Part shown: positions 1-64,000 of the stretch, in pieces
How the letters are laid out: each line of letters starts with the position of its first letter
Position numbering within the stretch: position 1 is the stretch's first letter
Source: Lachnospiraceae bacterium
GTDB lineage: Bacteria; Bacillota; Clostridia; Lachnospirales; Lachnospiraceae
DNA length: 64,000 nucleotides
Direction of reading: 5' to 3'
Assembly (NCBI GenBank): GCA_017625255.1
Contig: JAGALK010000008.1
Span: 1-64,000 of the forward strand
Notes under the pieces: generated by a model
Told to the model about the DNA's origin: nothing
Database searches by the model: none
Seen by the model: only the letters and a program-made list of their open reading frames with translations
Program-made: the position numbers and the translations under genes

Positions 1-30
1 CCTGAGCCAGGATCAAACTCTCATGTTAAA
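1..30 (-). rRNA. 16S ribosomal RNA, 5' end only
   Basis: Read on the minus strand, the first bases carry the conserved bacterial 16S start, GAGTTTGATCCTGGCTCAG, at the very edge of the window. Only about the first 30 nt of the gene are present. The mature 5' end near position 30 is estimated from the usual distance to this motif. The rest of the rrn operon lies outside the window. Confidence 0.95.
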
Positions 31-215
31 AGTTCAATTCCAGTTCAAGGAAAAACTTGGCTTTTCCTTGTTCCGTTTCACCACTTATGTGATGTTTACT
101 GTTTTAAGGTTTGCAACTTTTGTTGCTGTTCTTGAATTATTCTCAAAATCTTTCAAGGTTATTTCACTGTTCAGTTATCAATGTTCTTTGTTGTCGTTTC
201 CGCGACAGCTCATTT

Positions 216-244
216 ATAATAGCATATCGTTTCTCGTTTGTCAA
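216..244 (-). promoter_or_regulatory. rrn promoter P2 (sigma-A)
   Basis: On the minus strand there is a perfect -35 TTGACA (239-244) and a -10 TATTAT (216-221) with a 17-bp spacer, about 190 bp upstream of the 16S start. It is the nearer of two tandem promoters, the usual arrangement for rRNA operons. The leader at 31-215 has no gene and would be transcribed as the 16S 5' leader. Confidence 0.85.
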
Positions 245-301
245 CAACTTTTTTATTTTATTTTTTCGCATCCGCTTTTCTTTTCAGCGGTCAGCTTAGA
301 T

Positions 302-330
302 ATATTATCATGTGCGCAAGTATCTGTCAA
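302..330 (-). promoter_or_regulatory. rrn promoter P1 (sigma-A)
   Basis: On the minus strand there is TTGACA (325-330) and TAATAT (302-307) with a 17-bp spacer, between the serine tRNA at 373-462 and promoter P2. Together with P2 it gives the tandem promoter pair expected upstream of an rrn operon. Confidence 0.85.
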
Positions 331-372
331 GTACTTTTTTCACATTTTTTCGACATCCAGCTTTATGCGGAG

Positions 373-462
373 CGGAGAAGGAGGGATTTGAACCCTCGCG
401 CCGCTGTTAACGACCTGCACCCTTTCCAGGGGTGTCCCTTCGGCCAGCTTGGGTACTTCTCC
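373..462 (-). tRNA. tRNA-Ser (GGA anticodon)
   Basis: The minus strand folds into a class II tRNA. The acceptor stem is GGAGAAG/CTTCTCC with a G discriminator. The anticodon stem CACCC/GGGTG encloses the loop CTGGAAA, giving anticodon GGA. A long variable arm and a TTCAAAT T-loop follow. No 3' CCA is encoded. It lies between tRNA-Ser(TGA) and the rrn promoters. Confidence 0.95.
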
Positions 463-505
463 GAATTATAATACTTATTAATTTGTGATTACTCATGTAA
501 TCGAG

Positions 506-591
506 CGGAGAAGATGGGATTCGAACCCATGCGCCCTTTCGGACAAACGGTTTTCAAGACCGCCTCGTTATGACCACTTCGATACTTCTCC
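506..591 (-). tRNA. tRNA-Ser (TGA anticodon)
   Basis: Minus-strand class II tRNA with the same acceptor stem as its neighbour (GGAGAAG/CTTCTCC, G discriminator). The anticodon stem GCGGT/ACCGT encloses the loop CTTGAAA, giving anticodon TGA. It has a long variable arm and a TTCGAAT T-loop. CCA is not encoded. It is probably co-transcribed with tRNA-Ser(GGA), 43 bp downstream. Confidence 0.95.
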
Positions 592-623
592 GTATCTGCG
601 CTTTACGAATCAGCGCAAGAATG

Positions 624-653
624 ATTCTAGCACTATATGGTACATGTTGTCAA
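624..653 (-). promoter_or_regulatory. Promoter of the two serine tRNAs
   Basis: On the minus strand there is TTGACA (648-653) and TAGAAT (624-629) with an 18-bp spacer, about 33 bp upstream of tRNA-Ser(TGA). This places both tRNA genes in their own unit ahead of the rrn promoters. Confidence 0.75.
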
Positions 654-703
654 TAACTTTTTTCATATTTTTTTAACTTTTTTTCAATTTTTCCCAAAAC
701 CCC

Positions 704-1420
704 TTATTTTTCAAGGCATTTTTGCTTATTTAAAAACACTTCTGCTATTTCCATATCTTCCGGTGTAGTAATTTTGATGTTTTCATAGCTGCCCGGAATC
801 AATTTCACTTTAGCAAGGTTTTGAGATTCGATTACCATAGCATCATCGGTTATTCCCTCTGGAGTATCTTTTAATATCTGCTCATATGCATTTTTTATTA
901 ATGCAAATGAAAATGTCTGCGGTGTCTGTATCATCCAAACACACTTTCGATCCGGTGTCGCTTTTGCAAATTCCATTTCATCTGCTATTTTTATGGTATC
1001 TTTTACCGGCATACCTACCACACACGCCTGATACTGCTCTACACACTCCACGGAACGCTTTATAATATCTCCGGTTACAAATGGTCGGGCACCATCATGG
1101 ATCAACACATAGTCGCAAACAGATTTCTGCTCAACAGCCTGTAATCCATTATAAACCGAATGATACCGTTCCTTTCCGCCAGGAACAGCTTTTATCACTT
1201 TATCCATATGATATTTTAGGACGAGTTCTTCCATGCAGTATTCCGGTTCGTTTGTAACCAAAATAATTACATCTATATATGGACTATCCTGAAACGCTTT
1301 AAGCGAATAATACAGGATAGGTTTTTCATCTAAAAGCAGGTATTGCTTTTTACATGAACCCCCCATTCTTTTTCCACTGCCTCCAGCTAATACAATGGCT
1401 GCTATTTTTCCTTTTTGCAT
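704..1420 (-). CDS. ispD: IspD, 2-C-methyl-D-erythritol 4-phosphate cytidylyltransferase
   Basis: IspD joins MEP to CTP to make CDP-methylerythritol, an early step of non-mevalonate isoprenoid synthesis in the cytosol. The 238-residue length is normal. The N-terminus has the nucleotidyltransferase loop LAGGSGKRMGGSCKKQY. The family motif HDGARPFV is present in the middle, and TTPEDMEIAE is near the C-terminus. The start codon overlaps the tsaD stop (TAATG) behind a GGAG site, so it is translationally coupled to the tRNA-modification operon. IspE, a later enzyme of the same pathway, is at 23791-24666. Confidence 0.96.
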   Translation of the reverse strand: MQKGKIAAIVLAGGSGKRMGGSCKKQYLLLDEKPILYYSLKAFQDSPYIDVIILVTNEPEYCMEELVLKYHMDKVIKAVPGGKERYHSVYNGLQAVEQKSVCDYVLIHDGARPFVTGDIIKRSVECVEQYQACVVGMPVKDTIKIADEMEFAKATPDRKCVWMIQTPQTFSFALIKNAYEQILKDTPEGITDDAMVIESQNLAKVKLIPGSYENIKITTPEDMEIAEVFLNKQKCLEK

Positions 1421-2448
1421 TATCTTTCTCCTAATTTAAGGTTTGGAACAGCATTTAAATCTAATCCAGAACGAACCCCTGCCATATAATCATAGTATGC
1501 AGCTGCACCTATCATCGCTGCATTATCTGTACATAAAATTGGAGATGGACGATAAAATTTCACTCCGCGTTTTTCACAAGCCTCCTGTACAGCATTGCGT
1601 AATGTTCCGTTTGACGCCACACCACCTGCTATGGCAAATTTTTCCATACCCGTTTCTTCTAAGGCTCTTTCAATGTTGCCAATAAGAACATCTATAACTG
1701 CCTGTTGAAAAGATGCTGCAACATCAGCCTGTACTATTTCTATTCCTTTCATTTGACAACCGTTCAAATAATTCAAAACTGCTGACTTCATACCGCTAAA
1801 GCTGAAATTATATGCACCATCCGCCACACGGGCTCTCGGGAAATCTATTGCTTTGGGATTCCCTTCATGGGATACTTTCTCAATCTTAGGTCCTCCCGGA
1901 TAACCAAGACCTATCGCTCTTGCCACTTTATCAAAAGCTTCTCCCGCTGCATCATCCATAGTTCTTCCTAAAATCTCGTATTTGCCATAATCCACGACTT
2001 TTACCAGATGGGTATGTCCACCAGATACGATAAGACATAAAAATGGCGGCTCTAACTCTTTATTTTCAATATAGTTTGCACTAATATGTCCCTCTATATG
2101 ATGTACACCTATCAAAGGAATATTTCTGGCATAGCTAATGGCTTTTGCTTCTGCTACTCCCACTAAAAGTGCACCTACAAGTCCCGGACCGTAGGTGACT
2201 CCAATAGCATCTATATCATCAAGTGTCATATCTGCTTCTTTTAAAGCTTCTAAAATAACCTGATTGATTTTTTCGATATGTTTTCGGGAGGCAATTTCAG
2301 GGACTACCCCGCCATAAAGGGTGTGTAAATCTATCTGGGATGCAATAATATTGGATCTGACATCCCGCCCATTAACAACCACTGCTGCTGCTGTTTCATC
2401 ACAAGAGCTTTCAATGGCAAGAATTCGAACTTCTTTATTACTATTCAT
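1420..2448 (-). CDS. tsaD: TsaD, tRNA threonylcarbamoyladenosine (t6A37) transferase subunit
   Basis: TsaD transfers the threonylcarbamoyl group to A37 of ANN-decoding tRNAs, working with TsaB and TsaE. The 342-residue protein is full length and begins with the ASKHA-fold motif [15 protein letters not shown]. The metal-binding HIEGH is at about residue 110, followed by SGGHTHLV, and DNAAMIGAA lies near the C-terminus. Its start overlaps the end of the upstream membrane protein by 8 nt. Its partners tsaB and tsaE are 2 to 3 kb upstream in the same direction, so all three likely share one transcript. Confidence 0.97.
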
Positions 2449-3016
2449 TCTCTGCTGTATCTCCTTCTACCAATTCAAAAGCAAGAATCTTCCAATTGCC
2501 CTCTTCATCCTGACGAAGGACATAATTCTGCTTACTTTTTACAAATGTGCCATTCTCTTTTATAAAATATGATGCACCGACATAGGCATATTCTGCATCT
2601 TCTATCTTTGCAAATTTAACTTCATTGCTATCACATACAGAAGCATTGTTGATTGTTTTTTTGTTTTCACGATAGCTTACAATATCCTGCTGTACACGCA
2701 AATAATACTGCTCCGGTGGATTATTATCTGCTAATTCCTGATCCATCAAAGCAATTGCCTGATCTGCTAACTGATAAAATTCTTCTTCTGTATGTTCTTC
2801 GTTATAATAACAGCAAAGAATTCGATTATATAACTTTACAACCTCTCTTGGTGTTGCCGGATAACCATCTCCTGAAAGATCCTTTAAGATAACTTTCTGG
2901 ACTTCTGTTAAATCTGTTTCACTGTTTTTAGAATTACCGTTGGAAAGATAAAAATAAAATCCTACAACAATACCAATACAAATTAATCCGATTACCAGAA
3001 ATTTGACTTTTTTCAT
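2441..3016 (-). CDS. Membrane-anchored protein of unknown function
   Basis: A 191-residue protein with one N-terminal hydrophobic segment (about residues 5-24: [19 protein letters not shown]) and a soluble, acidic extracytoplasmic part. The C-terminal half reads like a small alpha+beta fold of the kind seen in DUF4829- or DUF6715-type lipoprotein relatives, ending [14 protein letters not shown] do not recognise a function. The start has a GGAGGAAT ribosome-binding site. It sits between rnz and tsaD with a 2-nt gap and an 8-nt overlap, so it is expressed with them, but nothing in the sequence ties it to tRNA modification. Confidence 0.8.
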
Positions 3017-3018
3017 GG

Positions 3019-3930
3019 CTATTCCTCCTCATAATCTAATTCCACTATCCTTCCATCACATCCAAGACTTGCCGCATGAAATATCTTTTGTACCTGCGGC
3101 ATGTAGTTTTCACCATGCACAAGAGATGGACTAAAGTGGGTGAGCCAAAGTTCTTTGACTTTTGCAGCTTTGGCTATTTCCGCTGCTTCGTAAAATGTCA
3201 TGTGCTTGTACTGCTTTGCTTTTGCAATTTTTTCTTTTTCTGCATACATTCCTTCACAAATCAACAAATCCGACTCTTTTGCTGCCTGAACAATGTTTTC
3301 CGTCGGACGGGTATCTGTGCAATAAGTTAATTTAATTCCTTTTCTGGGCGGTCCTAATACCATATCTGGTGTATAGGTAATGCCTTCTGTTTCTATTGTC
3401 TGTCCTTTTTGTAAAAGACTCCAAAACTTCTGTGGTATAGCATTTTCCCTTGCTTTTTCTACGAAAAATTTTCCACCACGCGGGATTTCGATGCTATATC
3501 CGTAACAGGTAATATTGTGATTTACCCGAAAAGCATGAATATGATATCCATGCATTTGAATGTCTGCTTCCGGTGTTGTCAATGCTATATAACGAATTTC
3601 AAAGGGAAGCTCCGGTGCAATCATACGAAGAGCATTTACTACTTTTTCCAAGCCCTTTGGTCCAATCATGGTCAACGGTTCGCTTCGCTCTGCATTTCCC
3701 ATGGTTAAAAGTAAGCCCGGAAGCCCACTGATATGATCTGCGTGATAATGGGTAAAACAAATGACATCTATGGGTTTAAAGCTCCAACCGGCTTCTTTAA
3801 TAGCTATCTGTGTGCCTTCACCACAATCAATCAAAAGACTGCTGCCATTATATCTGGTCATTAAAGCTGTAAGCCACCGATATGGCAATGGCATCATGCC
3901 TCCAGTTCCAAGTAAACATACATCTAACAT
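3019..3930 (-). CDS. rnz: Ribonuclease Z (tRNA 3' processing endonuclease)
   Basis: A 303-residue metallo-beta-lactamase-fold nuclease that cuts 3' trailers from tRNA precursors. The zinc motif FTHYHADHISGLPGLLL is at about residues 57-73. DCGEGTQ lies ahead of it, further ligands are at CTDTRP and LTHFSPS, and the length is typical of short-form RNase Z. Both serine tRNAs at the start of the window lack an encoded CCA, so this enzyme class would be needed for their maturation. It sits inside the t6A gene cluster. The start has an AGGAGAAATAC ribosome-binding site. Confidence 0.93.
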   Translation of the reverse strand: MLDVCLLGTGGMMPLPYRWLTALMTRYNGSSLLIDCGEGTQIAIKEAGWSFKPIDVICFTHYHADHISGLPGLLLTMGNAERSEPLTMIGPKGLEKVVNALRMIAPELPFEIRYIALTTPEADIQMHGYHIHAFRVNHNITCYGYSIEIPRGGKFFVEKARENAIPQKFWSLLQKGQTIETEGITYTPDMVLGPPRKGIKLTYCTDTRPTENIVQAAKESDLLICEGMYAEKEKIAKAKQYKHMTFYEAAEIAKAAKVKELWLTHFSPSLVHGENYMPQVQKIFHAASLGCDGRIVELDYEEE

Positions 3931-3959
3931 GTATTTCTCCTGCCTATTCTAATATTGTC

Positions 3960-4400
3960 TTATTCACGAATTCGGTTCATAACAAAAGCATCTTCTTTGG
4001 GAGCATCATAAAAATTCTTACGAATCCCCTGTTTGACAAATCCGTGCTTTTCATATAAGCCTATCGCTGGTACATTACTTACACGCACCTCCAAGAAAAA
4101 ACGACTGACGCCTCGACTTTCTCCTGCTTCAAGCAATGCCTGCATAAGCTGATTTGCAATTCCCTGTCCCTGATACTCCGGCTTTACTGCAACATTGATA
4201 ATTTCGCCCTCGTCTGCTGCCATATAGAGCCCGCAATAACCAAGAACTCTGTCTCCTTCCATGCAGAGTAAAAAGCAATTATCTTCTCCCGGCAAGGCTT
4301 CGCTAAATCCCTGTCTTGTCCATGGATGTGAAAACACTTCTGCAGCAATTTCTGCTACCTGATCGACTTCTGCTTCTGTCATCAACTTAATCTGGGCCAT
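3960..4400 (-). CDS. rimI: RimI, ribosomal protein S18-alanine N-acetyltransferase
   Basis: A 146-residue GNAT-family acetyltransferase. The acetyl-CoA-binding signature is PEYQGQGIANQLM at about residues 85-97, followed by FFLEVRVSNVPAIGLYEKHGF, shown here in two overlapping parts (FFLEVRVSN and AIGLYEKHGF). In this family RimI acetylates the N-terminus of S18. Its start overlaps the tsaB end by 14 nt, the common tsaB-rimI pairing, which supports the specific name over a generic GNAT call. Confidence 0.9.
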   Translation of the reverse strand: MAQIKLMTEAEVDQVAEIAAEVFSHPWTRQGFSEALPGEDNCFLLCMEGDRVLGYCGLYMAADEGEIINVAVKPEYQGQGIANQLMQALLEAGESRGVSRFFLEVRVSNVPAIGLYEKHGFVKQGIRKNFYDAPKEDAFVMNRIRE

Positions 4401-5097
4401 TTTCTTTCTCCAACCGTTCTCTTTCTGCCTGTGATAGTCTTAAATATTCCGGCTTGTGATCTTTGGCATCCTGCAATTTACCTTCTGCATAATACTCTGA
4501 CGCCAAAGCTGCTACTGCTCCCGCCCGCTGTTTATTCATATGTGCCGGTGCAAAGGTATAGTCTACCTTTATATTTTCTTTTATATAGTCTTTAAAAACA
4601 GGCACTCCATCACCTAAAAATACTACTGACCTTCCTATAGTATTTATTTCGGCAAGAATTGCTCCAATATCAACCGCACACTGCTCTTTTATTATCTGAA
4701 ACTGATTGCCCACAAAGCAATATAAGCCTGTATAGGTCTGATTTCTTCTGGCATCCATTAACGGGCATACCAGATCTCTATGTCCACACAGATTGTACGC
4801 CAACGCATCCACTGTAGGCACAGAAATCAAAGGTTTATCCAATGCCAGCGCTAATCCCTTGGCTGTTGCTGAGCCAATGCGTAAACCTGTAAAAGACCCC
4901 GGACCGCCTGCTACTGCAATGGCATCCAGGGTGCTCAAATCTAAATCTATCATCTTTGCCATATCATCCAGCATCGGAAGAAGTGTCTGGGAATGGGTTT
5001 TCTTATAGTTCATCGTAAACTCACCCAACAAATTATCATCACTAATAACTGCAACGCTTGCAACCAATCCGGAACTGTCTATTGCTAATATTTTCAT
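4387..5097 (-). CDS. tsaB: TsaB, t6A biosynthesis scaffold protein
   Basis: A 236-residue ASKHA-fold protein that dimerises with TsaD in the t6A37 complex. The N-terminus KILAIDSSGLVASVAV and the motif VAGGPGSFTGLRIG at about residues 63-76 are diagnostic. The first bases overlap the tsaE stop (GGATGA), which implies translational coupling between tsaE and tsaB. Confidence 0.95.
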   Translation of the reverse strand: MKILAIDSSGLVASVAVISDDNLLGEFTMNYKKTHSQTLLPMLDDMAKMIDLDLSTLDAIAVAGGPGSFTGLRIGSATAKGLALALDKPLISVPTVDALAYNLCGHRDLVCPLMDARRNQTYTGLYCFVGNQFQIIKEQCAVDIGAILAEINTIGRSVVFLGDGVPVFKDYIKENIKVDYTFAPAHMNKQRAGAVAALASEYYAEGKLQDAKDHKPEYLRLSQAERERLEKENGPD

Positions 5098-5531
5098 CCT
5101 GTCACCTCTGTAATGGTAATTTTTCTGTAGTCAAAGCCTTTTTCTAAATCTTTTTCGATAAGAATATCCTTTCTTTTTTCAGGAAGAATTTCTTCGATTA
5201 GATTTGCCCATTCAATCATGGATAAGCCTTCTCCATAAAAATAATCTTCATATCCAATTTCATCCATTTCTTCGATATCACCAATACGATATACATCAAA
5301 ATGATAAAATGGTATTTTTCCACTGTCATATACCTGCACAATTGTAAATGTAGGACTATTCACCGGTTCGCATATTCCAAGTCCTTCTGCAATTCCCTGT
5401 GTAAATACGGTTTTTCCTACACCCAAATCACCTATTAAGGTATATACATCTCCCGGAAGCGCCATTTCGCCTAATGCTTTTCCAATCCTTGCTGTTTCTT
5501 CCGGTGAAAATGATTCGTATATTGTTTGCAT
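5094..5531 (-). CDS. tsaE: TsaE, t6A biosynthesis ATPase
   Basis: A 145-residue P-loop ATPase that drives turnover of the TsaB-TsaD complex. The Walker A motif GDLGVGKTVFTQGIAEGLG is at about residues 34-52, then NSPTFTIV and the HFDVYRI and MIEWAN motifs of the family. It is the first gene of the coupled tsaE-tsaB-rimI run. An AGAGGAAAAA site precedes the ATG. Confidence 0.96.
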   Translation of the reverse strand: MQTIYESFSPEETARIGKALGEMALPGDVYTLIGDLGVGKTVFTQGIAEGLGICEPVNSPTFTIVQVYDSGKIPFYHFDVYRIGDIEEMDEIGYEDYFYGEGLSMIEWANLIEEILPEKRKDILIEKDLEKGFDYRKITITEVTG

Positions 5532-5541
5532 ATTTTTTCCT

Positions 5542-6039
5542 CTATTTCATTTTAAATCTGTATGTCGGTAAATTTGCTTTTGCTATTTCCCGAAACAATT
5601 CATATTTATCGGCAAGCTGCTCTTTAGGAATCACATACGCATGGATACGGTTACTGTATACAAGCACATTGTGTTTTGTGGATACTATTTTGTACACCTG
5701 TTCCCATGGCAAATCTGCCTTTTCTTCTTTCTGAGAAGTATGAATACCTGTTTCATCCACTACATAGTGCAGGGCATTTCGTAAAACCTCAGATAATAAA
5801 AGCTGTCTTTTAGAACGCAAATATAAATTTATCGGCAAATAAACCAAAAATACTATACCAAACACAGCATACAGCGCCGTATACATAACGGTCACTTCTC
5901 CTGTGGTACTTACTGCCATAATCAAAAGCAATATACCAATAATTACAGAAAACCATCCATGAAAGCCTGAATATGCGTGATACATACTAAAACGGTACAT
6001 ATCCTGACTTGTCAGTGTAATGTCAAATTCTGTCTTCAT
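5542..6039 (-). CDS. YcxB-like membrane protein
   Basis: A 165-residue protein with two hydrophobic segments (about residues 27-45 and 52-71) and a soluble C-terminal half resembling the YcxB-like domain (DETGIHTSQKEEKADLPWEQVYKI). No biochemical role is known for this family. The ATG at 6039 is chosen because GGGGAGG lies 6-7 nt upstream. A longer frame would need a TTG start inside that site. It lies between the sensor/GGDEF gene and tsaE with gaps of 18 and 10 nt, so it may link them in one transcript. Confidence 0.82.
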   Translation of the reverse strand: MKTEFDITLTSQDMYRFSMYHAYSGFHGWFSVIIGILLLIMAVSTTGEVTVMYTALYAVFGIVFLVYLPINLYLRSKRQLLLSEVLRNALHYVVDETGIHTSQKEEKADLPWEQVYKIVSTKHNVLVYSNRIHAYVIPKEQLADKYELFREIAKANLPTYRFKMK

Positions 6040-6057
6040 GTATTTCCTCCCCAAGCT

Positions 6058-8385
6058 CTATTTCTCAATACTTGCCCGTCGATTCTTCTTAGCTTCATAT
6101 AACAGCTCGTCTGACTTTTGCATAAGTGCTGTAATATCAACCTGCGGTTCGCAATAAAATTCACAAATACCTACCGAGACTTCTACATAATAAGGAATTT
6201 CTTCATTGGCATTAAAGAGCTCCCCTTCTTCTTTCATCTGCTGTTTAAAGGCATTTGCAAATCCCGGCAGTCCGGAAATAACTACTGCGATAAATTCGTC
6301 TCCGCCGATTCTTGCCACAATAGCATCCTTAGGCAGCACATTTTTAAATCTGTCTGCTGCTGTTTTGATTGCAAAGTCTCCCGCATTATGACCAAATTTA
6401 TCATTAATCTCTTTTAATCGGTCTAAATCACCAAAAATCAGGTATGCTTTTCTGCCGTCATTCTTTTTGCACGCCATAAGCACCCTCTCCATAAATCCTC
6501 TTCGATTCAGAAGGTTGCTCAATTCATCATATTCGGAAATAAAACTCAAAATACTATTCTGCTCTCGAATAACCTTTAAGGATTTCTGTAAGCTTTTATA
6601 GGACTCCTGTTCTGCCCAGTTCAAATCCAAATATCGCAGCAGGGACCCTAACTGCATACCACAAATCTGCAGGAAGGAAATATCTTCCCTTTCCACCTCG
6701 CAGAGCAGTATGCCATACTGTTTTTCTCCCGAAAAGAGAATAAAGGATGTCAAAACCTCCGGCTCTTTGGAATGCACAAAAGCTGTAAAGCCATTTTCTG
6801 CAGTCACACACGGTCTTTCATTGCTGGCATAACAAACCATCTCTTTTTCGTTATAATAGGCTGTCAGATATATTTTCTTTGGAATCTCAAAGGATACTTC
6901 TTCATCATAAATTACCGGTTCATCAAACAAATATATGTAACAGCTTTTAACCTTCATCATTTTAAATCTTTCCATAATCGGACACATAACTTCCCGTAAA
7001 TCGTCTCTGGCTCCCTTACGATTTAAGTCCCTCGTAAAATTTGGTACGAACCACGCTTTTCGATTTAAAGCTATCTTGTCCTTTTCTAACTTCTGGTTAA
7101 TGGAATTAGAAATAAACTGCTCTGTAGCATTAATTATATATACAAGCTGTTCACTTTTACTGCTGTCCTTTGTATTGGAGGCTAATGTCTGCAACAGCTC
7201 TGTAAAATGTATGGAAAGTCCTCTGTCGGATATATGCGGATAAGTTACAAATTCCTGTAAAATCTCCAGCAGATATGCCATTTCAAACTCTTTTCCGCCG
7301 TCTTCTAATATATTTTTGCGTATATACTGAAAATAATCCTCTACTAACGCAGCAAAACGGAGTTTTTCATTCTTGTAGGGCAAGCCGGCTAATATAACAG
7401 ACGCCACTTCCAGTGAAGCCTTATGTATGTACTGCTCTAAATTTTCTGCTTCTGCCTGTGTATAATGAAAAGCACTGTTTCCACAGCATCCGCAGGAACG
7501 GCGTTTTACTAAGATTGTAGATAATTTCCCCGATGAAACCTTTTCACCTTTGCATAATGCAATGGCTTTTTGTACGGCGGTATAGCTAAATTTAAAACTT
7601 CTCTGGCTTACACTAGTCAACGGCGGATCCACCCTTTTTGCCAAATCCACATCGTCAAATCCTGTAATGGCTATGTCTTTTCCAATGACTAGATTTCTCT
7701 GTTTACAGACTCGATAACAGCCCTTTGCCATATTATCATTGGCACAGACAATTGCCTCTAAACCTATATTTTCATCTAAGAGCTTTGCTGCAAGATCCTC
7801 TACAAGCTCTGTATAATTTCCATATGCAATCATTTTGTCTTCGACAGTAATACCATTTTCCTCCATTACATCACGATATCCTGCCAATCTCTCAACTGCC
7901 TCACGATTTACCTTTGGTCCACAAAGAAAGGCAATTTTTTTGTATCCATGATCTTTTACTAAATGCTCCACACAGGAACGCATGGCATTATAATTATCCG
8001 GTAAAAGATACGGAATCTTCTTTTCTTCATCTATATCCTGTATGATAATGTAAGGAACTTTTGCAAATTTTTCTAAGAAGGCTTCTCTGTTATAGTTATG
8101 ATAATAATAGGAAATAGAACCTGTTGCCACAATTAAAGCATCCAGATTCATAAAATGCACATAATCATAAATTGTATCAAACTGATAATTGTAATTTCCC
8201 TCTAAGTTATAGGCCAATATATCTGCACAATACTGTGGAATCTGCGGTCCTGCCATAAAGACAACATTTACATCTTCTTCTCTCGCACAGGAGTAGAACC
8301 CACGCATTAATTCCATTGTATAATCGGATTCTACATCGCCTAGCATAATGCCTATAGTTGGACGATTGCTGTCATTTCTTTTCAT
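6058..8385 (-). CDS. Cytosolic LacI-type ligand-binding/GGDEF diguanylate cyclase
   Basis: A 775-residue protein predicted to make cyclic di-GMP in response to a small ligand. Residues about 8-290 match the periplasmic-binding-protein-like sensor fold of LacI regulators (IGIMLGDVESDYTMELMRGF; CANDNMAKG; ITGFDDVDLAKRVDPPLTSV). There is no DNA-binding helix-turn-helix, signal peptide or membrane segment, so it should act in the cytosol. A Cys-rich SCGCC motif (about 298-302) follows. A long middle region precedes the GGDEF domain (about 610-775; YLIFGDLDRLKEINDKFGHN; ARIGGDEF at about 691-698). The position of the inhibitory RxxD site reads LPKD, so product inhibition may be absent. A paralogue with the same layout is at 41662-43578. 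Confidence 0.9.
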   Translation of the reverse strand: MKRNDSNRPTIGIMLGDVESDYTMELMRGFYSCAREEDVNVVFMAGPQIPQYCADILAYNLEGNYNYQFDTIYDYVHFMNLDALIVATGSISYYYHNYNREAFLEKFAKVPYIIIQDIDEEKKIPYLLPDNYNAMRSCVEHLVKDHGYKKIAFLCGPKVNREAVERLAGYRDVMEENGITVEDKMIAYGNYTELVEDLAAKLLDENIGLEAIVCANDNMAKGCYRVCKQRNLVIGKDIAITGFDDVDLAKRVDPPLTSVSQRSFKFSYTAVQKAIALCKGEKVSSGKLSTILVKRRSCGCCGNSAFHYTQAEAENLEQYIHKASLEVASVILAGLPYKNEKLRFAALVEDYFQYIRKNILEDGGKEFEMAYLLEILQEFVTYPHISDRGLSIHFTELLQTLASNTKDSSKSEQLVYIINATEQFISNSINQKLEKDKIALNRKAWFVPNFTRDLNRKGARDDLREVMCPIMERFKMMKVKSCYIYLFDEPVIYDEEVSFEIPKKIYLTAYYNEKEMVCYASNERPCVTAENGFTAFVHSKEPEVLTSFILFSGEKQYGILLCEVEREDISFLQICGMQLGSLLRYLDLNWAEQESYKSLQKSLKVIREQNSILSFISEYDELSNLLNRRGFMERVLMACKKNDGRKAYLIFGDLDRLKEINDKFGHNAGDFAIKTAADRFKNVLPKDAIVARIGGDEFIAVVISGLPGFANAFKQQMKEEGELFNANEEIPYYVEVSVGICEFYCEPQVDITALMQKSDELLYEAKKNRRASIEK

Positions 8386-8426
8386 TCCAAAAAATCCCTT
8401 CTTACAAATAGCGTCACTACTATTCC

Positions 8427-8455
8427 ATTATACGCATGCCTGCTTTTAATTGCAA
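8427..8455 (-). promoter_or_regulatory. Promoter of the sensor/GGDEF gene
   Basis: On the minus strand there is TTGCAA (8450-8455), a 17-bp spacer and a perfect TATAAT (8427-8432), about 42 bp upstream of the start at 8385. The -35 lies just after the sigF stop, so the gene has its own vegetative promoter despite following the spoIIA operon. Confidence 0.75.
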
Positions 8456-8460
8456 GAAAA

Positions 8461-9186
8461 CTATTTTGAATTGACTGATTTTTTCATCCTCAGCAAAATC
8501 CGTCTTTCCATACGAGATACCTGTACCTGACTGATTCCCAGCTTTAGAGCAATCTGGGATTGTGTCATTTCTTTAAAATAGCGCAAATCAATTAATTCCT
8601 TTTCTTCTTCATTTAGTTCAGCTAATAACTGCTCCAATAAAAGGTGATTTACAAGTTCTTCTGTCTTTGGCATCCCTCCTCCAGACACCTGATCCACAAG
8701 ATAAATTTCACTGTCGTCGGATTGATACACCGGCTGATAAATAGATACAACCTCTTCATTTGCTTCTATCGCCTCTACAATTTCCTCTACGCTAAGCCCC
8801 ACTTCTACTGAGATTTCCTGCATAGTAGCATCCCTGCCAAGTCTTTGCGAAAGCGCATCTGAGGCTTTTTTTACCTTCCAGCCGTTTTCTTTTAAGGAAC
8901 GGGAAACTTTCATCATGCTGCTATCCCGCAAAAAGCGTTTGATTTCTCCCATAATCATAGGAACTGCATATGTAGAAAACCGTACATCATATCCTGTATC
9001 AAATTTGTCTATTGCTTTCATCAGACCGATACAACCAATTTGAAAAAGCTCTTCTTTTTCATGTCCCCGATGCTCAAATCGTCTTACAATACTCCAAACC
9101 AATCCCATGTTGTCCGATATCAGTTTTTCTCTTGCCTCTTTATCCCCTTCGTGTGCCTGCTTAATTAAAGCTGTCACCACATCCAT
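8461..9186 (-). CDS. sigF: RNA polymerase sporulation sigma factor SigF
   Basis: A 241-residue sigma-70 family factor that starts forespore-specific transcription. Region 2 reads MGLVWSIVRRFEHRG and ELFQIGCIGLMKAIDKFD, with FSTYAVPMIMGEIKRFLRD following. Region 4 reads LIDLRYFKEMTQSQIALKLG, ending in the recognition helix SQVQVSRMERRIL. The ATG at 9186 is preferred to an upstream TTG at 9213 because a purine-rich AGGAAGAAGAG stretch lies before it. It overlaps the spoIIAB end by 26 nt. SigG is a close relative, but the spoIIAA-spoIIAB context makes SigF the better name. Confidence 0.96.
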   Translation of the reverse strand: MDVVTALIKQAHEGDKEAREKLISDNMGLVWSIVRRFEHRGHEKEELFQIGCIGLMKAIDKFDTGYDVRFSTYAVPMIMGEIKRFLRDSSMMKVSRSLKENGWKVKKASDALSQRLGRDATMQEISVEVGLSVEEIVEAIEANEEVVSIYQPVYQSDDSEIYLVDQVSGGGMPKTEELVNHLLLEQLLAELNEEEKELIDLRYFKEMTQSQIALKLGISQVQVSRMERRILLRMKKSVNSK

Positions 9187-9622
9187 TCTGATTCTCTTCT
9201 TCCTTTTGCCCAATTTTCTTTTTCATAGTTACTGTCGTTCCATATCCAACCTTTGATTCCACCTGCATCTCATCCATAAATGCCTCCATAAATGCAAAAC
9301 CCATGCCAGACCTTTCCTGCTCCGGCTTTGTGGTATAAAACGGCTCCATCGCTTTTTGTACATCCTCCATGCCTACACCTTTATCTTCAACAGCTATCCA
9401 TACTTCCTTTCCCTGTAATCTACAGGATACAAAGACTTTTCCTTCTTTGTTTTCATATCCATGAATGATGGCATTTGTCACCGCTTCTGAGACCGCAGTC
9501 TTTACATCTGCCACTTCGTCCAATGTGGGATTTAGCTGCGTCAAAAAAGCTGCTACTGCAACTCTTGCAAATCCTTCATTCACTGATTTTGCATCAAATT
9601 CCACCCGCATTTCGTTATTCAT
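9161..9622 (-). CDS. spoIIAB: SpoIIAB, anti-sigma F factor and serine kinase
   Basis: A 153-residue GHKL-fold kinase that binds and silences SigF and phosphorylates SpoIIAA. The ATP-binding N box is EAVTNAIIHGYE at about residues 46-57. The G1 box is VEDKGVGM and the G2 box is RSGMGFAFMEAFMDEM. It is flanked by its two partners in the conserved spoIIAA-spoIIAB-sigF order. Confidence 0.96.
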   Translation of the reverse strand: MNNEMRVEFDAKSVNEGFARVAVAAFLTQLNPTLDEVADVKTAVSEAVTNAIIHGYENKEGKVFVSCRLQGKEVWIAVEDKGVGMEDVQKAMEPFYTTKPEQERSGMGFAFMEAFMDEMQVESKVGYGTTVTMKKKIGQKEEENQNGCGDSFN

Positions 9623-9646
9623 CTTTTCTTTTCCTCCACCCTTTTC

Positions 9647-9970
9647 TTATTCCTGACTGTTTCCTGTTGTTACCGGAATGATTTTGTGCAACCCGGACAC
9701 GACAAAGATTTTTTGTACCCGTTCATTTAGATTTGCTGCCTCTACCTCTCCGCCATGATACCCCATATTCTTACATCTTCCAATCAACACGCCAATTCCT
9801 GAGCTATCCATAAATTCTGTAAAAGAAAAATCAAATATCAGTCGTTTAATGCGATATGCACCTATCAACAAATCTGTTTCTTTCCTCAGTTGTTCTGCAC
9901 AATGATGATCTACCTCCTTTGGCATGGTAATTGTCATACATCCATCTTTTAACATATACTTGCAATCCAT
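9647..9970 (-). CDS. spoIIAA: SpoIIAA, anti-anti-sigma F factor
   Basis: A 107-residue STAS-domain protein that releases SigF from SpoIIAB. The phosphorylatable serine lies in FMDSSGIGVLIGRCKNMG. The ATG at 9970 has AAAGG about 9 nt upstream, whereas an upstream GTG at 9979 abuts the same purine stretch and leaves no spacing. It is the first gene of the spoIIA operon and starts about 30 bp after the terminator of the upstream TPR gene, so its promoter must lie within or very near that terminator. Confidence 0.95.
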   Translation of the reverse strand: MDCKYMLKDGCMTITMPKEVDHHCAEQLRKETDLLIGAYRIKRLIFDFSFTEFMDSSGIGVLIGRCKNMGYHGGEVEAANLNERVQKIFVVSGLHKIIPVTTGNSQE

Positions 9971-10000
9971 TTTATTCACCCTTTCTACTCTATTTTTATA

Positions 10001-10035
10001 AAAAAAGATGCTAAACCTTCTGGTCTAACATCTTT
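10001..10035 (-). terminator. Rho-independent terminator after the TPR gene
   Basis: On the minus strand the stem AAAGATGTTAGACC pairs with GGTTTAGCATCTTT around the loop AGAA, followed by a run of seven Ts. It lies 15 bp after the stop at 10050 and separates that gene from spoIIAA. Confidence 0.88.
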
Positions 10036-10049
10036 CGTATATGTGTATT

Positions 10050-11438
10050 CTATTGTTGTCCTTCTGTTCCAGTTACACCGTTGGCATCTAAATAGCTTTG
10101 TGCAACACTTGCCCGTTCTGTCCCCGGATACTGTTCTACCATTTTCTGATAGTATTTTAAGGCTTCCGGCATATTATTAGCTTTACGGTAGGACTGTGCG
10201 AGATAATACAACGCGTTTCCATCCTCATAGGCTTCGTCTAAGGCTACAACCTTTCCTAATCTATCCACCGCTGTTGTATAGTCTCCCCTTGAATAAGCAG
10301 TATAGCCTTCCTGATAATTTACTTCCAAGGATTTCTGACTTACCCTTCCATTTAAATCTGCATAAAGAGCTTTTGCCGAAGCACTTAAATCTGCTTCCTT
10401 TACAGATTCTATGGTTGTTGCTGCCGCTGTTAAATCCTCTCCTACATAAGATGCATAAGCACTTAAGAGCTGTTCATAGGAATTCAGCTTAGATTCTGTA
10501 TTTTCAGAAGCATTGTTTGCTTTTTCCACCTTTTTAGTCAGTTTTTCTACTTCGCTCTCTAAGGACTCGATACTTTGCTCCTTTGTGGAAATAGTATCAT
10601 TAGCAACCTTTAAAGCTGCATTGGCATCATTTTTTGCCTGCTGCTTAATGCTTGGAACCAGCAAATATACAGCAATTGCCACTCCTAACGCAACACCTAT
10701 TAAAATGTTGATAATCGTTGACCATGCAGAGGTATCCTTAAAATGCGCCGGCATGATAATGGTTTCATTGCCACTCTGGTAGGATATCAAATCGTCTTTT
10801 TTCTGCTTTTTCGGATTAGCCTCCCGCAATTTGCGATTCACTTCTTTTAAATAGCGAAGTGTTGTTGTATTATTCTCATCGATCTTTGCTGCACTGCGAA
10901 GTGTTTTCTTTGCCTGATCGTATTTTCCTTCCTCAATATATACCAATGCCAAGAGCTGATGTGCTTTTACCAGCTTTGGATTTAGGGAAAGTACTTTTTT
11001 CAACTGAATAATAGCTAAGTCTCTACTGTTTTGCCGGCAGTAAAGCAATGCCTGATTATATTTTTTGATTGTCTGATTGATAGTTTCTAATCGAGCTGAA
11101 TTACTTTGAATTTCTTTCAAATAGTAGCTTGCCACATTATTTCTGCTCTGATAATTCTTGCTGATTACCCATTCACTTAATGCTGAAACGGTTTCTCCCA
11201 TTTCAAAATATACCAGTCCTAATAAATTTCTGGCATCTTTATGCATTTTATTTAACTGCAGACTTTTCTTTAAGCTGTCTACAGCTCCTGATAAGTTCCT
11301 TACACTGGCTTTTTCCAAGCCTTCATTGTAATAGCTGTTAGAAGCCTTAATAATTCTCTTATATATTTTCACATCCACACCACAATTCTCACAATAGTGT
11401 GAACGACTAAGTACTGCTCCACAATTATAACAGTTCAT
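10050..11438 (-). CDS. Zinc-ribbon, TPR-repeat, coiled-coil membrane protein
   Basis: A 462-residue protein of unknown specific role. The N-terminus is a zinc ribbon (CYNCGAVLSRSHYCENCG, residues 3-20). TPR-like repeats follow at about 30-205. One membrane segment is near 240-262 (IINILIGVALGVAIAVYLLV), then a Lys/Glu-rich coiled coil (about 265-320) and two further TPRs at about 365-450 (GYTAYSRGDYTTAVDRLGKV). The layout suggests a cytosolic Zn/TPR half joined to an extracytoplasmic TPR half. It is preceded by a 45-residue protein 20 nt upstream, so the two are likely one operon. The start has a GAGGTGAG site. Confidence 0.85.
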   Translation of the reverse strand: MNCYNCGAVLSRSHYCENCGVDVKIYKRIIKASNSYYNEGLEKASVRNLSGAVDSLKKSLQLNKMHKDARNLLGLVYFEMGETVSALSEWVISKNYQSRNNVASYYLKEIQSNSARLETINQTIKKYNQALLYCRQNSRDLAIIQLKKVLSLNPKLVKAHQLLALVYIEEGKYDQAKKTLRSAAKIDENNTTTLRYLKEVNRKLREANPKKQKKDDLISYQSGNETIIMPAHFKDTSAWSTIINILIGVALGVAIAVYLLVPSIKQQAKNDANAALKVANDTISTKEQSIESLESEVEKLTKKVEKANNASENTESKLNSYEQLLSAYASYVGEDLTAAATTIESVKEADLSASAKALYADLNGRVSQKSLEVNYQEGYTAYSRGDYTTAVDRLGKVVALDEAYEDGNALYYLAQSYRKANNMPEALKYYQKMVEQYPGTERASVAQSYLDANGVTGTEGQQ

Positions 11439-11458
11439 ATCTCACCTCACTTTCTCAA

Positions 11459-11596
11459 TTACTGGTGTCTTTCTTTCATCATTTCAATTAAAATATCTGT
11501 CATATCTGTCAAATCACGATTGTAAATCGCATCCTCTGCTTCTTCCACTTCAAGACTTGGCTGGAATTTTTTTAATTCTTCTTCAAAATTTAACAT
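11459..11596 (-). CDS. Small acidic protein, 45 residues
   Basis: A short reading frame, MLNFEEELKKFQPSLEVEEA in its first 20 residues and ending EMMKERHQ, with an excellent ribosome-binding site (TAGGAGG, 6 nt from ATG). It ends 20 nt before the zinc-ribbon/TPR gene, in the same direction. The protein is mainly acidic and looks helical, with no membrane segment. I do not know its function. The strong start site and tight spacing argue that it is real. Confidence 0.75.
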   Translation of the reverse strand: MLNFEEELKKFQPSLEVEEAEDAIYNRDLTDMTDILIEMMKERHQ

Positions 11597-11614
11597 GGAC
11601 TAACCTCCTATATC

Positions 11615-11674
11615 AAAAAACCACTATATTATATCTGGTGTTATTTTCCTTTACCATTATAATATAGTGGTTTT
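11615..11674 (-). terminator. Terminator after valS
   Basis: A perfect 17-bp inverted repeat (11617-11633 with 11658-11674) around a 24-nt loop. On the minus strand it is followed by a continued T run, about 100 bp after the valS stop. The stem is AT-rich and also holds TATAAT on both strands, so parts of it may double as a promoter for the small gene at 11596. Confidence 0.75.
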
Positions 11675-11774
11675 AATATGCAAGTAAAAAAATTATGAAT
11701 TTTTCGTTATTTCATCGCGAAATTTTACAAAAAATTTCTTTTTTTATCCGCTTTTCCCAAAATTTTAGCTTTTT

Positions 11775-14423
11775 TTATTTGATAGAAGCTAACTGCGCTT
11801 TTACCTGTTCCATCATCTGCTCATATTTTGCCAATTTTTCCTTTTCCTCTGCAACCTTTGCTTCCGGTGCTTTGCTTAAGAACCGTTCATTGCTCAGCAT
11901 ACCTTTCGAACGGGCAAGTTCTTTTTCTAAACGAGCCTGCTCTTTTTCTAACCGTTCTTTTTCCTTTGCCATGTCCACTAAATCCTCTAATGGGATATAA
12001 ACAACAGCATCCGGAATAACAATGGATACCGCATCCTCGGAAATTCCTGCTTTATCTGCCTGAATAAGAACTTCATTTGCTCCCATTAATCCTGCATACA
12101 TATCTTTTTCTTCCTCGAAAATTCTGCGAACCTCTGCATTTTCGGATACAATATATACAGTTGCCTTTCTAGATGGTGGAACATCCATTTCAGAACGACG
12201 GTTTCTAACATTTTTAACAAGCTCTTTGCAGCGCTCTACCATAGCTTCTTCTGCTGCAAAATTGTATGCTTCTGTAAATACCGGCCAATCTGCAAGCATA
12301 ATGGTATCTGCCTGTGGATGAAGTGTACAGAAAATCTCCTCGGTGATAAATGGCATAAACGGGTGCAGCATCTTAAGCGCCTGTGTTAATACTTCTTTTA
12401 ATGTCCAAAGTGCTGTATTTGCAGATTTTGGATCCTGCTCTCTATTATAGGTACGACGCTTAGTCATTTCGATGTACCAGTCACAGAACTCATCCCAGAT
12501 AAAATCATATACCTTCTGTACAGCTATACCCATTTCATATTTATCCATATTTTCAGTCATTTCTTTTGCAAGATTATTGACTTTGGATAAAATCCATTTA
12601 TCTTCTGCAAGGAAATCCTTAGCATCCGGTGTGGTAAGCTTTGCATCTCCAATATTCATCATAATGAAACGAGAAGCATTCCATACTTTATTAGCAAAGT
12701 TACGGGAGGCTTCTACTCTCTCCCAATAGAAACGCATATCATTTCCCGGAGCATTACCGGTAATAAGTGTCAGACGAAGTGCATCTGCACCATATTTATC
12801 AATAACCTCTAATGGATCAATTCCATTTCCTAAGGATTTACTCATTTTGCGTCCCTGAGAATCACGAACTAAGCCATGGAACAATACTGTATGGAATGGT
12901 GCTTTGCCCATCTGCGCATATCCAGAGAAAATCATACGGATTACCCAGAAGAAAATAATATCATATCCGGTTACTAATACATCATTTGGATAGAAGTAAT
13001 CTAAATCCTCTGTTTTTTCCGGCCAGCCTAAGGTAGAGAATGGCCATAATGCTGAGGAGAACCATGTATCTAAGGTATCCTCATCCTGCTTCATGTGTAC
13101 GCAGCCGCATTTCGGACATTTTTCAGGAGCTGTTTTAGCAACCACCATTTCGCCGCATTCCTCACAATAGTAAGCCGGAATTCTGTGTCCCCACCATAAC
13201 TGTCTGGAGATACACCAGTCACGAATATTGTCTGTCCAGTTGAAGTAGGTCTTTTCCATTCGTTTTGGAAGAAGATTGATTTCTCCGTTTTTGACACCTT
13301 CTACAGCCGGTTTAATAAGCTCATCCATTTTTACGAACCACTGCTGTTTAATCATTGGTTCTACGGTTGTTTTACAACGGTCATGAGTTCCTACATTGTG
13401 AGAATGTGGTACAACCTTTACGAGAAGTCCCATTTCTTCTAATTCTTTCACTAATGCTTTTCTGCATTCATAGCGATCCATGCCTGCAAATTTACCAGCG
13501 CCTGCATTCATGATTGCATCATCACCGATAACTACAATTTCTTCTAAATTGTGGCGTTTTCCAACCTCAAAGTCGTTAGGGTCATGTGCCGGTGTAATTT
13601 TTACGCAACCGGTTCCAAATTCTTTATCTACATAGGAATCTGCAATAACCGGTATTTCACGATTGATAAATGGAAGTAATAATGTCTTTCCAATTAAATC
13701 CTGATATCTTTCATCCTCCGGATTTACAGCTACGGCTGTATCACCAAACATGGTTTCCGGTCTTGTCGTAGCAATTTCTACAAATCTGCCTTCTTCGCCA
13801 ACTACCGGGTAATTGATATGCCAGAAGAAACCATCCTGTTCTTCATGCTCTACCTCTGCATCGGAAATAGATGTCTGACAAACCGGACACCAGTTGACAA
13901 TACGAGAGCCTTTATAAATATAGCCTTCTTCGTACAATTTGATAAATACTTCTAATACGGCATCGGAGCAGCCTTCATCCATTGTAAAGCGTTCTCTTTC
14001 CCAGTCAGCGGATGAACCTAATTTTTTTAACTGCTTGATAATTCTTCCACCGTATTCTTTTCTCCACTCCCAGCATTTTTCTAAGAAGCCTTCTCTGCCT
14101 AAATCATCCTTATTGATACCCTGTGATTTTAAGTGTTCAATAACCTTTACTTCTGTAGCAATAGCTGCATGATCTGTTCCAGGCTGCCATAATGCATTAT
14201 ATCCCTGCATTCTCTTATAACGGATTAAAATATCCTGCATGGTATTGTCTAATGCATGTCCCATGTGTAACTGACCGGTAATATTTGGCGGCGGCATTAC
14301 AATGGTAAATGGCTTTTTACTCCTGTCTACTTCTGCATGAAAATAACCGTTTTCTTCCCATTTCTGGTAAAGACGGTCTTCAATCCCTTTTGGATCATAG
14401 GTCTTTGCTAATTCTTTGCTCAT
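11775..14423 (-). CDS. valS: Valyl-tRNA synthetase
   Basis: An 882-residue class I synthetase charging tRNA-Val. The ATP-binding HIGH-type motif is in PPPNITGQLHMGHALDNT (about residues 46-63) and the KMSKS signature is in GRKMSKSLGNGIDP (about 525). The editing domain contains TTRPETMFGDTAVAVNP. A zinc-type CxxC pair is present (CEECGEMVV; CPKCGCVHM). The C-terminal coiled-coil tail MAKEKERLEKEQARLEKEL is typical of ValRS. ATG at 14423 is chosen because GGAG lies 7 nt upstream. Another ATG six bases earlier is too close to that site. It is preceded by a T-box leader. Confidence 0.97.
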   Translation of the reverse strand: MSKELAKTYDPKGIEDRLYQKWEENGYFHAEVDRSKKPFTIVMPPPNITGQLHMGHALDNTMQDILIRYKRMQGYNALWQPGTDHAAIATEVKVIEHLKSQGINKDDLGREGFLEKCWEWRKEYGGRIIKQLKKLGSSADWERERFTMDEGCSDAVLEVFIKLYEEGYIYKGSRIVNWCPVCQTSISDAEVEHEEQDGFFWHINYPVVGEEGRFVEIATTRPETMFGDTAVAVNPEDERYQDLIGKTLLLPFINREIPVIADSYVDKEFGTGCVKITPAHDPNDFEVGKRHNLEEIVVIGDDAIMNAGAGKFAGMDRYECRKALVKELEEMGLLVKVVPHSHNVGTHDRCKTTVEPMIKQQWFVKMDELIKPAVEGVKNGEINLLPKRMEKTYFNWTDNIRDWCISRQLWWGHRIPAYYCEECGEMVVAKTAPEKCPKCGCVHMKQDEDTLDTWFSSALWPFSTLGWPEKTEDLDYFYPNDVLVTGYDIIFFWVIRMIFSGYAQMGKAPFHTVLFHGLVRDSQGRKMSKSLGNGIDPLEVIDKYGADALRLTLITGNAPGNDMRFYWERVEASRNFANKVWNASRFIMMNIGDAKLTTPDAKDFLAEDKWILSKVNNLAKEMTENMDKYEMGIAVQKVYDFIWDEFCDWYIEMTKRRTYNREQDPKSANTALWTLKEVLTQALKMLHPFMPFITEEIFCTLHPQADTIMLADWPVFTEAYNFAAEEAMVERCKELVKNVRNRRSEMDVPPSRKATVYIVSENAEVRRIFEEEKDMYAGLMGANEVLIQADKAGISEDAVSIVIPDAVVYIPLEDLVDMAKEKERLEKEQARLEKELARSKGMLSNERFLSKAPEAKVAEEKEKLAKYEQMMEQVKAQLASIK

Positions 14424-14494
14424 TTTCATTCTCCTTGCTGTAAATACATTTATTCAGATACTACTTGCAAGGGCACAGATATATCTATGAATTA

Positions 14495-14756
14495 GAAAAA
14501 CCCTTGAAAGAATACAATCTTTCAAGGGCGTATAATCTGCGCGGTACCACCTTGCTTATATAACATCTATGTTATACATCTCTTCATCTTTAACGGAATG
14601 ACCCGTGAAAACCTACTTGCAGCAATATCTGCCGTTTCAATCTTCCAGTTCAAAAGCTACCTTCCATATACCGTGTTCTAAGCTGCCTTACACCCGATGG
14701 ACAGCTCTCTCTTAAGAGCGTATATATGTACTCCTCTTTCTCATTACCTTTTTCAA
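14495..14756 (-). promoter_or_regulatory. T-box riboswitch upstream of valS
   Basis: The minus strand carries the T-box bulge sequence AAGGTGGTACCGCG (14540-14553). It is followed by a terminator stem CCCTTGAAAGA/TCTTTCAAGGG and a T run (14495-14528). The upstream Stem I region contains the AGAGAG and GGGTG-type conserved elements. A likely specifier codon is GTA (valine) at 14658-14660, in the context GAAG-GTA-GCTTTTGAAC. Uncharged tRNA-Val would pair with the specifier and with the bulge, favouring the antiterminator and valS expression. The T-box call is firm. The exact specifier and the 5' end are inferred. Confidence 0.93.
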
Positions 14757-14762
14757 CTGTTT

Positions 14763-14794
14763 ATTATAGTAAGTGGAAATATTAAATTTGTCAA
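14763..14794 (-). promoter_or_regulatory. Promoter of the T-box/valS unit
   Basis: On the minus strand there is a perfect TTGACA (14789-14794) and downstream a TATAAT (14763-14768). The spacer between these is 20 bp. An overlapping TACTAT (14766-14771) gives the optimal 17 bp. It sits directly ahead of the T-box leader. Confidence 0.75.
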
Positions 14795-14831
14795 GTTTCG
14801 ATTTGCGCGAATGCCGCGACCAACGCATTAA

Positions 14832-14886
14832 ACACTTAGCGAGGTATTTTTGAGCCTAGTGTAAGAGTGGCGCCACCCTCACACTA
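14832..14886. repeat. Two overlapping inverted repeats
   Basis: A 15+15-bp dyad with no loop (14857-14871 with 14872-14886, 13 of 15 positions paired, centre GGCGCC) overlaps a second dyad (ACACTTAGC at 14832-14840 with GCCTAGTGT at 14854-14862). The two structures share 14857-14862 and so exclude each other in a transcript. They lie upstream of the valS promoter and next to the large palindrome at 14901-15190. On the minus strand the first could end the transcript of the EAL gene, but no convincing T run follows it. Confidence 0.6.
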
Positions 14887-14900
14887 TGGAGAATTTGGGC

Positions 14901-15190
14901 ATGAATGATATTTGGTCGTAGAAGTAGATGCATAAAATATAGCGCTGGCATTAGCGTGTGACCTTTGGCAGGGAGTTAGTGTTTCTTGATATTCTTTGCT
15001 TTGTCAGGGTAAGATTGCAATGGATTGCAATCTTAGGTGTAACCGGAATGGATTCCGGATTTACACCGACCCGTTCGTTTACAATATCTGATATAAGAAT
15101 ATCTAGAAACACTTACTCCCGAACAATCGACACACGAAAATGCTAGCGCTATATTTTATGCTACACTACCTACACCTCATTTTCATTCAT
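14901..15190 (+). repeat. Palindromic twin-TGGA-hairpin element, copy A
   Basis: A 290-bp imperfect palindrome filling most of the gene-free stretch 14795-15209. The outer arms begin ATGAATGA and end TCATTCAT. Long paired blocks include GCATAAAATATAGCGCT (14930-14946) with its complement near 15145-15161. The tip has a perfect 10-bp stem with loop TGGA (15011-15034), one A, then a 32-nt bulged stem with loop TGGA (15036-15067). Flanking the tip are CTTGATATTCTT on the 5' side and ATAAGAATATCTAG on the 3' side, both recurring in copy B at 63684-63964. No protein is plausible here. It begins 20 bp beyond the stop of the EAL gene. Confidence 0.88.
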
Positions 15191-15209
15191 CCCCACAAAT
15201 CGGAATCTC

Positions 15210-18107
15210 CTACTTATGCATTCGATCTGTCACATCTGAAATAAACACATAGAATAACGGATTATCCTTTTCCGATTCATCTAAATGTCCGCAATCGGTT
15301 ATCCAACGCACCTCACCATCCTTGCGGATAATGCGGTACTCTACATAATCCTCTTTTTCTTCAGAGCTTCGTATCTGTTCAGTGATTTCGTTTTCTACCC
15401 GTTCTAAATCATCCGGATGTACCATTCCTTTAAAGGAATTGCCTACTAACTCTCTAAACTCCCAAATATTCTCACATCCAAAGATATTCAGAACCTGTGT
15501 ATTGGCAAACAAAATCTTTTCATCACCCACGGCACTATAAATAAAGAATCCATCTTCTGTATGTGCTAAAAGCTCTGCCATATTTTGTCTGCGCTTATGT
15601 TCCTCTTCTTTAAACAACTCATCAATGGAACGCATTGTCATTACAGCAGTTTTGGGTTCTCCATCTACTCTTTCACTAACACAGAAGCTGACTAAACACC
15701 ATTCTATTTTGTCGCCAACCATTCTTTTATACTTATATTCCACTGTATTTTTTGCATCCAAATCTCTGCGCAATCCATCATTGGATAAAAACTTCCGAAT
15801 ATTTTCTTCATCATAAGGTAATATCTTACCATTTGAAAACCATCGGTTAATAATATCATGATAGCTTCCGCGTTCTAACAACTGATATTCATCCGGATAA
15901 ATCATACGGTAATAATCATCCTGCAAATGCACATAATAGATTTCCTGATAGGAATGCATAATACTCTGTAATGCGTTCTCATGAATATACCTATGGGTAA
16001 CATCACTTAACATTACTGTCAAATACCCATATTCAAACTGATATAAAGTAAGCTGAAGATACCTGTATGTAATCGGACTATATGTATAATAGGTTACTTC
16101 CTCACCTAAATATGCCGCCTGATAGGCTTTTTCTAACATACGATCTTTTTTGCCTTCAAATAATTTCAATGCCAGATTTCTCAGCCTTTGCATATTTCCA
16201 CAGGTGTTTTCCATTTGCCGATTGGCATATACCATTTCATAATCATTTGGTTTTTCATCTTCTCCAAGGGTAATTTTTACTACACCCATGGCGCATGGCA
16301 TATCACCATAATATTCTTCTAAATGCTTCTGCTGCTTTTCGGTTAATTCTTTTACAGTTTCTGTCTGTAAAGAGCTTCTTCTTTTTTCTTCTTTTAGGAA
16401 TGTCATATCTGTTAAGGAACTATAAAACAGCTTATGACCATCTCTTTCTCTTAAGAAAAATACCCGCATATAAACCCAGAGTATCTTCCCATCTGCCCGC
16501 ACATAATGCACATATCCTTGCGAACCATTCACTGAATTGTCATATGCCTGCTCAAATAAAGAAAGTAATCTATTCTGTTCTTCCTTTGGTACATGACTCC
16601 AGAATTTACGACTTTCACTTGCTTCATCATCGGAGGATATTCCTGCAAGCTGATAATACTGATCATTCACACGAGTAATTTCTATTCTATTCTCATATAC
16701 ATCATAAAAGGCTGTAGCACCTAAAAGATTATTCAGCATAGTATCGCTGAAAAGGTTGTTGTCTAAAAATTCCCGCACATGTAATGGTTCAAACTGTTTA
16801 CACCACAAGCCATCAAAATCTAAATTTTTCTCATCCGTAAGAACCTTTTCAAACTCATGAATCGGTAATGGTTTGTAATAATAATATCCCTGTGTGTAGC
16901 GACATCCCATACCAAGAAGAAAATCTTCCTGTTTCTTTGTTTCTACGCCTTCTACAATAATAGGAACTCCCATCTGTCTAGACATATTGACAACCGATTC
17001 TAAAATACCGATTCCTTTTTCTGTATCATTTTCACCGATATCTAAAAATCGCATATCGATTTTCAGCACATCTACAGCAACATTTTTTAGCATATTCAAA
17101 GAAGAATAGCCGCTGCCAAAGTCGTCCATCATTACCAAAAATCCTGCGTCCTGTAAATCCTTTACTGTCTTTTTAATCTTGTCATTGTTCTCTGCATATG
17201 CACTTTCTGTGATTTCCACCTTCAACATCTTCGGTTCTAATTCATATTTCTTAATCAGATGTAATAAAAATGCCGGAACATCCATAGAGAACACATCAAT
17301 TCTCGATACATTAATGGATATTGGTACAGGATGATAGCCTTTATCTAACCAACTGCGAATCCATTCGCATACCTTTTCCCACACATAACGGTCAAGGTCT
17401 GCAATAAATCCGTTTTTTTCCAATACCGGAATAAATACTCCCGGTGGAATCAATCCTTTGCTGCTGTGATTCCAACGCACCAAAGACTCTGCCCCTACAA
17501 TTTTGCCTGTGGATATATCGCACTGCGGCTGGGCAAAGAAAGTAAATTCTTTCTTTTCTAATGCTTCCTGAATTTCCGAAAGCAGCATAATTTCTTCTTC
17601 AATCTTGTCTGTCATACTGTCATCATAATAGCAGATTCGATTGGTATAATTTCCAATAATATGAGAAAGAGCAATTGTCGCTCTGTCATATAATGTCATT
17701 GCCGACAGTGAAGTATCGTCTATTCCATACACACCAAATGCCGGCAAAAATCCTACTGTGTTACTGATTTTCTTAACGCCGGCTGAAATATCTTTTCTTA
17801 ATTTTCTAAGAATCTCTTTTTGGTTTGGCATAAAAATTCCAAAATTATCACCGCCTAAATAGCCTGCTATGCCATTCCATTCCTCTGTGATATTCTTTAT
17901 GCAGTCTGCGACATATTCTAAAAGATAATCGCCTTCTTCCCTGCCATATAGCTTATTAAACAACCTAAAATGCTCGATATCTACTGCAACCAGACAATAT
18001 GTATTAGCTTCTGTATGCAAAAGACGCTTGTCTACCTCTTCAAAAAAAGTCTTACTGTGATATAAACCAGTCAACGAATGTATACATTCACATGTCTGAC
18101 TACTCAT
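15210..18107 (-). CDS. Degenerate GGDEF / EAL / PAS protein, putative c-di-GMP phosphodiesterase
   Basis: A 965-residue cytosolic protein. Residues about 10-165 form a GGDEF domain whose signature reads GGDNF, so cyclase activity is doubtful. Residues about 175-425 form an EAL domain with AESLVRW in place of EALVRW (the glutamate is kept), DDFGSGYSSL, LKIDMRFL and VEGVET, which suggests an active phosphodiesterase. PAS-like modules follow at about 450-585 (YVRADGKILWVYMRV) and 835-965 (RKDGEVRWITDCGH). It would oppose the two GGDEF proteins in this window. Upstream on the same strand are a 45-residue membrane protein and an HPt protein, with gaps of 31 and 14 nt, forming one operon. Confidence 0.9.
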   Translation of the reverse strand: MSSQTCECIHSLTGLYHSKTFFEEVDKRLLHTEANTYCLVAVDIEHFRLFNKLYGREEGDYLLEYVADCIKNITEEWNGIAGYLGGDNFGIFMPNQKEILRKLRKDISAGVKKISNTVGFLPAFGVYGIDDTSLSAMTLYDRATIALSHIIGNYTNRICYYDDSMTDKIEEEIMLLSEIQEALEKKEFTFFAQPQCDISTGKIVGAESLVRWNHSSKGLIPPGVFIPVLEKNGFIADLDRYVWEKVCEWIRSWLDKGYHPVPISINVSRIDVFSMDVPAFLLHLIKKYELEPKMLKVEITESAYAENNDKIKKTVKDLQDAGFLVMMDDFGSGYSSLNMLKNVAVDVLKIDMRFLDIGENDTEKGIGILESVVNMSRQMGVPIIVEGVETKKQEDFLLGMGCRYTQGYYYYKPLPIHEFEKVLTDEKNLDFDGLWCKQFEPLHVREFLDNNLFSDTMLNNLLGATAFYDVYENRIEITRVNDQYYQLAGISSDDEASESRKFWSHVPKEEQNRLLSLFEQAYDNSVNGSQGYVHYVRADGKILWVYMRVFFLRERDGHKLFYSSLTDMTFLKEEKRRSSLQTETVKELTEKQQKHLEEYYGDMPCAMGVVKITLGEDEKPNDYEMVYANRQMENTCGNMQRLRNLALKLFEGKKDRMLEKAYQAAYLGEEVTYYTYSPITYRYLQLTLYQFEYGYLTVMLSDVTHRYIHENALQSIMHSYQEIYYVHLQDDYYRMIYPDEYQLLERGSYHDIINRWFSNGKILPYDEENIRKFLSNDGLRRDLDAKNTVEYKYKRMVGDKIEWCLVSFCVSERVDGEPKTAVMTMRSIDELFKEEEHKRRQNMAELLAHTEDGFFIYSAVGDEKILFANTQVLNIFGCENIWEFRELVGNSFKGMVHPDDLERVENEITEQIRSSEEKEDYVEYRIIRKDGEVRWITDCGHLDESEKDNPLFYVFISDVTDRMHK

Positions 18108-18138
18108 ATTATCCCTCCCGTCGAATAAACCTATCTGT

Positions 18139-18276
18139 CTATTCCTCTTCCTCGATGTCCTTGTAAGAAATAGCTCCTACTGCACCTGATACAGCAGATA
18201 CTACTGCAATAACTGCAACAATTACTACAAACAGAATAATAATTCCCAAAAATATTAATAATCCGCTTTCTGTCAT
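18139..18276 (-). CDS. Small single-pass membrane protein, 45 residues
   Basis: A short frame starting MTESGLLIFLGIIILFVVIV with a long hydrophobic stretch to about residue 36 and an acidic tail ending IEEEE. It has a strong ribosome-binding site (CAGGAGG, 7 nt from ATG). It sits between the HPt gene and the EAL gene, 14 nt and 31 nt away. Function unknown. Position suggests a membrane tether or regulator for its neighbours, but that is only inference. Confidence 0.72.
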   Translation of the reverse strand: MTESGLLIFLGIIILFVVIVAVIAVVSAVSGAVGAISYKDIEEEE

Positions 18277-18290
18277 GTCTTTTCCTCCTG

Positions 18291-18644
18291 TCACTTAGCA
18301 GAGCATTCTTTTAACACACCCACAACTTCCCTGTATTCTGCATCTGCCTCTATCATAATTTCTTTTGCTTTTACAATATTTTCCTCTCTAAGAGCCTCTA
18401 CTAATTCACTGATGATTACAAAAAGCCTGTCTATACTCAATGTACCGATAACGCCTTTTAAAGCGTGCGCAGTTTTAAAGGCATCCTTGTACGCTTCTCT
18501 TTGCATTTCTTCTTCTAATTTCGGAAAATTAGGGTCTTCTGCAAACTGCTTCAAATATTTTTCATATATAAGTGCTTTTCCGGCAAAACGGCGTAAACCC
18601 ATATTATAATTGATACCAGATGCAATTAATTTTGCTTGATCCAT
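18291..18644 (-). CDS. HPt-domain phosphotransfer protein
   Basis: A 117-residue, all-helical protein with the histidine phosphotransfer motif AHALKGVIGTLSID at about residues 60-73, the phosphorylated residue being the His before ALKG. It consists of essentially the HPt domain alone. Such proteins relay phosphate between hybrid kinases and response regulators. No kinase or receiver gene adjoins it, so its partners are unknown. The start at 18644 has GGGGGCGC upstream. An earlier in-frame ATG at 18671 has no ribosome-binding site. Confidence 0.87.
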   Translation of the reverse strand: MDQAKLIASGINYNMGLRRFAGKALIYEKYLKQFAEDPNFPKLEEEMQREAYKDAFKTAHALKGVIGTLSIDRLFVIISELVEALREENIVKAKEIMIEADAEYREVVGVLKECSAK

Positions 18645-18677
18645 ACACTGCGCCCCCTTTTTCCTCATCATATCATT

Positions 18678-18706
18678 ATTATAAGACTTTCGTACTAAAA
18701 ATGAAA
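18678..18706 (-). promoter_or_regulatory. Promoter of the HPt / small membrane protein / EAL operon
   Basis: On the minus strand there is TATAAT (18678-18683), a 17-bp spacer and a weak -35 TTTCAT (18701-18706), placed 34 bp ahead of the HPt start and just after the spoIIR stop. Confidence 0.6.
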
Positions 18707-18716
18707 CATATATTTC

Positions 18717-19340
18717 TTATTTTTTCCTTATTTTTTCTAATAGATTGTCTATATATTTAAAACTTATCTGAATATTTCCACTCTGCATTAACTCCTGATA
18801 CTCTTCCTTTGTCAAAACTGCTCTCAATTCTTCTTTTGAATGCTCATCAATCACTTCATAAACACTGTTTGCAAAACACATATTCGGATACATTACGCAC
18901 CACCAATTCTCCCCATTTCCGCTTCCAATTGTAATTTTTAATGCCTGATAATTTCCTGCTGGAAATGTATAAGCTCCATAGGTTTTTACCGGAAAATCCA
19001 CATTGGCAATCTGCGCTTTTACAAAATAGTCATATCCTTCCTGTGTAATTACTTCTTTTGCACAGTTTTCAATGGCAGCCTTCTCATTTTCCACAATGTC
19101 TATGCATGCAGCCAGATTATCCACACCCTGTAATTTATCCTGTAAATATGTACCAATTTTGTCCCTTACTTTTAGTTTCAACTCCTGATCTGCTTTTGTA
19201 TTGCTATTAGCAACCACATGAAAACGGAGAATTTTCTCTGCAATATTCTGCTGCAGCTGACTGTTTCTATATTGAAGCGCCGCTGCAAGCAGACATAAAG
19301 CTATCATTCCACACATTATTTTTTTGCATATTTTTTTCAT
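18717..19340 (-). CDS. spoIIR: SpoIIR, stage II sporulation protein R
   Basis: A 207-residue secreted signalling protein. In sporulation SpoIIR is made in the forespore under SigF and triggers SpoIIGA processing of pro-SigE in the mother cell. An N-terminal hydrophobic segment (about 7-22) is followed by the family hallmark ILRFHVVANSNTKADQELKL and LKVRDKI. ATG at 19340 is chosen because AAGGAAAT lies just upstream. Finding it next to germination genes and 9 kb from sigF fits the sporulation theme of this half of the window. Confidence 0.94.
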   Translation of the reverse strand: MKKICKKIMCGMIALCLLAAALQYRNSQLQQNIAEKILRFHVVANSNTKADQELKLKVRDKIGTYLQDKLQGVDNLAACIDIVENEKAAIENCAKEVITQEGYDYFVKAQIANVDFPVKTYGAYTFPAGNYQALKITIGSGNGENWWCVMYPNMCFANSVYEVIDEHSKEELRAVLTKEEYQELMQSGNIQISFKYIDNLLEKIRKK

Positions 19341-19405
19341 ATTTCCTTCTACCTTTCTGCTCTTTCTGTTATCAAGCATTTCCAGAAAAAGGAAATTTAT
19401 ACATA

Positions 19406-21538
19406 TTATTGCACAAGAATTATTTCTACTTCAAAATCCAACTGCAATTCTTTTTCATATGCATCTATCCTGTTTTGATACTCCGTATATTTTTTTCTAT
19501 TTCCCATCCCCAGACGATAAAAGCTGTTTGTCATATCAATTCCCGGGGTTTTAAACAGTTTTTGCGCTGTTTTTTCTAACTGGGCTTCAAAAAGCTTTGT
19601 CAGCTCTTTTTTTACATTTTTCTTTTCCCCTTCTACAGATACTTCCAACTGAATTTGGGTCAGATAACGAATTTCATCCCCTCTGGAAAAACTATTTTTT
19701 ACGCGGATTCTTTCGATAGATATCGGTGTTCCATCTTCTAAGATAAAGGAAAGATATTTTATTTTTCCCTGTGTCAGATAGGATAACACAGCTTCATTTA
19801 TGTCAATTTCTCCCTTTGCTTCTCCACCAGAAAAAGCATAGTAACTTTCAATTACCGGAAGCTTCCCTTTTTCTGTCAAAACAGGAATCAATAAAAGCTG
19901 TTCCTTGTTTTCAATTTCATTAAATATATCTCCTAGAGTTACCGCATCCTTTAATTCATAATCCTTGCGGCTTTCTATCAATTCCTCCAGATAGCTGCCG
20001 ATTGTACGGTCTAAGTTTTTATCTAATGCTAAAATTTCTCCCGCATCTTCTGCCAAAAACAACAGTGTGTTTCTGGCAATCAAATCTTTTGATTCGCATA
20101 CATCCAGAAAATATTCCAAATCCTTTGCATCTTCAACAAATTCCTTAGATAGCACCAATACCTTCATATGGTTATAGTCTAATACCTTATTGGTATCATT
20201 CGCATATTTTGACATGGCTGTATAAAAGTCCTTGTCACGAATATAAAAATCTGTAGTACTTCCTGCTGCCGCGTTCTGATCAGCTACCGAAGACAAATCT
20301 TCAAATTTATAGCTGATGCGACACTCATCTTTATCCTTATCAATTCCCATTGCCAACGGAAAATTCCGATTCTCAAGCTCCATCGTACTACATCCAGAAA
20401 AAACACACATACAGCAAAGTACTGCCGCTAAAGCACTTATATGCTTCTTTTTTTTCTTAAATCCTAAAAGCAGTCTTGCCAGCAATGGTATACCTACTGC
20501 TAATGGTGTTGCCACTGTAAAAAATAATTTTAAAAGCATATCCGAAAATACCTTTGAGCGATAACACCATACGCCTATTCCAAATAAAATCAATGCTGTC
20601 AGCACAATACTAAACTTTCCTTTCTGTTTAAACAAAAGCTCTTTTACTGTTTCTGACGCATAGAACATACTACTGCTTAAAAGGGCAAATACAGTATAAA
20701 ACCAGACAGCCACCATCAGTGCATCCTGTCTTTGCAAAAAGCCACCGGGAATCTGTATCATACTCATCAGTGTAACTGCCGGATATTCCAATTCCTGCAA
20801 AGCGCCAATACCAAAGCTGCCTTGCAGGATAATATACAACACCAAAAGCACGCCCCCACAAAAGCCTACTGCCTTCATACATGCCCCTTTTATCTGTTTT
20901 TTTTCTGCTGCAAAGGGAACTAAAAACAGGGAAAAACTACTTAATGAAAATATGCTAAAGGTCATGTAGCTTCCCTGAAAAACGCCTAAATCATTTCCGC
21001 TTGTATACAGTGGAAATAATCTAGGAATATCTACATCCTCTGCTGAAAAAAACAGCATCAAAAACAGCGGTATCATCAAAAACCAGAATAGAATCTCATA
21101 GATTCTGGCTCTGCCTTCAATACCCTGAAAAATGCCATACACTGCCAACAGTAATATGCCTGCACAAACCCAGTAAAAGGATTGTTCTTTTAATAAATCT
21201 GATATTATTAAATGTCCGAATACATAGGTGCAATATCCACCTAAAAACAGGTAGTATATGCCATATCCAAGTAACGCCAGCTTTCCTCCTATTTTTCCAA
21301 AGCATCGCCTTAGATAAGAAGAATAGCTTTCATCCTCCTGCATAGAATGAATAACCCCGCCTAAAAGTCCGGCAAATATTACACCTGCCGCTATAGCAAT
21401 TCCTATGGATAAGGCACCATTTCTGCCCGCTTTGTTTGCCAATGCCGTAGGAAGAAGAAGTGTTCCAATTCCCAATAAATCATAGGTTAAAAGCCTAAAT
21501 ATCTGTCTTTTTGAAATTTTGTTATTTTTTGAAAACAT
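19406..21538 (-). CDS. GerB-type permease fused to GerC-type lipoprotein (spore germination)
   Basis: A single 710-residue frame that joins two germinant-receptor subunits. Residues about 1-365 are the GerAB-type permease of the amino-acid transporter fold with about ten membrane segments (LLTYDLLGIGTLLLPTALAN; YCTYVFGHLIISDLL). Residues about 370-710 are GerAC-like. They start with a hydrophobic stretch and lipobox-like VFSGC (cysteine near residue 386), then NFPLAMGIDKDKDECRISY and the GerC C-terminal domain. No stop or frame change separates them. GerA lies upstream with a 17-nt overlap, so a whole receptor is encoded by two genes. Confidence 0.9.
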   Translation of the reverse strand: MFSKNNKISKRQIFRLLTYDLLGIGTLLLPTALANKAGRNGALSIGIAIAAGVIFAGLLGGVIHSMQEDESYSSYLRRCFGKIGGKLALLGYGIYYLFLGGYCTYVFGHLIISDLLKEQSFYWVCAGILLLAVYGIFQGIEGRARIYEILFWFLMIPLFLMLFFSAEDVDIPRLFPLYTSGNDLGVFQGSYMTFSIFSLSSFSLFLVPFAAEKKQIKGACMKAVGFCGGVLLVLYIILQGSFGIGALQELEYPAVTLMSMIQIPGGFLQRQDALMVAVWFYTVFALLSSSMFYASETVKELLFKQKGKFSIVLTALILFGIGVWCYRSKVFSDMLLKLFFTVATPLAVGIPLLARLLLGFKKKKKHISALAAVLCCMCVFSGCSTMELENRNFPLAMGIDKDKDECRISYKFEDLSSVADQNAAAGSTTDFYIRDKDFYTAMSKYANDTNKVLDYNHMKVLVLSKEFVEDAKDLEYFLDVCESKDLIARNTLLFLAEDAGEILALDKNLDRTIGSYLEELIESRKDYELKDAVTLGDIFNEIENKEQLLLIPVLTEKGKLPVIESYYAFSGGEAKGEIDINEAVLSYLTQGKIKYLSFILEDGTPISIERIRVKNSFSRGDEIRYLTQIQLEVSVEGEKKNVKKELTKLFEAQLEKTAQKLFKTPGIDMTNSFYRLGMGNRKKYTEYQNRIDAYEKELQLDFEVEIILVQ

Positions 21539-23012
21539 GCTTATCCTTTCTTCTCAAACGGGTTCTCTGCTCTTTTCTGGCATAAATCGGGCGTCTTTTC
21601 ATAAAAAACAATGGCTGTCTAATCAGTGAATCTCTTTCATCCTCATAATTGCTTAAATCTGCACCTACAAAAGGCATCAGATATGGAATCCCAAAGCTTT
21701 TCAAATGAGATAAATGAATAAGCACTAACAGCAGACTGTACAAAAATCCATAAAAGCCTAACCAGGAGCACAAAAATATAAATCCAAATTTCAACAATCG
21801 AAAAGCTGTTGCAAATTCCTCATTGGGAATAGCAAAGGAACAAAGCGCCGTAAACGCCACTACAATAACTACAATCGGACTTACAATATTCGCCTCTACT
21901 GCCGCCTGACCAATAATTAAACCACCTACAATACCAATGGTATTTCCCATAGCTCCGGGCAGACGAACACCTGCTTCCCTCAACAGTTCAAAGGATAACT
22001 CCATTAAAAGTACCTCTACCACTGCCGGAAACGGTACGCCCTGTCTTGCTGCCGCAAAAGAAAGCAAAAGCGTAGTCGGCAATACCTGTGTATGAAAATT
22101 GGTAACTGCTAAATAAAGCCCCGGCAAGGTCATTGCAAAAAAAGCCGCCATATATCTAAGAATCCTTGCAAAAGAAGCTATTTCCCAGCGATTGTAATAA
22201 TCATCACTGGTCTTGATAAAGGAATTATAATCTGTGGGTACAATCAGCCCTGTGGGAGAATTATCTGAAAGCACTACAACTCTTCCTTCTAAAATTGCCA
22301 TAGCAGCTCTGTCTGGTCTTTGAGTTGTCTGAAATTGTGGAAAGGGCGAGTACCATTTTTCCTCAGACAACTGCTCAATCATCCCACTGTCTAAAATGCC
22401 ATCTATTTCATAACGGCTTAACCGCCGTTCAACCTCTTTGATTAACTTTGGTTCTGCTAAATCTTCCATGTAAACGATATCTACATTTGTGTTCGAACGC
22501 GTACCAAGTCTTACTTCTTTTACCCGAAGATTTGGTGTTCTTAACCGCTTGCGAATTAATGCTGTATTTACCTTTATGGAATCTGCAAAGCCCTCTCTTG
22601 AACCACGAATAACTTTTTCTGAATCCGGCTCTTTTACCGGCATCGCAGGATAACCTTTATCCGGAATTTTGACTGCTTTATCAAAACCATCAATGAAAAG
22701 CATCACATCTCCTGTAAGCAGTCCAAGTGCTGCATCTTCAATTGTTTCAAATAAAGTAGCATCAGAAATACCTAGGGCATTCTTTTCCAGACATGCATAA
22801 ATATCCTTACGCTCCATGGTACAAAGCCGATTTAACAGCTTACCCACAACAGAATTTTCAAACATGAAGCTTCCACCGGTTACTTCCACATAGGCTATAA
22901 AGCAGGCAACATCCCTTTCTACTCCTACATACATGCTTTTCTTTTTGATATCCGCAGATTCACCAAACAGCTCTAAAAAAGCTGCTTTATTTTTACTCAA
23001 TTCTCTATCCAT
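21522..23012 (-). CDS. GerA family spore germination receptor subunit
   Basis: A 496-residue GerAA-type protein. The soluble N-terminal half contains ESADIKKKSMYVGVERDVAC and the conserved region RRLSRYEIDGILDSGMIEQL. The family block RPDRAAMAILEGRVVVLSDN is at about residues 230-249. Four to five membrane segments follow (ILRYMAAFFAMTLPGLYLAV; GFIFLCSWLGFYGFLYSLLL). In other spore formers it forms the inner-membrane nutrient receptor with GerB and GerC. Expression is expected in the forespore, but I could not identify a clear SigG promoter in the short gap after the gntR terminator. Confidence 0.93.
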   Translation of the reverse strand: MDRELSKNKAAFLELFGESADIKKKSMYVGVERDVACFIAYVEVTGGSFMFENSVVGKLLNRLCTMERKDIYACLEKNALGISDATLFETIEDAALGLLTGDVMLFIDGFDKAVKIPDKGYPAMPVKEPDSEKVIRGSREGFADSIKVNTALIRKRLRTPNLRVKEVRLGTRSNTNVDIVYMEDLAEPKLIKEVERRLSRYEIDGILDSGMIEQLSEEKWYSPFPQFQTTQRPDRAAMAILEGRVVVLSDNSPTGLIVPTDYNSFIKTSDDYYNRWEIASFARILRYMAAFFAMTLPGLYLAVTNFHTQVLPTTLLLSFAAARQGVPFPAVVEVLLMELSFELLREAGVRLPGAMGNTIGIVGGLIIGQAAVEANIVSPIVVIVVAFTALCSFAIPNEEFATAFRLLKFGFIFLCSWLGFYGFLYSLLLVLIHLSHLKSFGIPYLMPFVGADLSNYEDERDSLIRQPLFFMKRRPIYARKEQRTRLRRKDKHVFKK

Positions 23013-23034
23013 AGATTATCCTCTCTGAACACAA

Positions 23035-23076
23035 AATAAGACCGAAACAGAAGTGTACAACTGTTTCGGTCTTATT
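23035..23076 (-). terminator. Terminator after gntR
   Basis: A perfect 16-bp inverted repeat AATAAGACCGAAACAG / CTGTTTCGGTCTTATT around a 10-nt loop, lying between the gntR stop and gerA. It is followed by TTTGT on the minus strand and by TATCTTGCATTTTATTT on the plus strand. Confidence 0.85.
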
Positions 23077-23095
23077 ATCTTGCATTTTATTTTTT

Positions 23096-23767
23096 TTATT
23101 CCTGCATACGGATAATATTCTTAACGGCATTTGCCTGATTATCCACATGCTCTTTTGTTACTTTTTTGACGAATTCCTTATCACGGCGTCTTAAACCATC
23201 TAATATCTGCTGATGCTCTTCCATCAATCTTGGATAATTTTTCTCGTCCTTTAAATACTCTACACGGTAACGATAAATCTGTTCCCGCAGATTATTCAAC
23301 ATACCAAGCAGCTTTGGATTTTCTGCTGCCGCATAAATAAAATCATGAAACTCAATATCTGCCTGTGCAATCAGCTTTAAATCTGCTGTCTTTAATGCCG
23401 CTTCAAATGCATTTACCTTTTCTGCTAACTGTTCTACCTGCTCATCCGTCATTTTCTCATTCGCAAGCTGAACAGCTAATATTTCAAGCGCTTCACGAAT
23501 CTGCAAAACATCTTCCATATCCTTTTCGGTCATTCCGGCGACTTCTGCACCTCGACGAGGAATTGTAACCGCTAAGCCTTCCTGTTGAAGCATACGAATA
23601 GCTTCACGAATCGGTGTGCGGCTAACTCCCAATTTTGCCGCTAACTGAAGCTCCATTAATCGCTCACCCGGCTTTAAATCACCCCTTAATATAGCTTCCC
23701 TTAAAGTATTAAAAACCACATCCCGCAAGGGCAGATACGCATTGGCGTTTAATTCTAAATCCTGCAT
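23096..23767 (-). CDS. GntR/FCD family transcriptional regulator
   Basis: A 223-residue FadR-subfamily regulator. The winged helix at about residues 12-75 contains LRDVVFNTLREAILRGDLKP, GVSRTPIREAIRMLQQEG and RRGAEVAGM. The FCD ligand domain (about 80-215) contains RLMEEHQQILDGLRRRD and the metal-type histidines in FHDFIYAAAENPKL. The effector is unknown and no metabolic gene it obviously controls is adjacent. It lies 23 nt after ispE on the same strand and ends at a strong terminator, so ispE-gntR is one unit. Confidence 0.92.
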   Translation of the reverse strand: MQDLELNANAYLPLRDVVFNTLREAILRGDLKPGERLMELQLAAKLGVSRTPIREAIRMLQQEGLAVTIPRRGAEVAGMTEKDMEDVLQIREALEILAVQLANEKMTDEQVEQLAEKVNAFEAALKTADLKLIAQADIEFHDFIYAAAENPKLLGMLNNLREQIYRYRVEYLKDEKNYPRLMEEHQQILDGLRRRDKEFVKKVTKEHVDNQANAVKNIIRMQE

Positions 23768-23790
23768 TTTCCCTCCATTTGTATACTGTC

Positions 23791-24666
23791 TTATGCTCTT
23801 CGATTATTATAGATACTTGTCAGGTAAACCTGCTTTGCAAGCTGAGTCTGACACATCTTCTCATATGCAGCCTGTGCTGTCTTTTCGTCTTCAAATAAAC
23901 CAAATACAGTAGGACCGCTTCCACTCATCATGGCATTTAGGGCTCCATTTTCCATCATACACTGCTTGATTTCATCAATAATAGGATTCTCTGGTATAGT
24001 TACAGTTTCTAAGAGATTTCCCATATTAGCCGCAAGCTCCTTTAAATCCCCCTTTCGGATAGCCAAAAGCTGTGCATCAATATTTGGATGTATCGTATTC
24101 TCGTCTAATTTGAGATTTTCATATACATATTTTGTTGATATGCCTATCCCCGGCTTTGCAATCAGTACCGGACATTTTGGCACAGGCGGAAGACTTTTTA
24201 GCTTCTCACCAATTCCCTCTGCAAGGGCAGTTCCTCTCATCAGGCAATATGGTACATCCGCACCAATCTTAACCCCTAAATCCATAAGCTCCTGACGCTT
24301 CAAACCAAGATGGAATATCTCATTCATACCATAAAGAACAGCCGCTGCATCTGTACTGCCACCTGCCATTCCTGCAGCTACAGGAATATGCTTTTTTAAA
24401 TCCACTGATACACCATCGGTTATATGACAATGATCCTGCAGCAACTTTGCTGCTTTATAAATCAGATTATTTTCATTGGTCGGCAAAAAATCCAGATTTG
24501 TAGTGATAAAAATTCCAGACTCTCTAGTCTTTGCTATTTCTAACTGGTCATACAAATGGATGGTCTGCATAATCATACGGACTTCATGATAACCGTCCTC
24601 TCTTCTGCGCAAAACATCCAGACCAAGATTTATTTTTGCAAGTGCTTTCACTTTGATTTTGTCCAT
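23791..24666 (-). CDS. ispE: IspE, 4-diphosphocytidyl-2-C-methyl-D-erythritol kinase
   Basis: A 291-residue GHMP kinase of the MEP isoprenoid pathway that phosphorylates CDP-methylerythritol. The N-terminus is KALAKINLGLDVLRRREDGY. The ATP-binding GHMP motif is PVAAGMAGGSTDAAAVL at about residues 91-107, and the C-terminal motif is MSGSGPTVFGLF. ATG at 24666 follows CGGAGGATAAGC. Frames extending further upstream lack a site. IspD of the same pathway is 23 kb away. Confidence 0.96.
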   Translation of the reverse strand: MDKIKVKALAKINLGLDVLRRREDGYHEVRMIMQTIHLYDQLEIAKTRESGIFITTNLDFLPTNENNLIYKAAKLLQDHCHITDGVSVDLKKHIPVAAGMAGGSTDAAAVLYGMNEIFHLGLKRQELMDLGVKIGADVPYCLMRGTALAEGIGEKLKSLPPVPKCPVLIAKPGIGISTKYVYENLKLDENTIHPNIDAQLLAIRKGDLKELAANMGNLLETVTIPENPIIDEIKQCMMENGALNAMMSGSGPTVFGLFEDEKTAQAAYEKMCQTQLAKQVYLTSIYNNRRA

Positions 24667-24719
24667 GCTTATCCTCCGTAGCATCTTTGTACATTTGTTG
24701 TACTTTGTATACACCGTAG

Positions 24720-24748
24720 ATTCTAACATTTATTAAAAAAAAGGTCAA
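24720..24748 (-). promoter_or_regulatory. Promoter of ispE-gntR
   Basis: On the minus strand there is TTGACC (24743-24748), a 17-bp spacer and TAGAAT (24720-24725), about 54 bp ahead of the ispE start. It lies back to back with the sigma-D-like promoter of the divergent gene. Confidence 0.75.
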
Positions 24749-24754
24749 TCGGAC

Positions 24755-24782
24755 TTTACCTTTTCTTAGCAGATGCCGATAT
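24755..24782 (+). promoter_or_regulatory. Sigma-D (flagellar/chemotaxis type) promoter candidate
   Basis: The plus strand has GCCGATAT at 24775-24782, an exact match to the -10 of the Bacillus sigma-D consensus. A weaker TTTA-type -35 is at 24755-24758 with a 16-bp spacer. The start codon of the next gene is 57 bp downstream. The -10 match is direct; sigma-D control is inference. Confidence 0.5.
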
Positions 24783-24839
24783 AAATATTGAAGAGCAAAT
24801 GTAAGGATACAAATTATTATGCCAAGGAGGGTCAATATT

Positions 24840-25463
24840 ATGAGTATTAGTCCAATTAGTAGTGTTTCTGCGGTTCAGACGACAAATGCAGCTGCTCAGA
24901 CAACCGAAAAAGCTGCCGAAGCAAAGGCTTCCCAGAAGGATAATCAGGAAACTTCCGGTGTCGTTTATGAGAAAAATTCATCAAAAGAGAACACCAATTA
25001 TGTAAAGAAAAACTCTGCTATTGTCAAACAGCTGCAGGCTGATGCCGAAGCAAGAACAGCCCAGCTTAGAAGCATTGTAGAAAAAATGATGACACAGCAG
25101 GGTGCCACAATCGGAAAAGCCGATGACGACATGTGGAAATTCTTAGCCAGCGGTGATTACACTGTAACACCAGAGGTAAAAGCACAGGCGCAGGCTGATA
25201 TTGCAGAGGATGGTTACTGGGGTGTTGAACAGACCTCTGAGCGTATTTTAGATTTCGCTATTGCTTTAAGTGATAATGATCCCGAAAAAGCGGATGAAAT
25301 GCTGGAAGCTTTTAAGAAAGGTTTTGAAGAAGCTACTAAATCTTGGGGCGATGAGCTTCCTGAGATTTCTAAAAAAACCTATGATGCAGTTCTTGAAAAA
25401 TTTGAAAACTGGAAAAATGGTGATAAAACCACTGAAAAATCCGTAGCTACAGAAACTGAATAG
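24840..25463 (+). CDS. Uncharacterised Ala/Glu/Lys-rich helical protein, possibly motility-associated
   Basis: A 207-residue protein with no signal peptide or membrane segment. A Ser/Thr/Ala-rich N-terminus (SISPISSVSAVQTTNAAAQT) is followed by a predicted helical body with AEARTAQLRSIVEKMM and the ordered region DIAEDGYWGVEQTSERILDF, ending in TYDAVLEKFENWKNG. The body vaguely recalls DUF5610-like proteins found with flagellar genes elsewhere, but I cannot confirm this. The start at 24840 follows AAGGAGG. It is a lone plus-strand gene with its own promoter candidate and terminator. Confidence 0.8.
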   Translation: MSISPISSVSAVQTTNAAAQTTEKAAEAKASQKDNQETSGVVYEKNSSKENTNYVKKNSAIVKQLQADAEARTAQLRSIVEKMMTQQGATIGKADDDMWKFLASGDYTVTPEVKAQAQADIAEDGYWGVEQTSERILDFAIALSDNDPEKADEMLEAFKKGFEEATKSWGDELPEISKKTYDAVLEKFENWKNGDKTTEKSVATETE

Positions 25464-25485
25464 AATTTTATTATGAATTTTAAAG

Positions 25486-25512
25486 CAGGGAGAATGCGAT
25501 GCATTCTCCCTG
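25486..25512. terminator. Bidirectional terminator between convergent genes
   Basis: A perfect 12-bp stem CAGGGAGAATGC / GCATTCTCCCTG with a 3-nt loop, between the plus-strand gene ending at 25463 and the minus-strand alarmone synthetase ending at 25521. The T tract after it is short on the plus side. Confidence 0.8.
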
Positions 25513-25520
25513 TTCTTGGT

Positions 25521-26189
25521 CTAGCTATTAAAATTCATCTGTTTTTCCTGCTCTTCTTTTGCCTTGATAATGGCTTCATTTAAACTGAGCATCTTATCGT
25601 CTAGCATAGATACAATTTCGGAACATTCCTTTAAATCCTCACTAATGTATCCCGGTGCATTTCCTTCAAATTTGTAATAAATCTTGTGCTCTAAGCTTGC
25701 CCAAAAATCCATTGCCATGGTACGAATTTGTATCTCTACCTTGGTATCCACAACTCTGTCGGATAAGAAAATCGGAACTGTAATCAGCATATGATAGCTT
25801 TTGTAGCCGCTTTCCTTTGGATGCTTGATATAATCCTTAACAGAAACCACTGTCAAATCATTTTGTTTTCCTATCATTTCTGCCATCCGATAAATATCTG
25901 ATGTAAAAGAACATACAATACGAATTCCGGCAATATCATTTATGTATTTTTCCATATTGGCGATACTGCTTTCATAACCGTTTCTCTTGAGCTTTTTGAC
26001 AATACTCTGCGGTGATTTAATCCTTGACTTAATATATTCGATAGGATTGTACTGATGCACATGCTGAAATTCATCATTTAAAATTTCCAGCTTGGTTCCT
26101 ACTTCCTTTAATGCACTGTTATATATAAACATTAGTGTTTTCCAGCTATCTGCATCGTCTCCAATATTACTATGACTAAGCTGATTCAT
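25521..26189 (-). CDS. Small alarmone synthetase (GTP pyrophosphokinase family)
   Basis: A 222-residue RelA/SpoT-type synthetase domain without hydrolase, TGS or ACT domains, as in RelP/RelQ-like enzymes that make (p)ppGpp. Recognisable parts are RIKSPQSIVKKLKRNGY, the catalytic region IAGIRIVCSFTSDIYRMAEM, KESGYKSYHMLI and the motif VEIQIRTMAMDFWASLEHK. A full-length Rel with hydrolase domains is at 55749-58052, so the cell has at least two alarmone enzymes. The start follows GGAGG. Confidence 0.92.
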   Translation of the reverse strand: MNQLSHSNIGDDADSWKTLMFIYNSALKEVGTKLEILNDEFQHVHQYNPIEYIKSRIKSPQSIVKKLKRNGYESSIANMEKYINDIAGIRIVCSFTSDIYRMAEMIGKQNDLTVVSVKDYIKHPKESGYKSYHMLITVPIFLSDRVVDTKVEIQIRTMAMDFWASLEHKIYYKFEGNAPGYISEDLKECSEIVSMLDDKMLSLNEAIIKAKEEQEKQMNFNS

Positions 26190-26313
26190 TTAAAAACCTC
26201 CATTTTTCCCCAAATTACTGCTTTTATATAAGCAGTATAGCACTTTTTCTTTCCCTTGTGGGAATATTTCCTGTGATTTCATAAATTCTTAACAGAATTT
26301 ATGTTTTTATAAG

Positions 26314-26580
26314 TTAATCCTCTTCAATTATATGAATTTCTAAATAATCAAAATTGATACTTTCTACAAAATTATCCTGTGTAAATCTGGTCTTTGCCAC
26401 CCGTTTAAATTCTTCAATATTGCTGTCTAACCAGATTGGTTTTCCTAAATCAAAGCTGTAACACACCTCTTCTAATGCCTGAAACACCTTATGTGTTCTG
26501 GTATCTTCCTTATCATTTTCTACTGTCATATCTTGCAATAAATGATTATCCTTAATTTCTTTTGCCCATAATCGAAACAT
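26314..26580 (-). CDS. Conserved-looking small protein, unknown function
   Basis: An 88-residue, acidic, soluble protein (begins MFRLWAKEIKDNHLLQDM; ends DYLEIHIIEED). An AGAGGT site precedes the ATG, 3 nt after the stop of the rRNA methylase gene, which implies co-expression. I see no catalytic motif. Nothing further can be said. Confidence 0.72.
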   Translation of the reverse strand: MFRLWAKEIKDNHLLQDMTVENDKEDTRTHKVFQALEEVCYSFDLGKPIWLDSNIEEFKRVAKTRFTQDNFVESINFDYLEIHIIEED

Positions 26581-26583
26581 AAT

Positions 26584-27360
26584 TTAACCTCTTCTCTGTC
26601 GATTTACTTCATACATCAATATAGTTGCTGCAATTGCGGCATTTAATGACTCCACATTTCCTTCCATTGGAATCTTAATATAATCATCAGCTAAGTCTGC
26701 CACTTCATCACTTAAGCCATTTCCTTCATTTCCAATGAGAAAGCCACTTGCATTTCTATAATCCCAGGCATCATACATCTGCTTTCCTTTTAAGTGTGCT
26801 GCATATATTTTGATACCCTGTTCTTTCATCCTGCAAATAAACGATGTAAAATCTTCGGCAACAATAAACGGCACACGATAGATACTTCCCATAGTAGACC
26901 GAATGGTTTTCGGATTGTACAAATCTACCGTCGTCTTATTGACAATCACTGCTGTAATACCCGCCCCTTCTCCTGTACGAAGCATGGTACCTAAATTTCC
27001 CGGGTCCTGAATACTTTCTAACAAAAGGTAACTGCCATTTTTCTGCGCTAAAACTTGTTGTTCATCCCATTTTGGCATGGAAACAACGGTGAGTATTCCC
27101 TGTGGCGTCTGCGTATCACAAACCGCCTTAAAAACAGAGTCAGAAAGAATTTCAAACTCTGATTCTGGCAAACCTATATTTTTTTCTTCTTTTGTAAAAT
27201 AACTTTCAGATACATAAACTTTTTGTATCCATTCTTTTGGTGCTTCTTCAAACATTTTTCTGCCTTCAGCAATAAAAACGCCCTGTTCTCTTCTTGCTTT
27301 TGCCTTTTTATTTAATAAAATCAGGTTTTTCACCTGTGGATTTGCTGTACTTGTAATCAT
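26584..27360 (-). CDS. TrmH/SpoU family RNA 2'-O-methyltransferase
   Basis: A 258-residue SPOUT methylase. The N-terminal substrate-binding domain begins ITSTANPQVKNLILLNKKAK and contains VFIAEGRKMFEEA. The catalytic knot contains LLESIQDPGNLGTMLRTGEG, IGNEGNGLSDEV and IPMEGNVESLNAAIAATIL, the three SpoU motifs. It probably methylates 23S rRNA or tRNA. The exact target cannot be told from sequence. ATG at 27360 follows GGAGG. It is co-directional with the 88-residue gene. Confidence 0.92.
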   Translation of the reverse strand: MITSTANPQVKNLILLNKKAKARREQGVFIAEGRKMFEEAPKEWIQKVYVSESYFTKEEKNIGLPESEFEILSDSVFKAVCDTQTPQGILTVVSMPKWDEQQVLAQKNGSYLLLESIQDPGNLGTMLRTGEGAGITAVIVNKTTVDLYNPKTIRSTMGSIYRVPFIVAEDFTSFICRMKEQGIKIYAAHLKGKQMYDAWDYRNASGFLIGNEGNGLSDEVADLADDYIKIPMEGNVESLNAAIAATILMYEVNRQRRG

Positions 27361-27449
27361 ACTGATTCCTCCAGTAATGCATTTTTTATTTATTCTCAAA
27401 CGATTTTATTATAGCAATAAGAATATGTTTTGAAAACAGTTCCTGCACA

Positions 27450-27487
27450 AAAAAATCTCCCACAGGATATTTCTATCCTGTGAGAGA
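27450..27487 (-). terminator. Terminator after the GH43 gene
   Basis: On the minus strand the stem TCTCTCACAGGATA pairs with TATCCTGTGGGAGA around a short loop, followed by TTTTTTTG. It lies 15 bp past the stop of the large GH43 gene. Confidence 0.88.
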
Positions 27488-27501
27488 CATTTTAAGACCT
27501 G

Positions 27502-30500
27502 CTATTTCTTTACAATAACAGTAATTTTCTTACAAACACCATTCTGTGCATATGCATAAATGGTACATTTACCTTTTTTCTTCGCAGTAATTACACCGTT
27601 CTTATTTACATTAGCAACCTTTGGATTACTGGATTCAAAAGCAACTCTACAGTGTACTTTCTTCTTACCGCCTTTTACCTTTTCGGTAATTGTTAATTTG
27701 AATTTCTTACCTTTTTTAGCAAGTGTAACCTTGGATTTATTTGCCTTTAAGGTTTTCACATTTCCGTATTTGCCGCCAGATGTAATAGAATGTACTGTCT
27801 TAGATGTAGAAAGTATTTCTGTTTTTCCATCTACCATCTTGTAAGCCTGAACCATATATTTATAACCGGTTCCCTTCTTTAATCCTGTATGGGTATAAGA
27901 AGTTGTGCTATTATTTTCAATTATGGTTAATACTTCAAATGCGTATTTTTTCTTGCCTGCATTGCAAAGATTTCCAAATACAACATAACCGTCAGCATCC
28001 TTTACTTTAGACCACTGAATCTTGTTGGATTTCTTAGTAGTCTTAGTAACTTTTGCTGCTAAAGCAGCATACTCAGAGTTTTTAGACTCTTCTGCTGTTC
28101 CACTTGGAAGACCAGGGTTATTCACCATAATGCTTTCTTTTGTTGGAGCAGTTGGAACAGTTGGAGCAGGAGTTACAGGTGTATTCGGTGTATCCGGTGT
28201 ACTTGGTGTATCCGGTGTGTTTGGCTTATTCTGATTTTCTACCATTGCTTTATAAGCTGCTTCTGCTGCTGTCAATACATCATAATTTGTTACTAATGCT
28301 TTCTGTTCTTCTGTTAAAGCATCGTATTCTGCTCTTGCTATATCAATATTTTTCTTGCTTTCTAATGTTACAGTTCCAATCGCATTAATCTTATGAATAA
28401 CAACATCTGCTGCCACCTGATTCTGTTCTTCTTTATCTGCATCTGTAATCTGCTGTGCACTTACACCTTCCATGGTAGGTACTAATGGATTCATATAACC
28501 TGTCTCTTCATCAAATGTAACCTCGTCGATACAGGTTTCACGATGATAACCAAGTCCATCTGTATAAATACCAAGTGGTGTGTAGAAACGATGGTATGCA
28601 ATGTAGCACTTATCTGTTTCCGGCATATATAAAACGGACTGATGAGCAGTTCCTAGCATATTACCGGCTTCATTCTTCTGTAACAATGTATATTTGTAAT
28701 CTACATTTAAGTTTTTAGCATCAACGGCTAATGCCTCTGCTAATGATTCATAGCCTTCAATAACACCATAGTTTACATGATAATTTGGACTTCCTGTATC
28801 GTCACAGGACCATGTAAAGTGATAAATTCCATCTCTCTTTGTAACCACCGGTGACTCACGGAAATCTGTCATACCTGTAATCTTGTGGATTGTATCTGTT
28901 TTTACACTGAGCATATCCTCACTTAATTCAGCTACGCAAGTACCGTTTCCACCATTTCCAAGGAAGAGATAAGATGTACCGTCATCATCTGTAAAGATGG
29001 ATGGGTCAATTACCTGTCCGCTAAAGCCAATGCCTGCATTTTGTACCATCTTAGGGTAAATAATTGGCGCTTCATTTGCAATAAATGGACCTGCCGGATT
29101 TTCTGACCATGCTACACCAATAGCTTTTCCACTTCCGTACTGAGAATTATATTCACTCTTAATATTTCCACAGTAGTAGAAGTAATATAAATCGTTCTTC
29201 TTTTCAATTGTCGGTGCCCAACCATTGCCGTCTGACCATTCAGATGCTGCAATTTCAACACCTTTTTCATTAAGACCAGGAGCATCATTCTTAACATCAA
29301 CGATAACACCTTCGTCTACCCAATTATACATATCCTCTGAGGACCATGCATGGAATACATATCCACCCCAGCCGGCAAAACCATCTGTTGTAGGATAAAT
29401 CCAGTATTTTCCATCAAAGTAATCAATATCAGGATCTGCATACTGTCCCGGAAGTACAGGGTTTGCTGCGATTTCTGGTTTCTTAATGGTATATGTTTCT
29501 GTTCTGTCTGCAAGTTTTACTTCAAGTGCTGCATCTGTTCTTAAATCTAATTTGCTGCCATTTACAAATGGCTGTCCGTTTATTGTAGCGGTTACATCGC
29601 CTGTTACAAAATCTAAAGTAACCTCTACTGCCTTACGATCCGCAGTTTTACGGATATAAGATGTGATTTCATTTGTTTCTTTATCAATGCTGGATGTGAT
29701 AGCTGTATGGTCATCTGTTCCCATTGTATTTGCCGGATCTGCCGGTACTGTACCGATTGTCACATTCTTTAATAAGTTTACAGAATCTAATACATCACTT
29801 AAAATTTCTTCATCACTTAACGCACGATCATAAATCTGTACATTATCAAAGCTTCCGTTGAAATAAACATCTCCTGAGTAGAAAGATTTTCCAAGGTAGC
29901 CTAATAAGTCTGTACCTAAGGAAGATGTAGTAATACCTGTATTCGTATTTTCATCCACTAAGCTTCCATCAATATAGAGTTTCATATTTGTGTTATTGAA
30001 TACAATAACAATCTTCTGCCATTTTCCTGTAGTCACACCGGTTCCTGTCACTTCCTGCTCACTATTCCATGATGTAGTTGTAAGTGCATTACGAACTGCT
30101 GTGCCACGAACACGCATAAAGTTATAATATGTACTGTCTTTACCGTAAGTAAATGTAAAGAAGTTTCCGCTTCCCATATTGGATTTTACATCCATGGAAA
30201 TTGTCATAGTATTTCTGTTGTCAAAGAATCCCTGTGGGAATTCAGCATATGTACCGGAAGTACCATCTAATACTAAAACATTGCTTTCACGCTCCTCATC
30301 ATATGCCACTGTCGCATTGCCATATAATGTCGCATTGTCAGCTGTTTCATCACCTTTTCCTGTATCAACTACTGTATTATCTGTCACTTCTGCCTCAAAA
30401 TCATATTCTAAGACAGAATCTGTTGTACCCGGTGTAGGTGTAGGATCCGGTATTGTTGTTGTGCTTCCATATGCTTCTAATAAAGCTGCTTCTTCTGTTG

Positions 30501-32790
30501 CAGAAAGACGCATTACAGAACCATGACGGAATCTGCCATCCGGGAAGCTTACAGAAGCTGATGTAAACTGGCCACTTGCTAAATCGTCTGTTGTAAATGC
30601 AATGTATCCGCCATTGTCACCCATTGCACACCATTTGCCATCCGGTAACTTAAATACAGTATAACCTTCAGATCTGGTAAATCCTGCTGCGGAACTTCCG
30701 CTTCTGGTTACGATTCTCTTCCAAGAGCCATTTGGCTTACTTTCTTCTTCGCTTACTCTTACATCTAATACATCTTCTGTATCTAATGTATCACTGACAT
30801 CAATAATTGTGTTCCAGTCAGAAGTAGAGAAACGATAGAATTTTCCATCATCTTCTACGATTGTACTGTCGATAATATTTACTTCTGTACTTGTAGCAGG
30901 GTCTTCGCTTAACCATACTTTAGATTCTGAGAAAGAATTAAAATCTCTGGTGCGGCATACATATACACGAAGTGCATTGTCATTTGTACCTGCTTTAGAA
31001 TTATCACGGATTGACCAGTAAACTACATAATCTCCATTTACCTCATCATAGTATGCTTCCGGAGCCCATACACAACCTGCTGTATCAAAACCTGCATATA
31101 CAATTCTCGGTTCACTCCAGTTTACCAGGTCGTTGGATTCCCATACTACAATATTCTGGCTTGCACTTAACTGATTCCAACCGCTTCCGCCTGCTCCGCC
31201 GCCTTCTGCATGAAGATCTGTACCGATTAACCAGTATTTATCTCCATCTACAGAACGGATTAAGTGTGGATCACGAACACCAAGATCACTGTCTTTTGCA
31301 TCATTTACAAGAACCGGCTGTGCTGCGCCATTTACTTTATTTAACTTATTCCATGTCAAACCATCTTCACTATAACCAAAGAAGATTTTTTCATATCCAC
31401 CGGACGCATCAAAATGTGGCCAGAAATAACCTGCTGTATAGTCTGTATCTAAATCAGCAGTTTTTGGTGCTACCGTAACCTCAAATTTCTTCTCTGCTGT
31501 CTTTTCGCTATCGTCTGCTCCAAGTGTTGTTACAGTTGCTGTTAATGTCACTTTTACAGCCTCTGCTCCAGCTTCCGGTCTGGTAACAATACCACCACCA
31601 TACATAGAATCCACTGCATCTTCAGTATCTGTAATTACTGCCGGATTAGAGGATGTCCAATCTACCGCATCCCCATTTCTTGTTTCTTTAACTAAACCGA
31701 TATCGTTACGAATATCATCAGGACTTGCGATTACAAGTTCCGCAAGACTTTCTTCGAATTGCTGTTCTACGGTTTTTAATCCCTTATATGCAGTTTCCAT
31801 AGCAGCTTTAGCACTTCTTACCGCATCCCTTGCTGCTGTCTCATCCGCATATACATCTTCTGCTGCTTTTACAGCGGATAATACTTCATTCCATGAATTT
31901 TTCGTATAGATCCCCTTATCCGCAGCTTCAAGCGTTGCATTCATTTCATCAATGGCACTCTTTAAGGCATTCTTTGCAGCTTCATTTAAAGCTTCTTCAG
32001 ATGTATTTGCAATTGCTTCTAAGGATTCCTGAAATTCTGCATACTGCGCTGCAATTTCATCCTCAGATAAAATACCGTCATATACTTTGTAATTGTCTAA
32101 AAGACCACTATAAAACTCTCCGGAACCCCAGTTTGCTTTACCAATCTGGAAAACTCCGCCTTCTTCTAAAATATCACTTAACTTATATGTACTATCTGAT
32201 TCACTCTTTTTCTCTCCATTTACATATAACTTGGTATTGGTTTCAGATACTACAAGATCAATATGTGTCCATTCTGTAGAAACAGGGCCTGTAAGATTAT
32301 TTCCAGGTCTGCCATCTTCATTATCATAACGCTCAACTGTAATTGAACCGTCTTTAAATAACATACCCAAATAATGCTCTTTAGGATAGGTCTGTGCACT
32401 TGCATTTGGTGCTGCAAAAAGAGGCCAGCTAGCTGCTTTTGATGCTACTTTAGAATCAAAAGAAATTGTAATCTCTTCTTTTTCTGCTAATAATGGTGTT
32501 CCATCTGCTTTCGTAACATCCAGAAATGCATTTGTACCATTTAAATACAATGCACTGTCTAATTCATTATTATAAACTGCCTTCTCCTGTAGGCTGTATC
32601 CGCCTTTTGCTGCTGCTTTTGCAGTCTCAGTTACGAATACATCATCCACTGCTTCTGTATTGAAATCTAAATTCAAAAGAAGTGGAGCTGTTGTTTCAGC
32701 TGCTTTTACATCCACGGATGGAATACTTGTCAAAGCAACTGCTGCAGACATTGACAATGCCAATAATCTGCTCATGGTTTTTTTCCTCAT
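27502..32790 (-). CDS. Secreted multidomain double GH43-family glycosidase with LamG, FN3 and Ig-like domains
   Basis: A 1762-residue exported enzyme for plant or host glycans, probably arabinose-containing. A signal peptide (about 1-31, ending VDVKA) is followed by a concanavalin/LamG-like domain (35-245), a FIVAR-like helical region (260-345), an Ig-like segment (345-445) and a first GH43-type five-blade propeller (450-780; FWPHFDASGG, GVRDPHLIRS). A second LamG (790-995), a linker domain and a second GH43 (1110-1430; GQYADPDIDYFDGKYWIYP) come next, then a Pro-Thr repeat linker (about 1517-1550), an FN3-like domain (1590-1680) and a C-terminal Big_2-type domain. No sortase motif is present. 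It lies downstream of a sensor kinase/AraC regulator and a solute-binding lipoprotein. Confidence 0.9.
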   Translation of the reverse strand: MRKKTMSRLLALSMSAAVALTSIPSVDVKAAETTAPLLLNLDFNTEAVDDVFVTETAKAAAKGGYSLQEKAVYNNELDSALYLNGTNAFLDVTKADGTPLLAEKEEITISFDSKVASKAASWPLFAAPNASAQTYPKEHYLGMLFKDGSITVERYDNEDGRPGNNLTGPVSTEWTHIDLVVSETNTKLYVNGEKKSESDSTYKLSDILEEGGVFQIGKANWGSGEFYSGLLDNYKVYDGILSEDEIAAQYAEFQESLEAIANTSEEALNEAAKNALKSAIDEMNATLEAADKGIYTKNSWNEVLSAVKAAEDVYADETAARDAVRSAKAAMETAYKGLKTVEQQFEESLAELVIASPDDIRNDIGLVKETRNGDAVDWTSSNPAVITDTEDAVDSMYGGGIVTRPEAGAEAVKVTLTATVTTLGADDSEKTAEKKFEVTVAPKTADLDTDYTAGYFWPHFDASGGYEKIFFGYSEDGLTWNKLNKVNGAAQPVLVNDAKDSDLGVRDPHLIRSVDGDKYWLIGTDLHAEGGGAGGSGWNQLSASQNIVVWESNDLVNWSEPRIVYAGFDTAGCVWAPEAYYDEVNGDYVVYWSIRDNSKAGTNDNALRVYVCRTRDFNSFSESKVWLSEDPATSTEVNIIDSTIVEDDGKFYRFSTSDWNTIIDVSDTLDTEDVLDVRVSEEESKPNGSWKRIVTRSGSSAAGFTRSEGYTVFKLPDGKWCAMGDNGGYIAFTTDDLASGQFTSASVSFPDGRFRHGSVMRLSATEEAALLEAYGSTTTIPDPTPTPGTTDSVLEYDFEAEVTDNTVVDTGKGDETADNATLYGNATVAYDEERESNVLVLDGTSGTYAEFPQGFFDNRNTMTISMDVKSNMGSGNFFTFTYGKDSTYYNFMRVRGTAVRNALTTTSWNSEQEVTGTGVTTGKWQKIVIVFNNTNMKLYIDGSLVDENTNTGITTSSLGTDLLGYLGKSFYSGDVYFNGSFDNVQIYDRALSDEEILSDVLDSVNLLKNVTIGTVPADPANTMGTDDHTAITSSIDKETNEITSYIRKTADRKAVEVTLDFVTGDVTATINGQPFVNGSKLDLRTDAALEVKLADRTETYTIKKPEIAANPVLPGQYADPDIDYFDGKYWIYPTTDGFAGWGGYVFHAWSSEDMYNWVDEGVIVDVKNDAPGLNEKGVEIAASEWSDGNGWAPTIEKKNDLYYFYYCGNIKSEYNSQYGSGKAIGVAWSENPAGPFIANEAPIIYPKMVQNAGIGFSGQVIDPSIFTDDDGTSYLFLGNGGNGTCVAELSEDMLSVKTDTIHKITGMTDFRESPVVTKRDGIYHFTWSCDDTGSPNYHVNYGVIEGYESLAEALAVDAKNLNVDYKYTLLQKNEAGNMLGTAHQSVLYMPETDKCYIAYHRFYTPLGIYTDGLGYHRETCIDEVTFDEETGYMNPLVPTMEGVSAQQITDADKEEQNQVAADVVIHKINAIGTVTLESKKNIDIARAEYDALTEEQKALVTNYDVLTAAEAAYKAMVENQNKPNTPDTPSTPDTPNTPVTPAPTVPTAPTKESIMVNNPGLPSGTAEESKNSEYAALAAKVTKTTKKSNKIQWSKVKDADGYVVFGNLCNAGKKKYAFEVLTIIENNSTTSYTHTGLKKGTGYKYMVQAYKMVDGKTEILSTSKTVHSITSGGKYGNVKTLKANKSKVTLAKKGKKFKLTITEKVKGGKKKVHCRVAFESSNPKVANVNKNGVITAKKKGKCTIYAYAQNGVCKKITVIVKK

Positions 32791-32904
32791 AGTCGGTTCC
32801 TCCCTATTTTCATACTATGTATATCATATCGTTTTTTGTTTTTTGAAAATATGGAATATTTTCGTTATTTTTGTAAAATTTTCTGTTTGCGCAACTTTTA
32901 GTAC

Positions 32905-33648
32905 TTATTTCCCTTTTCTGTATTTGCTTGGCGATATCCCTGTGCTCTTTTTAAAAACTCTGGTAAAATAGAAATAATCATTATACCCTGTCTGTTCAGC
33001 CACCTGCGCAATAGATAAGGATTCGTCTTTTAACAGTTCTTTTGCTTTTTGCATTCGTCTTGCAGTAATATATTCTGAAAATGGCAGTTTTAACTCATTT
33101 TTTATAAGGCTGCTCAAATGACTGATACTAATACCGTATTTTTCCGCTAAATCTGTTAATGTAATATTTTCCGTATATTTATCTTGAATTTCCCCGACAA
33201 TCTGATGAATGATTGTCGGACTGACCTCTTCTTTTGATACACTTTCTCTTATTTCACCCTCAAGATTTTCATCTGTCATAAAATCTTTTTTTATCCGCTC
33301 TAGAACTTTATTTAACTGCTCCTGTTCAATGGGCTTTAGTAAATAATCATATGCCTTTAATTGCAGCGCCTTCTGTGCATATTCAAATTCTGCATAACCG
33401 CTAATTAATACTACTTTTGTATCCAGCTTTTTCTTTTTTATTTCCTCTAGCAGCTCTATTCCATTTAATCCCGGCATACGAATATCTGTAAAAAGTACAT
33501 CCGGTTTTTTCTTTTCTACTTCCTCTAGCGTCGTCACACCATTATTTGCTTCGCCAATCACCTTAAATGGTAAGCCTGATTTTTCAATCAGCTTTTTTAT
33601 TCCAATGGCAATCCACGCTTCATCGTCCGCAATAAATACACTATACCT
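32905..33648 (-). CDS. AraC-type response regulator lacking a recognisable start codon
   Basis: A receiver domain plus C-terminal AraC helix-turn-helix. The acidic pair is in VFIADDEAW, the phosphoacceptor in FTDIRMPGLNG and the lysine in YLLKPIEQ. The DNA-binding part contains LTDLAEKYGISISHLSSLIK and YNDYFYFTRVFKKSTG. The frame opens with AGG TAT AGT GTA, where relatives usually have a Met; there is no ATG, GTG or TTG between the upstream stop and the acidic pair. A GTG at 33561 would delete the pocket. One T-for-G change at 33647 would restore ATG. It follows the kinase gene and probably controls the GH43 gene 114 bp downstream. Confidence 0.8.
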   Translation of the reverse strand, partial: RYSVFIADDEAWIAIGIKKLIEKSGLPFKVIGEANNGVTTLEEVEKKKPDVLFTDIRMPGLNGIELLEEIKKKKLDTKVVLISGYAEFEYAQKALQLKAYDYLLKPIEQEQLNKVLERIKKDFMTDENLEGEIRESVSKEEVSPTIIHQIVGEIQDKYTENITLTDLAEKYGISISHLSSLIKNELKLPFSEYITARRMQKAKELLKDESLSIAQVAEQTGYNDYFYFTRVFKKSTGISPSKYRKGK

Positions 33649-35358
33649 TTCTCCTTTTTGCCTCCTCTACCCTGCTAGGAATTATAATGGCTATTTTTGT
33701 CCCTTCTCCAAGCTTACTTGTAATTTCAAAGGATACATCTTCTTCATAAAAAAGCTTTAACCTCTGATAAATATTGGCTATTCCTATTCCTTTTCTATTC
33801 AAATTGGTATCTAAGCTGCTGCGCAGCCATACCACCTTTGCCGGTTCTATACCGCAGCCGTTATCCTCTACCACAAACCGCAAATGCTTATCTCCCTGTC
33901 TTTCAACAGATACCAAAACCTCTCCCCCTTCTACTTTTTGCTCTAAGCCATGGAAAACCGCATTTTCCACAAGGGGCTGAAGCATTAATTTAATAACCTC
34001 TTTTTTTAACACATCTTCCTCTGCTTCGATAATAACTTTAATTTTTCCCATAAAACGATAGTCAATAATTTTGGCATATTCCTGAATATAATTTAGCTCA
34101 TCCTTTACGGTTACAATATTTTCTGCCTTTACGGCAAATCGAAATACCTTGGATAGTGCCATAGTAATTTCTGCAATATCATCCACATCATGATAGAGTG
34201 CCATTGAACGGATACAATCAAATGTATTGTATAAAAAATGCGGATTTATCTGATTTCTGTAAGCAAGAATCTGCACCTGTCTTTTATCTAACTCAATTTC
34301 ATACATTTTCGTCTGGGATTTTAAAATCTCCAGACTCATCCTTTCCTTTTCATCCAACATCTGATTCAGACTTGCCACAACAATTCCAAGCTCGTCCTTT
34401 TTTGTTTCCTCCATCCGAAGCGTGGGTTCACTTACACTTTGATTGATAAACCGTTCTATTTTATGTATCCGATATAAAATTCTAAAATAACAAAATCCCA
34501 CCATAATGATAATTAATACGATTGCTATCATATAGGCTGAATTTATCATTTGAATATTGCTTTCTGCCTCTGATTTTATGCCGCTTTTTCTTATGCGGCT
34601 TATTACCTTCCAGCCATCCATTTTAACATTCTGTATCGTAACATAATAGATGTCATTACTTTTTTCATATCTGCCTCTAAGGATGTCAATGACTCTCCTC
34701 CAATATTCTCTAATACACGGTCATTTCCATCTACCAGATACACCTCAGCATAATCTGTAATCTGTGAGTCCTCTAAAACCCCCTGAAAGCGGCTGGTTTT
34801 CATCAAAAATACACACATACCAATCTGTTTGCCATACTGGCGGTTACCTAAATCATATAAGGGCAGATAAATCAGATAATAGGGAACATTTACCTGATTA
34901 AGATAACAAATATTACTAAACTCAATACTCTCTTTTGGCTTACTTCCCACTACGCTTTGCTCTAATGCATCTCCCATTCCTGCAATCTGCTGCATAGACA
35001 TATCATATAGATAGATTCCCTCGATATCCTGTTCTAATAATACCGCATTAGAAAAAACCTGAGATATTTCTGCACTTGACATAATTCGTTCATTGTCATT
35101 CTGCTCATAGAATCTGACGACTGTAGGAGAATATCCCACTGTGGTCATAATATTTTTCATGGTATCATAGTATTCCTCCATTTTCCCTTCTATCTGGAGT
35201 AAAAGCTTATCATTAGAGCTTACCATATTATTAAAAATAACATTCTGGGTATGCTGCTTTGTATACAAAAATCCTATACACATAACCACTATAATTCCTG
35301 CTGCCAAAACGCTTAGCTGTAAAAGCAGACTGTTTTTTATCTTTTCTTTCATCATCAT
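33641..35358 (-). pseudogene. Sensor histidine kinase split by a one-base frameshift
   Basis: Two frames together make a complete YesM/LytS-like kinase of about 572 residues. The first (34603-35358) has a membrane segment (LLQLSVLAAGIIVVMCIGFL) and an extracellular sensor region. The second (33641-34621) has membrane segment two (SAYMIAIVLIIIMVGFCYF), a HAMP-type linker, the phosphohistidine in QINPHFLYNTFD and ATP-binding motifs VENAVFHGLEQ and VEDNGCGI. They join at a run of six As (34660-34665). A seventh A would restore KKSNDIYYVTIQNVKMDGW. The start overlaps the stop of the solute-binding protein gene. A real mutation, slippage-based switching or a sequencing error would all look like this. 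Confidence 0.85.
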
Positions 35359-36962
35359 TTATTTACTTTTTCAATTTTTGTCCCGTATTCTTTACAATTT
35401 TTCTGATACTCTTTATTTTTTAATTCGTCTATGGTTTCAATTCCCCGTTCTTTCAAGCCTAAAATCAATTTTTCATATTCTGCTTCAAATTTTGCCTCGC
35501 TATCTGCAAGAATTGCGGCTAATATCTGTGATTCCTTCCATGCAGCAATTTCCTGCTCCATAGCAGCTTCTTCACTTCCTGCTGCAAACAATTCTGTAGA
35601 AAACATCAATAATCCATCATCATATTGTACAACAGAAGGATGCTTACCATAGGCAATCTGTAAATCCCCATACTGTTCTTCTTCTCCGTTTTCTTTACTT
35701 CTTTCCCATGCTGTATTAACAAAGCTCCACCATGCAGTCATCCCCGTACGACTATGATTTAACTTCTTCTCTTTGCCCTTTTTCGTTCTTTGTACTATAC
35801 CATTTTCATCTATAGTATAATCCTCTCCTTCATGTCCAAAATACCAAAGCATCATCCCTTCATCACTGGTCATGTAATCTAACCATTTTGCTATCCTTTC
35901 AGGGTGCTTACAATCCTTAGAAATAAAGGTCTGCATCCATCCGGTGGATACACGCAGCGCTTTCCCCCAGACAGGTGTACTTCCAGCGGAAGAAAGAATT
36001 GCTCCCGTGGATGTCCATTCTTCTTTTTTTACATTGGTATTTGCAATATTTCCAATAAAACACAATACATTTTTGCTGTCTACCCATTCTTTGACCTGCG
36101 TATTTTCAAATGTAAGACTTTCTGTATGGATATAGCCGTTTTTTACCGCTGTATTGATAAATTTTAATGCATTTTTCGCCTCCGGCTGTAAAATAGCATC
36201 CTTGTAATTTCCCTGCTCATCCACCCACTCTGCGCCAAAGGTAGCCTGCAAATACTTTAAGGATGGATCTTGATAGGCTTTTCCATCTAAAAGTAGTGGA
36301 ATCATCCCTGCATTTTTAGCTTTTTCAAAAGCAGATAACACCTGCTTTTCTGTCTGTAAATCTTCCGGCTTTAATTCTAATTCTTTTAATAACTGATTGT
36401 TCCATATAATTGCATTATTATCATTATATGCAACTACATCCTCCCAAAATTGACTGCATGGCTGCCATATATCTCTGGTATCTTCTGAATTTAAGTGTGA
36501 GGGATATACATACCATGCCCCATCTCTTTTTATTAACTCCTGTTTAATATCTTCCGGAAAATCTGTCAAAAGATGGGAATCCGGCTTATATTGCTCTAAA
36601 AATTTATCAATTTCCCATACCTTTCCCGAACTCACTAACTGTTGTCTGGTGGTTTCGTCTATAATAGAAATAATGTCAGGAAGCTCGTCATCTAAAAGCA
36701 AAAGTTTCAAGCGGGTATCCGCTTCCTGTGTCGGTATCTGAATATCTAATTTTACCCCTGTATTTTTAGAAATTTCTCCTGTAATAGTATCCTCTCCTGT
36801 ATCCCATACCGGCGGCTTCCAAAAGTTTACATCTGAATAAAAGGTTACTTCTGCATATTCTGTTGCTGCTTCTTTGTAATCGTTGTCTGACCTTTTACAG
36901 GCACTTAATCCAAATACTAAAACAATGGCTGTTAAATATATTTTTAAATATTTAAATGACAT
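35355..36962 (-). CDS. Extracellular solute-binding lipoprotein (ABC sugar type)
   Basis: A 535-residue lipoprotein with lipobox LSAC near residue 22 and a type 1 solute-binding fold of the oligosaccharide class (GVKLDIQIPTQEADTRLKLL; LPDIISIIDETTRQQLVSSG; YMTSDEGMMLWYFGHEGEDY). No ABC permease or ATPase gene is adjacent, so it either serves permeases elsewhere or acts as ligand co-receptor for the adjoining kinase. ATG at 36962 follows GAGGAAG; an earlier ATG has no site. Its stop overlaps the kinase start (ATGA), so the two are coupled. Confidence 0.88.
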   Translation of the reverse strand: MSFKYLKIYLTAIVLVFGLSACKRSDNDYKEAATEYAEVTFYSDVNFWKPPVWDTGEDTITGEISKNTGVKLDIQIPTQEADTRLKLLLLDDELPDIISIIDETTRQQLVSSGKVWEIDKFLEQYKPDSHLLTDFPEDIKQELIKRDGAWYVYPSHLNSEDTRDIWQPCSQFWEDVVAYNDNNAIIWNNQLLKELELKPEDLQTEKQVLSAFEKAKNAGMIPLLLDGKAYQDPSLKYLQATFGAEWVDEQGNYKDAILQPEAKNALKFINTAVKNGYIHTESLTFENTQVKEWVDSKNVLCFIGNIANTNVKKEEWTSTGAILSSAGSTPVWGKALRVSTGWMQTFISKDCKHPERIAKWLDYMTSDEGMMLWYFGHEGEDYTIDENGIVQRTKKGKEKKLNHSRTGMTAWWSFVNTAWERSKENGEEEQYGDLQIAYGKHPSVVQYDDGLLMFSTELFAAGSEEAAMEQEIAAWKESQILAAILADSEAKFEAEYEKLILGLKERGIETIDELKNKEYQKNCKEYGTKIEKVNK

Positions 36963-37020
36963 GGCACTTCCTCTTTCGTTCATTTTCTATATGTAGTATA
37001 GCATTATTCCTAATATAAAA

Positions 37021-37061
37021 ACAGGACTTCTTTTGGCATACTTCTCCAAAAGAAATCCTGT
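37021..37061. terminator. Terminator after pfkA
   Basis: A 16-bp inverted repeat with one mismatch (ACAGGACTTCTTTTGG with CCAAAAGAAATCCTGT) around a 9-nt loop, 24 bp after the pfkA stop. On the minus strand TTTTTATATTAG follows. It separates pfkA from the solute-binding protein gene. Confidence 0.85.
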
Positions 37062-37084
37062 CTGATTATCATTTCTTCATATGA

Positions 37085-38059
37085 TTAAATTGCAAGATTT
37101 GTACAATACTGGAACTGATATTCCGGAATACCCTTCTTCATTGCTAATGCTTCATCAATATCATAATCTGTGAAATCACCATTGCAGTAAGCAACTACAC
37201 GATTTGTCTTGCCCTCGCAAAGTAAATCAACTGCGTAGCATCCCATAATAGATGCATATACACGGTCTTTACAGGTCGGGCTTCCACCACGCTGCATGTG
37301 ACCTAAAATTGTAGCTCTGGTTTCAATTCCGGTTGCTGCTTCAATTCTCTTAGCCATGCTTTCAGAATGTCCGATTCCTTCTGCATTGATAATGATATGA
37401 TGCTGTTTACCGCGCTTTCTATTCTCAATAATGTGGTTTACCAGTTTCTGCTCATCAAAATCGTATCTTTCCGGAAGAAGAATATCTTCTGCACCGTTTG
37501 CGATACCACACCATAATGCAATATAGCCTGCACCACGACCCATAACTTCGATGATACTGCATCGCTCATGGGATGTAGATGTATCACGAACCTTATCAAT
37601 AGCTTCCATTGCTGTATTAACAGCTGTATCAAATCCGATTGTATATTCTGTACATGCAATATCTAAGTCAATAGTTCCCGGAATACCGATTGTATTGATA
37701 CCCAGTCTTGCTAATTTCTGTGCACCCTGGAAAGAACCGTCACCACCGATTACAATCATACCATCAATACCGTGCTTTTTGCAGATTTCAGCTCCTCTTT
37801 CCTGACCTTCTGCTGTCTTAAATTCCAGACAACGCGCTGTCTGCAAAATTGTACCACCACGCTGAATAGTATCGGATACACTTCTTGCATCCATATCCAT
37901 AATCTCTTCCTGAAGAAGTCCTGCGAATCCTCTCTTAATACCCTTTACCTTTAAACCTTTTCCTAATGCTTCACGAACAACCGCACGAATAGCCGCGTTC
38001 ATTCCCGGAGCATCACCGCCGCTGGTTAATACACCGATGGTTTTGATTTCCTTTGCCAT
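37085..38059 (-). CDS. pfkA: ATP-dependent 6-phosphofructokinase
   Basis: A 324-residue glycolytic enzyme that phosphorylates fructose 6-phosphate. The ATP-site motifs are TSGGDAPGMNAAIRAVV (about residues 12-28) and GGDGSFQGA. The substrate and catalytic regions are GTIDLDIACTEYTIGFDT, EVMGRGAGYIAL and LGHMQRGGSPT. The glycines in GGDGS and PGTID indicate ATP rather than pyrophosphate as donor. The catalytic loop reads TIDLD where the common form is TIDND. It lies 69 bp after dnaE on the same strand, a frequent pairing in Clostridia, and ends at a strong terminator. Confidence 0.96.
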   Translation of the reverse strand: MAKEIKTIGVLTSGGDAPGMNAAIRAVVREALGKGLKVKGIKRGFAGLLQEEIMDMDARSVSDTIQRGGTILQTARCLEFKTAEGQERGAEICKKHGIDGMIVIGGDGSFQGAQKLARLGINTIGIPGTIDLDIACTEYTIGFDTAVNTAMEAIDKVRDTSTSHERCSIIEVMGRGAGYIALWCGIANGAEDILLPERYDFDEQKLVNHIIENRKRGKQHHIIINAEGIGHSESMAKRIEAATGIETRATILGHMQRGGSPTCKDRVYASIMGCYAVDLLCEGKTNRVVAYCNGDFTDYDIDEALAMKKGIPEYQFQYCTNLAI

Positions 38060-38128
38060 AACAACAATTCCTCCTAGATTTATCCCTAATTTCCATAATT
38101 TATCCTAATCGAATATATTTTAATAGCT

Positions 38129-41100
38129 TTACCGTATGTTTTCAATAGCTTTTTCCACAACTTTTACATTATTTTCACCGAAAATCTTCGTCAAACTGTT
38201 CAGCAATCCCCTATCTATCTGAACATTTCGACTAGCAGGCAGTCGTTTTATCGCTTTTTCTGTCGAAAGATAGATAACTACCGTATCATTTCCGTCAGAT
38301 TCCACAAGACTCTGATAAAGCTTTTGTTCATTTTCCTCAAACTCTGCTTTATTTGTAAACTGAATCCACAATTCCCGCTTTGCAGAATCAAAAGCATAGA
38401 CCTTTTCACAGATTACCTTACCGTTTTTTTCCTCTTCCACATTTGCTCTTCCTCGGATAAAAACCTTTGCATCCTCCTGCATTAAGGCCTGATTCTTCTC
38501 ATAATCCCTAGGAAAAACTACAACCTCAACGGTTCCAAGTAAATCTTCAATCGTAAGAAATGCCATCGTTTTATTGTTTTTGGTATATTTGATGGTCTTT
38601 TCGGTAATCATACCGCCTATCATAACAATAGAACCGTCTTTTACCTTTACTTCACCGGTTTCTTCTTCTAACAGAAAATCTGCTGTGGTGGCAGAGATAT
38701 TTTTGCGCCACCGTTCTTCATATTCTTCTAGTGGATGACCGCTGACATAGATACCTAAAACTTCCTTTTCAAAGCCTAATAAGGATTCTTTATCGTATTC
38801 ACCCACATCCGGCATGGTGATTTCATATTCCTTCTTCTCTTCCTCGGAAACTAAATCAAACAAACTTATCTGACCTGCCATGGAATGCTTCTTTTCCTGA
38901 TGGATACTGTCTAATATAGAAGCATATACGAACATTTTCTGCTTTCTGGTACCTTCAAGTCCATCCATAGCTCCTGCCTTGATAAAGTTTTCTACCGTTC
39001 TTTTATTGACCTCACCGCCACTCATTCTGGTAAGAAAATCCTTTAAGGATGTAAATTTTCCCGCCTTTTTTCGTTCCTCTAAAATAGCTTCTATCACAGG
39101 TTTTCCCACGCTTCGGATAGCAGAAAGTCCATAGCGGATACTCTTATCAGATACGGAAAATCCACTTTCTCCTTCATTGATATCCGGCGGTAGAATTTCG
39201 ATTCCCATTCTTCTGCAGGTTAAGATATATTCTGAAACCTTTGTGGTATTATCCTGTACAGAAGTCATCAATGCCGCCATATACTCTACCGGATAGTAAT
39301 ACTTTAAATAGGCTGTCTGATAAGATACCACTGCATAAGCTGCCGCATGGGATTTATTAAAGGCATACTTTGCAAAATCTATCATTTCGTCGTAGATTTT
39401 ATTGGCTACTTTTTCATCAATGCCATTGGCTACGCAGCCGGGAACATTTTCCTCTGGTTTTCCATAGACGAAATTTCTTCGTTCCTCCTCCATGACGGAC
39501 TGCTTTTTCTTAGACATGGCACGCCGTACCAAGTCGCTTCGTCCCCAAGTATAGCCTGCTAAATCTCTTACGATCTGCATAACCTGTTCCTGATAGACGA
39601 TACAGCCATAGGTGGGGGCTAAAATCGGTTCTAGCTGCGGACAGTCATAGGTAATCTGACCACTGCTGTTTTTGCCTCGAATATACGCAGGAATAAAGTC
39701 CATAGGTCCCGGACGATACAGGGAAATTCCTGCAATGACATCTTCTAAATTCTGTGGCTTTAGTTCCTTCATGAAGTTTTTCATTCCGGCACTTTCGAGC
39801 TGGAATACACCTTCGGTTTTTCCTGTTCCAAGGGAATCTAAAACCGCCTTGTCGTCAAAATTGATATGATCAATATCTATCTTTATACCATGACCTTTTT
39901 CTATCATTCTGACAGCATTTTGAATAACTGTCAGTGTTCTTAGTCCAAGGAAATCCATTTTGAGAAGTCCTAACTCTTCGATAGTTGTCATGGTAAACTG
40001 GGTAGTAATCATTCCGTCAGAGCCTCTGGATAAAGGCACATATTCATCCATTGGCTTCTGGGAAATCACAACACCTGCTGCATGCATGGAAGTGTGTCTT
40101 GGCAAGCATTCTAAGCGTTTTGACATATCGATTAACCGCTTGATATTCTCATCACTTTCATACATGGAACGTAGCTCGGGATTCATTTTTAATGCTTTAT
40201 CTATAGTAATTCCCAGCTCAGTTGGAATGTTTTTGGCAATCGTATCCACAAATGCATAGGGCAAATCCATTACACGACCCACATCACGAATAACACCTCT
40301 TGCCGCTAATGTACCAAAGGTTACAATCTGAGTCACACAGTCCTTGCCGTATTTGTCAATGACATAGTCGATGACCTCCTGCCTTCGTTCAAAACAGAAA
40401 TCCACATCAATATCGGGCATGGATACTCGCTCCGGATTTAAGAACCGTTCAAAAATCAAACTGTATTTAATCGGGTCAATATTGGTAATTCCTGTAGTAT
40501 AAGACACAAGGCTTCCCGCAGCACTTCCTCGACCCGGTCCTACAATAATGCCATGCTCTCTGGCATAACGAATATAGTCCCATACAATCAGAAAATACTC
40601 CACATACCCCATATCCTTGATTACTTTTAACTCATATTCTAATCTTGGCTTTAATTCCTCTGCTGTATCTGAATATCTCTCTTTTAGTCCGTCGTAGCAG
40701 AGTTTTTCTAAATATTCATAAGTGGTATACCCCTCCGGGACGGGAAAATTCGGCAGCTTGGTATTGCCAAATTCAATTTCCACATGACATCGGTCTGCTA
40801 TTTTTTGGGTATTTTCCACTGCTTCTATGGCATAAGGAAAGAGCTTTTTCATCTCTTCTTCGGACTTGACATAATACTGTCCGCCATCGTAGCGCATACG
40901 ATTTTCATCACTTAATTTTTTTCCGGTTTGCAGGCAAAGTAAAATATCATGAGGCTCTGCATCGGCTTCATAGGTATAATGCACATCATTTGTGGCAACC
41001 AATTCGATTCCTGTATCTTTAGAAAGCCGTAGAAGCTGTTGATTTACCATCTGCTGTTCTGCTATCCCATGATCTTGTAATTCCAAAAAGAAATTGCCTT

Positions 41101-41602
41101 TGCCAAAGCAATTCTGATACTTTACAGCGGTTGCCTTAGCTTCCTCATAAAATCCTCGCACCAGATATCTTTGAACCTCTCCGGCAAGACAGGCACTAAG
41201 GGCAATAATTCCCTCATGATAGGTTTCTAATACTTCCATATCCACCCTGGGCTTATAGTAGTAACCGTCCACAAAGCCTTTGGATACGATTTTAACTAAG
41301 TTGCTATATCCTGTATTGTTTTCTGCTAATAATACAAGATGGTAGTATCTGTCTTCTCCATGGGTTGTTTCTCTATCAAATCTTGAATTTGGTGCTACAT
41401 ATACTTCACAGCCTAAAACCGGGTTGATGCCGGCAGCGGTTGCTGCTTTATAAAAATCAATAACTCCATACATAACACCATGATCAGTAATTGCCGCTGC
41501 ATTCATGCCAAGCTCTTTAACTCTGGCTACGAATTCTTTTATTTTGTTTGAACCATCTAACAGACTATATTCTGTATGGACATGCAAATGGGTAAATGCC
41601 AT
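38129..41602 (-). CDS. dnaE: DNA polymerase III alpha subunit, DnaE type
   Basis: A 1157-residue C-family replicative polymerase. The N-terminal PHP domain begins FTHLHVHTEYSLLDGSNKIK. The catalytic aspartates are in SMPDIDVDFCFERR (about residues 393-406), with GPGRGSAAGSLVSY just upstream. The fingers region includes KTEGVFQLESAGM and NKSHAAAYAVVSY. The C-terminal OB-fold (about 980-1060) contains GSIVMIGGMITEKTIKYTKN. No 3'-5' exonuclease domain is inserted, so this is DnaE and not PolC. The start follows ACGGAG. Confidence 0.97.
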   Translation of the reverse strand: MAFTHLHVHTEYSLLDGSNKIKEFVARVKELGMNAAAITDHGVMYGVIDFYKAATAAGINPVLGCEVYVAPNSRFDRETTHGEDRYYHLVLLAENNTGYSNLVKIVSKGFVDGYYYKPRVDMEVLETYHEGIIALSACLAGEVQRYLVRGFYEEAKATAVKYQNCFGKGNFFLELQDHGIAEQQMVNQQLLRLSKDTGIELVATNDVHYTYEADAEPHDILLCLQTGKKLSDENRMRYDGGQYYVKSEEEMKKLFPYAIEAVENTQKIADRCHVEIEFGNTKLPNFPVPEGYTTYEYLEKLCYDGLKERYSDTAEELKPRLEYELKVIKDMGYVEYFLIVWDYIRYAREHGIIVGPGRGSAAGSLVSYTTGITNIDPIKYSLIFERFLNPERVSMPDIDVDFCFERRQEVIDYVIDKYGKDCVTQIVTFGTLAARGVIRDVGRVMDLPYAFVDTIAKNIPTELGITIDKALKMNPELRSMYESDENIKRLIDMSKRLECLPRHTSMHAAGVVISQKPMDEYVPLSRGSDGMITTQFTMTTIEELGLLKMDFLGLRTLTVIQNAVRMIEKGHGIKIDIDHINFDDKAVLDSLGTGKTEGVFQLESAGMKNFMKELKPQNLEDVIAGISLYRPGPMDFIPAYIRGKNSSGQITYDCPQLEPILAPTYGCIVYQEQVMQIVRDLAGYTWGRSDLVRRAMSKKKQSVMEEERRNFVYGKPEENVPGCVANGIDEKVANKIYDEMIDFAKYAFNKSHAAAYAVVSYQTAYLKYYYPVEYMAALMTSVQDNTTKVSEYILTCRRMGIEILPPDINEGESGFSVSDKSIRYGLSAIRSVGKPVIEAILEERKKAGKFTSLKDFLTRMSGGEVNKRTVENFIKAGAMDGLEGTRKQKMFVYASILDSIHQEKKHSMAGQISLFDLVSEEEKKEYEITMPDVGEYDKESLLGFEKEVLGIYVSGHPLEEYEERWRKNISATTADFLLEEETGEVKVKDGSIVMIGGMITEKTIKYTKNNKTMAFLTIEDLLGTVEVVVFPRDYEKNQALMQEDAKVFIRGRANVEEEKNGKVICEKVYAFDSAKRELWIQFTNKAEFEENEQKLYQSLVESDGNDTVVIYLSTEKAIKRLPASRNVQIDRGLLNSLTKIFGENNVKVVEKAIENIR

Positions 41603-41661
41603 AGTGTATGCTCCGTTTCTATAATATTTATATCATCCTTGTTGTATTTTCTCAGCAGATT

Positions 41662-43578
41662 TTATCTGGCCATCTTTTTCTTTATTTTTTCTTCATACAT
41701 GACCTCATCCGCCTCACGAATATAATCATCCAACTGCTTTTTCGTACTCATATCTGTCACTACACAGCCAATACTCACTGTCAACGGAAATGGGAAATAA
41801 ATCTTCTCGGATTTTATACGAATTTCTTCACGAATATTTTCTAGCATTTCCTCTAACTGCTGTTGTGAGAGCATCTCCTGAACAACCAAAAACTCATCCC
41901 CGCCGGTTCGAACCGGAACTGCATTGGGCGGACAATTCTTTAAAATTGCTGCTGCAATGGTCTTTATGGCAAAATCACCATATTCATGCCCGTAATTATC
42001 ATTTAAATTTTTTAATCTATCCATATCAAAAAACAGTATCTGCAGATTTTCTTTGAGAACCTTTTTTTCATCAAACAGCCTCTGTGCAAGCTTTTGATAA
42101 CCAAAACGGTTATACATCCCTGTCATAAAGTCCTTAATATTCAGCTCTGCTAAAACATGATTCATATATTCTAGCTTTTCCTTTTTATGTAGATTCTCCA
42201 TGGCAGAAGTCAGAGTATTTAATATTTTGTACAGATATTGTTTTGCCATAAGGTATATACCATTGCGGATGACAAAATATCCTACCGTACGATTTCTGAA
42301 ATGTAACGGCATAAAAAGAAAATCCTTGCCGCCTTCTTCGTGCTCAAACAACGGAAATAATCCGTCTATCGTATGCCCTTCCTTTGTCAGATTTGCTCCG
42401 TCTGCATAGGCAAACTCCACCAGCATCTTTGCCGGATAACCGGTGATATGAAAATCCTCATCCTCTAGAAAATCTCTGTCATAATCTCCGTCGTTTTTCC
42501 GAAAATCATTGATATGCTCGTCTAATACCAGATACATTGCATCACAATTCACAGAGGTTACACATTTAGGAATCCAATCGGTCATCTCCTTAACGGTTCT
42601 GCAGCGCATTAATTCATACTCCAAAGAAAGAATCTGTTCATCAAAATCTGCGGTTTCAATGCCGTAAACCACCTGATCCTTGGCATGCTGCTCCTGATCA
42701 ATTTTATCCTCTGCGATACAGCCACAGCTTTTTCGAAATACACAGGCTGTATCGGTATAGTGAAATCGCTCAATTTCTTTTCCCTTCCATATGTCTAAAA
42801 GCAATTCCATACATTTATAACCGACCTCTTCTCTGACATGTCCTATTGTCGTAAGCTGTGGTTTATAATAAGCAGCTTTATCAAAATTATCAAATCCGGT
42901 AACACAAAAATCTTCGGGCACACGATAGCCTAGTTTTGCTGCTGCTTCACATACGCCAACGGCAATATTATCATTGGCACATATAATAGCTTCCGGCATC
43001 TGCTTATAATGCAATGCCCGTAAATTCAGAAAACCCCTATAGCCACAGTGATACTCGTAGCTTTCATAGTAAAATTCATCATTCGTATAGTAAATTCCAT
43101 GCTCATCCATGTAATCTTTCATTGCCTGTGCACGAACCTGATTTTCATAGTTGTCCTCTGAACCCATAATAAACCAGAAATTTTCACATCCATGCACCTG
43201 ATGCAAATGCGCAATCATATTTCGCATTGCACCATAATTGTCGATTCCTACATAATAGAAATCCTCCAATTCACTGGCAATGGAAATAACCGGTTTCCCT
43301 GTGGCTTTTGCTGCTTTGACAACATAGTCCCTGATTTCTTTATAGCGTACATTGTTTAAATCCAGTATAATGCCGTCAAAATCATTCAAATCCGGCAAAC
43401 GAAAGATATTATATTCCCCCATATTATAATCTTTGTCTGGATTCCACGAACCGGAACTGTTAAAAATATACAGATTTACCTCTTCATTTGTCTCCTGTAT
43501 TCTTTGTAAAATCCCCGCCGGCCATGCAAAAGTGAAGAAATGCTTCCAGCCTTCCATAATCAATGCTATTTTCTTCAT
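41662..43578 (-). CDS. Cytosolic LacI-type ligand-binding/GGDEF diguanylate cyclase, second copy
   Basis: A 638-residue paralogue of the protein at 6058-8385. The LacI-like sensor covers about residues 1-275 (KIALIMEGWKHFFTFAWPAG; ICANDNIAVGVCEAAAKLGY; VTGFDNFDKAAYYKPQLTTI). It is followed by RKSCGCI (about 281-287), a middle region and a GGDEF domain (about 475-638; ILFFDMDRLKNLNDNYGHEY; TGGDEF at about 555). No helix-turn-helix, signal peptide or membrane segment is visible. The RxxD inhibitory site is absent (PPNA at that place). Its position between dnaE and glycogen phosphorylase fits a carbohydrate-related signal, but the ligand is unknown. Confidence 0.9.
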   Translation of the reverse strand: MKKIALIMEGWKHFFTFAWPAGILQRIQETNEEVNLYIFNSSGSWNPDKDYNMGEYNIFRLPDLNDFDGIILDLNNVRYKEIRDYVVKAAKATGKPVISIASELEDFYYVGIDNYGAMRNMIAHLHQVHGCENFWFIMGSEDNYENQVRAQAMKDYMDEHGIYYTNDEFYYESYEYHCGYRGFLNLRALHYKQMPEAIICANDNIAVGVCEAAAKLGYRVPEDFCVTGFDNFDKAAYYKPQLTTIGHVREEVGYKCMELLLDIWKGKEIERFHYTDTACVFRKSCGCIAEDKIDQEQHAKDQVVYGIETADFDEQILSLEYELMRCRTVKEMTDWIPKCVTSVNCDAMYLVLDEHINDFRKNDGDYDRDFLEDEDFHITGYPAKMLVEFAYADGANLTKEGHTIDGLFPLFEHEEGGKDFLFMPLHFRNRTVGYFVIRNGIYLMAKQYLYKILNTLTSAMENLHKKEKLEYMNHVLAELNIKDFMTGMYNRFGYQKLAQRLFDEKKVLKENLQILFFDMDRLKNLNDNYGHEYGDFAIKTIAAAILKNCPPNAVPVRTGGDEFLVVQEMLSQQQLEEMLENIREEIRIKSEKIYFPFPLTVSIGCVVTDMSTKKQLDDYIREADEVMYEEKIKKKMAR

Positions 43579-43699
43579 TCGATTCCCCCTGCATTTTTAT
43601 GGTAACTACATTCTAATAGTGTCTTATAATTATACCATATAGTATATAGTTATAGGAAGCAGAATTTCCGGCTGCAAAGACAAATGATATTTTATAATA

Positions 43700-45955
43700 C
43701 TACAGCTTCCACACCTCATCATTATACTGTGCAATAGTTCTATCTGATGAAAAGAATCCAGCCTTAGCAATATTTACAAGCATTTTTCTCGCCCATGCTT
43801 TACGATTCTCATATTCTTTTAACGCTTTCTCTTTTTCTTCTTTATAAGATTTCAAATCTAATAATGTCATAAACCAGTCTTTATTCAACAACTCATTATA
43901 AAGTCTTTCTAAATTCTCTTTCTGACCAATTTCCATCAATTCATCACTAATAATAAAATCCAGTGCTTTTTTAATATCTTTATCCTTTTTATAGAAATCT
44001 TTAGAAACATAATCTGCTTTTGCATAATGCTCGATTACCGTATCACTAGACTCACCAAAGATATAAATATTGTCTTTTCCTACTAATTCTGCGATTTCTA
44101 CATTTGCTCCATCCATAGTTCCAAGGGTGATGGCACCATTCAGCATAAATTTCATGTTGCCTGTTCCACTGGCTTCTTTGGAGGCTAAGGAAATCTGTTC
44201 ATGGATATCTGCTGCCGGAATAAGCTTTTCTGCTAAGGTTACATTGTAGTTTTCTACCATAACTACTTTTAAGTATGGAGATACCTCCGGGTCGTTGTCG
44301 ATTAACTGCTGTAAGCAAAGAATCAGATGTATGATATCCTTTGCAATTACATATGCCGGAGCTGCTTTTGCACCAAAAATAACAGTAATTGGTGTAGTTG
44401 GCTTTTTGCCTTCTTTGATTTCAAAATATTTCATAATGACATACAGTGCATTCATCTGCTGTCTCTTATACTCATGTAATCGCTTAATCTGAATATCAAA
44501 TATGGAATTTTCATTTAACATAATTCCCTGTGTGCGTTTTAAATAAGCTGCAAGCTCTGTTTTGCGGGTATTTTTCACACCTAAAATACGGTCTAAAATG
44601 GCATCATCATTTGCAAAATCTAAAAGCTTTTCTAATTCTTTTGCATCCTTTTTAAAGTCAGGCCCAATGAGTTCTTCAATGAGTTTTGTAAGCTGTGGAT
44701 TACAGTGTAACAACCAACGGCGGAAGGTGATTCCGTTTGTTTTATTGTTGAATTTTTCCGGATAAATCTTGTAAAAATTATTTAATTCGGAGTTCTTTAA
44801 AATTTCTGTATGCAGATAAGCCACACCATTTACGCTGTATCCGTAATGGATATCAATATGTGCCATGTGTACCCGTTTTTCATCATCAATGATGTATACA
44901 GATTTATCGTCGTATTTTTTCATGACACGATTATTTAATTCATAAATAATTGGCATTAACTGTGGTACAACCTTTTCTAAATAGTAAATCGGCCATTTTT
45001 CCAATGCCTCTGCAAGAATGGTATGATTGGTATATGCACAGGTTTTTGATACAATTTCAATGGCTTCGTCTATTAGAATTCCCCGTTCCATCAATAAGCG
45101 AATAAGCTCCGGAATCACCATGGTCGGATGCGTATCGTTAATCTGAATGGTCGCATACTCATACAAATCATGGAGATTGCAGCCTCTTTTTACTGCTTCG
45201 TCTAAAATCAGTCTTGCACCGCTGCTTACCATGAAATACTGCTGATATACACGAAGCATACGACCTGCATCATCACTATCATCCGGGTATAAAAATAAGG
45301 TCAGATTTCTGGCAATGTCCTCTTTATTAAAATCAATGCTATCCTTTGAAACAATACTTTCGTCTACAGATTCCACATCAAATAAATGCAGCTTTGTAGT
45401 TCTGTTATCATATCCGGTAACATCTATATCGTACATTCTGGAATTTAAAGTAAATCCGCCAAACTGTATAGGATATACCACATCTGTTTTTGTCAGCCAG
45501 CTTTCTTTTTCTATCCAGGGATTTGGGGTTTCATGCTGCAAATTCTTTTCAAATATCTGTTTGAACAAGCCATAATGATAATTTAATCCGATACCATCTC
45601 CATTTAAGCCTAAGGTCGCAATAGAATCTAAGAAACAAGCTGCAAGTCTTCCTAAACCGCCATTTCCTAAGGATGGTTCAGGTTCTGCTTCCTCAATCTC
45701 TGTAATGTCCTTGCCATTTTCTGCTAAAAGTGCTTTGACTTCCTCATAAATGCCAAGGTTAATCAGGTTATTTGACAATAATTTTCCAATCAAAAATTCT
45801 GCGGAAATATAATAGAGCTTTTTCTTTCCTTCATTACTTTCTTTTTCCTTTGCTAATTCTTTGGTCATTTCCAGTAAAGCATAGTACAATTCTTCATTTG
45901 TACATTCTTTGATTGTCTTATTGCATCTGTCTTTTAAAATCTGAGCTAATTTCAT
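43700..45955 (-). CDS. glgP: Glycogen/alpha-glucan phosphorylase
   Basis: A 751-residue GT35 enzyme that releases glucose 1-phosphate from storage or dietary alpha-glucans. PLP binding is marked by [20 protein letters not shown] (the lysine is in NMKF), followed by [10 protein letters not shown]. Other family blocks are [35 protein letters not shown] and [19 protein letters not shown] at 45955 follows GGAGG by 8 nt. An ATG 15 nt upstream is a possible alternative. It is divergent from an AraC-type regulator, which may control it. Confidence 0.95.
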
Positions 45956-46050
45956 TTCATTTTCCTCCATTTATGCTATCCTTTATCTTAAACGATATTT
46001 TATATACTCGCAATATTTGTATATTATACTCTTATACACTGCTTTTTTCT

Positions 46051-46080
46051 TGTAATATTTCAGCCAAAAGTAGTACAATA
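46051..46080 (+). promoter_or_regulatory. Promoter of the AraC-type gene
   Basis: On the plus strand there is TTGTAA (46051-46056), an 18-bp spacer and TACAAT (46075-46080), with an AAAAGGAG site and the ATG about 27 bp downstream. Confidence 0.55.
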
Positions 46081-46106
46081 CTATCATCTTTTAAAAGGAG
46101 TTTTTT

Positions 46107-46982
46107 ATGAATATACTAGAATATGAAAATTATCAGGAAAAAAAATCCCATGGAAATCCTAGTTTTCCTTATATTACTTATCTTTGCTCAATTCCTTTGG
46201 ATTTTATGTCTGTTCCTTTGCACTGGCATGAGGAAATGGAGATTATTTACATAAAAAAGGGAAAGGGCATCGTTACTGTGGATTTAGAAAATTATCATGT
46301 ATCTGCCGGTTCAATGGTTTTGATTATTCCCGGTCAGCTTCATTCCATTCATCAGTACGAAAATACTTCTATGGAATATGAAAATATTATTTTTCATCCA
46401 AATATACTTATGTCAAGGCAATCGGATGACTGCACAACAGATTTTTTTCAGCCATTATTTTTTGGAACTATTTCTTTGCCGACACTACTGACACCTTCAT
46501 TAAAAAATTATAAAGAAATTGCTTCCTGCATTGACGATGCGGATGAAATCTGTAAAATCTATCCTAAAGCCTACCAATTTGCTTTAAAAAGTCAGCTTAT
46601 GCGATTCTTTTTCCTGCTTTTTTCTACCTGTGCCAAGGAAAAGAATTTACCAAAAAACCCCAGAACTCTTGACAAAATAAAGCAAATTATTAAATATATA
46701 GAATGTAATTATATGAGAAAAATAACTATTGCCGACATTTCCGGTGAAACAGGATTAAGTCAGTCCCATTTCATGAAATATTTTAAACAGACCATGGGGA
46801 CTTCTTTTATTGAATATCTCAATGAATACCGACTGACTATGGCTTCAAGACTGCTGCTTTCTTCGGATTCTTCCATCTTGGATATTGCAAATGAGGTAGG
46901 ATTCGAAAATCTCTCCTATTTTAACCGATTATTTAAGAGACACTTCGGCACAACACCCAGTCATTATAGAAAGTTGAGGTAA
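46107..46982 (+). CDS. AraC family transcriptional regulator
   Basis: A 291-residue regulator with an N-terminal cupin ligand domain (about 25-110; LHWHEEMEIIYIKKGKGIVT; MVLIIPGQLHSIHQYE) and a C-terminal double helix-turn-helix (about 190-290; ITIADISGETGLSQSHFMKY; FENLSYFNRLFKRHFGTTPS). The cupin type usually senses sugars. It is divergent from glgP, which is a candidate target. The CNNM/CorC gene starts 6 nt after its stop. Confidence 0.93.
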   Translation: MNILEYENYQEKKSHGNPSFPYITYLCSIPLDFMSVPLHWHEEMEIIYIKKGKGIVTVDLENYHVSAGSMVLIIPGQLHSIHQYENTSMEYENIIFHPNILMSRQSDDCTTDFFQPLFFGTISLPTLLTPSLKNYKEIASCIDDADEICKIYPKAYQFALKSQLMRFFFLLFSTCAKEKNLPKNPRTLDKIKQIIKYIECNYMRKITIADISGETGLSQSHFMKYFKQTMGTSFIEYLNEYRLTMASRLLLSSDSSILDIANEVGFENLSYFNRLFKRHFGTTPSHYRKLR

Positions 46983-46988
46983 ATTTTT

Positions 46989-48254
46989 TTGGACACAGCA
47001 TCTACTGCACAATTAATTTTCTTATTTGTTTTACTGGCTCTTTCTGCTTTCTTTTCATCCGCAGAAACTGCTTTTACCACCACTAACCGTATTCGTATGC
47101 GTACCTTGGCAGATAGCGGCAACAAACGGGCAAAAAGAGTACTCTCTATTACAGACAATATGCAAAAAATGCTCAGTGCCATTTTGATTGGTAATAACAT
47201 TGTAAATCTGTCAGCCTCCTCCATCGCTACAACCCTTGCCATTCATATTTTTGGCAGTGTCGGAGCAGGAATTGCCACAGGTATTCTAACCATTCTCATT
47301 TTGATTTTTGGTGAAATTTCACCTAAAACGCTGGCAACTATCCATGCAGATAATATTGCACTTGCTTATTCTTCTATTATCTATGGACTTATGTATATAC
47401 TGACACCGGTTATTTTTATTATTAATTGGCTGTCTATGGGCTTTTTAAAGCTTCTTCGCATCGACCCTAATACACAAAAAGCCACCATGACGGAGGAAGA
47501 ATTTAAGACTATCGTGGATGTGGGACACGAAACCGGTGTTTTGGAAAATTCTGAACATGAAATGATTAGTAATCTGTTTGATTTTGGTGATTCTTATGCC
47601 AGAGAAATCATGATTCCGCGAATTGATATGACCTTTGCCCGTTTAGACAGTACCTACGACGAATTAATTGAAATTTTTCGTAAGGATAAATTCACAAGAC
47701 TTCCGGTTTATGAAGATAATACGGATAATGTTGTTGGTATCATCAATATGAAGGACTTACTTTTATGCGAGGATAAGATACACTTTCATGTATGCGATTT
47801 AATTCGCGAGCCGTACTTTACCTATGAACACAAAAATACTGCCGAATTGTTTGTAGAAATGCAAAAAAGCTCTATCAACATTGCTATTGTATTGGATGAA
47901 TATGGTGTTACCGCAGGAATGATTACCTTAGAAGATTTATTAGAGGAAATTGTTGGTGAAATCCGTGATGAATATGACGGAGACGAAGAAGATCCATTGG
48001 TGAAAATCAATGATAGGGAATATCATATTCAAGGCTCTATGAATTTAGAGGATTTGTGTGATGCACTAAATCTTCCTTTTTACTCAGAGGACTATGAAAC
48101 CGTTGGAGGCTATCTGATTGGACTTCTTGACCATCTGCCGGAAAAGAATGAAATTATTATTACCGATGAGGACATTTTGCTTCAGGTGGAAAAAATGGAT
48201 AAAAATCGTATTGAACGAATCTATATGAAGCTTCCTGAAAAGTCAGCAAACTAA
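46989..48254 (+). CDS. CNNM/CorC-type membrane protein with CBS domains
   Basis: A 421-residue integral membrane protein of the hemolysin C/CorC family, linked in several bacteria to magnesium or other cation export. The N-terminal DUF21 region has about four membrane segments (LIFLFVLLALSAFFSSAETA; ILTILILIFGEISPKTLATI). A CBS pair lies at about 200-330 (REIMIPRIDMTFARLDSTYD; FTRLPVYEDNTDNVVGIINM). A C-terminal CorC/HlyC domain is at about 345-410. The start is TTG at 46989, chosen because TTGAGGT lies 8-9 nt upstream and no ATG is available. It is expressed behind the AraC gene. Confidence 0.92.
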   Translation: MDTASTAQLIFLFVLLALSAFFSSAETAFTTTNRIRMRTLADSGNKRAKRVLSITDNMQKMLSAILIGNNIVNLSASSIATTLAIHIFGSVGAGIATGILTILILIFGEISPKTLATIHADNIALAYSSIIYGLMYILTPVIFIINWLSMGFLKLLRIDPNTQKATMTEEEFKTIVDVGHETGVLENSEHEMISNLFDFGDSYAREIMIPRIDMTFARLDSTYDELIEIFRKDKFTRLPVYEDNTDNVVGIINMKDLLLCEDKIHFHVCDLIREPYFTYEHKNTAELFVEMQKSSINIAIVLDEYGVTAGMITLEDLLEEIVGEIRDEYDGDEEDPLVKINDREYHIQGSMNLEDLCDALNLPFYSEDYETVGGYLIGLLDHLPEKNEIIITDEDILLQVEKMDKNRIERIYMKLPEKSAN

Positions 48255-48262
48255 CAAATACT

Positions 48263-48293
48263 GCCGGGGTATCCATTGTTTAGGATTCCCGGC
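48263..48293. terminator. Bidirectional terminator between convergent genes
   Basis: A hairpin GCCGGG-ATCC / GGAT-CCCGGC with small internal asymmetries, between the plus-strand CNNM gene ending at 48254 and the minus-strand amidase ending at 48301. The plus strand continues TGCAATTTTAT. Confidence 0.75.
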
Positions 48294-48300
48294 TGCAATT

Positions 48301-49140
48301 TTATAAATGTGCCGTAGAAATAATCATCGTCACATACCCTAATCTTCGTAAATGTGTCTGCAAATCCAACGCTTCTTCAATGGAATTTTCTCTCCCTGCA
48401 ATTACATGAATAACCTCATCCAATTTAAATACAAAAGAATCAAATCCCTGCGCCTTTAACTGCTCTGCTAAGAAGTTTGCTGTATTAAAATGACGGAAAC
48501 GCCCTACTTCCACACCATAATACAAATCCTCTTCTTCTTTCTCATTCTCCCAATCCTCTTGATTTAATGCATCCATTGCCATTTCCACCCGATGATCCAT
48601 CATTCTATCCGGCAATGGCACTTCATTTTCAATCCCATCGGCAATGGCTTCTGCTATGGCATCAAAATTATCATCAAAAATCTGATTATCCTTATCACTG
48701 TTGATAAAACCTGTTTCAATAAGTACCGCCGGCATTTCTGTTCTCCTTAATACGACTAAGCCGGTTCTCTCATCAATACCAAGATTCGCAAATCCCAATT
48801 TCTCCAATTCTCTATTGATAGAGTCCGCAATGACTTCTGCTCTTTCATCCCCACCATAAATAAGGGTCTGCACTCCATTATAGGTATTGTCATTTTCTCC
48901 TGAATTTCGGTGAAAAGAGATAAAATAGTCCGCATCTGCATCATTCGCAATCTGCGCTTTTTCATATGGTGACTGATATATATCATCCGTTCTGGTATAA
49001 ATCACATCATATCCCCGCTGCTCTAAAATATTACCTACCGCTAAAGCCAAACGGAGATTATCGTCCTTTTCCCTTCTGCCCTGATATCTGGCTCCGTTAT
49101 CAAATCCACCATGCCCTGCATCTATTACAATTGTTGCCAA
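48301..49140 (-). CDS. N-acetylmuramoyl-L-alanine amidase with SPOR domain, CwlC-like
   Basis: A 279-residue peptidoglycan amidase. Amidase_3 covers about residues 1-175, with zinc and catalytic motifs IDAGHGGFDNGA, FISFHRNSGEND and AVLIETGFINS. A SPOR-type domain follows at about 205-279 (YYGVEVGRFRHFNTANFLAE). There is no signal peptide, as in Bacillus CwlC, which acts when the sporulating mother cell lyses, so a late-sporulation role is a reasonable inference. The start is TTG at 49140 with TAGGAG 7 nt upstream. Confidence 0.92.
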   Translation of the reverse strand: MATIVIDAGHGGFDNGARYQGRREKDDNLRLALAVGNILEQRGYDVIYTRTDDIYQSPYEKAQIANDADADYFISFHRNSGENDNTYNGVQTLIYGGDERAEVIADSINRELEKLGFANLGIDERTGLVVLRRTEMPAVLIETGFINSDKDNQIFDDNFDAIAEAIADGIENEVPLPDRMMDHRVEMAMDALNQEDWENEKEEEDLYYGVEVGRFRHFNTANFLAEQLKAQGFDSFVFKLDEVIHVIAGRENSIEEALDLQTHLRRLGYVTMIISTAHL

Positions 49141-49292
49141 GGTTAAACTCCTACAGCTATTTTCCCTTTATCTTATGCATCTTTCCATATAATGACACAC
49201 AAACCAAACGGTATAAATTCGTTTTTTACTTGCACTTAGTCTTTGATTGTATAATAATAAGTGAAGAACTTTTTTTAAGGAGAATTATCGTC

Positions 49293-49865
49293 ATGAACAA
49301 TCAAAGGACTAAAAAACTTGCCCTGTCGGCTATGCTTTTAGCTGTTGGACTTGTGCTTCCACTATTTACAGGTCAGATTCCTCAGGTAGGAAATATGCTT
49401 CTTCCTATGCATATCCCTGTATTTTTGTGTGGTCTTATCTGTGGATGGAAATATGGTCTTGCTATAGGCTTTATCACACCATTACTTCGGTCTGCTGTAT
49501 TTGGCGTACCTATATTGTTTCCATCTGCCATTGCTATGGCTTTTGAACTAATGACCTATGGCTTTGTCATTGGATTTTTATATAATCGCTGCAAATGGAA
49601 ATGTATCCTTTCCCTATATCGCTCTATGCTGGCAGCCATGCTAAGCGGCCGTATTGTATGGGGATTTGTACAAATTCTACTTTTAGGTATCGGTACAGAA
49701 GGATTTACGCTTCAGGCATTTTTTGCCGGTGCTTTTTTCAATGCTGTTCCGGGTATCATTTTGCAATTAATTTTAATTCCATCTCTGATGCTGGCATTAA
49801 ACAAAACAGGTTTGGTTACTTTTAAAAAACACAAGAAAGAAGTGCACGCCTATGTACACAAATAA
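49293..49865 (+). CDS. ECF transporter S component (vitamin/nucleoside uptake type)
   Basis: A 190-residue protein with about six membrane helices (KLALSAMLLAVGLVLPLF; IPVFLCGLICGWKYGLAIGF; AFELMTYGFVIGFLYNRCKW). It fits the substrate-binding S subunit of ECF transporters, which borrows a shared EcfA/EcfT module encoded elsewhere. The substrate cannot be named from sequence. The next gene, a P-loop kinase, overlaps it by 14 nt, which suggests the imported compound is phosphorylated on entry. ATG at 49293 follows AAGGAG. Confidence 0.88.
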   Translation: MNNQRTKKLALSAMLLAVGLVLPLFTGQIPQVGNMLLPMHIPVFLCGLICGWKYGLAIGFITPLLRSAVFGVPILFPSAIAMAFELMTYGFVIGFLYNRCKWKCILSLYRSMLAAMLSGRIVWGFVQILLLGIGTEGFTLQAFFAGAFFNAVPGIILQLILIPSLMLALNKTGLVTFKKHKKEVHAYVHK

Positions 49866-50424
49866 TTTTATCACTATTGCTGCTTCTGCTAAAAAGCAAA
49901 TACAAAAGCTTTTAGAAAATAAATCGCAGCTTCTTATTTCCATAGACGGCAGATGTGCTTCCGGAAAAACAACGCTTGCTGCCTATTTACAGGAGAATTT
50001 TTCCTGTGCAGTCATTCATATGGATGATTTTTTTCTTCGACCTGAGCAAAGAACAAAAAAGCGTTTAAATGAGCCTGGCGGAAATGTGGATTATGAAAGA
50101 TTTTTTGAAGAAGTCATACTTCCCTTAAAAGAAAAAAAAGCGTTTTCCTATCGTCCCTATGACTGTCATAGCCAGTGTTTTAAAAAATCTATTCAAATAG
50201 ATAAAAATCAAATTACAATTATTGAAGGTTCTTACTCAGCACATCCCTATTTTGGAGATATTTATGATTTATACATTTTTTTAGATGTGGATAAGGAAAC
50301 ACAGATGGAGCGAATTCGCAAACGAAATGGCGAAATAATGGCTGAAAGATTTGAAAATCTATGGATTCCTTTAGAAGAAAAATATTTTTCTGCTTTTAAC
50401 ATTCAAGAAAAAAACGGAGTATAG
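49852..50424 (+). CDS. Uridine-kinase-like P-loop kinase
   Basis: A 190-residue kinase of the uridine kinase/phosphoribulokinase fold. Walker A is SIDGRCASGKTTLAAYLQ at about residues 29-46. The substrate Asp region is VIHMDDFFLRPEQR, the downstream motif is IIEGSYSAHPYF, and the lid arginines are in QMERIRKRNG. Its start lies inside the ECF S-component gene, so translation is coupled. It probably phosphorylates the imported nucleoside or vitamin; the substrate is unknown. Confidence 0.88.
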   Translation: MYTNNFITIAASAKKQIQKLLENKSQLLISIDGRCASGKTTLAAYLQENFSCAVIHMDDFFLRPEQRTKKRLNEPGGNVDYERFFEEVILPLKEKKAFSYRPYDCHSQCFKKSIQIDKNQITIIEGSYSAHPYFGDIYDLYIFLDVDKETQMERIRKRNGEIMAERFENLWIPLEEKYFSAFNIQEKNGV

Positions 50425-50450
50425 CAAGATTTGCTATATTCCGTCTTTTT
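50414..50450 (+). terminator. Terminator after the ECF/kinase pair
   Basis: A 14-bp stem (ACGGAGTATAGCAA with TTGCTATATTCCGT, one G-U pair) followed by CTTTTT on the plus strand. The TAG stop of the kinase gene is inside the left arm. Confidence 0.88.
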
Positions 50451-50464
50451 ATGTCTGCAAAATT

Positions 50465-52255
50465 TTATTCTTCTACTTCTGCAATTTCTAACTGTAATTC
50501 CTCTAACTGTTTTTTATCTACAGCTCCCGGTGCTGCTGTCATCAGACAGGAAGCATCCTTCACCTTCGGGAATGCAATAACATCACGGATAGAATCTGCA
50601 TGAACCATATGCATAACCATACGGTCAACACCATAGGCAAGTCCTGCATGTGGCGGAACACCATATTTGAAAGCATCAATTAAGAAGCCAAACTGCTCAT
50701 GGGCACTTTCTTTGGTGAAGCCTAATACTTCAAACATCTTCTCCTGTACATCATCCTGATGGATTCGAACTGAACCACCACCAAGCTCTGTACCGTTCAA
50801 TACGATATCATACGCTTTTGCACGAACTGAACCCGGATCTGTATCCACATTTTCCCAATCCTCTTCGATTGGCATGGTGAATGGATGGTGCATTGCCATA
50901 TATCTTTCCTCTTCATCAGACCACTCTAATAATGGGAACTCTGTTACCCATAAGAAATTGTACTGATTTGGATCTAATAAATCTAACTCTTTTGCCAATT
51001 CTAAACGAAGTGCACCAAGTACATTCCAAACAATTTTATTCTTATCTGCTGCAAATAATAGTAAATCTCCTGCTTCACCTTCCATAGCTTTTACTAAAGC
51101 ATCTAATTCATCCTCTGTCATGAATTTAGAGAAAGAAGATTTGTATGTGCCGTCTTCATTAATACAAAGATATGCTAAACCTTTTGCTCCGTAACCCTTT
51201 GCAAATTCTACTAATTTGTCAATTTTCTTTCTTGGCATTGCGCCCTGTCCTTTGGCATTGATACCACGAACAGAACCACCGTTTTCTAAAGCTCCGGTAA
51301 ATACACCAAAGCCGCAGCCTTTTACGATTTCAGATACATCCTTTAATTCCATGCCAAAACGGGTATCCGGCTTATCTGAACCGAAGCGATCCATTGCTTC
51401 CTGCCATGGCATTCTCTGCAATGGCAGCTTAATATCTACACCGATAGCTTCTTTGAATACATATTGTAATAATCTTTCATTAACATCTAATACATCATCA
51501 ATATCCACAAAGGATAATTCCATATCTGCCTGTGTAAATTCCGGCTGACGGTCTGCTCTCAAATCCTCATCACGGAAGCATTTTGCAATCTGGAAATAAC
51601 GATCATAACCGGAACACATCAAAAGCTGCTTAAAAATCTGTGGTGACTGTGGCAATGCATAGAAATTACCTGGGTGTACACGACTTGGTACAAGGTAATC
51701 TCTTGCGCCTTCCGGTGTGGATTTGCAGAGGATTGGTGTCTCAATCTCTAAAAATCCTTCCTTCATCATAAATTCACGCATTAAATAAATTACTTTACTT
51801 CTAAGCATAAGATTACGCTGGATATCCGGTCTTCTTAAATCTAAGTAACGGTATTTTAAACGAAGCTCATCCTTTGTCTGGCTGTTTTCCTCGATTGGGA
51901 ATGGCGGTGTGTCTGCTTCGGATAAGATACGGATATCCTCTGCAATGATTTCAATATCACCGGTTTTTAAGTTCTCATTTACTGCTGCGGAACGCTTCTG
52001 CACTTTTCCTGTAACAGCTACTACAAATTCGCTTCTTAAGGTTCCTGCCTTTGCAAAACCTTCTGCACCTACGGTATCTTCATCAAATACAATCTGTAGA
52101 ATGCCGGAACGGTCTCTTAAATCTATAAAAATTAATGCTCCTAAATTACGACGCTTCTGTACCCATCCCATAACAGTGACGGTTTCACCGATGTTTGCAT
52201 TGGATACTTCGGTACATCTGTGGCTTCTGTGTAAGCCTTTCATTGATTCTGCCAT
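50465..52255 (-). CDS. aspS: Aspartyl-tRNA synthetase
   Basis: A 596-residue class IIb synthetase. The N-terminal OB anticodon-binding domain contains VTVMGWVQKRRNLGALIFID. Class II motif 2 is in FRDEDLRADRQPEFTQADME and motif 3 in GLAYGVDRMVMHMV. A GAD insertion is present at about 285-415. It follows hisS 12 nt downstream, the common hisS-aspS pair. An AGGAGG site precedes ATG at 52255. Confidence 0.97.
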   Translation of the reverse strand: MAESMKGLHRSHRCTEVSNANIGETVTVMGWVQKRRNLGALIFIDLRDRSGILQIVFDEDTVGAEGFAKAGTLRSEFVVAVTGKVQKRSAAVNENLKTGDIEIIAEDIRILSEADTPPFPIEENSQTKDELRLKYRYLDLRRPDIQRNLMLRSKVIYLMREFMMKEGFLEIETPILCKSTPEGARDYLVPSRVHPGNFYALPQSPQIFKQLLMCSGYDRYFQIAKCFRDEDLRADRQPEFTQADMELSFVDIDDVLDVNERLLQYVFKEAIGVDIKLPLQRMPWQEAMDRFGSDKPDTRFGMELKDVSEIVKGCGFGVFTGALENGGSVRGINAKGQGAMPRKKIDKLVEFAKGYGAKGLAYLCINEDGTYKSSFSKFMTEDELDALVKAMEGEAGDLLLFAADKNKIVWNVLGALRLELAKELDLLDPNQYNFLWVTEFPLLEWSDEEERYMAMHHPFTMPIEEDWENVDTDPGSVRAKAYDIVLNGTELGGGSVRIHQDDVQEKMFEVLGFTKESAHEQFGFLIDAFKYGVPPHAGLAYGVDRMVMHMVHADSIRDVIAFPKVKDASCLMTAAPGAVDKKQLEELQLEIAEVEE

Positions 52256-52267
52256 TTATTTTTCCTC

Positions 52268-53527
52268 CTATCGATTAAAAAACTCCTCAAACTCTTCATA
52301 ACCTTCGGCGGTTAATTTTTCCTTCTGGAATTTTTTATTTTTATTCATACGAACCACTAAAACATGCTGTCCATTTTTTCTGGCTTTCTGCGCTTTGCCA
52401 ATGACTTCACAAAGCTTGTCCGCCGGATAATTCTTCTCAATTAAGTACGCGATTTTCTTTGGCTGCTTAGGAACCTTAAAGCCCTGTTCCATAAGTAAGA
52501 GAATAATTCTCTCAAAACCAATGGAAAATCCACAAGCCGGTACATCATTGCCGGTGAAGTTGCCAATCATTTTATCATATCTTCCGCCACCGCCGCAGCT
52601 TCCGCCAAATTCCGGAATGGCAATTTCAAAAATAGTACCTGTATAATATCCCATTCCACGAACCAGTGTCGGGTCAAATACCATCTTAAAATCGGCAGCT
52701 TTTGTAGCTTCTACGCTGGCAATGATTTCAGAAAGATTTGCTTTTACATCCTCTTCCAAGAAATCTCCTAAGGTATCTGCTAAAATACTAATGGCCTTTA
52801 CGCTGTCTGTTTCATTTTCTACTGCTTTAAATAAATCTAAATATTTATCAATAGCAGCTTTCTCGTAGCCTGCTGACTCTAATTCTGCTGCAACGCCTTC
52901 TAAGCCGATTTTATCCATCTTATCTAAAGTAATAAATACTTCATCATAGGAATCCTCTGCAAATCCACTGTAAGCTGCCATTGCTTTTAAAATACGACGC
53001 TCATTGATGCGGATTTCGAAGTTTTTAAATCCTAATTTTCCTAATGTGGTAGTTGTGGCTAAAATCAATTCGATTTCTGCTAAATCAGACGGTTCGCCTA
53101 AGATATCAATATCACACTGGGTAAACTGACGATAACGGCCTCTCTGTGGTCTGTCTGCTCTCCACACACTTCCAATCTGCAATGCCTTGAATGGGGATGG
53201 CAGATTGTTTGCATTATTAGAATAAAATCTTGCCAACGGAACGGTCAAATCATAGCGCATTCCCATATCCACTAAATCTGCTTCACTTTCGGCAGTTTCT
53301 AATTTTAACTTTTCGCCTCTTTTTAATACTTTAAAAATCAGTTTTTCATTTTCGCCGCCCTGTTTGCTGCTTAAGTTGCCGATATTTTCCATACAAGGAG
53401 TTTCAATCGGTGTAAAACCGAAGCTTCTGTATGTATCCTTGATTACACTAATCACATAATCACGAATTTGCATCTCTTCCGGTAAAATATCTTTCATCCC
53501 GGTTACGGGTTTTTTTGCTAATGCCAT
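52268..53527 (-). CDS. hisS: Histidyl-tRNA synthetase
   Basis: A 419-residue class II synthetase. Class II motif 2 is in QIGSVWRADRPQRGRYRQFT with FTQCDIDILGE after it. The histidine-specific block LVRGMGYYTGTIFEIA and motif 3 in CGFSIGFERIILLL are present, and the C-terminus holds a shortened anticodon-binding domain. The start overlaps the hemZ end by 10 nt. Confidence 0.96.
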   Translation of the reverse strand: MALAKKPVTGMKDILPEEMQIRDYVISVIKDTYRSFGFTPIETPCMENIGNLSSKQGGENEKLIFKVLKRGEKLKLETAESEADLVDMGMRYDLTVPLARFYSNNANNLPSPFKALQIGSVWRADRPQRGRYRQFTQCDIDILGEPSDLAEIELILATTTTLGKLGFKNFEIRINERRILKAMAAYSGFAEDSYDEVFITLDKMDKIGLEGVAAELESAGYEKAAIDKYLDLFKAVENETDSVKAISILADTLGDFLEEDVKANLSEIIASVEATKAADFKMVFDPTLVRGMGYYTGTIFEIAIPEFGGSCGGGGRYDKMIGNFTGNDVPACGFSIGFERIILLLMEQGFKVPKQPKKIAYLIEKNYPADKLCEVIGKAQKARKNGQHVLVVRMNKNKKFQKEKLTAEGYEEFEEFFNR

Positions 53528-55083
53528 GAAATTTCCTCCATTTTTTTGATTTTCTTTGCTATCATTTCCTCTGTTCGTTCCAGATAATTTGTCACATCTT
53601 TTACATTTTCCACACGCTCAATCCGCGCGCCTTTATCAAAAACAAACTTTGTGGTAGCACCTGCTCCAAGTGCCATTATAGTCTGTTTTTCTTCCATAAT
53701 CAATATATTGTAAATACCAGCTTTTCCCGGTTTTGCATAGCCAACATTTTCAAAATTGCCTGCCATATTTTTCTGACGATATAAATAATACGGCTCTAAT
53801 CCCATCTGTGCGGCATAGCTTGCAGTAAGCTCTACAGTCTCCCATGTATTTTCAAAGGTCAAATCCTGATATTCTTCTCTGAACATATTCAATCTAGCTG
53901 CCCGTTTTAATGCCAGCGAATGAATGGTCAGATTGTCAGGGTCTAATTCCTTAATTCTTTGCATGGTTGCTTCCACATCTTTGATATTTTCATTGGGAAG
54001 ACCGATAATCAAATCCATATTAATATTGTCAAATCCTAATTCTCTTGCCAGCTTAAAGCTTTCTACCGCCTGTTCTACCGTATGATGTCTGCCGATAATC
54101 TTTAAGGTTTCGTCCTTCATCGTCTGCGGATTAATGGAAATTCGATCAATGCCCTCTTCCCGAAGTACTTCTAATTTTTCTCTTGTAATACTATCTGGTC
54201 TGCCTGCTTCCACAGTAAACTCCAGACAATTTGATAAATCAAAGGAAGCTTTAATTTTGCGAATCAATCGCCGCAGCTGATAAGGCTCTAAAGTAGTAGG
54301 TGTCCCTCCACCAATATATACCGCATTCAAATACTTGTCCTTAAAGCGTTCTGCGGTAAAATCAATTTCTTTTTCTAATGCATCTAAGTATTCGTCTATA
54401 CGCTTTTTCCACATACCTAATGGATAGGAGGTAAAGGAACAATATAAACAGGTACTTGGGCAAAACGGAATACCTATATACAAGCTGTATCCGTTTTCAT
54501 AATCAATTTTCTTTAAAAGCTCTAACTCCCGTTTTGCAATGTCTATACTTAAATCAATCTTTTCATCTGAAGCAAAATAAGTATCCTTCATATATTGACG
54601 GATAAATGCTTCATCCTTGCCTTCTTCTAAAAATGCCATAGGTATTTTTGTTGGACGGATACCTGTTAAGTCTCCCCATGGAAGTGTCTTTCCTGTAAAT
54701 TCACAGAGCATCTTATAATATGTCTGTTTCAGACGGTTTTTCGTATCTTTTCTATCTGTAAAATCTACTTCTATTTCCTGTTTTAACCTTGGGGCAATTC
54801 CTGTTATATCTACGCACTTATTTTCCGCTTTAAAGCCAACACTCTTAAGCGCAGAAATTTCATAAAATGCAATTTCTATTGTTTTTTCTAAATAATTCGT
54901 AACTGCTACAGAAAGCTCCCCCGGCGCTTCCTTTCCCATGCTTTGGCAAATACAAAACGATATTTCCTCTTCGGTTGTTTTATCCTTTACACATACCTTT
55001 ACATCCTCTGCAGGATAAAATGCTTTCACCAAAGAGTGAATATCGTATTCAAAATCAGCTCTGTTTAATTGAACTGTAATCAT
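53518..55083 (-). CDS. hemZ: HemZ-type radical SAM protein (coproporphyrinogen III dehydrogenase-like)
   Basis: A 521-residue radical SAM enzyme with the iron-sulfur motif CPSTCLYCSF at about residues 188-197, GGGTPTTL and the HemN-like block DRISINPQTM. The N-terminal extension of about 150 residues marks the HemZ subgroup. The family is related to oxygen-independent coproporphyrinogen oxidase, but in heme-free anaerobes its true substrate is uncertain. It sits between the metallo-hydrolase and hisS, an order often seen in Clostridia. Confidence 0.9.
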   Translation of the reverse strand: MITVQLNRADFEYDIHSLVKAFYPAEDVKVCVKDKTTEEEISFCICQSMGKEAPGELSVAVTNYLEKTIEIAFYEISALKSVGFKAENKCVDITGIAPRLKQEIEVDFTDRKDTKNRLKQTYYKMLCEFTGKTLPWGDLTGIRPTKIPMAFLEEGKDEAFIRQYMKDTYFASDEKIDLSIDIAKRELELLKKIDYENGYSLYIGIPFCPSTCLYCSFTSYPLGMWKKRIDEYLDALEKEIDFTAERFKDKYLNAVYIGGGTPTTLEPYQLRRLIRKIKASFDLSNCLEFTVEAGRPDSITREKLEVLREEGIDRISINPQTMKDETLKIIGRHHTVEQAVESFKLARELGFDNINMDLIIGLPNENIKDVEATMQRIKELDPDNLTIHSLALKRAARLNMFREEYQDLTFENTWETVELTASYAAQMGLEPYYLYRQKNMAGNFENVGYAKPGKAGIYNILIMEEKQTIMALGAGATTKFVFDKGARIERVENVKDVTNYLERTEEMIAKKIKKMEEISWH

Positions 55084-55101
55084 ATTTTCTCTCTTTTCTA
55101 A

Positions 55102-55731
55102 TTATAAAAATGGATTGTACTGTTTTTCCCAGCCAATGGTGGTTGTATCGTTATGCCCCGGATAGACCTTTGTCTGTCCCGGCATCGGCAGCAATTTTTC
55201 CTCGATGGAACGAAGCAATACAGATGCACTTCCTCCCGGAAAATCGGTTCTTCCTACAGATGCATTAAACAATGTATCTCCTGAAAAAACTGCCTGTTCC
55301 TTTTCAATATAATAACAGCAACCGCCTTTTGTATGTCCCGGTGTATGTAAAACCTTGATTTCAAAACCTGCTATATTTAAGATTTCGCCATCCTTTACAT
55401 AACAGTCCGCAGAATATACCTCATTTAACCGAACCATTCCGCATAGATTGATATCCGGATTTTCTAAGGTTTCCTTTTCTGCCTCGTGAGCATAAATCTG
55501 TATGCCATATTCCTCTGCCAATGCCCTCGCCGCAGAAGCATGGTCAAAATGCCCATGGGTTAAAAGCACCGCTACAGGTGCAGCTCCACATTTGCTTACT
55601 CTTTGTATCAGTTCCGATGCCCATGCACCCGGATCTACGATAAACATTTCATTTGTATCTTCATTTACTGCAAAATAGCAGTTGGTCATTACCGGACCAA
55701 CTACATACTGCTCTACTCTAAGTCCTGCCAA
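55102..55731 (-). CDS. Metallo-beta-lactamase-fold hydrolase (glyoxalase II-like)
   Basis: A 209-residue hydrolase with the metal motif LLTHGHFDHASAARAL, further ligands in LHTPGHTKGG, FSGDTLFNASVGRTDFPGG and YPGHNDTTTIG. It resembles YqgX/GloB-like thioesterases; the substrate is unknown. The start is placed at TTG 55731 because AAAGGAG lies 8 nt before it. An ATG at 55749 overlapping the rel stop is possible but has no site of its own. It lies between rel and hemZ on one transcript. Confidence 0.85.
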   Translation of the reverse strand: MAGLRVEQYVVGPVMTNCYFAVNEDTNEMFIVDPGAWASELIQRVSKCGAAPVAVLLTHGHFDHASAARALAEEYGIQIYAHEAEKETLENPDINLCGMVRLNEVYSADCYVKDGEILNIAGFEIKVLHTPGHTKGGCCYYIEKEQAVFSGDTLFNASVGRTDFPGGSASVLLRSIEEKLLPMPGQTKVYPGHNDTTTIGWEKQYNPFL

Positions 55732-55748
55732 TGTATTAACTCCTTTCA

Positions 55749-58052
55749 TTAGCCTGTTGTTCGCTCAATATCAATAACACTTTCTACCTGACGAATCTTA
55801 TCCACAAGACTAATCAGTTCACTTCTGCTCTTAACATTAAATCCAACCTCTAAGGTTGCCACTCCCTGTTTATTTGTCTTGGAATGAATTGAAGTAATGT
55901 CAATTTCTCTTTCTGTAAAAATTCGTGTAATATCTATCAAAAGTCCTGTACGGTTATTTCCAAATATCTTAATCTCCGCCTGATAAAGACCATTATTGCC
56001 TTCATCCGCCCCCTGCTGCCATTCAGCATCAATCAGACGAACTCTTTCAATATCTGAAAGATGCAACATATTTACACAATCGGTACGATGAATGGATACG
56101 CCTCTTCCTCTTGTGACAAATCCCACAATTTCATCCCCCGGAACAGGACTGCAGCATTTGGAAAAATGTACCGCCACATCATATAACCCTTTGACAATAA
56201 TTCCACTTCTGGACTTTATAAAGGAATGCTTATCTTTATTTTCAGCAACAGACTCTAAAATCTCTTGGTCTGTAACAGGTACAACATGATCCTTTTTGTA
56301 TTCTTCATACATACGGTTGACTATCTGGCTTTCCTTTAATCCGCCATGTCCTACCGTTGCTAATGCAGAATTCCAGTCATGGAATCCATATTTATTTAAA
56401 ATTTTATGCTGATACTCCGGTTTATTAATCTCCGACAGATTAATCCCCTTCGCCTTCGCATACTGGGCAATCAGCTCTTTTCCACGAAGAATATTTTCTT
56501 CTTTTAATTCACTTCTAAACCACTGGTTAATCTTATTTTTTGCCTGCGTACTCTTAACAATATTCAGCCAGTCCCGGCTAGGTCCTCTGGAGTTCTGAGA
56601 GGTAATAACCTCCACTCTGTCACCGTTTTTAATCACATAATCAATAGTGACCAATTTGCCATTGACCTTAGCACCTATCATTTTATTGCCTACTGCAGAA
56701 TGAATACTATAAGCAAAATCTATTGGAGTAGAACCATTTGGAAGGTTCTTTACATCTCCTTTCGGAGTAAAACAAAATACGGCATCCGAGAATAAATCCA
56801 AGTCACTCTTTAAAAGACTCATAAATTCTCTGTTGTCCGACATATCCCGCTGCCATTCCAATATCTGCCGCAGCCAGCTTAGCTTTTCTTCTTCCTGATT
56901 CGCAATACTCATGCCTGTATTGCCTTCCTTGTATTTCCAATGGGCAGCAATACCATATTCGGCTGTACGATGCATCTCTGCGGTACGAATCTGAATTTCA
57001 AAAGGCTGACCTGTAGGTCCAATTAATGTCGTATGCAAAGACTGATACATATTCGGCTTTGGCATAGCAATATAATCCTTGAATCTTCCCGGAATCGGCT
57101 TATACATTTCATGGATAACACCAAGTGCTGCATAACAGTCCTTGACAGAATCTACTATAATACGAATGGCAAACAAATCATAAATCTGATCTAAGGTCTT
57201 ATCCTGATTGACCATTTTCTTATAGATACTAAAGAAATGCTTTGCTCTGCCATAAATATCTGCTTTAATCCCTGCATGATCAATATGTGTCCGTACTTCG
57301 TCTACAAGCTGCTGTACATAATCATCCCGGATATTTTTACGAAGTGCAATTTTTTCCACCAAATCATAATAGGCTTCCGGTTCTAAGTATTTTAAAGAAA
57401 GATCATCCAATTCGATTTTTACCTTGGAAATACCTAAGCGCTGCGCAATTGGTGCATAAATATCCATGGTCTCTCTGGCTTTTTCTTTCTGTTTTTCCGG
57501 TTTCATGAACTTAAGTGTACGCATATTATGCAAACGGTCAGCTAATTTAATTAAAATAACACGGATATCCTTTGCCATGGCTAAAAACATCTTTCGAAGA
57601 TTTTCTGCCTGTACCTCTACCTTATCGGCATCATAGGATAGCTGTCCTAATTTGGTAACACCATCTACTAAAAGCGCAACCTCGTCATTGAATTCTGCTG
57701 CAATTTCTTCATCCGTCATGACAGTATCTTCCACAACATCATGCAAAAGTCCGGCTACAATTGTTTCTTTATCTAATTCTAATTCTGCTAGAATAATAGC
57801 AACACAAAGTGGGTGGATAATATACGGTTCTCCGGATTTGCGCCGTTGTTCCTTATGTGCCTCATATGCAATTTTGTAAGCCCTTTCAATCATGGAAATA
57901 TCCGTAGAAGGATGATACTTTTGAACACTCTTAATCAACTCTTCGTAGAGCTTTTCGGGTTTTTCAAAATCAACGGTCGCACGAATACTGTTTTCTAATT
58001 TATGCATTTCCTGTTCTATTTGTTCTAATTTTTCCGTAGAAATATCTGCCAT
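55749..58052 (-). CDS. relA: Rel, bifunctional (p)ppGpp synthetase/hydrolase
   Basis: A 767-residue long-form RSH enzyme of the stringent response. The HD hydrolase domain (about 45-195) has AGLLHDVVEDTVMTDEEI. The synthetase domain (about 250-365) has YDLFAIRIIVDSVKDCYAAL and FEIQIRTAEMHRTAEYGIAA. A TGS domain follows (about 400-465), then a zinc-finger/helical region with CCSPVPGDEIVGFVTRGRG, and a C-terminal ACT domain (about 695-767). Both hydrolase and synthetase motifs look intact. Confidence 0.97.
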   Translation of the reverse strand: MADISTEKLEQIEQEMHKLENSIRATVDFEKPEKLYEELIKSVQKYHPSTDISMIERAYKIAYEAHKEQRRKSGEPYIIHPLCVAIILAELELDKETIVAGLLHDVVEDTVMTDEEIAAEFNDEVALLVDGVTKLGQLSYDADKVEVQAENLRKMFLAMAKDIRVILIKLADRLHNMRTLKFMKPEKQKEKARETMDIYAPIAQRLGISKVKIELDDLSLKYLEPEAYYDLVEKIALRKNIRDDYVQQLVDEVRTHIDHAGIKADIYGRAKHFFSIYKKMVNQDKTLDQIYDLFAIRIIVDSVKDCYAALGVIHEMYKPIPGRFKDYIAMPKPNMYQSLHTTLIGPTGQPFEIQIRTAEMHRTAEYGIAAHWKYKEGNTGMSIANQEEEKLSWLRQILEWQRDMSDNREFMSLLKSDLDLFSDAVFCFTPKGDVKNLPNGSTPIDFAYSIHSAVGNKMIGAKVNGKLVTIDYVIKNGDRVEVITSQNSRGPSRDWLNIVKSTQAKNKINQWFRSELKEENILRGKELIAQYAKAKGINLSEINKPEYQHKILNKYGFHDWNSALATVGHGGLKESQIVNRMYEEYKKDHVVPVTDQEILESVAENKDKHSFIKSRSGIIVKGLYDVAVHFSKCCSPVPGDEIVGFVTRGRGVSIHRTDCVNMLHLSDIERVRLIDAEWQQGADEGNNGLYQAEIKIFGNNRTGLLIDITRIFTEREIDITSIHSKTNKQGVATLEVGFNVKSRSELISLVDKIRQVESVIDIERTTG

Positions 58053-58114
58053 ACTTTCACCACCAACTCATATCATCGTATGTATTTTTTATTCACTGCA
58101 CTAATTTAGTATGT

Positions 58115-58143
58115 ATTATAATGAATTGTGTGTTAAAATGCAA
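58115..58143 (-). promoter_or_regulatory. Promoter of the rel operon
   Basis: On the minus strand there is TTGCAT (58138-58143), a 17-bp spacer and a perfect TATAAT (58115-58120), about 63 bp ahead of the rel start. It immediately follows the chemoreceptor terminator. Confidence 0.8.
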
Positions 58144-58156
58144 CGACAAAAACAGT

Positions 58157-58204
58157 AAAATTCCCTGTCATACAACATTCTTGATGCCATATGACAGGGA
58201 ATTT
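58157..58204 (-). terminator. Terminator after the chemoreceptor gene
   Basis: A 15-bp inverted repeat, AAATTCCCTGTCATA with TATGACAGGGAATTT, around a 17-nt loop, followed on the minus strand by TACTGTTTTTG. It lies 12 bp after the stop at 58216. Confidence 0.88.
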
Positions 58205-58215
58205 ATCCCATATTC

Positions 58216-59727
58216 CTATTCTCTGTTTTTATTTAATTCTTCTGCGTGCGTTCTTAGCTGCTCTACCATCTCTGAAACCTTGCTTACACTTTCCATATCC
58301 TTTGTACTGTTTTCTAAGGTTTCTAACGCTTTTGCCGTAATCTCTTCTGTGCTGGCAGATACATTCTGAATAGACTCCACAATAGCGGTATTTGCATTCG
58401 TTACGATTGTCACCATTTCGTCTAATCTGGAGGATTCTTCTAAAATATTCTCTACAGCATTGTGAATATCCTGCAATCCTTTTGCTGTTTCATTGACATA
58501 TCCCGTCTGTGCAGCATTACTGTTCATCAGATTATCTACCGCTTCTACCACTTCACCTAATGAATGGACAATTCCACCAATCAACACATTGATATCTCCT
58601 GTGGCATTGCTAGTCTGGGACGCCAGATTTGAAATCTCTGTGGCAACTACAGCAAAGCCTCTTCCTGCTTCTCCGGCTCTTGCTGCTTCAATGCTGGCGT
58701 TCAACGCCAAAAGCCCTGTCTGGGATGCCACATTGTTAATCAATGCCATAATGCTCTGCATCTGATCTGTGTAGGATTTCAGTTCTTCCATCTCTTTTGA
58801 AACCTGTCTGCTTGCTTCTTCTGAGCTTTCTACCTGAGCTAACAGATTCTTCATGGAATTCTGACTGCCTGCTACAATCTTCTCTGAGGTTCTTACATGG
58901 GTCACAATTGTATCCGCAACACCCTCTAAGGTATAAATATGATCATTGATTTCTGCTGTTTTCTCTTGCTGTGTCTGAATTGCCTGTGCAGTACTGCTGG
59001 CACCTTCTGCTAAGTCCTCCATTGACTCCTTTGTAGCAGACACAGACATATCTAACTTGTCCATTTCATCCGTTAATACTTCAACATTCTGCTCCATGGC
59101 ATCAGCCACACCAAGCACTACCTGTAAAAGCTCTTCGCTTTTTGCCTTATCACTATCGATTTTTCTTAACTGTGCACCTTTAATCTGTCCATTCAAATAA
59201 GTAACCATTGAAGAATATACCGTCAAAAGCAATACACATGCCAGACAAATCTCTATTTCACTTGAATTTGTAATATTCCCCTGACCTGTAGCATAAATTT
59301 TTATAATTGCAGCTACATTGATAACAATTCCACTTATACTGCATATCAACGCAATCCGCACTTCTTCATATACCGTAAGCAAAATCAATAATAAAATAAC
59401 ATAACAGAATGTGATTAGTTTATTGGTTGTGAGCATAATAAATGCATATAATGCAATAAATCCCCACATCCCTATGTAACGAACCAAATTCGACTCTTTT
59501 TTTCTTTTATATACCAGATTTACAAGAATCATTGGCCCTATAGTAAACAAAGCAACAAATATGTATTGAACTACCGTTCTTTCCCCTTTGAATACTTCTA
59601 AAAGATATGCTGCTGCAAGCAATACATTCATAATGTTTAAACCGGCTACTACGATTCGGTTTCTTTTCTGTTCTGCTATAATAGGATCTGCCAAACTATT
59701 AATTGATGCTTCAACTCTTTTATCCAT
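58216..59727 (-). CDS. Methyl-accepting chemotaxis-type receptor
   Basis: A 503-residue protein. The N-terminal region has about six closely spaced hydrophobic segments (about residues 25-185; VVAGLNIMNVLLAAAYLLEV; ITFCYVILLLILLTVY) and no large outer sensor domain. The C-terminal signalling coiled coil has the hairpin tip INNVASQTGLLALNASIEAA followed by RAGEAGRGFAVVATEI. It would sense from within or across the membrane and act on CheA, or as a stand-alone signalling protein; no other che genes are present here. Confidence 0.92.
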   Translation of the reverse strand: MDKRVEASINSLADPIIAEQKRNRIVVAGLNIMNVLLAAAYLLEVFKGERTVVQYIFVALFTIGPMILVNLVYKRKKESNLVRYIGMWGFIALYAFIMLTTNKLITFCYVILLLILLTVYEEVRIALICSISGIVINVAAIIKIYATGQGNITNSSEIEICLACVLLLTVYSSMVTYLNGQIKGAQLRKIDSDKAKSEELLQVVLGVADAMEQNVEVLTDEMDKLDMSVSATKESMEDLAEGASSTAQAIQTQQEKTAEINDHIYTLEGVADTIVTHVRTSEKIVAGSQNSMKNLLAQVESSEEASRQVSKEMEELKSYTDQMQSIMALINNVASQTGLLALNASIEAARAGEAGRGFAVVATEISNLASQTSNATGDINVLIGGIVHSLGEVVEAVDNLMNSNAAQTGYVNETAKGLQDIHNAVENILEESSRLDEMVTIVTNANTAIVESIQNVSASTEEITAKALETLENSTKDMESVSKVSEMVEQLRTHAEELNKNRE

Positions 59728-59759
59728 TCCTTTTCTCCCTCATACTTATGAATAGTTTC

Positions 59760-59788
59760 ATTATATAACAATTTTTGCCATATAGCAA
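59760..59788 (-). promoter_or_regulatory. Promoter of the chemoreceptor gene
   Basis: On the minus strand there is TTGCTA (59783-59788), a 17-bp spacer and TATAAT (59760-59765), about 33 bp ahead of the start. This is a vegetative-type promoter, unlike the sigma-D-like one at 24755-24782. Confidence 0.7.
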
Positions 59789-59793
59789 TCCAT

Positions 59794-61281
59794 CTAATGG
59801 TTTAATTCCGACAATAATTCTCTTTTTCTGCTGCCTATTAATAGCTGCTGATTATACATCTGATAGCGTTCACAGGTATGCTCTGCCAAAAATGCCGCGG
59901 CTTCTTTATTTACTGTTAGTTCTGTGACAAAAACCACCATTTCCTCTCCATTTTCAAATGCCTGCTCCATAAAATCAAAAGCATATTCTAAGGCTTCTTT
60001 TGTCAATTTTTCTGTCTGTTCTAATACTTCTCTTTGCTTATCAAAGCCTGCTTTTGCCTGCTCAAATACTTCTTTAGCCATACTGCCTCCAACGGGCTTT
60101 CCTTCTTTTAAAAGCTGCAGTAAGCATCTGTTCCATATAGCATTTGTTTTACTGACAAATCCAGCCTTTTCGTCACCTGCATATTTTTCTTCCAACATTT
60201 TTACTCGTTTTTCATAATCCTCTAATGGATTCTCTATCTGCTCTATGCCCGTTCGATAAGATTTTAAAAAAGCAAAATACGCATCTGTTATATATTTTTC
60301 CCTATACACCTTCTGCATATAGGATAATATCCCATCTAACAGCAGATTCACCACACTTAATCTCTCATCAAAGGCTGCGGCATAAATTCGGGCAAAAATA
60401 TCCGGCTTAATTCTGCCTTGAAGTAGTTCTTCTATTCCATAATCATCCTGATATTTCCGATACAAATCAATATATGCTGCTACATCCTCTGCCACATCCC
60501 TGTGATGTAAGTATTCATAGACAATTTCTCTTGAAACAGGAAAATTTAATTCTTCATAGCTTTTTAAAAGACTGCTTAAATCCTCCCAGCCTCTCGCAGT
60601 TACATATTGCATACCATCCACATCTGCTTCTACACGATAAAAGTTTTTCTGTTTAAGCTCTAAATATCCTAGTAAAGCACTATGTACATGATTTTCTCTG
60701 GCATATTCCTTCCATACACGATAATTCGCCTCTACCTCAATACAACGGACGCGGTCTAAGGTTACCATGTCAAATTCGCGAACCGACTTGTTATATTCCG
60801 GTGGATTTCCCGCTGCTACAATAATCCAGCCTTTAGGTACTGACTGATTTCCAAAGGTCTTGCACTGTAAGAACTGCAGCATGGTAGGTGCTAAGGTTTC
60901 TGATACACAGTTGATTTCATCAATAAATAAAATCCCTTCCTTGCAGCCTGTATCTTCTATTTTTTGATACACACTAGAAATAATTTCACTCATGGTATAT
61001 TCCGTTACAGAATAGCTTTTGCCGTCAAAATTCTTTTCCTTGATAAATGGCAGACCTACCGCACTTTGTCTGGTATGATGGGTGATGGTATATGCCACCA
61101 GACCAATCTGACATTCTAATGCAATCTGCTCCATAATCTGTGTCTTTCCGATTCCCGGCAGTCCAATCAAAAGAATTGGCCGCTGCCTTACAGATGGAAT
61201 CTTATATTCTCCTAACTCATCCTTGGCAAGATACGCTGCTACAGTATGCAGAATTTCCTGTTTTGCCTGTTTAATGTTCAT
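59794..61281 (-). CDS. MoxR-type AAA+ ATPase
   Basis: A 495-residue AAA+ protein. Walker A is LLIGLPGIGKTQIMEQIALE at about residues 34-53. Walker B is GILFIDEINCV, sensor 1 is in IIVAAGNPPEYNKSV and the arginine region is LDRVRCIEVEANYRV. A helical C-terminal extension of about 200 residues has no recognised domain. MoxR ATPases usually act as chaperones that remodel partners with a VWA domain. Here the VWA gene lies directly upstream and overlaps it by 11 nt. Confidence 0.9.
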   Translation of the reverse strand: MNIKQAKQEILHTVAAYLAKDELGEYKIPSVRQRPILLIGLPGIGKTQIMEQIALECQIGLVAYTITHHTRQSAVGLPFIKEKNFDGKSYSVTEYTMSEIISSVYQKIEDTGCKEGILFIDEINCVSETLAPTMLQFLQCKTFGNQSVPKGWIIVAAGNPPEYNKSVREFDMVTLDRVRCIEVEANYRVWKEYARENHVHSALLGYLELKQKNFYRVEADVDGMQYVTARGWEDLSSLLKSYEELNFPVSREIVYEYLHHRDVAEDVAAYIDLYRKYQDDYGIEELLQGRIKPDIFARIYAAAFDERLSVVNLLLDGILSYMQKVYREKYITDAYFAFLKSYRTGIEQIENPLEDYEKRVKMLEEKYAGDEKAGFVSKTNAIWNRCLLQLLKEGKPVGGSMAKEVFEQAKAGFDKQREVLEQTEKLTKEALEYAFDFMEQAFENGEEMVVFVTELTVNKEAAAFLAEHTCERYQMYNQQLLIGSRKRELLSELNH

Positions 61282-62605
61282 GTATCCATTCCTCCGGTTC
61301 TAATTGCAGCCGCATTGCCCATGGCGGTACTGCTGCTTCATCATAATCTTCCAAAAATAAAAATGCTGTTTTATACTCCGTTCGTTTTTTCGGATATATT
61401 CCCTTTCCATCGGTAAAATATAAAAGTCCGCCTAAATGCTTAAGCTCTCCTTTTTTTCTAAGCTCTTCCACATAGGCAAATGCCGGACGAAAATCTGTAC
61501 TGCCGCCTCCTACGATTTCAAAGCTGCCCTTTCCGTCTGTATATTTCCCGGATAACTGTCCGATGATATGGTATATATCCTCCTCTGACCGTATGACCTC
61601 ATCCCGTCTAACCTGATTGTCACACTGTAAAATACGAATCTGCGATTTTGCAAAAAAACTGTTTTTCTCTGTCAATATTCTTAAGGTTTCCTGCAAAAAT
61701 CCAGAAATTAGTTCTCCGCTTGTAGAATAACTGGTATCTAAGACAATGACAAATTCCCGAATTTTTTGTACTTCTTTGGTTTCTATTGGTTCTATCAACG
61801 GCAAATTTCCATATAATCGCAGACCATAGCTGTAAAATCCCAGCTCAAATTCCTCAAGGTCACAATGCAATTCTTCCGAAAGTACTGAAAATTTTCTCAA
61901 AAAATCTCCGTATTTTCGCCTGCTTTTACCCGCCCGAACCTGTGCCGCAAAAATTTCTTCGCCATCTTCCGATTCATCGCCTTTTCGACTCTTTTCTAAG
62001 GTAGTCTGTCTGGCAATTTTATCCCAGTTTTCTTTCGCCTGCTGCATCATGGGACTTTGCTTTTCTTCCTCTGCCCAAAAACGATGGTCATCTGTATAAA
62101 ATTCTATGGCTAATGCCTGTAATTCTTCTTCTGTCTTATTTGTCAAATAGCGGTATATAACCGCTGCAGATACACCATTTTTCTCTTTTTTTAACTGCTC
62201 ATAGGTATTTTGTCTAAGCCAGCTTAATATTCGTTTTGTACAGGGCTTTCCCATGGCATCTATCGTATATTCTACCGCAATGTCACAGGCAAGATTCCAT
62301 CTGTTCTTTTCTCTGTTTCCTTTCATCCAAAGATGCTTAAAAATACAATGCAATACCACATGCAGATATGCCCTGTCTAAATACATGGCATTGGTTTTAA
62401 AAATCCGTAAAACCGGTTCGCTGGAAAAATACAGATGCACGCCATCTGTGGCAAAGGTCGAAAGTCCATCCATTCTGCGGTATACAAGAGCCGAAAGTGC
62501 CTGCTGCATAAAACGAAGATCCAAATAAATTTCATTTTGAACAAAATGCAAAATTTTTATAGACATTTCCTCTTCCCATTCCGTCTGGGACTGTATATGC
62601 GGCAT
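61271..62605 (-). CDS. DUF2201-type VWA protein with degenerate zincin motif
   Basis: A 444-residue protein, partner of the MoxR ATPase. The N-terminal half resembles the putative metallopeptidase domain of DUF2201 proteins, with YLHVVLHCIFKHLW at about residues 82-95 and NLACDIAVEYTID after it. The usual HExxH is HVVLH, so the catalytic glutamate is missing. The C-terminal VWA-like domain (about 285-430) has an intact metal-site signature FVIVLDTSYSTSG, with GGGSTDFRPAF and LLYFTDGKG. ATG at 62605 is chosen since GGAGG lies 8 nt before it; an upstream TTG lies inside the site. Confidence 0.87.
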   Translation of the reverse strand: MPHIQSQTEWEEEMSIKILHFVQNEIYLDLRFMQQALSALVYRRMDGLSTFATDGVHLYFSSEPVLRIFKTNAMYLDRAYLHVVLHCIFKHLWMKGNREKNRWNLACDIAVEYTIDAMGKPCTKRILSWLRQNTYEQLKKEKNGVSAAVIYRYLTNKTEEELQALAIEFYTDDHRFWAEEEKQSPMMQQAKENWDKIARQTTLEKSRKGDESEDGEEIFAAQVRAGKSRRKYGDFLRKFSVLSEELHCDLEEFELGFYSYGLRLYGNLPLIEPIETKEVQKIREFVIVLDTSYSTSGELISGFLQETLRILTEKNSFFAKSQIRILQCDNQVRRDEVIRSEEDIYHIIGQLSGKYTDGKGSFEIVGGGSTDFRPAFAYVEELRKKGELKHLGGLLYFTDGKGIYPKKRTEYKTAFLFLEDYDEAAVPPWAMRLQLEPEEWIHEH

Positions 62606-62637
62606 GTACAAGCTCCTCCTATTCGTCTTTATCTATG

Positions 62638-63603
62638 CTAAAACTCATCAAAATCATAACGATTAGATACCTGATTTTGTTTCGCTTTAAATTGCAGCAA
62701 TTCTGCTGTTCCTTCTGCCCATTCAACGCAGGCAGTCAATTCTATGGCTTCTGTCAGCCTTGCTCCCTCTAATATATTTTCACGGCACAAAAACTGCAAG
62801 GTTTCTAACTGTCTTTTTTCAACTAAGGGCTTCATAAGCGCTAATATATGCTCTTTTAAATATGCACTGTACATTTGTCTGGCATTTTCCTTTAAAGCAT
62901 AGGGATATTGCAGGCGGTTTAAAGCCATTTTTGCTAAAGTATTTTCCGACTCTTCCACACAAGCCTGCTCAAATATTCTGTCATATCCTACAAAATCTAT
63001 CCTTCCATCCTGTATACACTGTCTTGCCCGAAACCCTTCCCCCTCAATATTTCTGCCAAACAGATGCGCCGGCGCGATTTCATCATAGGATTCATAGTAT
63101 TCCGGATACAATAAAACTGCCTCAATACCCGATTCTCCTTCAAAAGTCACTTCAATATCCGAAGAAAAACGGGCTAGAATCTGCTTAATACCACTTTTCT
63201 CATTTGGTGAACATCGGAAAGTAAGCTGATGTAAGGATATCGTATTCATAAAGGCATCACTGCCTATTTCTTTAGTTTTTGCACCAAGCTCTATTTTCTT
63301 TAGTTTTTTGCAGTTATAAAAGGCATAGTTGCCTATTTTTTCTATGCTGTCCGGAAGATAGATTTCCTCAATGGAATTTCCGCAAAGTTCCTGCAAGAAC
63401 CGTTCCTCTCCGATGATTTCTTCTAAGCTCTCTTCATATTTTAGCTTTCTTGTCTCACAAAAACAATAGGGAGCAACTTCCACAATAGGATATCCTCCCA
63501 CAGTTTCTGGAATACAAATCTTAGCAGAGGTTCCATAAATACGGAGTAATCTCGCTTTTTTGTCACTTATTTTCTGATATATAATCCGATAGGATGTCTT
63601 CAT
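62638..63603 (-). CDS. BspA-like leucine-rich-repeat protein with helical C-terminus
   Basis: A 321-residue soluble protein. Residues about 25-145 hold LRR_5-type repeats (SIEEIYLPDSIEKIGNYAFY; KKIELGAKTKEIGSDAFM). The rest is mainly helical (MALNRLQYPYALKENARQMY) and has no recognised domain. No signal peptide is present, so it should be cytosolic, unlike secreted BspA adhesins. It is the first gene of the LRR / VWA / MoxR operon (gap 32 nt to the next start) and may be its recognition component. AAGGAG lies 8 nt before the ATG. Confidence 0.85.
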   Translation of the reverse strand: MKTSYRIIYQKISDKKARLLRIYGTSAKICIPETVGGYPIVEVAPYCFCETRKLKYEESLEEIIGEERFLQELCGNSIEEIYLPDSIEKIGNYAFYNCKKLKKIELGAKTKEIGSDAFMNTISLHQLTFRCSPNEKSGIKQILARFSSDIEVTFEGESGIEAVLLYPEYYESYDEIAPAHLFGRNIEGEGFRARQCIQDGRIDFVGYDRIFEQACVEESENTLAKMALNRLQYPYALKENARQMYSAYLKEHILALMKPLVEKRQLETLQFLCRENILEGARLTEAIELTACVEWAEGTAELLQFKAKQNQVSNRYDFDEF

Positions 63604-63683
63604 GTTTTAACTCCTTATATTTATTCCGGTTTAAGGGATAAATGGTATTCAGGAAATATTTTGGGAAACGGACGACATAAGGA

Positions 63684-63964
63684 ATGTATCATTGTTTTGG
63701 GTTGTGGGGCATATAGGGTAGGTATAGGTGTGGGCAGATTCCGTTGTCCGGATATAAGATTTGCTAAATATTCTTATGATGGATATTGGTAACGGACGCG
63801 CCGGCTCAAACCGCCATCCATGGCGATTTCGCCTAAAATTGCCATCCATGGCAATTTTCCGCTAGTACTCTTAAGAATATCAAGCAAATCTAACACCCTA
63901 CCAAAGTCATCTGCCCACACCTATACCTACCCTATATGCAATCTACATTGTGGGAATGATACAT
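63684..63964 (-). repeat. Palindromic twin-TGGA-hairpin element, copy B
   Basis: A 281-bp imperfect palindrome filling most of the gene-free end of the window (63604-64000). The outer arms are ATGTATCATT (63684-63693) and its complement (63955-63964). A perfect 31-bp inverted repeat is at 63709-63739 with 63909-63939, and another 20-nt pair is at 63757-63776 with 63872-63891 (2 mismatches). Read on the minus strand, the tip has a perfect 10-bp stem with TGGA loop (63835-63858), one A, then a bulged 31-nt stem with TGGA loop (63803-63833), matching copy A at 14901-15190 in order, size and loops. It lies 80 bp upstream of the LRR gene. Confidence 0.88.
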
Positions 63965-64000
63965 GGGAGGTTGTGGGTATTATGTCTGGTAAACGAAATG

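Follow-up and report, generated by a model that had tools for sequence, protein, structure and literature searches.

A foldback repeat with a TwoAYGGAY core, present in many copies and often placed at stop codons in a Lachnospiraceae genome

Analysis of a 64,000-nucleotide stretch of Lachnospiraceae DNA (the window) revealed two palindromic elements, copy A on the plus strand and copy B on the minus strand. Copy A is a single half-element whose foldback, defined by local self-complementarity, covers positions 14891 to 15201 (+). Sequence and folding placed two adjacent hairpins in it, hairpin 1 at 15011 to 15034 and hairpin 2 at 15036 to 15067 (both +), each with GGA in the loop. On the inner side of this half lies a GGCGCC hairpin (14858 to 14885) of the kind that is also found in the spacers of paired elements, and copy A accordingly comprises one half plus the central hairpin. 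The outer terminus (..ATCGGAAT, 15199 to 15206, +) is located 3 nt from the stop codon (15210 to 15212) of a minus-strand gene (15210 to 18107) encoding a 965-aa GGDEF/EAL/PAS protein. In the same part of the window, a T-box leader (14521 to 14753, −) precedes the valyl-tRNA synthetase gene (11775 to 14429, −).

Copy B is the left half of a paired element that is truncated by the contig end. Its self-complementary part covers 63709 to 63939 (−), with GGA-loop hairpins read from the sequence at 63835 to 63858 (hairpin 1) and 63803 to 63833 (hairpin 2). An outer arm extension and terminus follow at 63623 to 63708 (−), with ATTCCGG at 63623. The start codon of an open reading frame (62638 to 63603, −) lies 19 nt downstream of this terminus, which abuts no stop codon. 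An earlier note on this DNA had described the two copies as sharing one architecture, composed of a 14-nt interval, a 10-bp hairpin with a TGGA tip, a single A, a second hairpin of 31 to 32 nt, and later conserved blocks, and all of these parts could be read in the sequence as described, the second hairpin measuring 32 nt in A and 31 nt in B. The note placed copy A at 14901 to 15190; the self-complementarity of copy B lies slightly inside the 63684 to 63964 proposed for it.

Searching the Rfam database with cmscan revealed that both copies match family RF01731 (TwoAYGGAY) over model positions 1 to 168. Copy A (core 14964 to 15127, +) scored 89.6 bits with an E value of 2.3e-16 and copy B (core 63743 to 63905, −) 109.5 bits with an E value of 6.1e-21, against a gathering threshold of 43 bits. 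These E values exclude chance as the origin of the matches. Both copies display the two adjacent hairpins with AYGGAY-type loops that characterise the family. The earlier note did not recognise the family and had named a match to a known Rfam family as a result that would count against it; TwoAYGGAY has in fact been known since Weinberg et al. 2010, who listed it without a function (PMC2864571). Binding to CsrA was suggested for it in 2014, in a paper about annotating RNA motifs (PMC4333381). Rfam classifies TwoAYGGAY as cis-regulatory and assigns it to clan CL00106, to which the CsrA-binding RNA CsrB also belongs. In the literature, no description was found of TwoAYGGAY as a repeat or of a larger unit containing it. 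Whereas the Rfam model spans 168 nt, the unit described here is a foldback of about 290 bp that is often paired, occurs in tens of copies and is placed at stop codons. The anatomy of the repeat, with TwoAYGGAY as the conserved core of a high-copy foldback, is well supported.

The genome from which the window was taken (G000; 3.1 Mb, 149 contigs) contained at least 50 matches to the core in an RF01731 scan and, for each of two subtypes, at least about 40 listed matches to its outer ends. Default scans of the whole window and the whole genome missed copy A, so that the numbers they give are minimum figures. The element occupies 73 of the 298 contig ends, which partly explains the fragmentation of the assembly. 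Some copies are nearly identical in sequence, and the G000 outer ends have a sharp boundary at ..CCGGAAT. Complete compound elements measure approximately 0.8 to 1.1 kb and consist, in order, of an outer end, a half with a minus-strand core, a central spacer, a half with a plus-strand core and a second outer end. The central spacer contains the GGCGCC hairpin in G000 and in the genome G002. All close pairs examined in the genus of the window have the order minus then plus and thus point outward. Elsewhere in Lachnospiraceae, most loci are single halves, with a few inverted or direct pairs. The idea of a structured family with conserved loop bases, paired stem changes and many further copies was borne out, and the analysis adds that copies A and B belong to a high-copy repeat that usually forms outward-pointing pairs here, with its outer end at stop codons.

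Comparison of 86 copies revealed a median palindrome length of 287 bp. The complementarity between the two arms of one copy averaged 105 units, in contrast to 23 units between arms of different copies, which equals the level of shuffled arms. The arms therefore have no common sequence and are still paired, which agrees with the paired stem changes seen earlier between copies A and B. Mismatches in the arms did not show an excess of G.T (183) over A.C (288), so there is no sign of RNA-specific selection in the arms. In the hairpins, the family set gave 29 G.T against 10 A.C mismatches (p = 7e-4) and all sets together a weak 34 against 20 (p = 0.03), with 5 against 10 in the other-family set alone; these counts are not independent because the copies are related. 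This comparison of G.T and A.C mismatches favours RNA only weakly, and in the hairpins only.

Folding showed GGA in 187 of 209 main loops. In 20 copies taken from further families of the phylum, all 40 main loops contained it. Loop length is mostly 3 to 6 nt, and the closing pairs vary while GGA stays. A spacing of 27 to 31 nt between one GGA and the other was measured in 86 of 88 copies. In 29 of 106 copies the exact string ACANGGATGT is present, compared with 0.04 expected. ACGA replaces GGA in the loops of L061 and L062 (genome G022) and L207 (genome G123), two genomes that have CsrA; a further copy of G022, L209, retains GGA.

The outer end of the unit shows a preference for the stop codon of a gene on the opposite strand. 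Among 34 outer ends in G000 that face a gene reading toward them, 24 have the stop codon within 0 to 5 nt (12 of them at 0), and 6 genes of this set extend 12 to 24 nt into the element. In a wider sample, 22 of 51 outer boundaries lay near a stop codon, compared with 2 of 37 inner boundaries (p = 7e-5), which indicates the same polarity in relatives. Orthologues that lack the element have the identical stop codon, with an intrinsic terminator or the next gene behind it, and some single-copy loci have a terminator-like hairpin beyond the element. G000 and G002 both have the element at recG, purD, fbpA and leuA/hflX (names read from the proteins, not all of them library-checked), but its sequence there differs between the two species, a pattern suggestive of inheritance combined with homogenisation. 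At single copies, the neighbouring gene lies antisense to the AYGGAY strand; for this reason, the idea that the element forms a sense-strand part of that gene's 3' UTR was rejected.

The core was carried by 43 of 298 Lachnospiraceae genomes that were at least 90% complete, with patchy presence within the genus of the window. A phylum-wide draw revealed it in 40 of 398 genomes, several of which had multiple copies at lower scores. In a scan of named genomes, most matches outside Clostridia looked like chance, and two reached only 43 to 45 bits in Rfam. Among the 298 family genomes, CsrA was encoded in 41 of the 43 carriers versus 108 of 255 non-carriers (p = 1e-11, kinship ignored) and flagellin in 42 of 43 versus 111 of 255 (kinship likewise ignored); as flagellin associates equally with carriage and can hardly be told apart from CsrA in this set, the link to CsrA is not separated from that to motility. 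The two carriers in which CsrA was not detected are single-copy carriers. G000 itself encodes one divergent CsrA.

The reading that we tentatively prefer, at somewhat short of even confidence, is that TwoAYGGAY is the core of an extragenic repeat, akin to the REP/BIME repeats of enterobacteria, whose hairpins are transcribed and bound by CsrA dimers. RNA of the AYGGAY strand would display two GGA loops at a distance of about 29 nt, so that a CsrA dimer could bridge them. Dozens of dispersed copies might titrate CsrA or recruit it locally in motile species. As a giant hairpin within the 3' UTR of its neighbouring gene, the element may in addition alter the stability or translation of that mRNA, as REPs near stop codons do, and spread and homogenisation could be due to some enzyme that acts on the palindrome or to gene conversion there. 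Transcription of the AYGGAY strand, binding of CsrA and an effect on gene output are all predicted here from sequence comparison.

This proposal draws on the Rfam match with its CsrB clan, the copy number in G000 combined with the patchy presence in the genus, and the pairing of each arm with its own partner. GGA in the loops at bridgeable spacing and the recurrent ACANGGATGT string fit the CsrA SELEX consensus RUACARGGAUGU and the ability of one dimer to bridge sites 10 to 63 nt apart (PMC7652899). The stop-codon abutment in G000, its polarity in relatives and the same stop codons in element-free orthologues point in the same direction, as does the presence of CsrA in nearly all carriers, a correlation confounded with flagellin. 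E. coli REPs near stop codons, which affect translation, provide a precedent (PMC12306157). The main weakness is that the gene abutting a single copy transcribes the strand opposite AYGGAY, so that the AYGGAY strand would have to arise by read-through from the opposite flank or from an unseen promoter. The inseparability of CsrA from flagellin in the sample, the ACGA loops in the CsrA-bearing G022 and G123, the two single-copy carriers in which no CsrA was detected, and a G.U bias that is weak in the hairpins and absent in the arms also speak against it.

Comparison with known systems revealed partial likeness in each case. Like REP, BIME and REPIN sequences, the element is a high-copy extragenic palindrome with compensatory changes, found as single units or inverted pairs and often near stop codons (PMC2817692, PMC12306157). 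It differs from the 20- to 40-bp REP unit (PMC3733652), which has a GTAG or CGTC tag, in being about ten times longer and in having arms without conserved sequence, and most carriers lack the Y1 transposase (RAYT) that accompanies REPs. With CsrB and RsmZ it has in common hairpin-loop GGA at bridging distance and the Rfam clan. In those systems many sites lie in one sRNA gene, whereas here each of many dispersed copies has two sites, and no promoter or terminator of its own was identified for the element.

An unlikely but serious alternative holds that the repeat is non-autonomous mobile DNA, REPIN- or attC-like, whose folded single strand is recognised by a transposase or recombinase preferring stop-codon sites; the GGA loops would then be a recognition signal and CsrA irrelevant. 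Sharp ends, near-identical copies in high number and precise placement at stop codons would be expected of such an element, and the arms consist of DNA-like perfect pairs lacking G.U bias. Integron attC sites, as is generally known, likewise keep structure without sequence and are located at the 3' ends of genes. The neighbours of the element are instead dispersed housekeeping genes in normal context (e.g., purD, aspartokinase, recG, leuA) and do not form cassettes. The search for a mobiliser was negative. G000 gave no Y1_Tnp match, and neither did 8 further carriers out of 12 (some assemblies being incomplete), and a RAYT/IS200-type mobiliser was rejected because the domain is missing from most carriers. 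An autonomous element between widely spaced halves was also rejected, since the three longest-spaced loci among those examined hold ordinary genes or no clear transposase. Mobility by itself leaves unexplained the CsrA-type loops and the restriction to motile lineages, and the sites common to G000 and G002 speak for inheritance.

In many genomes of the family, a gene for a 192-aa tyrosine recombinase adjoins a divergent CsrA-like gene near flagellin, often in divergent arrangement (L071, positions 6828 to 7824, contig C16 of G000; also L072 to L081). In G000 this CsrA-like gene is the only CsrA found. As a mobilising pair the two genes were rejected because they are present in genomes without detected elements, and the recombinase is missing from G018 and G036, two carriers with complete genomes; it does not track the element and belongs to a flagellin-locus module. 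The pair is possibly a module for flagellin phase or expression.

It appears improbable that the repeat is only a REP-like structural element of DNA or mRNA, in which a giant hairpin downstream of the stop codon shields the end of the mRNA or makes translation of the adjoining gene slower, and the loops matter for folding alone. Placement right after stop codons, before intrinsic terminators at some loci, would suit such a role, as would the REP precedent (PMC12306157); GGA is not needed for folding, however, and is kept across families of the phylum despite differing loop lengths and closing pairs. A neutral relic, in which palindromes correct themselves by template switching and are purged except at gene ends, agrees with arms that lack common sequence and RNA-type bias but is very improbable, because it explains neither the GGA loops at fixed spacing across families nor stop codons exactly 0 to 1 nt away.

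Returning to the proposal of CsrA-binding hairpins, a bolder form, which we consider speculative and rather doubtful, is a distributed CsrB: the repeat would have colonised stop codons across the phylum and supplied gene ends with dozens of twin CsrA-dimer sites, and transcription of numerous genes would set the level of free CsrA. Since its description in 2010, TwoAYGGAY has had no function assigned to it. Should it prove to be the tip of a REP-like repeat that is tied to stop codons and has CsrA-type loops, it would join extragenic palindromes and CsrA regulation and suggest a CsrA sink, open to testing, in motile Gram-positive gut bacteria, in which FliW is, to our knowledge, the only CsrA antagonist usually discussed. 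It would also represent a repeat that keeps its loops and shape while the arm sequence drifts freely.

Further observations concern the ends of elements in G000. At L016, L036, L047, L098 and L102, genes have apparently lost their own stop codon and end on one inside the element; some of the stop-losing genes gained a short foreign tail, e.g., NSGL. At some element ends, a second repeat (TATTGGTGAAGTT..CCGCAGTG..GGTCGCGGCATTCGCCGCATCAATCC) substitutes for the usual terminus. It was located in L007 at positions 517 to 660 (contig C30) and also in contigs C143, C46, C123 and C99, and in C30 it is followed by a terminator-like hairpin.
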